IMG/VR virus record: IMGVR_UViG_3300046515_000105
Location: 1-26,302 of that record
Strand: one strand, 5' to 3'
From: a virus
DNA: 26,302 bases
Position numbers and translations under genes: made by a program. The notes under the pieces are model-generated. The model was not told the origin of the DNA and did no database searches. It worked only from the letters and a program-made list of their open reading frames with translations. Shown here one piece after another: positions 1 through 26,302 of the stretch (the stretch's first letter is position 1; each line of letters starts with the position of its first letter).

Positions 1-129
1 GTACTGCTCGGCTTCCGCCCGGTCACTAGTTCCAGTACTTTCCTGAATTCGTTCTCCCCGGTATTTTTTATCGATCTTCCAGATGCCGTTCGGCATTTTC
101 TGGAGCCCTGTGATTGCTTTTTGGGCCAT
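1..129 (-). CDS. int: Tyrosine-type integrase, N-terminal fragment (runs off the window)
   Basis: The minus-strand frame opens with ATG at 129 and stays open to the window edge, 43 codons. It begins MAQKAITGLQKMPNGIWKID and continues with RGERIQESTGTSDRAEAEQY. This matches the N-terminal arm-binding region typical of phage tyrosine recombinases (a basic strand, then 'STGT.DR.EAE'). The catalytic domain would lie beyond position 1. It would catalyse site-specific integration and excision at attP/attB. The whole visible part overlaps, in another frame, the excisionase-like gene starting at 413. The identification rests on only 43 residues plus its position at the end of a phage left operon. Confidence 0.72.
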   Translation of the reverse strand, partial: MAQKAITGLQKMPNGIWKIDKKYRGERIQESTGTSDRAEAEQY

Positions 130-413
130 TCGGTTGCTCCTCCGGCCCCGGCTTGACGCTCGCTGCGGGGCTGATTGTTGTCCTGATTGATGGCCTTTTC
201 AATCGCCATGGCGTGGATATAGGCATCCGCCCACTCGTCAATCTCAATTCGGTCAAAGGCAATTCCCTGTTTCCCAATAGGAAATTCCCGGACGTGCGGC
301 CTGACGGTCTTGTCGAACTCGGCCCGACACATGCCCAGATAACCATACACATCGCGCGCCCGAATGAATCGCGGCGTGATGCTTGATGGCTGCGCCGCTG
401 TTGCATTTGCCAT
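1..413 (-). CDS. Excisionase-like DNA-binding protein overlapping int
   Basis: ATG at 413 is preceded by GGAGGGAG at good spacing. The frame stays open to the window edge (137 codons without a stop). Residues about 15-70 (FIRARDVYGYLGMCRAEFDK, then VREFPIGKQGIAFDRIEIDEWADAYI) look like a winged-helix MerR/AlpA-type 'helix-turn-helix then D.WADAY' excisionase fold. The C-terminal part is Ser/Lys/Arg rich and is read through the integrase start in another frame. Its place directly upstream of int suggests a directionality factor or regulator of int. I recall similar proteins overlapping int in other proteobacterial prophages, but cannot check this here. Confidence 0.7.
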   Translation of the reverse strand, partial: MANATAAQPSSITPRFIRARDVYGYLGMCRAEFDKTVRPHVREFPIGKQGIAFDRIEIDEWADAYIHAMAIEKAINQDNNQPRSERQAGAGGATEWPKKQSQGSRKCRTASGRSIKNTGENEFRKVLELVTGRKPSS

Positions 414-435
414 GTTGGCTCCCTCCGTCCGGGGT

Positions 436-816
436 CTATGCGGGGTTGAGTGGTTGCGGTACTTCGAAAAAATTGAGCCGACCTTTAAGCGGAGTGAATG
501 GCAGCGGCTGAGGATTGCGCAGCACGAAACCCTTCTCGCCCATGTACCAGGGCGAATCGCTGTTAACGACGCTATCAACCAGCTCGACAGAGCCGATGAT
601 GCCGCCGCGCCGCAGATCATCGAAGCACGGCGGTTGAGGCAGGCAATTTTGGTGGCAGAAATTACAGGCCTCGGCGTATTCGGCGCTGGTCATACCTTTC
701 GCAGCATGTACCAGGAACCGCCCTCGCAACTTCGTGTGCCAGCTGCGGTTCTCGATGTCCTTACCGCCGTGGACGATCAGCCAGGCCCAGGGCTGGCGAA
801 TGGAAAGTGCTTTCAT
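436..816 (-). CDS. ASCH-domain protein
   Basis: This 126-residue protein opens with MKALSIRQPWAWLIVHGGKD followed by IENRSW. That is the diagnostic ASCH (PUA-like fold) signature QPWA.LI..G.K..ENR. The rest is a compact beta domain ending near the C-terminus. ASCH proteins bind RNA or modified nucleosides, and some are nucleoside amidohydrolases (for example E. coli YqfB). The substrate here is unknown. It sits in a run of small leftward accessory genes. A GGGAG lies about 10 nt upstream of ATG 816. The domain call is confident; the function is not. Confidence 0.85.
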   Translation of the reverse strand: MKALSIRQPWAWLIVHGGKDIENRSWHTKLRGRFLVHAAKGMTSAEYAEACNFCHQNCLPQPPCFDDLRRGGIIGSVELVDSVVNSDSPWYMGEKGFVLRNPQPLPFTPLKGRLNFFEVPQPLNPA

Positions 817-875
817 GGACGCAATGCTCCCGCCCGCCGTACACCGGCAGGCATGTGGATAGATGGAGAAGGGGG

Positions 876-1226
876 TTAGCAGTTGAAGCTGAATTGGAAG
901 TAGCGGCCATCTGGCAGGGGAAGGGCTACAGTTCCAGAGAAGTCATCCCCGGACATGCCGCACGACTGATCGACATACACGTCTCCAAGCGCGAATCCGT
1001 TGTCCTGCGGATGGCCTGCTGGCTCGTTCACGATCTCATAGTCATAGGTGTTTTCAGCGGAGACAATCTCGTCCTCGACTTGGGCGAAAACCTCAAGGCC
1101 GACTAGTTCCTTGACCATGGCCAGCAGGGGCTCGTTCTTCGCCTGCTGATCAAGGCACCATTGGGTCATGGCGTTATCAGCGTCTTCCATGATCTTCATG
1201 TACTCTTCATCAGAGATCCAGGTCAT
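876..1226 (-). CDS. Hypothetical acidic phage protein
   Basis: A 116-residue acidic protein I do not recognise. The N-terminal half (to about residue 60) is predicted helical and rich in Glu/Asp. The C-terminal half is beta-like and ends in a Phe/Tyr-rich strand and a terminal Cys. ATG 1226 overlaps the stop of the upstream gene as ATGA, and AAGGAGG lies inside the end of that gene. This supports translational coupling in the left operon. No function is inferred. Confidence 0.7.
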   Translation of the reverse strand: MTWISDEEYMKIMEDADNAMTQWCLDQQAKNEPLLAMVKELVGLEVFAQVEDEIVSAENTYDYEIVNEPAGHPQDNGFALGDVYVDQSCGMSGDDFSGTVALPLPDGRYFQFSFNC

Positions 1227-1366
1227 GCCGCCTCCTTAACGCGATCCGATGCTGGCGCGGCCATGTACATCCCATTGCAGCGCCACACGCCGAAGTCATC
1301 GACGGTGCATTCAACCCAGCGGGCAGGGTTACCGTACTGGGCGGGGAAGTAGACGAGGCGGGTCAT
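1223..1366 (-). CDS. Hypothetical small protein (47 aa)
   Basis: The chosen start is ATG 1366, which overlaps the TGA of the ASCH-like gene upstream (ATGA). A longer reading from 1417 would overlap that gene by more than 50 nt and is less likely. The protein starts MTRLVYFPAQ and has several aromatic residues and one Cys. It overlaps the next gene at its own stop (ATGA at 1223-1226) and carries that gene's ribosome-binding site. Function unknown. Confidence 0.6.
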   Translation of the reverse strand: MTRLVYFPAQYGNPARWVECTVDDFGVWRCNGMYMAAPASDRVKEAA

Positions 1367-1968
1367 GGCGTCACCCGCTTGAACTCGACGACCCAGACCC
1401 ATGGGTTGGCTGCCCATGCGCCTTCGCCGTTTATGTGATCCCAGAGGATTTCGAAAAGCTGTTTCGCGGTCAGTTTTTCGTCGAAGTCGGGAGCCGCACG
1501 CAGAAAGCCAACACCTTCAGCTTCTGCCTGCTCTTCGCTGATGTCCTGCAGGCGCTCGATCCGCCGGTCGTTGATCTCCAGCAGGGCGCGGCTGTAGCGG
1601 CGATGCAGGTGGATACTTGGCACTGAGCGCTCGGGCAGCAGGCCGTCGTAGCTGGGGCCGGTTTGAGCCTCCTCATCGTCGAACAGAGAGCATAGATAAA
1701 CCGTCCCGCCGTGCGCGCCGCCGGCTGCGAAGTAGTGGCCGTATTCGCAGTCGTAGCCGAGGCTCTCTCGAACCCAGAGCCGGTCGCCGGGTTGGCCGAA
1801 GGGGCACAGTCCATTCTCTGGATTGGCGACGTACTCCGGCGTGAAATCTTCCAGCCACTTCAGCCCAGAACCTTTAACCGGCCGCCGGGTGACAGTCTTC
1901 CGACCTTCCAGGATGGCGCGCACCATCGGCGCTGAAAACAGAATCGGCCGTTCTTTGATCGCGATCAT
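1363..1968 (-). CDS. ASCH/PUA-like phage protein
   Basis: A 201-residue protein starting MIAIKERPILFSAPMVRAIL, with EGRKTVTRR next and the later motif GQPGDRLWVRES. This belongs to a widespread phage family that I recall as a PUA/ASCH-fold relative, sometimes mislabelled 'morphogenetic protein'. The C-terminus has Trp-rich strands (NPWVWVVEF). ATG 1968 overlaps the previous gene's TGA at 1965, so I prefer it to the in-frame ATG at 1992. With the gene at 436-816 this is the second ASCH-like protein in the operon. Role unknown; nucleic-acid or modified-base recognition is an inference from the fold. Confidence 0.75.
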   Translation of the reverse strand: MIAIKERPILFSAPMVRAILEGRKTVTRRPVKGSGLKWLEDFTPEYVANPENGLCPFGQPGDRLWVRESLGYDCEYGHYFAAGGAHGGTVYLCSLFDDEEAQTGPSYDGLLPERSVPSIHLHRRYSRALLEINDRRIERLQDISEEQAEAEGVGFLRAAPDFDEKLTAKQLFEILWDHINGEGAWAANPWVWVVEFKRVTP

Positions 1969-2291
1969 GGCGTCACCAGAGGGCGTACCCATACACAGAT
2001 CGGGCCCTCCTCAGTGTCATGGATTGAGAAGATAAACCAGCCTTCGCCAGCCGGTTTAGTAGGCTGCCACGGTGTGCAGTCGGTTTCCCCAGCGCCAAAC
2101 CATGACGCGACCAATTCTTCCGCACCATCGTTTTCCATTTCAACGATGCCGAACTCGAGATCGTGCTCGGCAAACCAGCTGTAGGGAAGCTGACTCTCTT
2201 CACCGTCATCCGGCCACGCTGGGTGAGTCCATTGGCCGTACTCGTCTCGCTCTACCGGCAATTGAGTGATCTTCTGATTTTCTTCAGGCAT
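1965..2291 (-). CDS. Hypothetical phage protein (108 aa)
   Basis: An acidic, Trp-rich protein with several short beta-like stretches (for example WFIFSIHD and ICVWVRPL). ATG 2291 is preceded by GAGGA at 8 nt. The stop overlaps the next start by 4 nt. I recall similar single-domain proteins in gamma-proteobacterial prophages but cannot name a family. It is operon-coupled to the ASCH-like gene downstream. Confidence 0.65.
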   Translation of the reverse strand: MPEENQKITQLPVERDEYGQWTHPAWPDDGEESQLPYSWFAEHDLEFGIVEMENDGAEELVASWFGAGETDCTPWQPTKPAGEGWFIFSIHDTEEGPICVWVRPLVTP

Positions 2292-2343
2292 GACTTCGTC
2301 CTCGCCGCATACGCAGCAGGCAAATTGGGATAGGGGAGTGGGG

Positions 2344-2853
2344 TTATTGCGGCGTGGGCGTATCAGCTTTGAATGCGACGGCGCCCGATCGGTTAAGCGT
2401 TTGCTTGGCCACTGTCTTCACTCCGGCGATGTTCGTTCCTGAGCCGAATGACGTCATCAATCGCAGGCCGCCAGACAAGATGTCTACTTGCTCATCCGCC
2501 ACGGTCAGGCGATCCTGCAGGGCTGCGTTCTCGGCCTGTAGCCTTTCGATTATCGGCTTGATCTCGTCGAGCGGAAGCAGCGGGAATGTCCCACCTTTTT
2601 CTCTGCACTGTTGCAGCCAGCCTGGTCGTTCGAAGCTGACCGCGTATTCGCCATCTCTAACCAAAAGCTTTTCAGCTTCAAGCTTCATAACTGGTCGAGG
2701 CAACTGAATATCCCCGCCAGCAGGCGGCACAGGCTCGTCGCACGGCTCGCACAAGAACTCAACCGCCTGATCCTGCAGTTCCTCATGTGACATCTGCATC
2801 AACGAGACCTGCGTAAGCCACTCGCGCGGTACGCTCACAAATTCCTGACTCAT
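2344..2853 (-). CDS. Hypothetical phage protein with short coiled coil
   Basis: 169 residues. The N-terminal part contains an acidic helix and two Cys in LCEPCDEPVPP. Residues about 110-140 (IIERLQAENAALQDRLTVAD) form a heptad-like coiled coil suggesting oligomerisation. The Cys pair is suggestive of metal binding but incomplete on its own. ATG 2853 overlaps the previous stop as ATGA. I do not recognise a functional family. Confidence 0.65.
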   Translation of the reverse strand: MSQEFVSVPREWLTQVSLMQMSHEELQDQAVEFLCEPCDEPVPPAGGDIQLPRPVMKLEAEKLLVRDGEYAVSFERPGWLQQCREKGGTFPLLPLDEIKPIIERLQAENAALQDRLTVADEQVDILSGGLRLMTSFGSGTNIAGVKTVAKQTLNRSGAVAFKADTPTPQ

Positions 2854-3044
2854 AACCCCTCCTGAATATCTCGCTCACCATCAGCCCGCATGGCATCAAT
2901 GGCGTATTGGTGGATTTCACGTGCGATGGTTTGTGCTTGGGCCGGGGTCAGATGAATCTGGGGAATACGGTGGAGGCTGACTCGGTGATAACCGTCCCTG
3001 CCCAGCAGCACGGATGCTCGGACTTGTTGAACTGGCTCAGACAT
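2850..3044 (-). CDS. Hypothetical small protein downstream of a dyad-repeat site
   Basis: 64 residues, with a beta-like N-terminal half and a helical C-terminal half (LTPAQAQTIAREIHQYAID). It is the first gene after a 69-bp gap that carries two GTAACC-N6-GGTTAC dyads, the nearer ending 12 nt from the ATG. That position suggests its expression, and that of the genes after it, may be controlled at the dyads. Only a weak ribosome-binding site is seen. Function unknown. Confidence 0.6.
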   Translation of the reverse strand: MSEPVQQVRASVLLGRDGYHRVSLHRIPQIHLTPAQAQTIAREIHQYAIDAMRADGERDIQEGL

Positions 3045-3056
3045 TTGGATATCCCT

Positions 3057-3102
3057 GTAACCCGAACAGGTTACTTTTCGATATGTAACCTCTGGAGGTT
3101 AC
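3057..3102. promoter_or_regulatory. Tandem GTAACC-N6-GGTTAC dyads (operator or RNA switch)
   Basis: Two perfect dyads, GTAACC-CGAACA-GGTTAC at 3057-3074 and GTAACC-TCTGGA-GGTTAC at 3085-3102, lie 28 bp apart in a 69-bp gap between genes. Both are followed on the plus strand by TTACTTT. They could be a double operator. As RNA, arms from different dyads can also pair with each other, giving alternative hairpins. No such paired repeat is seen elsewhere in the window. Confidence 0.6.
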
Positions 3103-3113
3103 TTTGGGGTTGG

Positions 3114-3983
3114 TCAGTCACCGCAGAAGCACGCAATTGCTTCGTCATGATCGGCGAACATATCTAGCTGGATTTCCGAGTAATCAAGCATCTCCTGATA
3201 GCTCGGACGGTCGAAGCGGAAAAGGGCGCCGTTCCCGGTTATGCCGCTGCTGGAAACGGCAGTGCGCTCCATGCGCGCCCACCACTCAGCCTTGCGGACT
3301 GGCGAGCCCCGGTCGCCGGCGATGATCGAATAGACCTGGTACGCGCCCTTCAAGAAGCACAGGTCGCAGTTCCCTTCGAGCGTTCGTCCATTGATGGTCG
3401 GCAGCATCAGGTCGAAGGGCTGGGCCGCCCAGAATTCAGTCACGTCCTGGACGCCGACCCCGGCATCTGCCAGTGGCATCACCATGGTGGCGTGCTTGCT
3501 CTCGCTGGTGGTTTTTCTGTGCCTGATCTTCGCCACTCGTCGTGGCTCGTCAGCGCGGATGCCGGTCATCATGTCCACCGGCGTTTCCTCCGTCGAGCAC
3601 CCAACCATCCTCAGGTATTTGTGAATCACACGGATCTTTAGGTCGATGGTGCAGAAGCGGGTAACCGGGTTCGGCAGGTAACTGCGTTTTCTGATCAGCG
3701 CTTCGAATGGCTCGCCATCGCGACTGGCTGTCTTGTAGTCGACGATGGCGAAGCCACGATCATCGTCCCGGAACTCAAGCCAGACAATCGGCACGCCCCA
3801 GCGGACCGAGCATTCCTGAACGAAGTCCAGGGTCGCCGGGTGTTCCTTGCCGGTGTTGGCGAAAGTTACGATCAGGTCGCCCAGATCGGTGTTGTTGTCG
3901 AGCACCTGGCGCAGCATATAGGCGCTGGTCCGGCCGCCAGAGAAGCTGACGACCGTCGTCCCGGACATTTTGTAGGGAGACAT
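3114..3983 (-). CDS. PAPS-reductase-like PP-loop protein
   Basis: 289 residues. Residues 13-20 (SFSGGRTS) are a PP-loop nucleotide-binding motif at the N-terminus, followed by an adenine nucleotide alpha hydrolase fold typical of the PAPS reductase/sulfurtransferase family. Conserved Cys are seen at 111 (RFCTIDLKI), 206 and 209 (CDLCFLKG), and 285 and 287 (CFCGD), which could hold an Fe-S cluster or act in sulfur transfer. Phage members may modify nucleic acids or scavenge sulfur; the substrate is not known. GAGGATC lies 8 nt before ATG 3983. The upstream gap holds a relic fragment and an HNH gene. Confidence 0.85.
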   Translation of the reverse strand: MSPYKMSGTTVVSFSGGRTSAYMLRQVLDNNTDLGDLIVTFANTGKEHPATLDFVQECSVRWGVPIVWLEFRDDDRGFAIVDYKTASRDGEPFEALIRKRSYLPNPVTRFCTIDLKIRVIHKYLRMVGCSTEETPVDMMTGIRADEPRRVAKIRHRKTTSESKHATMVMPLADAGVGVQDVTEFWAAQPFDLMLPTINGRTLEGNCDLCFLKGAYQVYSIIAGDRGSPVRKAEWWARMERTAVSSSGITGNGALFRFDRPSYQEMLDYSEIQLDMFADHDEAIACFCGD

Positions 3984-4022
3984 TGCTGATCCTCGCCAGT
4001 GGCGTGATTCGTGGGAGTAGGG

Positions 4023-4139
4023 TTAACGCTTGCGGTAGGTTTTGGTCAGGTCACCGTTGACCACGAATCCACGCTGAAGAAGTAAATTCGCCAGCGAGGC
4101 ACGGTCTTTCTGGCTGTGGCTTGCTTGAGTGAGTAGACC
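4023..4139 (-). pseudogene. Possible 3' fragment of a lost gene
   Basis: An open frame between the HNH gene and the PAPS-reductase-like gene ends with a protein-like tail, LLLQRGFVVNGDLTKTYRKR then TAA at 4023. Upstream the frame is closed by a TGA inside the HNH gene, and it contains no ATG, GTG or TTG. It therefore looks like the C-terminal remnant of a gene whose start was lost when the HNH segment arrived. I cannot name the parent gene. The alternative is non-coding sequence. Confidence 0.35.
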
Positions 4140-4149
4140 AAAATAGCTG

Positions 4150-4596
4150 TTATGCCGCCTTCTTTGGCTTCGGGCTTGACTTGAGCGGAGTGGTCAATGC
4201 CTTCTCGACGCTCCAGCCAAGTCTCAGGCGCATGCTCAATGCGTTGGCAGTCATGCCAATATCTGCAGCCCAGTCGGCAACGTTCTTCGTTACACCATCG
4301 TGCTCAAGCATTACGCAGTGGGTGCGGTTCTTGTTCTGTTCGGCCTGGGTGATCCATCGGCAGTTGCCAGGCTCGTAACCCTTGGCATTCTCGATGCGGT
4401 CCAGGGTCATCGAGCGGTCAGGACATTCGCCCATGTCATCACGGAAGTTCGGGAAGTCGTGCCAGTGATCGCAGACAGTTACACCGAGCGCACCGTAATA
4501 CTTGTAGTTTCCGCAGCTCGGCGTATTGCAGCGCTGCATCATCGACTTCCAGCGTGCATAGGTCAGCGTGCCGCAGCCGCCATGGAGTTTTCTCAT
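4150..4596 (-). CDS. HNH homing-type endonuclease
   Basis: 148 residues. It contains W-KSMMQRC, YYGALGVTVCDHW, a core LDRIEN (65-70) and GYEPGNCRW-T-AEQNKNRT (about 74-92). This arrangement is typical of phage free-standing HNH endonucleases with Asp/Asn/Cys metal and zinc ligands. Residues about 103-134 form a helix-turn-helix DNA-binding tail like NUMOD modules. Such genes spread by cutting empty sites. It lies 24 bp from the broken end of the DGR template repeat and next to a possible gene remnant, so I infer that it arrived with, or caused, that disruption. The upstream ribosome-binding site is weak. Confidence 0.8.
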   Translation of the reverse strand: MRKLHGGCGTLTYARWKSMMQRCNTPSCGNYKYYGALGVTVCDHWHDFPNFRDDMGECPDRSMTLDRIENAKGYEPGNCRWITQAEQNKNRTHCVMLEHDGVTKNVADWAADIGMTANALSMRLRLGWSVEKALTTPLKSSPKPKKAA

Positions 4597-4828
4597 GATG
4601 GGCAGTCTCTTCAGGTTGGGTCATCGAAGTTCATGTTGAATGCGTTGTTGGCGGAGCGCTGCGACCTGTCGTGCTATCTACGTCGCCCCGGCGATTGCTC
4701 ATCGGGGAAACTGCGCGAGACCTACACGGACGCTTTAGACCGGCGGTATCTCTGATGCGCATGGCGGTGACCTATCAAGTCAGCGGCACGACCAGATTCA
4801 AATCGCACAGACCAGAGAGCCTTGACTC
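4597..4828 (-). other. Intergenic DGR region between avd and the HNH gene
   Basis: 232 bp without a convincing gene. It contains the 44-bp template-repeat fragment (4621-4664) and a 164-bp stretch between it and avd with no detectable match to the variable gene. A small hairpin GAGAG/CTCTC lies close to the avd stop. In complete DGRs this interval holds the full template repeat and is followed by the RT gene; neither the full repeat nor an RT is here. Confidence 0.6.
4621..4664 (-). repeat. DGR template repeat (TR) fragment
   Basis: On the coding (minus) strand this 44-bp segment aligns without gaps to the 3' part of the variable gene (5313-5356). All 31 non-adenine template positions are identical. 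Seven of 13 template adenines are changed in the variable copy (five A to T, two A to G). The template reads S-Q-R-S-A-N-N-A-F-N-M-N-F-D, rich in AAC codons as expected for a DGR template. Homology stops sharply at both ends, so most of the usual TR of about 100 bp is missing, including the part that would pair with the 3' end of the variable region. Confidence 0.88.
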
Positions 4829-5182
4829 TCAGGTAGCGGGCGCGGCGGAGTGTCTTTTCCAGGCGTTGGCCTGTTTCCCGATAGACGCAGTCAGCTCAAT
4901 GGCTTTAGCGTGCTGCGGAATACTGATGAAGCGTTTTTCCTTGAAGAGCCTGAGCAAGAATTCGATCACATGAATCCGCTCAACGAGCGTACCAAGATGA
5001 AGAATCTTGTCCTTTGCTGCGTTGGCACGAGCGATCAGCACCATGATCTCGATGCATTCATCACGAACCTTTGCGCCAAGGCTGACTTTGAAATCCCGAG
5101 GGATATTGCGGGTCAGGTCTGTGGCCAAGCTGAGAAGGTCAAAGGCGACCTTGTGAATCTGCAGTTCCGTGTGCATTGCCAT
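4829..5182 (-). CDS. avd: Avd-like accessory variability determinant (four-helix bundle)
   Basis: 117 residues, basic and nearly all helical. The pattern HKVAFDLLSLATDLTRNIPR, then FKVSLGAKVRDECIEIMVLI-RANAA-K, then a third and fourth amphipathic helix, is that of the four-helix-bundle (S23-like) family that includes DGR Avd. In known DGRs Avd forms a pentamer, binds RT and template RNA, and is needed for mutagenic retrohoming. AAGGAG lies about 10 nt before ATG 5182. It sits in the canonical order variable gene - avd - template, but the RT gene that should follow is absent. General four-helix-bundle proteins are the alternative; the adjacent TR/VR pair makes Avd much more likely. Confidence 0.85.
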   Translation of the reverse strand: MAMHTELQIHKVAFDLLSLATDLTRNIPRDFKVSLGAKVRDECIEIMVLIARANAAKDKILHLGTLVERIHVIEFLLRLFKEKRFISIPQHAKAIELTASIGKQANAWKRHSAAPAT

Positions 5183-5207
5183 GCGGCAATTTCTCCTTGA
5201 AGGGCAA

Positions 5208-5225
5208 CCGGCCGCAAGCGGCCGG
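5208..5225. promoter_or_regulatory. DGR-type target hairpin/cruciform downstream of the variable region
   Basis: A perfect inverted repeat, CCGGCCGCAAGCGGCCGG (7-8 bp stem, 2-4 nt loop), lies 14 bp after the variable-gene stop and before the avd ribosome-binding site. In the Bordetella phage DGR a hairpin just after the variable region is needed for target recognition. Position and size fit that role. There is no following T-run on the coding strand, which argues against a terminator. Confidence 0.6.
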
Positions 5226-5239
5226 ATTAAATGAGCGAA

Positions 5240-5854
5240 TTAATCAATGAGCACGCTGCGGACGGGGCGGACGCGGAGCTCGAGGCCCTTGCCGGTGATG
5301 AGCTGAATGCCATCACCGAAGTACACGTAGAATGCGAAGTAGGCGGAGCGCTGCGAACTCGACCAGTAATAGGCGTCTTTAGCGAACACCTCAGGGCAGT
5401 TCAGCCAGCCCAGGTAAAGCTCAGCGGCTGCCGGCAAATAGAAATCATGGTGGTCGTCAGCCTGGTATTCAGCGCATGCATTGGCGGCCGGGTATTTGGC
5501 TTCACTTTCGTTGCCGATCAGAATCTCAGTATTGGCGAGACCATCAGTCTTGCTGAGACCCTCTACTTCAATACCGCGCCCGCCCCACTCATGACAGCCA
5601 ACATCCTTGGTCGCGAAGATCAGGTAGTGCGCAGGCACGCTGCCACGCTCAGCCACGAACCCACCGTTGATGCCGCCCTGGCCGGGCCAGATTTCACCCA
5701 CGGCAGGCGCTGCGAAAGCGGCATTCATTGCTGGCTGAGCCGGCTGCGGCGAGATCTGCGCGATGACGCTGGCGAGCGCCAGGCCCGCAATGGTTGATGC
5801 TGGAAGCTTGATGGTCGCTTCACCGACTTTCAAAGTGATCATTTCAGGTTTCAT
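5240..5854 (-). CDS. DGR variable protein with C-type-lectin/DUF1566-like C-terminus
   Basis: 204 residues from ATG 5854, chosen because GAGGA lies about 7 nt upstream; a start at 5992 would overlap the neighbouring gene. An N-terminal region with a hydrophobic helix (about 17-33) is followed by IWPGQGG. The lectin-like part shows FYLPAAAELYLG, YYWSSS and the end motif LELRVRPVRSV, as in DGR target proteins. Residues 167-181 are encoded by the segment matching the template repeat, and Y/F/V/G residues replace template Asn/Met/Asp. Such domains bind variable ligands. Here it lies in the early left operon, not with the tail genes, so it is probably not a tail fibre. Confidence 0.85.
   Translation of the reverse strand: MKPEMITLKVGEATIKLPASTIAGLALASVIAQISPQPAQPAMNAAFAAPAVGEIWPGQGGINGGFVAERGSVPAHYLIFATKDVGCHEWGGRGIEVEGLSKTDGLANTEILIGNESEAKYPAANACAEYQADDHHDFYLPAAAELYLGWLNCPEVFAKDAYYWSSSQRSAYFAFYVYFGDGIQLITGKGLELRVRPVRSVLID
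5313..5356 (-). repeat. DGR variable repeat (VR) core
   Basis: Counterpart of the TR fragment at 4621-4664: 44 bp, 37 identities, and all 7 differences are at template adenines. It encodes residues 167-181 of the variable protein. The real variable region probably extends further toward the stop (to about 5243), since codons for G-I-Q-L-I-T-G follow in the usual variable positions, but the template for that part is lost. Confidence 0.88.
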
Positions 5855-5942
5855 CTGATTTCCTCGATCAGAATCAAGCCTCCGAAAGTTCGGTGGCGAA
5901 TAGGTTGGTGGTGGGCTATACGTGGTGACCGGAGGGCCGGGG

Positions 5943-6266
5943 TCATCTTGCGAAATCTGATATCTCGTCAAGTGCCGACTGGATTGCCTCAAACGCTTCG
6001 CCGGTATCCATCGTTTTGAAGTCTTTCAGCAAGTCGTATACGCGCTGAATGCATTCCTGAAGGTCATCAGCTGCAGAGCTTTCACCTTCAAGCTCTTCGA
6101 TTTGCTCCCTTAGCTCTTCGACCTCCTTTTTCAGATCGGTTACTTCACTTAAGTAGGTGCCTCGGTACTCAATTGACCGACGCGCCATTTCCTTCTGAGC
6201 GTCCTCGTCAATTCCTGCATAGTGGATCAACTCATCGTCACTCAGCGCGGTTACTGGAAGTCCCAT
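5943..6266 (-). CDS. Coiled-coil hypothetical protein
   Basis: 107 residues, very acidic and helical. Residues about 38-65 (VTDLKKEVEELREQIEELEG) form a clear coiled coil. AAGGAG lies 7 nt before ATG 6266. It follows the RHH-like gene with a 2-nt gap and precedes the DGR variable gene by 88 bp. I recall similar small coiled-coil proteins in phage early regions, without a known job. Confidence 0.65.
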   Translation of the reverse strand: MGLPVTALSDDELIHYAGIDEDAQKEMARRSIEYRGTYLSEVTDLKKEVEELREQIEELEGESSAADDLQECIQRVYDLLKDFKTMDTGEAFEAIQSALDEISDFAR

Positions 6267-6268
6267 TG

Positions 6269-6598
6269 CTAGCTCCTTGGCGAGATTATTTCATCGCCCC
6301 GATCCCTCTGAATCATCAGCATGCTTTTCTCAGCGAAAAGTCGCGCCACGTTTCTTGATGGTCGGTATTCGTGGCGCGGGATAGATAGGAGAGGAAGGGC
6401 CCGATCAGGCCCTAAGCCGTGAAGATGGTGAATCATCAGCGTCAGAGCCTCGCCTTGTTCCTCGATCTCTGCCCAGGCCATTAACTCAACGAGTGCTTGT
6501 TTTGTCCCGGGCCTGACGCGCAGTCTCAATTCTTCCTCGCCCAGTGCCTTCCTCTTGGTCGCAGCTTTCTCGTCGCGCTGCTTCTGCGTCAAAACCAT
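6269..6598 (-). CDS. Small DNA-binding-like (RHH-type) protein
   Basis: 109 residues. Residues 23-55 (ELRLRVRPGTKQALVELMAW and following) suggest a ribbon-helix-helix: a short basic strand and two helices. The C-terminus (SIPRHEYRPSRNVARLF) recalls a Pseudomonas phage family. GGAGG lies 6 nt before ATG 6598. An inverted repeat CGCGCCACG...CGTGGCGCG lies inside the gene. It is probably an early regulator; the target is unknown. Confidence 0.6.
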   Translation of the reverse strand: MVLTQKQRDEKAATKRKALGEEELRLRVRPGTKQALVELMAWAEIEEQGEALTLMIHHLHGLGPDRALPLLSIPRHEYRPSRNVARLFAEKSMLMIQRDRGDEIISPRS

Positions 6599-6679
6599 GA
6601 ACGGCCTCCGTTAATCCCGATGGCGGCAAGTGGATATGCTCCTGCCGTCGGCGCTGTCGCACCTGGTTGTTGATTTGCT

Positions 6680-7369
6680 TCATCGGAAATTGCGCTGCAG
6701 GGGATAGTCGACGCCGTACTGCTCGACGATCCGGTCAAGTTTCTTTTCGGCAATACCCAGATGCTTCGCGCAAGTCTTGCGGGAAAGACCCAGATCCCGA
6801 ATGGGCAAGATGCGCTCAATGAGCTTGCGATCTGCGGCCTCGTCAACAAAGCCGGGAAGCTGGAAGCCGTGAAGCTTTGCCATGCGCCGCAGGCGGTCCT
6901 TCGTGATATCGAACTTGCGGATGACATCCTGCTGTGTGGCGCCCTCGGCGAAAGCCTTTTTCACGTCAGGTACCAGCGCCGCTTCGCGCTCGCGCTTCGC
7001 GGCCAGACAGCTGCTGTGCCCATGGCTACGGAAGACGATGCCGTAGTTGGCCGCGATGTAGTTGAGCCGCTTCGTACCCAGGCCCAAGTCTTTCGACGCC
7101 GCCGCGACCCCGAGGTCGATATAGGCCCTCAACTTCTCCGCTATGTCGCGCTCGAATTGCGCAGCCTTATCGGACTTCTGGATATGGACTGCCTTGCTGA
7201 CCTTGGCGCTGGGAGCGATGATTTGATTGCCAAATGGCTGCGGCGCGAAGCGGGTCACTTCCAATTGCTGGACGACGCCGCCGCGTGCCAGATAGTCGCT
7301 CATCGCGGCCGCGAGCCGGGCCGACTCGGCCTGATTGTGTTGGACCATGCTGAGTTCGAGGCTGATCAT
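6680..7369 (-). CDS. HTH-rich phage protein
   Basis: 229 residues. It carries three similar predicted helix-turn-helix units: about 85-110 (LGVAAASKDLGLGTKRLNYI), 140-165 (EGATQQDVIRKFDITKDRLR) and 190-215 (LGLSRKTCAKHLGIAEKKLD). The repeats suggest binding to a longer DNA site. ATG 7369 overlaps the previous stop (ATGA). It follows the recombination cassette, so a role in phage DNA metabolism or regulation is likely but unproved. Confidence 0.65.
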   Translation of the reverse strand: MISLELSMVQHNQAESARLAAAMSDYLARGGVVQQLEVTRFAPQPFGNQIIAPSAKVSKAVHIQKSDKAAQFERDIAEKLRAYIDLGVAAASKDLGLGTKRLNYIAANYGIVFRSHGHSSCLAAKREREAALVPDVKKAFAEGATQQDVIRKFDITKDRLRRMAKLHGFQLPGFVDEAADRKLIERILPIRDLGLSRKTCAKHLGIAEKKLDRIVEQYGVDYPLQRNFR

Positions 7370-7983
7370 GCTGCAATCCCCAATACCTGATTCATCCGCT
7401 CATCGAGGATTTCGTAGAACGTCTTCACGCGCTCGGAGATCTTTCGAATCATCACTTCGTCGCGGTACATCCGCTTCACGAACAGCGGCATGCCAGGCCA
7501 GTAACTGATGAAGTCGATCCATTCACGCTCCGAAACCCAGAGCCCACCCTGGCACTGCGGGATGTGCTCTTTCGGAACCTCGTCAGCCAGAATCACGCCG
7601 ACCTGAAATTTCGGCAGCTTCGTCTTAATCTCGGTCAGGCCATCGGCCCCGACCAAGGCATCCGGTGAGTACCCAATGCCGTGGTTCAGGATGATGCCGA
7701 CTTGACGGGTCGATACCCCTTCACGATCTTCGTACAGGCCGCGCGCCACAACTTCCAATTCGTGTCCGCGTATCGTGGCCTTCGTCTGAAATGGAATTTC
7801 GGCAGCTTCTTCAGTGATTCGCTCACCGATTAACTGGTCCATGTAGGTGTAGGCAGCAACGCCAAAACCAGCAGGCCCCTTGCCGGCGACCAAAAGGCAG
7901 TCCAGCTCAGAGGCTGTCGCGATGCCCAGACGCAAGGCCAGCCATTCCGGCGAGCCTTGCTTGATGTCAGTCACTATTTGCAT
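7366..7983 (-). CDS. YqaJ-like (lambda Exo family) viral recombinase exonuclease
   Basis: 205 residues from ATG 7983, preceded by GGAGG at 8 nt; the longer in-frame start at 8061 lacks this support. Motifs fit the YqaJ PD-(D/E)XK fold: QGSPEWLALRLG near the N-terminus, GHELEVVARGLYE (73-85), Asp108 in YSPDALV, Glu118/Lys120 in LTEIKTK, and Gln143/Gln145 in IPQCQGG. It would degrade dsDNA from 5' ends to give 3' tails for annealing. Its start overlaps the end of the ERF gene, so the two form a Red-like pair. Confidence 0.88.
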   Translation of the reverse strand: MQIVTDIKQGSPEWLALRLGIATASELDCLLVAGKGPAGFGVAAYTYMDQLIGERITEEAAEIPFQTKATIRGHELEVVARGLYEDREGVSTRQVGIILNHGIGYSPDALVGADGLTEIKTKLPKFQVGVILADEVPKEHIPQCQGGLWVSEREWIDFISYWPGMPLFVKRMYRDEVMIRKISERVKTFYEILDERMNQVLGIAA

Positions 7984-8728
7984 GAGCAGCCTCCGCAGCC
8001 TTGATGGCTTTATTGAGCTGAGCGGTGAGGATGTCGTGGCGAGCCTTGGGCACGCATTCAACAGAGCCGTATTCGCCTACAAACCAGTCGTTGGTTTTCT
8101 CAGAGCAACGGGCGAGCAGCGCGCTGATGCCGGTCGCCTGAACTGCTGTGATGTTTGCCGTAGGCACAGCTGCGTGACCGTCGTCATCCTCGCCGCGAGT
8201 GGTGAGGTTAAGCAGGGCGGACATCACGTAGCGTTTGCCGTAGCTGGTAGATGATCCGACAGCCTGGACGGCGTTCTTGCTGCCGCTGGTGTCGAGCGGT
8301 AGCAACATGGTTGTGCTTTCCCGGTGGCCGGCCCGGTGCATCAGAATGCCGGTGACGCTCAAGCCCGCGGCCACATTCTCCACCTTGAAGGTGATCGCGA
8401 AACCGTGCCTCTGCATAATCGGCTTGATCACGTCGTTGATATCTTCGAAGGTTGCGTAGTCGCTGCGCTTTTGGCCGTTGACTACGATGGCACCGCGCTC
8501 CGCAATGCTGGGAATGTCGCTCTGCATTGCCGCCATGGCTGCGTTGAACTCAGCCTGTGCATCGCGGGCCTGCATGCGCTCATGCATGGCCATCAGACGC
8601 TCAAGCTTGTCGATGTCGCAGGCTGGATCGGCGGCGGCTCGACTGATGACCGCCATGATGTTTGTTTCGCTGGAGATCGGCGCAACCACTTGGCGGCGCC
8701 GCTCCGGCATGATGATTTCGGTAGACAT
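7967..8728 (-). CDS. erf: ERF-family single-strand annealing protein
   Basis: 253 residues. The central region has the ERF signature: ATFEDINDVIKPIMQRHGFA (about 92-111), then a beta hairpin ending in STTMLLPLD, then QAVGSSTSYGKRYVMSALLN (about 155-174) and an acidic GEDDDGH. ERF proteins form rings that anneal complementary ssDNA during phage recombination. GAGG lies 5 nt before ATG 8728. It pairs with the YqaJ exonuclease gene that overlaps its 3' end by 17 bp. Confidence 0.9.
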   Translation of the reverse strand: MSTEIIMPERRRQVVAPISSETNIMAVISRAAADPACDIDKLERLMAMHERMQARDAQAEFNAAMAAMQSDIPSIAERGAIVVNGQKRSDYATFEDINDVIKPIMQRHGFAITFKVENVAAGLSVTGILMHRAGHRESTTMLLPLDTSGSKNAVQAVGSSTSYGKRYVMSALLNLTTRGEDDDGHAAVPTANITAVQATGISALLARCSEKTNDWFVGEYGSVECVPKARHDILTAQLNKAIKAAEAAHANSD

Positions 8729-8735
8729 AGCGACC

Positions 8736-9896
8736 TCAGTATTTGATTGATACGGCAGGGATGAATCCGCTGGCGATCAGCTTCACGGCCAGACGGGCGC
8801 ATTCTTCGTTCATGCCGTTTTCCATGAATGCCTCTTTGGCAGTCTTGTAGATGGCGCCTTTGTGAGCCTTGTCGGCTTCGCGGGCTGCCTGCTGGCGCGC
8901 TGCCTCTGCCGCTTCGGCTTCCTGACGAGCAATCTCTGACAATCGGGCCTGCTCAACCGCTTCGGCCTGACGTTTCTCGGCGGCAATGCGGTCTTGCTCG
9001 GCCTGCTGGATGGCTACGAGTCGATTGGCTTCGGCCTGGGCGGCGATGCGTTCGGCCTGTTCAGCGGCAAGCTTCAGTTGCAGCGCCTGCTGTGCGGCGG
9101 CGGCCTCTGCTTCGCGGGCTGCTTGATCGGCGGCGCGCTGCTGGGCGGCGGCCTGGTCTTTCAGTTCCTGTTCACGGCGTGCTGCGGCGTCACGCTCAGC
9201 CTGCGCGGCGGCTGCGGCTTCCTGCTGGGCTTTCTCGGCAGCGGCGCGGGCAATGGCGGCGTCGCGCTCTTGCTGTGCACGCGCTTCAGCTTCCGCGCGG
9301 TGTCGGGCCAGTTCGGCTTGTTCCGCTTCGCGCTTTTGATGCTCATCGAAGGAAGCCTTGAGCTTTGCAAGCGCTGTTGCTTTGGCGCGATGGGCTTCGG
9401 CTTCAAACTCTTCAAACCTTTCGTCGACGATGACCTTTTCTTCAAGCTCGCGGAAGAGAAGGGCGAACGGCTGTGGCTGGCCACCGATCAGCCCAAGACC
9501 GCAGTCTTCAATGTGGCGAATCAATGAATTGTGGCGCTCAACCCGCGCATCCTCGGCATCCTGCCATTCGGTCAGCGGCTGGCGCACCTGATCACGCAGC
9601 GCGTCCATTTCGGTGACGAACTCGCGTAACTCGGCCTCCACCACCTTCGGCATCTCCTTCAAGCGGCGCAGGTAGTCGCGGCCTGGCTTCTCTACCGCAG
9701 TCTTCGACTTACTGACCTTTGCGGCCAAGCTGGCGATGCGCTCGCGGCCCTTACGGGTGGCAAGGTCGGGCACCTCGCCGGTTACTTCGGCCTTCACAGC
9801 TTCGAGGAACTGGTTCAGGCCGCCAGCCACGTAAATGGTCGGCGCGTTCTCGGCGCTGATGTCGTCGATGGTGATGACTTGTTGAGTTGCAGACAC
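8736..9896 (-). CDS. Large coiled-coil protein of the recombination cassette
   Basis: 386 residues. A globular N-terminal part (about 1-150) includes DLATRKGRERIASLAAKVSK and a KPGRDYL motif. A long Ala/Gln/Glu/Arg coiled coil (about 190-340) follows, then a short helical C-terminal domain (AYKTAKEAF-like to IPAVSIKY). The chosen start is GTG 9896 with AAGGAG 5 nt upstream; the ATG at 9914 has no good ribosome-binding site. Such proteins are often mislabelled TolA because of the coiled coil. Their place before ERF and YqaJ suggests a partner in phage recombination, but I know of no assay. Confidence 0.7.
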   Translation of the reverse strand: MSATQQVITIDDISAENAPTIYVAGGLNQFLEAVKAEVTGEVPDLATRKGRERIASLAAKVSKSKTAVEKPGRDYLRRLKEMPKVVEAELREFVTEMDALRDQVRQPLTEWQDAEDARVERHNSLIRHIEDCGLGLIGGQPQPFALLFRELEEKVIVDERFEEFEAEAHRAKATALAKLKASFDEHQKREAEQAELARHRAEAEARAQQERDAAIARAAAEKAQQEAAAAAQAERDAAARREQELKDQAAAQQRAADQAAREAEAAAAQQALQLKLAAEQAERIAAQAEANRLVAIQQAEQDRIAAEKRQAEAVEQARLSEIARQEAEAAEAARQQAAREADKAHKGAIYKTAKEAFMENGMNEECARLAVKLIASGFIPAVSIKY

Positions 9897-9956
9897 GGTA
9901 GCTCCTTGCGCCATGCCGGTACCGGGGCGCTGCGATTGAATGGGGTAAGGGTTGAA

Positions 9957-10064
9957 TCAGTTCGGGGCGTAGGCGCTGGCGATCATCCAGGCGGTGCAAA
10001 TCAGAAGGGTGAGGAAGGAGCCGCGCCAGAAGGCCCAACGCTTGGCTTGCTGGTAGCGGGTCAC
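9957..10064 (-). CDS. Small membrane protein (35 aa), GTG start
   Basis: A GTG at 10064 overlaps the stop of the zinc-ribbon gene as GTGA. The product begins with basic residues (VTRYQQAKRWAFWRG), followed by one hydrophobic helix (SFLTLLICTAWMIASAYA) and a short tail. This is a typical single-pass, N-in phage membrane peptide. Function unknown. The start overlap and the hydrophobic, well-formed sequence support it. Confidence 0.55.
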   Translation of the reverse strand: MTRYQQAKRWAFWRGSFLTLLICTAWMIASAYAPN

Positions 10065-10264
10065 GACGAGCAGCCCATCATGTCGTCACCTGCGCATTGC
10101 CCGTTGCAGTCGGTATCGCCGCATTCTGAGCAGTGATCATCCGGCTGGGGCTCAATTTGGCAATTCGTGCCGCCGCAGTGCGGGCATTCTGTGCCAGTCA
10201 GATTGCCGAAAGGTCCCACCCAGCGAATGCCGAACTGATTGCAGTTTCCGCAGATCATGGTCAT
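10061..10264 (-). CDS. Cys-rich zinc-ribbon-like small protein
   Basis: 67 residues with ten Cys. ICGNCNQFGIRW and CPHCGGTNC form two CxxC knuckles of a zinc ribbon, and the C-terminal part repeats CSECGDTDCNGQC. ATG 10264 overlaps the previous stop (ATGA); the second Met (10258) is an alternative start. It likely binds zinc and perhaps nucleic acid or a polymerase. It sits in a chain of tiny overlapping genes. Confidence 0.65.
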   Translation of the reverse strand: MTMICGNCNQFGIRWVGPFGNLTGTECPHCGGTNCQIEPQPDDHCSECGDTDCNGQCAGDDMMGCSS

Positions 10265-10434
10265 GGCCTTGGCCTCACGCTGAGCCGCCCAGCCTTGATC
10301 GCTGCCACCAGCTTCGGCGGCAAGTGAGCGACCGGGAGTTCACGCGGAAGGCCGGCGCCGATCACAGCAAGGCTGCGTTCGATATCGGCAAGCTGCTCGT
10401 CTATTAGGGATGGAACAAGTGGCGTTGTGTTCAT
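10261..10434 (-). CDS. Hypothetical small protein (57 aa)
   Basis: ATG 10434 overlaps the upstream gene's stop (ATGA), and its own TGA at 10261 overlaps the next start in the same way. The sequence is helical at the N-terminus (LIDEQLADIERSLAVIGAGL), followed by a Pro-rich, basic C-terminus. The two coupled overlaps and phage-like codon use make it a real gene despite its size. No function recognised. Confidence 0.65.
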   Translation of the reverse strand: MNTTPLVPSLIDEQLADIERSLAVIGAGLPRELPVAHLPPKLVAAIKAGRLSVRPRP

Positions 10435-10628
10435 GCCGCTATCCTCGCTTCACGCCCAGCCAAGCGCCTGAAGCGCTCACAGTAGTAGGCGAATTCTTCA
10501 GGGTTGATGGTTTTGGAATTAAAGTGATCGAGGATGCATTTTTCGACCAAGAACTCGAAGTATCGAGAGCAGTCACCGGCCGCAAGGTCATCCAGGTATC
10601 GACCGATGAGAACGTGAGGGCTTCTCAT
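10431..10628 (-). CDS. Hypothetical small protein (65 aa)
   Basis: A helical protein with several aromatic residues (YFEFLVEKCILDHF, EEFAYYCERFRRL). ATG 10628 overlaps the stop of the previous gene at 10625. Its coupled start and stop place it firmly in the left operon. I do not recognise a family. Confidence 0.6.
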   Translation of the reverse strand: MRSPHVLIGRYLDDLAAGDCSRYFEFLVEKCILDHFNSKTINPEEFAYYCERFRRLAGREARIAA

Positions 10629-11041
10629 AGCTCGTCATCCTCGGCTTGAGCAATCAAGGCATCAGAGGCCAGTGGTCTCAGAAGCTTCTCGGCAATCTCT
10701 CCGCGCATACCAAATGGGTGGTCGCTGTAACCGATCAGCACCTCGGCTACTGATTTGGTGGGCGCGCCCGCCAGGCCAAGCAAAACTGATTCACCAAGCG
10801 CGTCACACTGGATGACGTGATCGGCGAGGCGGTTGTTGACGTGCATGTCCACGGCGCGCCTGAAATCCGCTTGCGTTACCGCCTGCGGGGCATGCATCCG
10901 GCGCTTGAACTTCACATCGTTGCCGTGGATCAGCTGCTCAATCGAGTTAGCTACCCATTCTTCAATCACCCGTTCGTGGCTGTCATCCACCACCGGAGGC
11001 GTCGTTTTCCAATCGTCGTAGTTGCGTAGTGCGTAAGCCAT
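10625..11041 (-). CDS. Hypothetical phage protein (138 aa)
   Basis: Start chosen at ATG 11041 with GGAGG 6 nt upstream; the longer reading from 11074 runs into a long inverted repeat. Mostly helical, with an acidic C-terminus (IAQAEDDEL). The middle (AVTQADFRRAVDMHVNNRLA) looks amphipathic. No family is recognised. It is the first of a coupled set of four or five short genes. Confidence 0.6.
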   Translation of the reverse strand: MAYALRNYDDWKTTPPVVDDSHERVIEEWVANSIEQLIHGNDVKFKRRMHAPQAVTQADFRRAVDMHVNNRLADHVIQCDALGESVLLGLAGAPTKSVAEVLIGYSDHPFGMRGEIAEKLLRPLASDALIAQAEDDEL

Positions 11042-11066
11042 ATTCGCCTCCGTAGGCGAGCTGATA

Positions 11067-11143
11067 GACCGCATTGGCCGGGCGTCAGGCGCGGGTGACC
11101 AACCCAGCCAACGACGACTGGCCTGGCGCCCGCCAATGCGGTC
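11067..11143. repeat. Long imperfect inverted repeat (23-24 bp arms)
   Basis: Arms at 11067-11090 and 11121-11143 pair over 23 bp with one bulged base and one wobble/mismatch around a 30-nt loop. The outer 11 bp (GACCGCATTGG / CCAATGCGGTC) are perfect. It fills the gap between two left-operon genes. A transcript of either strand would form a very stable stem. There is no T-run, so it is not a standard terminator; it may be an mRNA processing or stability element. Confidence 0.65.
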
Positions 11144-11154
11144 AGGGGATAGGG

Positions 11155-11367
11155 TTATTTGTTGCGAGCGGCCAGCATGGCGTCAGCCATCTTGTAAGCA
11201 GCCTTGGCGGTGTCGAGCTCGCAGCCATCAAGTCCAAGCAAAGCCGGATGTCCCGAGGTCGAGATCATTCCTTGCAGCGCCTTAGCTGCGAAGTAGTCGC
11301 GGAGAGTCATCCCTCGCTGGCGGGATGATGGAAAAGCATCACCGCCTTCGTCCTTGTCTCTGCTCAT
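11155..11367 (-). CDS. Hypothetical small phage protein (70 aa)
   Basis: Start chosen at ATG 11367 with AAGGAG at about 7 nt; the longer reading from 11451 has no such site. It contains MTLRDYFAAKALQGMI (about 20-35) and ends in a helix with AYKMADAMLAAR. This DYFAA-KAL pattern is common in small phage proteins of unknown role. It belongs to the left operon. Confidence 0.65.
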   Translation of the reverse strand: MSRDKDEGGDAFPSSRQRGMTLRDYFAAKALQGMISTSGHPALLGLDGCELDTAKAAYKMADAMLAARNK

Positions 11368-11489
11368 CTCAATCTCCTTGCTGATTGACCAAACACACTC
11401 AGCTGCAACCACAAGAACGCGAACGGCCAAGTGGCAGCGGAGTAGTTGCATGCGGGTGTGTTCGGAGGGGGAAGTGGTGGTGCGGGGTG

Positions 11490-11804
11490 TTACGCGGTGG
11501 CTTTGGAAATTGTCTCGCGGGCGAGTTCGCGAATTTCTTCAACTGTGATTCGCAGTGATGCCTCGCTGACGCATGCGCCAGTGCATGGCACGCAACCGCA
11601 GTCATGATCGCGGGCGATGCGCTCAAGAGCTTTGAGCAGGTCTGGCGCGGCGGCGATCAGCTTGGCGTTGGCTTGATGATCGCGATCCAGTCGCAAAGTG
11701 TGAACTCGGCATACCGAATCGCCATCGTATGAAGGCCGAATGACAAGACCATTCAACGTCTGTGCTAACTCCCACGGCCCTGGAGTACCCTTAAACTCAC
11801 TCAT
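11490..11804 (-). CDS. Hypothetical phage protein of the 'TPGPW ... ANAKLIAAAPDLL' type
   Basis: 104 residues. FKGTPGPWELA at the start and ANAKLIAAAPDLLKALERIA in the middle are hallmarks of a very common family of small phage early proteins with no assigned function. A Cys-rich loop (HDCGCVPCTGAC, about 67-78) is unusual and may bind metal. GGAGG lies upstream of ATG 11804. It is followed, across about 120 bp, by the next left-operon gene. Confidence 0.7.
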   Translation of the reverse strand: MSEFKGTPGPWELAQTLNGLVIRPSYDGDSVCRVHTLRLDRDHQANAKLIAAAPDLLKALERIARDHDCGCVPCTGACVSEASLRITVEEIRELARETISKATA

Positions 11805-11854
11805 CGCAACCTCCTATTGCTCGCTCACTGGGAAGGCAGTGGCTACCTGTTGAA

Positions 11855-12043
11855 AGTGATTTGAGAGACAGGCCCACGACGGGCGACCTCCAACCTCCTC
11901 GGTTGGCGAGCTAAGCCTCAGAGCCAGATACTTGTCAGGAGGCCTGCAGTCCTCCATTCGTTCACAGACTCCTACGCAACCCCTGGCACCGTCGCGAACG
12001 ATCGCTTTAGGGTTAACACTGCTCTACCGTCTCTCAAATCACT
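11855..12043 (-). ncRNA. Candidate structured RNA bounded by a 15-bp inverted repeat
   Basis: Perfect 15-bp arms AGTGATTTGAGAGAC (11855-11869) and GTCTCTCAAATCACT (12029-12043) enclose about 160 nt with no credible gene. The interior holds further hairpins on the minus strand: CCAACC/GGTTGG, GGAGG/CCTCC, GCCC/GGGC and AACCC/GGGTT. The outer stem plus nested stems look like a multibranched RNA. No promoter or terminator was identified, so it could instead be a DNA element or an untranslated part of the left transcript. Confidence 0.4.
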
Positions 12044-12067
12044 CTCTGTTGAATGGGGTGCAGATGG

Positions 12068-12241
12068 TCAGGCGCTACCCCGACGCTCATTGTTTCGGCT
12101 CGGCATTACCCGGCCGCCGCTGGTGCTACTCCGGCCTAAGCCAGTCGAGATGAGCACTTCCAGTTGTGCGCTGCTTGCGCTGCATCTGCGTGTTGCAGGT
12201 GAGGCAGGTGGGCGGTTATAGGCCGCAGTTTTCGTCCGCAT
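12068..12241 (-). CDS. Possible small protein (57 aa)
   Basis: The minus frame from ATG 12241 to TGA 12068 gives a basic, Ser/Arg-rich peptide starting MRTKTAAYNRPP, with ISTGLGRSSTSGGRVMPSRN. It fills most of the space between the membrane-protein gene and the 15-bp inverted repeat. No strong ribosome-binding site is present. The composition is compatible with either a small regulator or chance. Confidence 0.35.
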   Translation of the reverse strand: MRTKTAAYNRPPASPATRRCSASSAQLEVLISTGLGRSSTSGGRVMPSRNNERRGSA

Positions 12242-12276
12242 CCCACTGCGCTCTCTGTGAAAGCGCAGGAAGATGG

Positions 12277-12699
12277 TTACTGGTGGGCCTTAGGATCTTT
12301 CAAGTGCTTGTCAAAAAGCTTCTTGTGACGGCGTGCAAATCTTGCGACGTATGCGATCAGGAACAAGCAAATAGCAGCCAAAAGAAATGGGTAGAGCTTG
12401 ATACCCAAGAAGATAGAAAGAGGCGAGGCAAATGCGATTGTGCAAGGCAGAAACAGAGCGCCGTATTTCCTATCACCTTTTTTGTCGATCCAGCGACCAC
12501 CTTCCTCGGGGGCCCATCCACGCAACTTAGCCAGCCTGTCCAGTACTGGATTTCGACCAGGCTCGCTGTCGTCAATCCACGCCCAAGAATGACGCCACAG
12601 TTCTCCAATTAGCACCGCCAAAAGAACCAGTCCGGCGGTACCGTAACCAGATACTAAACACGCAACGGCTTGGCCGACGAAAGTTTCGGGTGTTGTCAT
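12277..12699 (-). CDS. Membrane protein, three predicted TM helices
   Basis: 140 residues. Hydrophobic segments at about 20-34, 79-98 and 103-119 flank a soluble loop (WIDDSEPGRN...GGRWIDKKG). A basic tail (RFARRHKKLFDKHLKDPK) follows. GGAGA lies about 8 nt before ATG 12699. The next recognisable leftward gene upstream is across about 770 bp, so it heads the main left operon. It could be a lysogenic or superinfection-exclusion membrane protein, but nothing here proves that. Confidence 0.65.
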   Translation of the reverse strand: MTTPETFVGQAVACLVSGYGTAGLVLLAVLIGELWRHSWAWIDDSEPGRNPVLDRLAKLRGWAPEEGGRWIDKKGDRKYGALFLPCTIAFASPLSIFLGIKLYPFLLAAICLFLIAYVARFARRHKKLFDKHLKDPKAHQ

Positions 12700-13006
12700 T
12701 TCGGTTATCTCCAGTGGATTCCCAAAGCACCCGGTCGCCCAGGTGCTTCAGTGAATCTCTCGGTCTATCCCGGTTCCGTTATCCGCCACGGTTTCCTTGG
12801 CTGCCTTTCGGCTATCTCCACCACGCTAATTGCGAGTCATCTCTCACCAGCGTCAGCACATTTCGTGTCCGATGCTTTGCCGGTTTGTCTGCGTGGTTTC
12901 GCGTGACCTCATATGGAGTTCACGGCCAGTTCCAGAGCTGGCATGGGTCGACTGTTTGTTGCTCGCACTGCTAATCTCAGAAACTGCGAACTCAAAGGCT
13001 GATGCC
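12700..13006. other. Divergent intergenic region between a leftward and a rightward gene
   Basis: 307 bp with no supported gene. It holds a 7-bp hairpin AAGCACC/GGTGCTT (around 12725-12750) and three loosely related copies of a 'TATCtCCA' motif near 12713, 12781 and 12810. I see no convincing sigma-70 promoter in either direction. It should contain the promoter of the rightward gene at 13007, unless that gene is read from elsewhere. Confidence 0.4.
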
Positions 13007-13465
13007 ATGGAACTGAAAGAGTCGAAGCACCCGAAGCCAAAATCCGACGAGGATGCTTTAACTATTGAGCTGAGGAATGAGTTCGCACTGCTCAACAAGA
13101 TCTTTGAGCTGCGCGAAATTGCTCGCGACACCAGCAAAAAAAAGCTGAATCGAAAAGCCGCCAAGGCCGCAATCAAAGAAACGAAGAAGACGTCGAACAA
13201 AAACGCCTCCCTGAAAGCGCCAAAGCTTCCTAAGCTATCTGCACCACCCAGGAAGTCGGAAGGTGAGTGGATTAAGAAGGTCTGCTGGCGATGCAATGCT
13301 AAATTTGCAGTCCATTCACACTGGCTAAACAAGCCGAGCATGTGCAGAGCCTGCGCCAAAGATCTTGACGAAACCTATTTGCCATCAGGTCCAGATCATT
13401 CGACCCCTTTCTCCAAAGTCCACTTTGTCAGTGGTGGCGCACCTGGTTCTGGTAAGCGCCGATAA
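13007..13465 (+). CDS. Lys-rich zinc-ribbon protein, opposite to the left operon
   Basis: 152 residues from ATG 13007 (AAAGG 8 nt upstream; earlier in-frame codons look non-coding). Residues 1-85 are Lys-rich and helical (ELRNEFALLNKIFELREIAR; KKKLNRKAAKAAIKETKK). Residues about 94-121 contain CWRCNAKF...MCRACAKD, two CxxC pairs of a zinc finger. The C-terminus is Gly/Ser/Arg rich. It is transcribed against the surrounding left operon, like an independently expressed moron. Nucleic-acid binding is likely. The minus-strand frame across it is an obvious Ser/Phe-rich shadow. Confidence 0.6.
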   Translation: MELKESKHPKPKSDEDALTIELRNEFALLNKIFELREIARDTSKKKLNRKAAKAAIKETKKTSNKNASLKAPKLPKLSAPPRKSEGEWIKKVCWRCNAKFAVHSHWLNKPSMCRACAKDLDETYLPSGPDHSTPFSKVHFVSGGAPGSGKRR

Positions 13466-13473
13466 GCATTTCT

Positions 13474-13698
13474 TCATGCTTTACGGGTGGTCCTAGGGGT
13501 AGGGCCACCTGGAGAGCATCCGGCCCACGCTCGGCGGGCCGGCAATCTCTTTCCTTGCATAGGCCAACGGTCGCTTTCCCGTCGATGTCTTTCAGCGCGA
13601 CACGGGGTCAAGGCCCCAAAGCCAAACGCGTACTTGTCACCACGCAGCCTCTCCAGCCACGCCCTCCGAATGAGGTCTCCTATGCCCAGCGCCGACAT
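13474..13698 (-). CDS. Candidate basic protein in the position of lambda N
   Basis: 74 residues, Arg-rich (RAERHRRESDRW, then GKRLPARRAW). The N-terminal third is well formed (ALGIGDLIRRAWLERLRG). It is the first leftward frame after pL, directly following a boxA-like sequence and a 7-bp hairpin, which is where lambda-type phages keep N. There is no clear ribosome-binding site, and its DNA also forms hairpins. I recall similar short Pseudomonas sequences of uncertain coding status. Antitermination is inferred only from place and charge. Confidence 0.35.
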   Translation of the reverse strand: MSALGIGDLIRRAWLERLRGDKYAFGFGALTPCRAERHRRESDRWPMQGKRLPARRAWAGCSPGGPTPRTTRKA

Positions 13699-13713
13699 TA
13701 GGTCGAATCGCTG

Positions 13714-13783
13714 CGTACCGTTGCGCGGTACGTCCGCTGGCTATGCATCGGCCAGCTCGGCGTTCATCAGATTTTTAAAGAGC
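13714..13783 (-). promoter_or_regulatory. nut-like site: boxA-like element and hairpin in the pL leader
   Basis: In the leftward leader, GCTCTTTAAAAA (13783-13772) matches the boxA of rRNA antitermination leaders. It is followed about 39 nt later by CGTACCG-CGCAA-CGGTACG (13732-13714), a 7-bp stem with a 5-nt loop resembling boxB. The spacing is wider than in lambda. Both lie within about 115 nt of the proposed pL start. Confidence 0.45.
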
Positions 13784-13832
13784 TACCGATCCGTGAGGCC
13801 CTTGGTAGGGGCTGATTCGTTTCGATGGGTGA

Positions 13833-13874
13833 ACAATACTAATGGCATTATTAAACGTCAATACCGTTGGCAAT
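13833..13874 (-). promoter_or_regulatory. pL promoter with oL operators
   Basis: Leftward sigma-70 promoter: -35 TTGACG (13861-13856), 17-bp spacer, -10 TATTGT (13838-13833), start about 13826. Two operator-like dyads, AATACC-GTT-GGCAAT (13860-13874) and AATACT-AAT-GGCATT (13835-13849), cover the -35 and the spacer/-10. They are 25 bp apart and match the three sites in front of cro. CI or Cro bound here should shut off the left operon. Confidence 0.75.
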
Positions 13875-13891
13875 ATTATTTTCATCAGGCG

Positions 13892-13914
13892 AAAAAAAAC
13901 CTGCACAGGCAGGT
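13892..13914 (-). terminator. Rho-independent terminator of the cI transcript
   Basis: On the minus strand ACCTGC-CTGT-GCAGGT forms a 6-bp stem followed by a run of eight T. It ends the leftward cI operon after the gene at 13967, just before pL. The reverse direction also has a short T-rich tract, so it may work both ways. Confidence 0.8.
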
Positions 13915-13966
13915 CTTTTATTCATTCGTACAGATAGAGCCGGGCAACGGGTCTATGGACGTCATC

Positions 13967-14410
13967 TCACCTCTTTTTCACGCGGCCGTCGAACCTATCG
14001 CTCACGTTCCTAGAGCCACCCAAGCGCGCCACAAATTCAGACCATACGTCTTTATCACACTCAGCACGGATTGCAGCACATCGCTTGGCCGGCCCTAGCG
14101 TGTTCTCCGCAAGCCAGCGGATCGTTAGAAGAAATCGATGGAAATCACTGCCACTTGTCAGTACTGGGCCTACCTCTGACGCCATCATTGACGTCAAAGC
14201 CATGCGATCCGAAAAGCTAGTCTGCGGCACCCAGATTCCCTGCCAAGGCTCTCGGAAAAATATCGGGGGCTTGGACGACCTGTCCCAGTGAGTCTCGTTG
14301 TGTCTGTCAAGAACATGAAAGGGCGTCCGGAGCTGCATTGTGGCGAAGAATTTGAAATGAGTGACTACGTCGATACCAGCCCAGTCCTGAGTGCTTGCCT
14401 TATATTCCAT
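13967..14410 (-). CDS. Unknown gene downstream of cI (rex-like position)
   Basis: 147 residues that I do not recognise, starting MEYKASTQDWAGIDVVTHFK. It is mixed alpha/beta, rich in Trp/Phe (FFREPWQGIWVPQTSF), with a basic C-terminus. It follows cI by about 24 bp on the same strand, and a terminator closes the unit, so it should be made in the lysogen from pRM. In lambda that place holds rexAB; in other temperate phages it often holds exclusion or defence genes. A role in superinfection exclusion is inferred from position alone. Confidence 0.65.
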   Translation of the reverse strand: MEYKASTQDWAGIDVVTHFKFFATMQLRTPFHVLDRHNETHWDRSSKPPIFFREPWQGIWVPQTSFSDRMALTSMMASEVGPVLTSGSDFHRFLLTIRWLAENTLGPAKRCAAIRAECDKDVWSEFVARLGGSRNVSDRFDGRVKKR

Positions 14411-14433
14411 AATTCCTCACACCCTATCTGAGT

Positions 14434-15171
14434 TCAGCCAACGCCCCCACCACGCCATATGACGCGGCCAATTATGGGCATTGCGTGGATGGACGTTTCT
14501 GAAGCGACCTCGTCAGGGTTGCCCGTCTTATCAGGGCTATCGCTCCTTATCAGCCACGCTCCTGTGAGCTGTTGAATCAGGCGTTTTATGCTGGTTCCTC
14601 CATCCGGCCGCCTGATCACGTACACCTGCTTATCTCGCGGCTCGGTCTGCGACACATCAAACAGCACGACATCCCCCTCAAAGATATAGGGCTCCATGCT
14701 GTCGCCGGTCGCATAGATCACGAAGAGATTCTCGGGCTTGGCATTCATTCTTCGCAGCCAGTCGCGCTTGAATACCAGGCCTTCGGTTACCTCTACGTGA
14801 TCATTCAGGTAGCCATCACCGCAAGCGCCCTGAGCTGTGAATTGGGGTATCAGCGCGTAATCCTCTTCACTAGGAGGCCGAAAATAGCGGTCAGCAGCGG
14901 CAACCGCGTTGCTTATCGCAGTGATCTCGGCTGCTAGCCGAGGACTAAATTCCGCCACATCCACGCCCAATATCTTCGCAAATGCTGCCGCGACCGATGT
15001 GTTGAGGGGATTCACTCCGTTCAGGTAGTGACTAACGGAGCTCTGATTCATGTTGAGTTGATGGGCCAGCTTCTCCTGGGTAAGCCCCAATTCGTTTTTT
15101 CGCGAGTTGAACAGCTCCTTGAGTCGGAGGCATTCGGCTTTCTTGTCGGCGGGTAGTGGTTTTTTACTCAT
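14434..15171 (-). CDS. cI: CI-type repressor (HTH plus LexA/S24 autoprotease)
   Basis: 245 residues from ATG 15171. HTH at about 30-70 ([20 protein letters not shown]). The C-terminal S24 domain has the catalytic Ser158 in GDSME and Lys196 in TSIKRL. The RecA-stimulated cleavage site is probably Cys117-Gly118 (QGAC/GDG), as in P22 C2. It represses pL and pR and would be self-cleaved in the SOS response. An in-frame TTG two codons upstream is possible, but the pRM geometry places the transcript start at or next to the ATG, so the mRNA looks leaderless as in lambda. Confidence 0.93.
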
Positions 15172-15177
15172 CCGCAA

Positions 15178-15206
15178 ATCTTATTTCCATCGGTAATATC
15201 CATCAA
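15178..15206 (-). promoter_or_regulatory. pRM, maintenance promoter of cI
   Basis: -35 TTGATG (15206-15201), 17-bp spacer, -10 TAAGAT (15183-15178). The predicted start is about 15171, the A of the cI ATG. Operator 15183-15197 lies inside this promoter, so high repressor levels would switch it off. Confidence 0.65.
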
Positions 15207-15245
15207 ACGCCATTGGTATTTACTTTCACAAATGCCAAAGGTAAT
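15183..15245. promoter_or_regulatory. oR operator cluster (three sites)
   Basis: Three 15-bp dyads: ATTTCC-ATC-GGTAAT (15183-15197), AACGCC-ATT-GGTATT (15206-15220) and AATGCC-AAA-GGTAAT (15231-15245). They fit AATACC-N3-GGTATT and start 23 and 25 bp apart. The first overlaps the pRM -10 end and the third covers the pR spacer and -10, like OR3-OR2-OR1 of lambda. Confidence 0.75.
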
Positions 15246-15247
15246 AT
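15219..15247 (+). promoter_or_regulatory. pR, early rightward promoter
   Basis: -35 TTTACT (15219-15224), 17-bp spacer, -10 TAATAT (15242-15247). Start is expected near 15254, giving a short leader with the cro ribosome-binding site. The operator at 15231-15245 overlaps it. Confidence 0.7.
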
Positions 15248-15278
15248 TCACGCCATGAACAACCCATGGGAGAGGACC

Positions 15279-15482
15279 ATGAATCGAGTCCATATCAAGG
15301 ATTTCGCAAATCAGCTCGGGCAAACCGAAGCGGCGATCCTGCTCGGAATGACCCAGGGCGGCCTGAGCAAGGCGATTCGTGTTGGCCGAGACGTTTATGT
15401 CACGCGCCATGCCGACGGCACATATACCGCCGAAGAGGTTCGGCCATTCCCGAGTCAATCGCTCAAAAAGTCAGCAGCCTAA
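15279..15482 (+). CDS. cro: Cro-like repressor
   Basis: 67 residues from ATG 15279, with GGGAG 6 nt upstream; the earlier ATG at 15255 coincides with the predicted transcript start. The sequence follows lambda Cro closely: DFANQLGQTEAAILLGMTQG-LSKAI (HTH), a beta hairpin HADGTYTAEEV, then RPFPS. It should bind the oR and oL dyads as a dimer and repress cI in the lytic state. First gene of the rightward early operon. Confidence 0.92.
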   Translation: MNRVHIKDFANQLGQTEAAILLGMTQGGLSKAIRVGRDVYVTRHADGTYTAEEVRPFPSQSLKKSAA

Positions 15483-15513
15483 AACCCACTTTATTAGCCA
15501 CAAGGAGCAATAC

Positions 15514-15723
15514 ATGTATTACGACGAGCACCACAAACGAAGCGAGGTCTGCAAGCTTCGGTACAAGCCCGAGGAGATGCGTCAGTTCCGCATGGACGCA
15601 CGCTTAGCAGGCAAGCAACTCGCAACCTATATGCGGGAATTGACCCTTCTTGCTCGTCGGTTGGGTGCAGCCGATCTGATCCGCCGTATGGAAGAAATGG
15701 ATGCGCAGGATAAGTCGGCCTAG
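15514..15723 (+). CDS. Small RHH-like regulator (69 aa)
   Basis: ATG 15514 has AAGGAG 7 nt upstream. LRYKPEEMRQFRMDARLAGK, then QLATYMRELTLLARRLG, reads as a strand followed by two helices, as in ribbon-helix-helix or plasmid mobilisation proteins. It occupies the slot of cII in lambda but has no resemblance to CII. Probably a DNA-binding regulator. Next gene 18 bp downstream. Confidence 0.65.
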   Translation: MYYDEHHKRSEVCKLRYKPEEMRQFRMDARLAGKQLATYMRELTLLARRLGAADLIRRMEEMDAQDKSA

Positions 15724-15741
15724 AGGCCTACAGGAGTCCCC

Positions 15742-15954
15742 ATGCCTGAAATCGTCTTCGACGAACTGGATGAAGGGGCCCAAATAGAAATTCGGCAGTT
15801 AGCCGCCGACTTCAACTGGACCCTCGAATACGCAGTGCGTCGCTATATCGAAGCGGGCGAGTCCCTGGCGATTCAACGTCAGCTAGAGCTGATGCGAAAA
15901 CCGCCAGCAAGGCTTGCCTTGGTAGACCACAAAAAGGCCCTCGACCGGGGCTAA
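15742..15954 (+). CDS. Small helical protein (70 aa), RHH-like
   Basis: ATG 15742, CAGGAG upstream. An acidic N-terminus and LAADFNWTLEYAVRRYIEAG (about 25-44) resemble the helices of an Arc/MetJ-type protein. It ends with a basic tail (LVDHKKALDRG). Together with the gene before it, it may form a pair of small regulators between cro and the antirepressor. A hairpin terminator follows. Confidence 0.6.
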   Translation: MPEIVFDELDEGAQIEIRQLAADFNWTLEYAVRRYIEAGESLAIQRQLELMRKPPARLALVDHKKALDRG

Positions 15955-15991
15955 TTGTGAAACAGGAAGGGGCATTAGCTTTCTTCCAGAC

Positions 15992-16024
15992 GAAAAAAAG
16001 CCGGGATTGCAGCCCGGCTCTTTC
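15992..16024 (+). terminator. Hairpin terminator with boxA-like sequence after it
   Basis: AGCCGGG-ATTGCAG-CCCGGCT (15999-16019) forms a 7-bp stem, preceded by seven A and followed by CTTTC, a weak T-tract. It sits after the cro-proximal genes, like lambda tR1. GGCTCTTTCAACA, close to a boxA, overlaps its 3' side, so read-through may be controlled. Confidence 0.6.
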
Positions 16025-16048
16025 AACACAACAAGTGAGACCGATTAT

Positions 16049-16867
16049 ATGCAAATCCAACAATTAGGCAATACCCAGAACCTCGCGCCACGAAATGGGA
16101 TCAACGATTTCGTGGCGCGCATGAACACCATTGAGCTTTTGGCGCTGGTAAACCAAGCCCGTTCTGAGTTCGGCGAGAGCGAGGTTAGGCGCAATGTCTT
16201 CGTCGCTCGCTGCAAGGACGAGCTAGAAGGGGAGCACTACAAAACTTTTGTAGTGCAAAATTTGAACAATACCGAGTCGACTGAATTGGAACTGACGAAG
16301 GATCAGTGCATGTATGTGCTGATGCGAGAGTCTAAGTCTGTCCGCCGCAAGGTCGTCTCAAAGCTGAATGAGGTCGACGCCCGTCAAGCCATCGCACTCC
16401 CTTCCTACGCCGAAACTCTGCGCCTGTATGCCGACCAGATCGAGCAAACAGCTGTTCTCCAGATTGCGAATGACCAACAGGCCAAGAAGATCGAAAGCCT
16501 TGAGCATCTGTTCATGGCCGGCGAAACCCCGAGCCAGTTCGTGAAGCGCCTGAACGGCGTTAACGCACAGAAGATCAACGCGACCCTCCTAGAGCTGGGC
16601 TGGATCTACAACGCCGAGAGCGAACCTGACCGTAGCCCTAAATACCGCACCACCTCCAAGGCTCGCAGCCAGCTCTTGCTGACGGAACGCCCGCGCAAGA
16701 TCGACGGCGAGGGCTTCGACAAGCCTCTCATCCGTTATGACCTGCAAATGCTGGAGACCGGTGCTCGCAGGCTGCACGACCTCTACCTGGATCTGCGCCT
16801 GACCATGAAGAAAACATGGGATCAGCAGTTCTTCTACGCCAAGTTCTCAGAGGAGGCGTCCCAATGA
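16049..16867 (+). CDS. Phage antirepressor (Rha-like N-domain plus KilAC C-domain)
   Basis: 272 residues from ATG 16049; the region before it is terminator. Residues 20-110 look like a Rha/antirepressor N-domain (VRRNVFVARCKDELEG, then YVLMRESKSVRRKVVSKLNE). Residues about 130-270 carry KilAC features (AGETPSQFVKRLNGVNAQKI, LLELGWIY). Such proteins inactivate or bypass repressors, or act as phage regulators. A 13-bp inverted repeat (16084-16119) lies in its first codons and may provide autoregulation. Confidence 0.8.
   Translation: MQIQQLGNTQNLAPRNGINDFVARMNTIELLALVNQARSEFGESEVRRNVFVARCKDELEGEHYKTFVVQNLNNTESTELELTKDQCMYVLMRESKSVRRKVVSKLNEVDARQAIALPSYAETLRLYADQIEQTAVLQIANDQQAKKIESLEHLFMAGETPSQFVKRLNGVNAQKINATLLELGWIYNAESEPDRSPKYRTTSKARSQLLLTERPRKIDGEGFDKPLIRYDLQMLETGARRLHDLYLDLRLTMKKTWDQQFFYAKFSEEASQ
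16084..16119. repeat. Perfect 13-bp inverted repeat inside the antirepressor gene
   Basis: CGCGCCACGAAAT (16084-16096) and ATTTCGTGGCGCG (16107-16119) are perfect complements around a 10-nt loop. The core GCGCCACG/CGTGGCGC also occurs as inverted pairs at 6342-6378 and 24244-24278. In mRNA it would form a strong hairpin about 35 nt after the start codon. Confidence 0.75.
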
Positions 16868-17142
16868 GTTCGCTAGAGACCGTCGGCCTGCGCGCCATTG
16901 AATACACCAAGGCTCTCAATGCCTTGCGCTCTGCCAAGTATGACCTGCTTGACCGTATGGCCCTGTACGACAAGACCTTCAACGACCACGAGCGGGTAAC
17001 ACGCAACAACCCTATGTACGAGCAGCTAGAAGTCTTCTGCTTCGACCAGTTCAAGGCTAAGGATGTCGCACGTAACGCTGTGAATAACGCGAAGAAACGT
17101 CTCGCCAATGCGGTCCTGAAGCATCAAAAGGAGGCCGCATGA
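16864..17142 (+). CDS. Hypothetical helical protein (92 aa)
   Basis: ATG 16864 overlaps the previous stop (ATGA) and has GAGGAGG upstream. Nearly all helical and basic (LNALRSAKYDLLDRMALYDK; NAVNNAKKRLANAVLKHQKE). It precedes the replication genes and is coupled to them at 17139. No family recognised; it may help the initiator. Confidence 0.65.
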   Translation: MSSLETVGLRAIEYTKALNALRSAKYDLLDRMALYDKTFNDHERVTRNNPMYEQLEVFCFDQFKAKDVARNAVNNAKKRLANAVLKHQKEAA

Positions 17143-17918
17143 TGCATTACTTCAAGCGAAACATTGGTGATTACCACAAGAAGGCCGGACGGCTTTCCAT
17201 GCTCGAGCATGGTGCGTACACGCTCTTGCTCGATGCGTGCTACGACCGTGAACGCTTCCCCACTTTAGAGGAGGCAATTGACTGGTGCTGGGCAAAAAAC
17301 AACGACGAAATCGCTGCTATTGAGTTCGTTTTGCGCAAGTTCTTCGACTTCATTGACGGTGTCTACATTCAGGCCCGCATTCGGGACGAAATCGCCGCTT
17401 ATCACGCTACTGCATTGAAAAATAAAGAGATTGCAGAAAAGCGCGAAGCAGACAAGCGCACGAAGCGTGCCTCAAACAGCACGAACCGTGTACCAGTCGT
17501 GCACGAACCGGCACCTAACCAAGAACCACAAACCACTAACCATAAACCATTAGAAGATCAAAAGACTTCGGCGCCAGCGCCGGCGGCCGACCTGTTCCCA
17601 AAGTTCTGGGCGCTCTACCCGAACAAGAAGGGTAAGGCAGCGGCGCAGAAGGCATGGGCGAAACTCAAGGTCACTGACGAGCAGTTCACCCTGATCACAC
17701 AGGGCCTGTCCAAGCAGGTCGTTTCCCGCGACTGGACCAAGGACAACGGCCAGTTCATCCCGCACCCGGCAACTTGGCTCAACGGCAAGCGCTGGGAGGA
17801 TGAGGTTCAGACGCCGAGCAACGTCCACCATCTGCCGAGCAGCCGACACACCGGCTTCGACCAACGCGATTACAAGGCCGGGCTGACCGCTCGCGGGGAT
17901 GGCACCTATGACTTCTGA
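17139..17918 (+). CDS. DUF1376 (YdaU-like) replication initiator, O-like
   Basis: 259 residues. The N-terminal DUF1376 domain (about 1-95) starts MMHYFKRNIGDYHKKAGRLS and contains LEHGAYTLLLDACYDRE. A flexible Lys/Pro/Asn-rich linker (about 95-145) follows, then a C-terminal domain with FWALYPNKKGKAAAQKAWAK and PHPATWLNGKRWEDE, which in relatives recruits the loader. It sits before a DnaC-like gene, as lambda O precedes P. The linker DNA contains iteron-like and 7-bp tandem repeats, a likely origin. ATG 17142 is an alternative start. Confidence 0.82.
   Translation: MMHYFKRNIGDYHKKAGRLSMLEHGAYTLLLDACYDRERFPTLEEAIDWCWAKNNDEIAAIEFVLRKFFDFIDGVYIQARIRDEIAAYHATALKNKEIAEKREADKRTKRASNSTNRVPVVHEPAPNQEPQTTNHKPLEDQKTSAPAPAADLFPKFWALYPNKKGKAAAQKAWAKLKVTDEQFTLITQGLSKQVVSRDWTKDNGQFIPHPATWLNGKRWEDEVQTPSNVHHLPSSRHTGFDQRDYKAGLTARGDGTYDF
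17458..17551 (+). other. Candidate replication origin inside the initiator gene
   Basis: Three iteron-like copies of GCACGAA(G/C)CG start at 17458, 17479 and 17501 (21 and 22 bp apart). The first is part of the dyad GCACG-AAG-CGTGC. Directly after them five perfect tandem 7-mers AACCANN (17517-17551) make a strand-asymmetric, A-rich tract. Iterons followed by an easily melted A/T-rich tract inside the initiator gene is the layout of lambda ori. Confidence 0.6.
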
Positions 17919-18726
17919 ATCGCCAGAACTCGACCTCGAAGTGAACGACCTGGAGCGCCGTTTCGGTGTGCTCGCCAAGCAGGCCGCTGTTTGCAAAACC
18001 CACGGTGCGTACGCGGCACTGATCCGCAAGAACGCCGAGACCGCTTCCGGATGCCCGACGTGCGCCGCCGAACAGCGTCTGCGCGACGATCAGGAAGAAC
18101 AGCGTGCGATGTACGCCCGGATTGCCGAACAGCGCTTGGAACGCAAGCTGGGCGCATCACTGATCCCTCGGCGCTTTCTCGGCAAGAACTTCGCCGACTT
18201 CCGTGCCGACACTTCCGATCAGAAGGCCAATCTCGCGAAGTGTGTCGAGTACGCCGAGAACTTCCCGCAGCACATGGAAGACGGTCGCTGCATCGTCATG
18301 ACCGGCACGCCCGGCACTGGCAAGACGCACCTCGCCACGGCCATCGCCGGGTTCGTAATCGTGAATCACAAGGCGACAGCGGTGTACCGCACCGTAGGCG
18401 GCATCCTGCAGTTCGTGAAGGGCAGCTACGGCGACAAGGCCGAATACACCGAGGCCGAAGCCTTCGCCAGCTTCGTCGAGCCCTCGCTGCTCATCATCGA
18501 CGAGGTGGGAGCCACCAAGCCGACAGAGTTCGAGCTGGCCACCCTGTTCGCTGTCATCAACGGCCGGTACGAGGAGCAGCTGCCCACCATCGTGATCTCC
18601 AACATCGACGCCAAGGAGCTTGGCACTGTGCTGGGTGATCGCAGCGTGGATCGTTTGAGAGAAGGGCGGGGCATTGGTCTGGTGTTCGAAGGCGCCTCGG
18701 CGCGCAGCGGCCGGAGGGCTTCGTGA
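17908..18726 (+). CDS. DnaC-like helicase loader (AAA+ ATPase)
   Basis: 272 residues. Walker A GTPGTGKT (133-140), Walker B LLIIDE (194-199). The N-terminal Cys29, His32, Cys49 and Cys52 may bind zinc. The C-terminal half carries an AAA+ sensor-type stretch (TIVISNID, then GDRSVDRLREG). It loads the replicative helicase at the phage origin. Start chosen at 17908, where GGGG is at workable distance; the ATG at 17899 has none. It overlaps the initiator gene by 11 bp. Confidence 0.88.
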   Translation: MTSESPELDLEVNDLERRFGVLAKQAAVCKTHGAYAALIRKNAETASGCPTCAAEQRLRDDQEEQRAMYARIAEQRLERKLGASLIPRRFLGKNFADFRADTSDQKANLAKCVEYAENFPQHMEDGRCIVMTGTPGTGKTHLATAIAGFVIVNHKATAVYRTVGGILQFVKGSYGDKAEYTEAEAFASFVEPSLLIIDEVGATKPTEFELATLFAVINGRYEEQLPTIVISNIDAKELGTVLGDRSVDRLREGRGIGLVFEGASARSGRRAS

Positions 18727-18914
18727 TGACTATGCGACTCGCCACTCCCGTCGAAGCACGGCAAGCGCTTGAACTGGCCGTGACCATGACCAATCACCGC
18801 GTTCGTTACGTGAGCGTACCCGTCCTGAGTGATGAGGACTATGACCAGATGCTTGCACTGTCGATGTCTCGGCTTGATTCGTTGATTGATCGAGCCGAAA
18901 AGGAGGGTGCGTGA
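18726..18914 (+). CDS. Hypothetical small protein (62 aa)
   Basis: The start ATG 18726 forms TGATG with the previous stop; GGAGGG is 7 nt upstream. Mixed strand/helix with an acidic loop (VLSDEDYDQMLAL) and a helical C-terminus. Coupled on both sides within the replication operon. No function known to me. Confidence 0.6.
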   Translation: MTMRLATPVEARQALELAVTMTNHRVRYVSVPVLSDEDYDQMLALSMSRLDSLIDRAEKEGA

Positions 18915-19285
18915 TGGAGACAATCCACATGAAAACTGAAGACCTGACCGGCGGCGCGCTGGATTGGGCTGTTGGTAAGGCGGATGGCCTTGAGATGTCC
19001 ATCACTCCACCGAACTACGGCGATGGCGTTGCCTTGGCGTTCATCACTGGGTGCGATGACCTTTTTCGACCATCCTCAAATTGGGCACTCGCTGGGCCGC
19101 TTCAGGAAAAGCATCGGATCAACTCGGGCCCGCTGCGCAATGGAAACTGGACCGCAAGTCCATTGCGTCCGAACGCACCAACCACATGGATGTACTCGGA
19201 TAGCGCCACGGTCGCGATCTGTCGCGCCATTGTCGTCGACAAGATCGGCCTGAGTGTCTCCGTCCCAAGGGAGTTGGTTCAATGA
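18914..19285 (+). CDS. DUF2591-type phage protein
   Basis: 123 residues; ATG 18914 with AGGAGGG upstream. It contains MKTEDLTGGALDWAVGKADG near the start and ATVAICRAIVVDKIG near the end, both typical of the DUF2591 family of phage early proteins. Role unknown. Overlaps the next small gene by 4 bp. Confidence 0.8.
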   Translation: METIHMKTEDLTGGALDWAVGKADGLEMSITPPNYGDGVALAFITGCDDLFRPSSNWALAGPLQEKHRINSGPLRNGNWTASPLRPNAPTTWMYSDSATVAICRAIVVDKIGLSVSVPRELVQ

Positions 19286-19452
19286 CCCCCAACCAACAAA
19301 AGACCATCGACTCTCTGAAGTCCGAAGGCTTCCAGTTCACTCGCAACTACCACGACATGGTCCTGATGACCAAGGGCGCGGATAACCGGCTTGTGCGTCA
19401 TGACGGGAGTCAGCGGCGGGCACAGACAGACTTCAGCAAGGAGCGCGTGTGA
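19282..19452 (+). CDS. Hypothetical small protein (56 aa)
   Basis: ATG 19282 overlaps the DUF2591 stop (ATGA). The product is a small basic protein, KTIDSLKSEGFQFTRNYHDM followed by VLMTKGADNRLVRHDG. The alternating strands suggest a small beta-rich domain. It carries AAGGAG for the next gene at its end. Function unknown. Confidence 0.6.
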   Translation: MTPNQQKTIDSLKSEGFQFTRNYHDMVLMTKGADNRLVRHDGSQRRAQTDFSKERV

Positions 19453-19724
19453 TGACCAGCCGCACCCAATTTGAAACCAAATTCCCCGTTCCTGCCGGCG
19501 TCACCTGGAACCCTGAAACCTTGCGCTACGTGCTGACCGAGCTGCGCCAATCGACTGTTGCGACCTACGAGGCTCACGTCGAGCGCTGGGTTGTGTGGCA
19601 GGCGGCGCGGGAATCGGTGGTGGTGGAGTTGCCACAGCAGTCAGGAGTTAGTCCTGATTGGAGTCAGGCGATCCGCTATTGCCATCAGGCCATCGAAGCT
19701 GCTGGCGTGAGGGTGAAGCCATGA
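19452..19724 (+). CDS. Hypothetical protein (90 aa)
   Basis: ATG 19452 with AAGGAG 8 nt upstream. Helical segments include LRYVLTELRQSTVATYEAHV and a Trp pair (VVWQAARESV). Its start and stop overlap neighbours, so it belongs to the coupled nin-like run. I do not recognise it. Confidence 0.6.
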   Translation: MTSRTQFETKFPVPAGVTWNPETLRYVLTELRQSTVATYEAHVERWVVWQAARESVVVELPQQSGVSPDWSQAIRYCHQAIEAAGVRVKP

Positions 19725-19900
19725 CCGCTCTGATCCTCGGATACGGATTCATTCACGCTGGAATGTTTGGCCTTCTCATTGGCCTGGCTGCTGAGAACTT
19801 AAGGACCTGGAGACATTGGGCGTTCCTATGGCTCCTCTCGATGGTATGGCCTGTGATCATTGGTTGGAAGGTGTTTTGCGATAAGGAGCCGCGGCCATGA
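19721..19900 (+). CDS. Small membrane protein (59 aa)
   Basis: Start ATG 19721 overlaps the previous stop (ATGA). There are two hydrophobic helices: about 3-23 (ALILGYGFIHAGMFGLLIGL) and about 34-50 (FLWLLSMVWPVIIGW). The tail is charged (KEPRP). An inner-membrane location is likely; job unknown. Confidence 0.65.
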   Translation: MTALILGYGFIHAGMFGLLIGLAAENLRTWRHWAFLWLLSMVWPVIIGWKVFCDKEPRP

Positions 19901-20010
19901 ACCGAATCTGGATAGCCCTAACCCTAATCATCCTCGTCTCCATGCTCGGCCAAGGCCAGGGCAAGGAGAGTCATCGTGTAGTTCCGCAGATTTCAGAGGT
20001 GTTCCGATGA
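19897..20010 (+). CDS. Small membrane or exported protein (37 aa)
   Basis: ATG 19897 overlaps the previous stop (ATGA) and TGA 20010 overlaps the next start. N-terminal hydrophobic helix (IWIALTLIILVSMLG), then a polar tail. It could be a signal-anchored peptide. Support comes from the double coupling. Confidence 0.55.
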   Translation: MNRIWIALTLIILVSMLGQGQGKESHRVVPQISEVFR

Positions 20011-20462
20011 TCGACATTCAGAAGCTGAAGGCGCTGGCTGAGGCTGCGACGCCTGGCAAGTGGTCAACAAGCGGCAGCTACGTAGCCCCCACACGGAAGG
20101 AGGGCGGCACAACGTACGTTGAAAATTGGCGATCAATCGCGCTTGTCTCAGACGATGCCGATAGAGCCTTCATCGCCGCCGCCAACCCTGCCGCAGTGCT
20201 GGAGCTGATCGAGCGCATCGAGAGGCTTGAATCAGCCAAGGCAACGCTGGATCGACTCGGGTACATCGACAACGGCGGCCAGCTTTGGAAACCACCTCTT
20301 GGCAAGAAGCCAGACTTCGCCTTGATCGACCAACTCAAGGCCGAGAACGAGGCGCTGCGAGAAGCGCTCACCACTATTCGTGAGGAAAGCCACGATATCG
20401 GCGCATGCGAGTGTGCGGCTGACGCTCTGGTCGACTCACGGAAGGAGTTGCGCCATGACTGA
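20007..20462 (+). CDS. Ead/Ea22-like phage protein
   Basis: 151 residues from ATG 20007. IQKLKALAEAATPGKW near the start, DRAFIAAANPAAVLELIERI in the middle and a coiled-coil C-terminus (LIDQLKAENEALREALTTIR) are typical of Ead/Ea22-like early proteins of phages. Role unknown. Overlaps ninB by 8 bp. Confidence 0.75.
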   Translation: MIDIQKLKALAEAATPGKWSTSGSYVAPTRKEGGTTYVENWRSIALVSDDADRAFIAAANPAAVLELIERIERLESAKATLDRLGYIDNGGQLWKPPLGKKPDFALIDQLKAENEALREALTTIREESHDIGACECAADALVDSRKELRHD

Positions 20463-20871
20463 GATCGTGATGCGCAGCCGCGACGACACCAGCCGCCTGA
20501 TGGGCCTCTTGCTGGGTACAGACTTCACGAAGCCCAAGAAGATCGTGATCAAGGATCTGGACCGCAGCTCAGACCAGAACCGCGCTCTCCACGCCATTCT
20601 CACCGATATCGCCAATCAGGTCGAACACGCCGGCAAGAAGTGGGACGTGCTGATCTGGAAGCGCCTTCTGACAGCCGCATGGCTGAGAGAGGCAGGAGAG
20701 TCGCCTCAGATGATCCCGGCAGTCGACGGCCAAGGTTTCGACGTTATCTATGAGCGCACATCAAAGCTAACCGTCAAGCAGTGCGCCAGCCTTTTGGAGT
20801 GGATCACCGCGTTCGCTGCCGAGCACCAGGTGCGCCTGACGCAGAAGGACAACTGGGGAGGGCGGTACTGA
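20455..20871 (+). CDS. ninB: Recombination protein NinB
   Basis: 138 residues; GGAAGGAG precedes ATG 20455. Conserved NinB features: KPKKIVIKDLDRSSDQNRAL, KKWDVLIWKRLLTAAWLREA and KLTVKQCASLLEWITAFAAE. NinB (Orf of lambda) binds ssDNA/SSB and helps RecF-like loading in phage recombination. Adjacent genes phosphatase and ninG complete a lambda-type nin region. Confidence 0.92.
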   Translation: MTEIVMRSRDDTSRLMGLLLGTDFTKPKKIVIKDLDRSSDQNRALHAILTDIANQVEHAGKKWDVLIWKRLLTAAWLREAGESPQMIPAVDGQGFDVIYERTSKLTVKQCASLLEWITAFAAEHQVRLTQKDNWGGRY

Positions 20872-21593
20872 TGAGTTTTGTAAAGCGCTTCGAAATTAAC
20901 GCGAACGGCCGTGACTTCGCGGTTGGCGATATTCATGGGCACTTTTCTCGGTTGCAAGTAGCGCTGAAGAAAGTCAGCTTCGATCCATCCGTTGACCGGC
21001 TTTTCAGTGTTGGCGATCTGGTTGATCGCGGGCCTGAGTCTGCCGAATCTTTCATCTGGCTGAATAAGCCTTGGTTCCACGCGGTGCGGGGCAATCACGA
21101 ACAGATGGCGATTGACACTGCCCATCGGGCATCCGATGCAGGCATGCACTTTGCCAACGGCGGTGCTTGGTTCCTCGCAATGAACTGGGACGAGCAGCAA
21201 AACTACTCGGCGATGTTCTCCGACCTCCCGATTGCCATGCAGGTAGAAACAGCCAACGGCCTGATCGGAATCGTTCACGCTGACTGCCCCTACGAGTCGT
21301 GGCAGGACTTCCTTTTGGGATTGGAGACTGCGGGGCCAGCAGAGCTTGATCATATTCAGGCTGTCGCCCAGTGGTCGCGCAGCCGGATCAACGCCGAGAG
21401 TAAGGCTGGGGTGAAAGGCGTCCGTGCGCTCGTGGTTGGGCACACGCCCATCAGGTCGCCCGTACTGCTCGGCAATGTCATTCACATCGATACGGCCGGG
21501 TGGACTGCGGACGGGCATTTCACGCTGCTGGATCTATCCACATTGCAAACCGTTCCACCGATGGCCGGGAAGCTGATTTGGGAGGCCGCATGA
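20871..21593 (+). CDS. Ser/Thr protein phosphatase (lambda PP family)
   Basis: 240 residues. All metallophosphoesterase motifs are present: GDIHGH (19-24), GDLVDRG (48-54), GNHE (74-77), a later His in IVHADCP, and GHTPI. Close in length to lambda phosphatase (NinI, 221 aa). It removes phosphate from Ser/Thr, and in some cases His, residues. Start ATG 20871 forms TGATG with ninB. Target in the host unknown. Confidence 0.9.
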   Translation: MSFVKRFEINANGRDFAVGDIHGHFSRLQVALKKVSFDPSVDRLFSVGDLVDRGPESAESFIWLNKPWFHAVRGNHEQMAIDTAHRASDAGMHFANGGAWFLAMNWDEQQNYSAMFSDLPIAMQVETANGLIGIVHADCPYESWQDFLLGLETAGPAELDHIQAVAQWSRSRINAESKAGVKGVRALVVGHTPIRSPVLLGNVIHIDTAGWTADGHFTLLDLSTLQTVPPMAGKLIWEAA

Positions 21594-21697
21594 AAACCAT
21601 TCAATCCCTCATCCAGGTCCTCGCCTGCTACATCACTCTTCTGGAGGCTGGGTGTCAGGCCCAGCCGCTATCTGGGCAGTTTGGGGGTGGTGTGTGA
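21590..21697 (+). CDS. Small protein (35 aa)
   Basis: ATG 21590 overlaps the phosphatase stop and the gene ends by overlapping the ninG GTG start (GTGA). A hydrophobic N-terminal helix (SLIQVLACYITLLEAG) is followed by a Gly/Gln tail. The double coupling supports it. Function unknown. Confidence 0.5.
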   Translation: MKTIQSLIQVLACYITLLEAGCQAQPLSGQFGGGV

Positions 21698-22356
21698 TCA
21701 AGGCTTCCGGCATTCAGAAGCGTAAGCCACCAAAGGCCAAGACCTGCGCGAACACTATGTGCGCGACCAGTTTCGTTCCTACTTTCTCCAATACGCAGGT
21801 GGTGTGCAGCTACAAGTGCGGCCTGGCAATCGCGCCGGCAAACGAAGGAAAGGCTCGCAAGGCCCTGGCGCAGATCGAGCGAAAAGAGATCCGGGAACGC
21901 AAGGAGAAGTTGAAAACCCGTTCGGACTTCGTGCAGGAAGCCGAGAAGGCCGTGCGCGACTACCGCCGCCTTTACGAGCTGTCGATCGGCAGCGGCTGCA
22001 TCAGCTGCGGAAAGAGTCAGGCCGAGGTGCAGGCTGCTCAGGGGTGGAAGACTGGCGGAGCTTTCGACGCCGGCCATTTCCTCAGCAAGGGCGCCCGCCC
22101 AGAACTGCGTATGGAACCGACCAACATCTGGCTTCAGTGCAAGGGCTGCAACGCAGGATCGTTCAAATACGCCCGCAAGGGGCTGACCGTCTCGCAGGGA
22201 TTCAGAGAAGGCTTGGTCTCCCGCATTGGGATGGAGGCGGTCGAGGCCTTGGAATCAGACCACGAACCGCGCAAGCACACGATTGAAGAATTGAAGGCCA
22301 TTACGGCCGAGTACCGGGCTAAGACCAAAGAGCTGAAGGGGAGAGCAGTTGCATGA
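21694..22356 (+). CDS. ninG: NinG/Rap recombination endonuclease family
   Basis: 220 residues from GTG 21694, which overlaps the previous stop. An N-terminal zinc-like part (CANTMCATSF, then VVCSYKCG), a Lys/Glu-rich helix, then the NinG core: SGCISCGK, FDAGHFLSKGARPELRMEPT and QCKGCN with HNH-like metal ligands. Rap/NinG cuts branched recombination intermediates. Its place after ninB and the phosphatase matches lambda. Confidence 0.92.
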   Translation: MIKASGIQKRKPPKAKTCANTMCATSFVPTFSNTQVVCSYKCGLAIAPANEGKARKALAQIERKEIRERKEKLKTRSDFVQEAEKAVRDYRRLYELSIGSGCISCGKSQAEVQAAQGWKTGGAFDAGHFLSKGARPELRMEPTNIWLQCKGCNAGSFKYARKGLTVSQGFREGLVSRIGMEAVEALESDHEPRKHTIEELKAITAEYRAKTKELKGRAVA

Positions 22357-23030
22357 GACTTATCGGAGCACGACAAGCGTGGTCAGACGCGCAGCACGAA
22401 TCCAATGCATCCATCAGCGCGGTGGCGGCCGAGAAGGCGGAGACCGCGACCAAGATCAAGACCGAGAGGGTGAAGCGCCGAGAGGCCGTGTTCCCAGCCA
22501 TAGGTGACGATAAGGCTGAGCGCATTCAGGTAGTGCGCCAGCGGATCAGTATCTCGGAAACGCGCCGCACGCCGATTGGCAGGTCAACGGCACGCGCCGC
22601 GCATCTGGCTACGATCGGCAAAGTGCTGCGCGCCATCGACACGCTGCCGTTCCAGGTGCAGCAGTTCGGGCACTACCTCTACCACCCATGCATGACCGCA
22701 GTGCACATGCTCAACGCCGAGAAGGTGATTTGGAACGAAGTCGACTTCTCGGTGCTGACGGACGCCAAAGCGCACAAGGTTCATTGCCTGATCACCGTCG
22801 CGCTGCAGTCGTACAAGGCTGAGGTTCATGGTGGCGCGCAATGGGGGCCGGCGCGGGTGGCCGACGGGATGCTCAAGCTGTATGGCATCACCATCGAGCC
22901 AAAGGTCTGGAATCGTGACTGGAAGGAGGTATGGGATTTCCTTCGCGATGCCATTGAAGAGGTTGATATTCAGGCTCAGGAGCCAGTGTGGCGCGTAATT
23001 CATGCAGAAAATGCGGAAAATGCTGCATGA
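22353..23030 (+). CDS. Hypothetical protein in the position of Q (late regulator candidate)
   Basis: 225 residues. The N-terminal 80 residues are Lys/Arg/Glu-rich and helical. The rest has a Trp/His-rich core (FGHYLYHPCMTAVHMLNAEK; LKLYGITIEPKVWNRDWKEV) and no recognised catalytic motif. ATG 22353 overlaps ninG. It is the last gene before the late-type promoter and tandem terminators, where lambdoid phages have the antiterminator Q. I infer a late-control role from position only; Q families are very diverse. Confidence 0.6.
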   Translation: MRLIGARQAWSDAQHESNASISAVAAEKAETATKIKTERVKRREAVFPAIGDDKAERIQVVRQRISISETRRTPIGRSTARAAHLATIGKVLRAIDTLPFQVQQFGHYLYHPCMTAVHMLNAEKVIWNEVDFSVLTDAKAHKVHCLITVALQSYKAEVHGGAQWGPARVADGMLKLYGITIEPKVWNRDWKEVWDFLRDAIEEVDIQAQEPVWRVIHAENAENAA

Positions 23031-23034
23031 ACTA

Positions 23035-23063
23035 TTGCCATGTTGGGGTTTTTGGGGTAATTT
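23035..23063 (+). promoter_or_regulatory. Possible late promoter (pR'-like)
   Basis: TTGCCA (23035-23040), 17-bp spacer, TAATTT (23058-23063), just after the Q-position gene and ahead of two terminators. The -35 is good, the -10 weak. The arrangement promoter - terminator - lysis genes is that of lambda pR'-tR'. Confidence 0.4.
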
Positions 23064-23106
23064 TCCCATAGTGCGCAACTCACCACCGACGCACGCAGAT
23101 ATCGAA

Positions 23107-23130
23107 ACCCGGCCATTGCGCCGGGTTTTT
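23107..23130 (+). terminator. Rho-independent terminator 1
   Basis: ACCCGGC-CATTGC-GCCGGGT followed by TTTT: a 7-bp GC-rich stem with T-tract, about 45 nt after the proposed late promoter. Confidence 0.85.
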
Positions 23131-23187
23131 ACGTTTCAGGGCCTCATAAGGCCCATCCAGATCCATCGCTGCTCCTTCAGCGCCTTT

Positions 23188-23210
23188 GCCCGGATCCATC
23201 GGGCTTTTTT
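23188..23210 (+). terminator. Rho-independent terminator 2
   Basis: GCCCG-GATCCAT-CGGGC followed by six T, immediately before the lysis genes. Together with terminator 1 it would keep late genes off until antitermination. Confidence 0.8.
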
Positions 23211-23225
23211 ATTACGGATGTCACC

Positions 23226-23543
23226 ATGACCGAAGTCTCGCGCATCGCCGACAGCACGATGTTCAAGCTCGTCGTGCCCATCCTGCAAACTGTGATCTCG
23301 CTCGGCGCCTTGGCAGCGTTCAGCTACGTGGTGTCCTCGCTGTCCTCCCTTCAGGTGGCGCTGAACAGCTACCAGACGACCCAGGCCGTGACGATCCAGA
23401 GGATCGGCTCCATCGAGCGAACACTCGACGCATACGGGGTGACCCTTGGCGTGGTGAAGACCTCGACCGAGAAGCAGGAATACCGCGTTGACACACTTAC
23501 AGACACCTTGAAGCAGCTGACGCTCAATGGGCGGCCAAAGTGA
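23226..23543 (+). CDS. Single-TM membrane protein, inner-spanin or holin-like
   Basis: 105 residues. One strong TM helix at about 14-38 (KLVVPILQTVISLGALAAFS) is followed by a polar coiled-coil-like region (QRIGSIERTL; STEKQEYRVDTLTDTLKQL). This fits an N-in, C-out inner spanin, especially with a lipoprotein gene overlapping its stop by 4 bp. A pinholin-type protein is the alternative. It is the first gene after the terminators. Confidence 0.55.
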   Translation: MTEVSRIADSTMFKLVVPILQTVISLGALAAFSYVVSSLSSLQVALNSYQTTQAVTIQRIGSIERTLDAYGVTLGVVKTSTEKQEYRVDTLTDTLKQLTLNGRPK

Positions 23544-23788
23544 GGTGCGCACTGGCTGTGGTGATGTTGCTTGCCGGATGCGCACAGCAGGACGCAGCGC
23601 CTACGCAACCAGCCGAGCACAAGACAACAGTCTTCCGTTTCACGTCTGCGCCATCGGTGTGTCCTGAGCCAGAGCCACCAAAGGCCGCACTGCGCCGCGT
23701 GACGAAAAGCCGTGACGACTGGAAGCGCTACTCCGAAAGCCTCGAAAAACTTCTGCCCCCGGACACGAACCATGGCACTCATCCCTGA
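23540..23788 (+). CDS. Lipoprotein, outer-spanin (Rz1)-like
   Basis: 82 residues from GTG 23540 (overlaps previous stop as GTGA). Signal peptide with lipobox LLAGC, so Cys14 would be lipidated. The mature part is Pro-rich at first (PTQPAE; PEPEPPKA), then helical. Small Pro-rich lipoproteins next to a TM/coiled-coil protein are typical outer spanins, which fuse the membranes at lysis. Unlike lambda Rz/Rz1 it follows rather than lies inside its partner. Confidence 0.6.
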   Translation: MRCALAVVMLLAGCAQQDAAPTQPAEHKTTVFRFTSAPSVCPEPEPPKAALRRVTKSRDDWKRYSESLEKLLPPDTNHGTHP

Positions 23789-23999
23789 ATGGCGTAAGGC
23801 CTGGCGAATGACCAGTGTGCAATTGGCGGTGGCCGGTGCGGTGCTCAATGCGGCAGCGGCAGGGTGGTCAGTGTTTCAGGGGGCAGTTGATCCACTGGTC
23901 TTTGCTGTCGTGAACATGGGCCTCAGCATCGCTGTAGCAGTGTCCAGAGTGATCCAGCAATCAACTCTGCATGAAGGGCATTCTGATGAACATCAGTAG
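23772..23999 (+). CDS. Phage holin
   Basis: 75 residues starting MALIPEWRKAWRMTSVQLAV. Two TM helices at about 14-33 and 39-60, a short charged C-terminus (HEGHSDEHQ). I recall the start IPEWRKAWRM-SVQ from a holin family common in Pseudomonas prophages. It forms the membrane holes that time lysis. It overlaps the lipoprotein gene by 17 bp. No endolysin is in this window. Confidence 0.8.
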   Translation: MALIPEWRKAWRMTSVQLAVAGAVLNAAAAGWSVFQGAVDPLVFAVVNMGLSIAVAVSRVIQQSTLHEGHSDEHQ

Positions 24000-24237
24000 C
24001 GCTATCGAATCTTTAAAGGCCTGGCTCTCCGGGCTATTCACAACCAAGGAGCCTGTCATGGCTGATGAAACCAACGCTTCCACCACCGACATCGAAACTG
24101 TAGCGGCTGCCCCAGCGGTCGAAGCTCCAACTACCGCCGTCAATACTGACACCCTGAAGTCCATCCTCTCCGCCCTGGGCCATGACCTTGAGGCTGTATG
24201 GGATGACGCCATCGCATTGGCGAAGAAAGCCCTGTAA
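23986..24237 (+). CDS. Hypothetical protein with two possible starts
   Basis: 83 residues from ATG 23986 (AAGGG upstream; overlaps holin). A second in-frame ATG at 24058 has the better ribosome-binding site (AAGGAG at 6 nt) and would give a 59-residue protein. The longer form adds an amphipathic helix (SAIESLKAWLSGLFTTKE). The common part is Ala/Thr/Val-rich, then a helix (TLKSILSALGHDLEAVWDDA). Function unknown; sits between holin and terminase. Confidence 0.6.
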   Translation: MNISSAIESLKAWLSGLFTTKEPVMADETNASTTDIETVAAAPAVEAPTTAVNTDTLKSILSALGHDLEAVWDDAIALAKKAL

Positions 24238-24243
24238 CTGACG

Positions 24244-24278
24244 GCGCCACGTTTTGAGATGCCTCCGTTTCGTGGCGC
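24244..24278. repeat. Inverted repeat just upstream of terS
   Basis: GCGCCACG (24244-24251) and CGTGGCGC (24271-24278) with a 19-nt loop fill most of the 51-bp gap before terS. The same arms with a 19-nt loop occur at 6342-6378. It could be a packaging (pac/cos-near) or regulatory site. Confidence 0.6.
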
Positions 24279-24288
24279 GGAGTAGCAC

Positions 24289-24849
24289 ATGAAGCTAACC
24301 CCAAAGCAGGAGGCCTTCTGCCTGGCCTACCTGAAGACGGGTAATGCCAGTGAGGCCTACAGGCAGGTTTACGCTGCCAAGAACATGAAGCCAGCCACCA
24401 TCAACGTAAAGGCGAGCGAATTGCTCTCCAACGGTAAGGTGACGGTAAGGCTTGAAGAGCTCAACCAATCGGCTGTTACCGACTCTGTGATGACCCGTCA
24501 GCGCGCCCTCCAACGCCTGAGTCTAATTGCCGAGACATCCATCACTGACATCCTTGAGTTTGATCAGCGTGAGATTGAAACGCCTGATGGACCTGTCAGT
24601 GAAACAATCTGGCGCATGAAGGACAGTGTCGAGATTCCCGATGTTGCAGCGGCGACTATCAAGTCGGTGACCATGACCAAGTTCGGTCCGAAGATCGAGA
24701 TGTACGACCGGCTGGGTGCGATTCAGCAGCTCGCTCGCATGCAGGGCTGGGAGTCTGCTCAGAAGCACGACCACACCAGCAGCGACGGCAGCATGAGTCC
24801 CAAAGGGAAGTCGCTGGATGACTTCTACACCGGCGATGTACCAGCTTAA
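24289..24849 (+). CDS. terS: Terminase small subunit
   Basis: 186 residues. The N-terminus LTPKQEAFCLAYLKTGNASE, followed by AYRQVYAAKN, is the HTH DNA-binding signature of the Terminase_2 family. The middle (QRLSLIAETSITDILEFDQR) is the oligomerisation region, and the C-terminus (SPKGKSLDDFY) contacts TerL. It recognises the packaging site and starts headful or cos packaging. It overlaps terL by 32 bp. Confidence 0.92.
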   Translation: MKLTPKQEAFCLAYLKTGNASEAYRQVYAAKNMKPATINVKASELLSNGKVTVRLEELNQSAVTDSVMTRQRALQRLSLIAETSITDILEFDQREIETPDGPVSETIWRMKDSVEIPDVAAATIKSVTMTKFGPKIEMYDRLGAIQQLARMQGWESAQKHDHTSSDGSMSPKGKSLDDFYTGDVPA

Positions 24850-26179
24850 CCCGAACCTTCGTGAGTTCTGGCGGATCAGGAAGCCGTACAAGCTTCTGAA
24901 GGGTGGGCGGTTCTCATCGAAGACCCAAGACGCGGGCGGCATGGCTGCCTTCCTGGCTCGCAACTACACGGTGAAGTTTCTCTGCATTCGCCAGTTCCAG
25001 AACCGTATCGCCGACTCGGTGTACACGGTCATCAAGGAAAAGATCAATCAGGCCGGCTGGGCGGATGAGTTCGATATCGGCGTGTCGTCGATCAGGCACC
25101 GCAAGACCGGCTCAGAGTTCCTGTTCTACGGCATCGCTCGCAACCTGAACGACATCAAGGGTACTGAGGGTGTCGACATCTGCTGGATTGAGGAAGGCGA
25201 AGGCCTGACCGAGGATCAGTGGAAGGTCATTGACCCGACGATCCGGAAAGAAGGTTCGGAAATCTGGATTCTCTGGAACCCGGACCTGATGACCGACTTC
25301 GTTCAGGCGAAGCTTCCAAAGCTGCTGGGCGACGACTGTGTCATCAAGCACATCAACTATGCCGACAACCCGTTTCTCTCCGCCACCGCGCGCGCCAAAG
25401 CCGAGCGACTGAAAGAGGCGGACGAAGAGTCCTACAACCACATCTACCTCGGTCAGCCGCGCACCAACGACGATGCTGCAGTAATCAAGTTCTCCTGGGT
25501 GGAAGCGTGCGTTAACGCACACCTGAAGCTTGGGATGAGCCTGTCAGGTGCGAGAGCTGTTGGCTATGACGTGGCCGACAGTGGCGATGACAGCAACGCC
25601 TGCGCCATGTTCGACGGCGCGATCTGCGAAGGGCTGGACGAGTGGAAGGCTGGCGAAGACGAACTTAACGAGTCGGCCATGCGCGCCTGGTCTAACGTCC
25701 AAGGCGGCAGGTTGATCTACGACAGCATCGGCAATGGTGCGCACGTGGGGTCGACATTGAAAGCATCGAGGGCTGCCCCTCGGTATTACAAGTTCAATGC
25801 GGCTGGGGCAATCATCAACCCTGAAAAGGAATATGCGCCAAAGATCAAGAACAAGGACAAGTTCGAGAACCTGAAAGCCCAGGCCTGGCAGGACGTAGCC
25901 GACCGCATGCGCAACACCTTCAACGCCATCACCAAAGGCCACAAGTTCAGGCCCTCAGAGCTGATCAGCATATCCGGTGACATACGCAAACTTGAGCAGC
26001 TGAAGCTTGAACTGTCCACGCCACGCAAGCGTTACAGCAAGCGCGGGCTCGATATGGTCGAGACGAAGGACGAGCTGGCTAAGCGCAGCGTTGCATCCCC
26101 GAACTTGGCTGATGCGTTCGTGATGGGTGCCTGTCCACACCTGGTGGCAAATTCAAGACCGATTCGCGACCTCCTATGA
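24818..26179 (+). CDS. terL: Terminase large subunit, PBSX-type
   Basis: 453 residues. ATPase: Walker A GGRFSSKT (29-36), Walker B VDICWIEE (119-126), coupling region FYGIARNLNDIKG. Nuclease: Asp251 in GYDVADSGDDSN, a second acidic motif in LIYDSIGNG, and an Asp near residue 435 (NLADAFVMG). It translocates and cuts DNA into the prohead. Start chosen at 24818 (AAGGGAAG upstream); ATG 24836, beginning MYQLNPNLREFW, is a reasonable alternative. Confidence 0.93.
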   Translation: MTSTPAMYQLNPNLREFWRIRKPYKLLKGGRFSSKTQDAGGMAAFLARNYTVKFLCIRQFQNRIADSVYTVIKEKINQAGWADEFDIGVSSIRHRKTGSEFLFYGIARNLNDIKGTEGVDICWIEEGEGLTEDQWKVIDPTIRKEGSEIWILWNPDLMTDFVQAKLPKLLGDDCVIKHINYADNPFLSATARAKAERLKEADEESYNHIYLGQPRTNDDAAVIKFSWVEACVNAHLKLGMSLSGARAVGYDVADSGDDSNACAMFDGAICEGLDEWKAGEDELNESAMRAWSNVQGGRLIYDSIGNGAHVGSTLKASRAAPRYYKFNAAGAIINPEKEYAPKIKNKDKFENLKAQAWQDVADRMRNTFNAITKGHKFRPSELISISGDIRKLEQLKLELSTPRKRYSKRGLDMVETKDELAKRSVASPNLADAFVMGACPHLVANSRPIRDLL

Positions 26180-26194
26180 ACCATTGGTGAACAC

Positions 26195-26302
26195 ATGAGC
26201 AAGAAGGGCCCTGCGCCAAGCGATAAGAAGCTCGGCAAGGCCCTCTCTCGGGCTCTGGTTGAGTACAACAAAGGGACAAAGCACACCGCAGATGGGCTGG
26301 TG
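26195..26302 (+). CDS. Probable portal protein, N-terminal fragment
   Basis: ATG 26195 opens a frame that runs off the window (36 codons): MSKKGPAPSDKKLGKALSRA then LVEYNKGTKHTADGLV. It follows terL by 15 bp. In PBSX-type gene order the portal (DUF1073-like) comes next. The visible part is a basic N-terminal arm without diagnostic motifs, so the call is by position. Confidence 0.5.
   Translation, partial: MSKKGPAPSDKKLGKALSRALVEYNKGTKHTADGLV

Follow-up and report, generated by a model that had tools for sequence, protein, structure and literature searches.

The stretch of DNA that we analysed, referred to here as the window, comprises all 26,302 nucleotides of positions 1 to 26,302 of IMG/VR virus record IMGVR_UViG_3300046515_000105. 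It carries a diversity-generating retroelement (DGR), a system that mutates one of its host's own proteins by way of a template, a variable repeat and a reverse transcriptase (RT). As judged by comparison with related loci, this DGR is broken: an HNH gene now stands where intact relatives have the RT core and the 3' half of the template, and of the RT itself the C-terminal codons are left. The account that we favour, and which we consider probable, is that a DGR of a type common in Pseudomonas phages was disabled by an HNH endonuclease gene of the homing type, and that such HNH genes invade DGRs and freeze the target.

A template/variable repeat pair with differences confined to adenines

A first-pass annotation of this DNA had described a 44-bp pair (4621-4664 and 5313-5356) whose copies differ only at A, and its coordinates, counts and probability were all reproduced. 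Read on the minus strand, which is the coding strand (4664-4621 against 5356-5313), the copies align without gaps over 44 columns, 37 of which are identical. All seven differences fall at template A (seven of the 13 A's; five A to T and two A to G) and the non-A positions are identical (31/31); the chance that seven differences would all fall on A is C(13,7)/C(44,7), or 4.5e-5. A scan of the whole window for runs of at least 27 bp with mismatches restricted to a single base, made at every offset and on both strands, found no second comparable pair; it also returned the same pair reversed and one A-rich match in which 15 of 16 A's are mismatched. Base 1 of the 44-mer corresponds to base 1 of the template in intact relatives, such as L043 (TCGCAGCGC...), and identity between the window template and those of intact relatives stops past position 44 (...CTTCGATGA), intact templates being ~101-105 bp in length.

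The pair had been taken for the template and variable repeat of a DGR, with the expectation that variation in relatives would lie mainly at template A, and the relatives bear this out. Over 176 template/variable pairs pooled from 89 related loci, mismatches occur at a frequency of 0.437 where the template has A and of 0.004 elsewhere, a contrast that is somewhat sharpened by a pair-finding scoring that favours A mismatches. (Note that pair lengths of ~100 bp with almost no non-A mismatch are not produced by such scoring.) Templates of the family are usually 100-106 bp, and there are about two variable repeats per locus. One member, L002, has a template with only ~20 A's and with one and four differences from its two variable repeats (7529-7630, 6127-6228 and 6829-6929); it looks as if a variable repeat had overwritten the template.

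The Avd-like gene that had been placed between the two copies was identified as avd by profile search of 4829-5182 (Table 1), with an NCBIfam Avd match (E 4e-13) that lies below that model's cut-off, and it is 87% identical to the avd of the RT+ phage Cruim01. The RT-15 RNA ends on the first bases of the template. We also accept as the DGR target the 204-aa protein that had been proposed as the DGR variable protein. A C-type-lectin fold with the variable residues on its exposed face had been predicted for this protein, whose structure model is of low confidence over the variable segment (pLDDT <50) and gave no match in a fold search. There is one target gene only in the window; most relatives have two. 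When compared to Cruim01 by blastn, the body of the window target resembles target 1 and its 3' flank resembles the flank behind target 2. The window target would thus be an apparent fusion of target 1 to the 3' end and flank of target 2, as expected if two variable repeats had recombined and one target had been deleted. PADLOC gave no match for the window's target, avd or HNH gene. Beside the broken DGR, on the minus strand at 3114-3983, is a gene for a protein of the PAPS-reductase family, which PADLOC matches to SspD (E 7e-17), a match that is to be read in light of the fact that PAPS-reductase homologues are common in phages.

Table 1 Features of the DGR locus in the window
Feature	Position	Strand	Basis
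RT gene remnant, last ~42 codons (NSYFGLL...)	4023..4151	-	open frame, no own start codon seen; tblastn with Cruim01 RT
HNH endonuclease gene, 148 aa	4150..4596	-	PHROG 3377, E 3.9e-48; placed by reference to Cruim01 and L041
Template repeat remnant, positions 1-44 of ~105	4621..4664	-	pair alignment and comparison with templates of relatives
Full-length RT-15 RNA (RF03018), lying between avd and the template	4662..4845	-	cmscan 172 bits, gathering score 82
avd, 117 aa	4829..5182	-	PHROG 3206 'Avd protein of DGR', E 3e-32; Pfam bAvd 56.5 bits, cut-off 40
DGR target gene, 204 aa, Lcl_C-like C-terminus	5240..5854	-	Pfam Lcl_C, E 2e-4 (below cut-off); phrog_4245, E 4e-28
Variable repeat	5252..5356	-	5313-5356 matches surviving template; remainder placed by homology to ~105-bp repeats of relatives

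An HNH gene takes the place of the RT core and the template 3' half

Searches with tblastn and of IMG/VR place the window locus in a widespread family of Pseudomonas-phage DGRs. In Cruim01 (PP179333), the minus-strand order is target 1, target 2, avd, RT-15 RNA, template and an RT of 386 codons. The location of the window DGR in an early operon had been thought unusual, a view that does not hold for this family, since Cruim01, Haboob and phPA-G have intact targets-avd-template-RT cassettes in a similar early region. (Pseudomonas has been named among the DGR-rich genera, PMC6642488.)

No RT was found with Pfam RVT_1 over the window record, which is a fragment of a phage, such that an RT could lie elsewhere in the genome. 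With the RT of Cruim01 as query, tblastn matched the window over residues 334-386 only (4184-4026, 60% identity, E 3.5e-14), and the RT frame restarts at AACAGCTATTTTGG (NSYFG), immediately past the stop codon of the HNH gene. When set against Cruim01 and L041, the HNH gene occupies the place of the template 3' part, the spacer and RT codons 1 to ~342. What the window has lost amounts to ~60 bp of template, the spacer and those RT codons, including the YVDD motif that is visible in the Cruim01 RT. The first-pass annotation's claim of a DGR thus stands for the template/variable repeat, avd and the target, and not for a complete element: the A-restricted pair and Avd are present in this fragment record, whereas an adjoining RT with its catalytic part and a full template with its 3' half and spacer are absent, an HNH gene being found instead. 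An exact search of IMG/VR for the window's own template-HNH joint gave no other occurrence.

Mutagenic retrohoming needs an RT and the template 3' end. Because the window locus has no RT in cis and no template 3' end, mutagenic retrohoming should not run there and the target should be frozen.

The same replacement is found at 13 distinct loci

Nearly all of 99 non-duplicate loci collected by avd or template sequence retain the RT; among them, an HNH gene replaces the RT core and leaves an RT tail in the window, L041, L048, L051 and D14O. Searches with HNH proteins added L145-L149, L174, L175 and L212, which brings the replacement to 13 distinct loci. (Note that L210 and L211 were not counted separately, since neither departs from D14O at more than one position in 7 kb.) The left joints lie within the template at position 44 in the window and at ~25 in L041, L048, L051 and L174; inside avd in L145 (codon 69), L147 (~63), L146 (~57), L148 (beyond ~81) and L175 (~96); and inside the RT-15 region in D14O and L212. 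The right joint is usually near RT codon 343-353 and is not identical everywhere, being at ~343 in the window, the L041 group and L175 and at ~325-354 in L146, L147, L148 and D14O/L212; L145 is without an RT tail.

The avd gene survives whole in the window, in D14O and throughout the L041 group; L145-L148 have a truncated copy, and in L149, where target-like genes lie upstream, none was detected. The template is absent from D14O and L145-L149. Several further observations concern these loci. The HNH protein of L149 ends in LTKTYR, which by eye resembles the RT C-terminus. In L146 (4523-5548), L147 (1735-2613) and L148 (2604-3728), the truncated avd frame is open through the HNH gene (+1 frame) and in frame with the RT tail, giving ORFs of 292-374 codons that may be due to chance in G+C-rich DNA. 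A C4 antisense RNA (RF01695) is found upstream of the DGR-linked HNH gene in L146 (4847-4931), L148 (2981-3065) and L149 (4473-4557), where Pseudomonas-type loci have RT-15. In L070 (7553-8596), the RT runs to ~codon 271 and is followed by unrelated sequence without an HNH gene, which represents another route of RT loss. A bAvd search of 274 genomes of one class found many Avd genes beside an RT, with no HNH match in those loci.

Indirect sequence evidence that the HNH gene moves as a cassette

The 206-aa HNH cassette opens with one leader (TATATTCA..ATTTCCACCGAGG) in both of its settings, next to the template in the L041 group and next to avd in L175, and the two settings also share its right joint (..CCCGCCAACAGCTAYTTCGG). 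The HNH genes of L048 and L051 are identical at 620 of 621 positions, but a comparison of the RT tails of these two loci shows differences at 12 of 27 synonymous sites, as against 0 of 90 nonsynonymous sites. L048 and L051 would thus represent two RT lineages, both protein-selected until recently, that carry one cassette, a homing-like signature. Because the RT tails beside this near-identical cassette still bear the mark of protein-level selection, the recipients are likely to have been RT+ until recently. Similarly, the window and L145 have HNH genes that are 90% identical, avd proteins that are 61% identical and different left joints. Cassette identity that exceeds flank identity, together with the clustered right joint, suggests that the HNH gene moves as a cassette into the homologous site of HNH-less alleles, and the occurrence of close relatives in the same broken position in other phages argues that the HNH gene behaves like a mobile homing gene.

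A tree of 89 HNH proteins puts that of the window in a clade of six (support 100/98), every member of which is encoded in an RT-less DGR locus, and gathers the other DGR-linked HNHs into another group with lower support (96/68). On this tree, DGR linkage as a label needs two changes versus 11.5 in shuffles, in a sample that was gathered by similarity to DGR-linked HNHs and in which near-copies inflate the clustering. A profile of the window clade retrieved 80 loci, of which five were the clade's own members, 73 had no DGR feature (as detected by profiles built from Pseudomonas-type DGRs, which could miss divergent DGRs near other HNH genes), and two were L234 and L262. In L234 (3724-5435), from an unrelated phage, a DGR-type RT that looks intact is followed immediately by an HNH gene, and a target-like gene lies upstream; the same HNH invasion may be seen here at an early stage or in a milder form. 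In L262, an HNH gene lies near an intact DGR.

Neither Pfam nor NCBIfam gave an HNH family above cut-off for the window's 148-aa protein. Its structure model (pLDDT 88) had no significant match in Foldseek. A further structural comparison paired residues 1-94 with PacI (Z 6.4) and residues ~95-144 with helix-turn-helix proteins (Z 2.0-2.4); these matches are weak, and the model is consistent with a nuclease that has a DNA-binding tail. The HNH genes are under purifying selection (dN/dS 0.04-0.14). Phage HNH genes of the window's kind are widespread (1062 records), and a profile scan of 84,980 bacterial and archaeal genomes returned only distant HNHs of at most 52% identity.

How the DGR may have been lost

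The replacement itself, the clustered right joint, the variable left joint and the excess of cassette over flank identity are observed directly in the aligned loci. From these we infer that the HNH protein would cut RT+ DGR alleles near a predicted site at RT codon 343-353, and that the 3' part of the template and the RT would be replaced either when an HNH+ copy serves to repair the break or when the HNH gene is captured there. The right end would join near the cut, such that the RT tail is kept, and the left end would vary as a leftward conversion tract or an illegitimate end. The target would from then on keep whichever variant it last held, and the conserved 3' end of the RT gene would be the route by which the HNH gene passes from phage to phage. 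Note that general phage recombination could likewise give a cassette and flanks of unequal age. We give about equal credence and doubt to a further claim, namely that there is an HNH homing lineage specialised on DGRs, one that homes to the 3' end of the RT gene, erases RT and template, and acts as a gene drive that silences diversification across unrelated phages.

Plain decay, in which the RT was deleted under relaxed selection and the HNH gene landed in a dead locus or arrived through mosaic recombination without any active part, is an unlikely explanation, although it is the strongest of those that compete with invasion by the HNH gene. It draws on the wide distribution of such HNH genes in phages, on the variation of the left joints and on the loss of RT sequence elsewhere without this HNH, as in L070. 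However, the HNH gene is always in the same place with a right joint clustered near one RT site, the window's HNH clade occurs only in RT-less DGR loci, and the RT tails beside the near-identical cassette still show protein selection.

Considerably less probable is that the DGR of the window is active in trans, with the RT and template of a co-resident prophage diversifying the window's variable repeat. In its favour, the window has kept its variable repeat and avd whole, and the RT-less loci L048 and L051 are unlike each other at 20 of the 33 template-A sites of the first variable repeat, at 1 of its 72 other sites and at a single site of the 566 bp upstream. This variation may nevertheless predate the cassette, since the target region of this pair has not shared the history of the HNH cassette; in addition, the D14O-type copies L086, L210 and L211, which may be one strain, have at most one difference over 7 kb that includes the variable repeat. 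(The A-site variation of L048/L051, which lies in the target 1 gene at 5582-6237, may be old variation acquired via recombination or the product of diversification in trans.)

It is hardly credible that the HNH gene functions alongside avd and the surviving RNA or RT tail as a component of a novel DGR-derived system, for instance as the nuclease in template-to-target gene conversion, because the intact avd of the window, the L041 group and D14O, the low dN/dS of avd between RT-less pairs and the open avd frames of L146, L147 and L148 are set against an avd that is truncated or undetected and a template that is missing at the other loci described above, a low dN/dS that can predate the HNH gene, and the fact that open alternative frames are common in G+C-rich DNA.

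Relation to known systems

DGRs are treated as adaptive machines, and their loss has been little studied. A clade of mobile nucleases found in RT-less DGR loci would amount to a specific parasite of DGRs, and loci invaded by HNH genes would supply natural frozen variants for comparison with active DGRs. Because the target, avd and RT-15 RNA survive here without the RT, surveys that take the RT as their starting point overlook loci of this kind.

Roux et al. 2021 (PMC8144416) makes no mention of endonucleases, and an incomplete, term-based search of the literature, mainly of titles and abstracts, found no published description of HNH genes that replace the RT of a DGR. The window would accordingly combine a known kind of DGR with the known kind of mobile gene that disabled it, in a specific and recurrent association that we found undescribed in the literature searched.

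The DGR of Bordetella phage BPP-1 is the prototype, with an RT, a full template that has a 3' initiation element, and a tail-fibre target. Like it, the window has A-only differences between template and variable repeat, avd and a target of a putatively lectin-like family; unlike it, the window is without the RT and the template 3' half. Close counterparts are the intact DGRs of Cruim01 (PP179333), SC_8_H2H8_2017, Haboob and VB_PaD_phPA-G, which share with the window the target, avd, RT-15 RNA, the start of the template, the gene order and the early-region setting. Where these have a ~105-bp template, two targets and an RT, the window retains 44 bp of the template and a single target, lacks the RT core and has an HNH gene in the gap. 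Pseudomonas phage vB_PaeS-D14O (BK061588) has an unrecognised RT-less DGR locus, with target, avd, HNH gene and RT tail in the window's order; it differs from the window in that its 206-aa HNH belongs to another clade, its template is wholly gone and its RT tail starts from ~353. Free-standing HNH homing genes are known in phages, with T4-like Mob and those of lactococcal Skunavirus as examples (PMC2988022 and PMC12724721). These genes resemble that of the window in being small, in lying among phage genes, in forming a near-identical cassette within diverged flanks and in spreading by recombination. Unlike those genes, which lie between genes, the window clade appears to be tied to DGR loci, where it replaces most of the RT gene.
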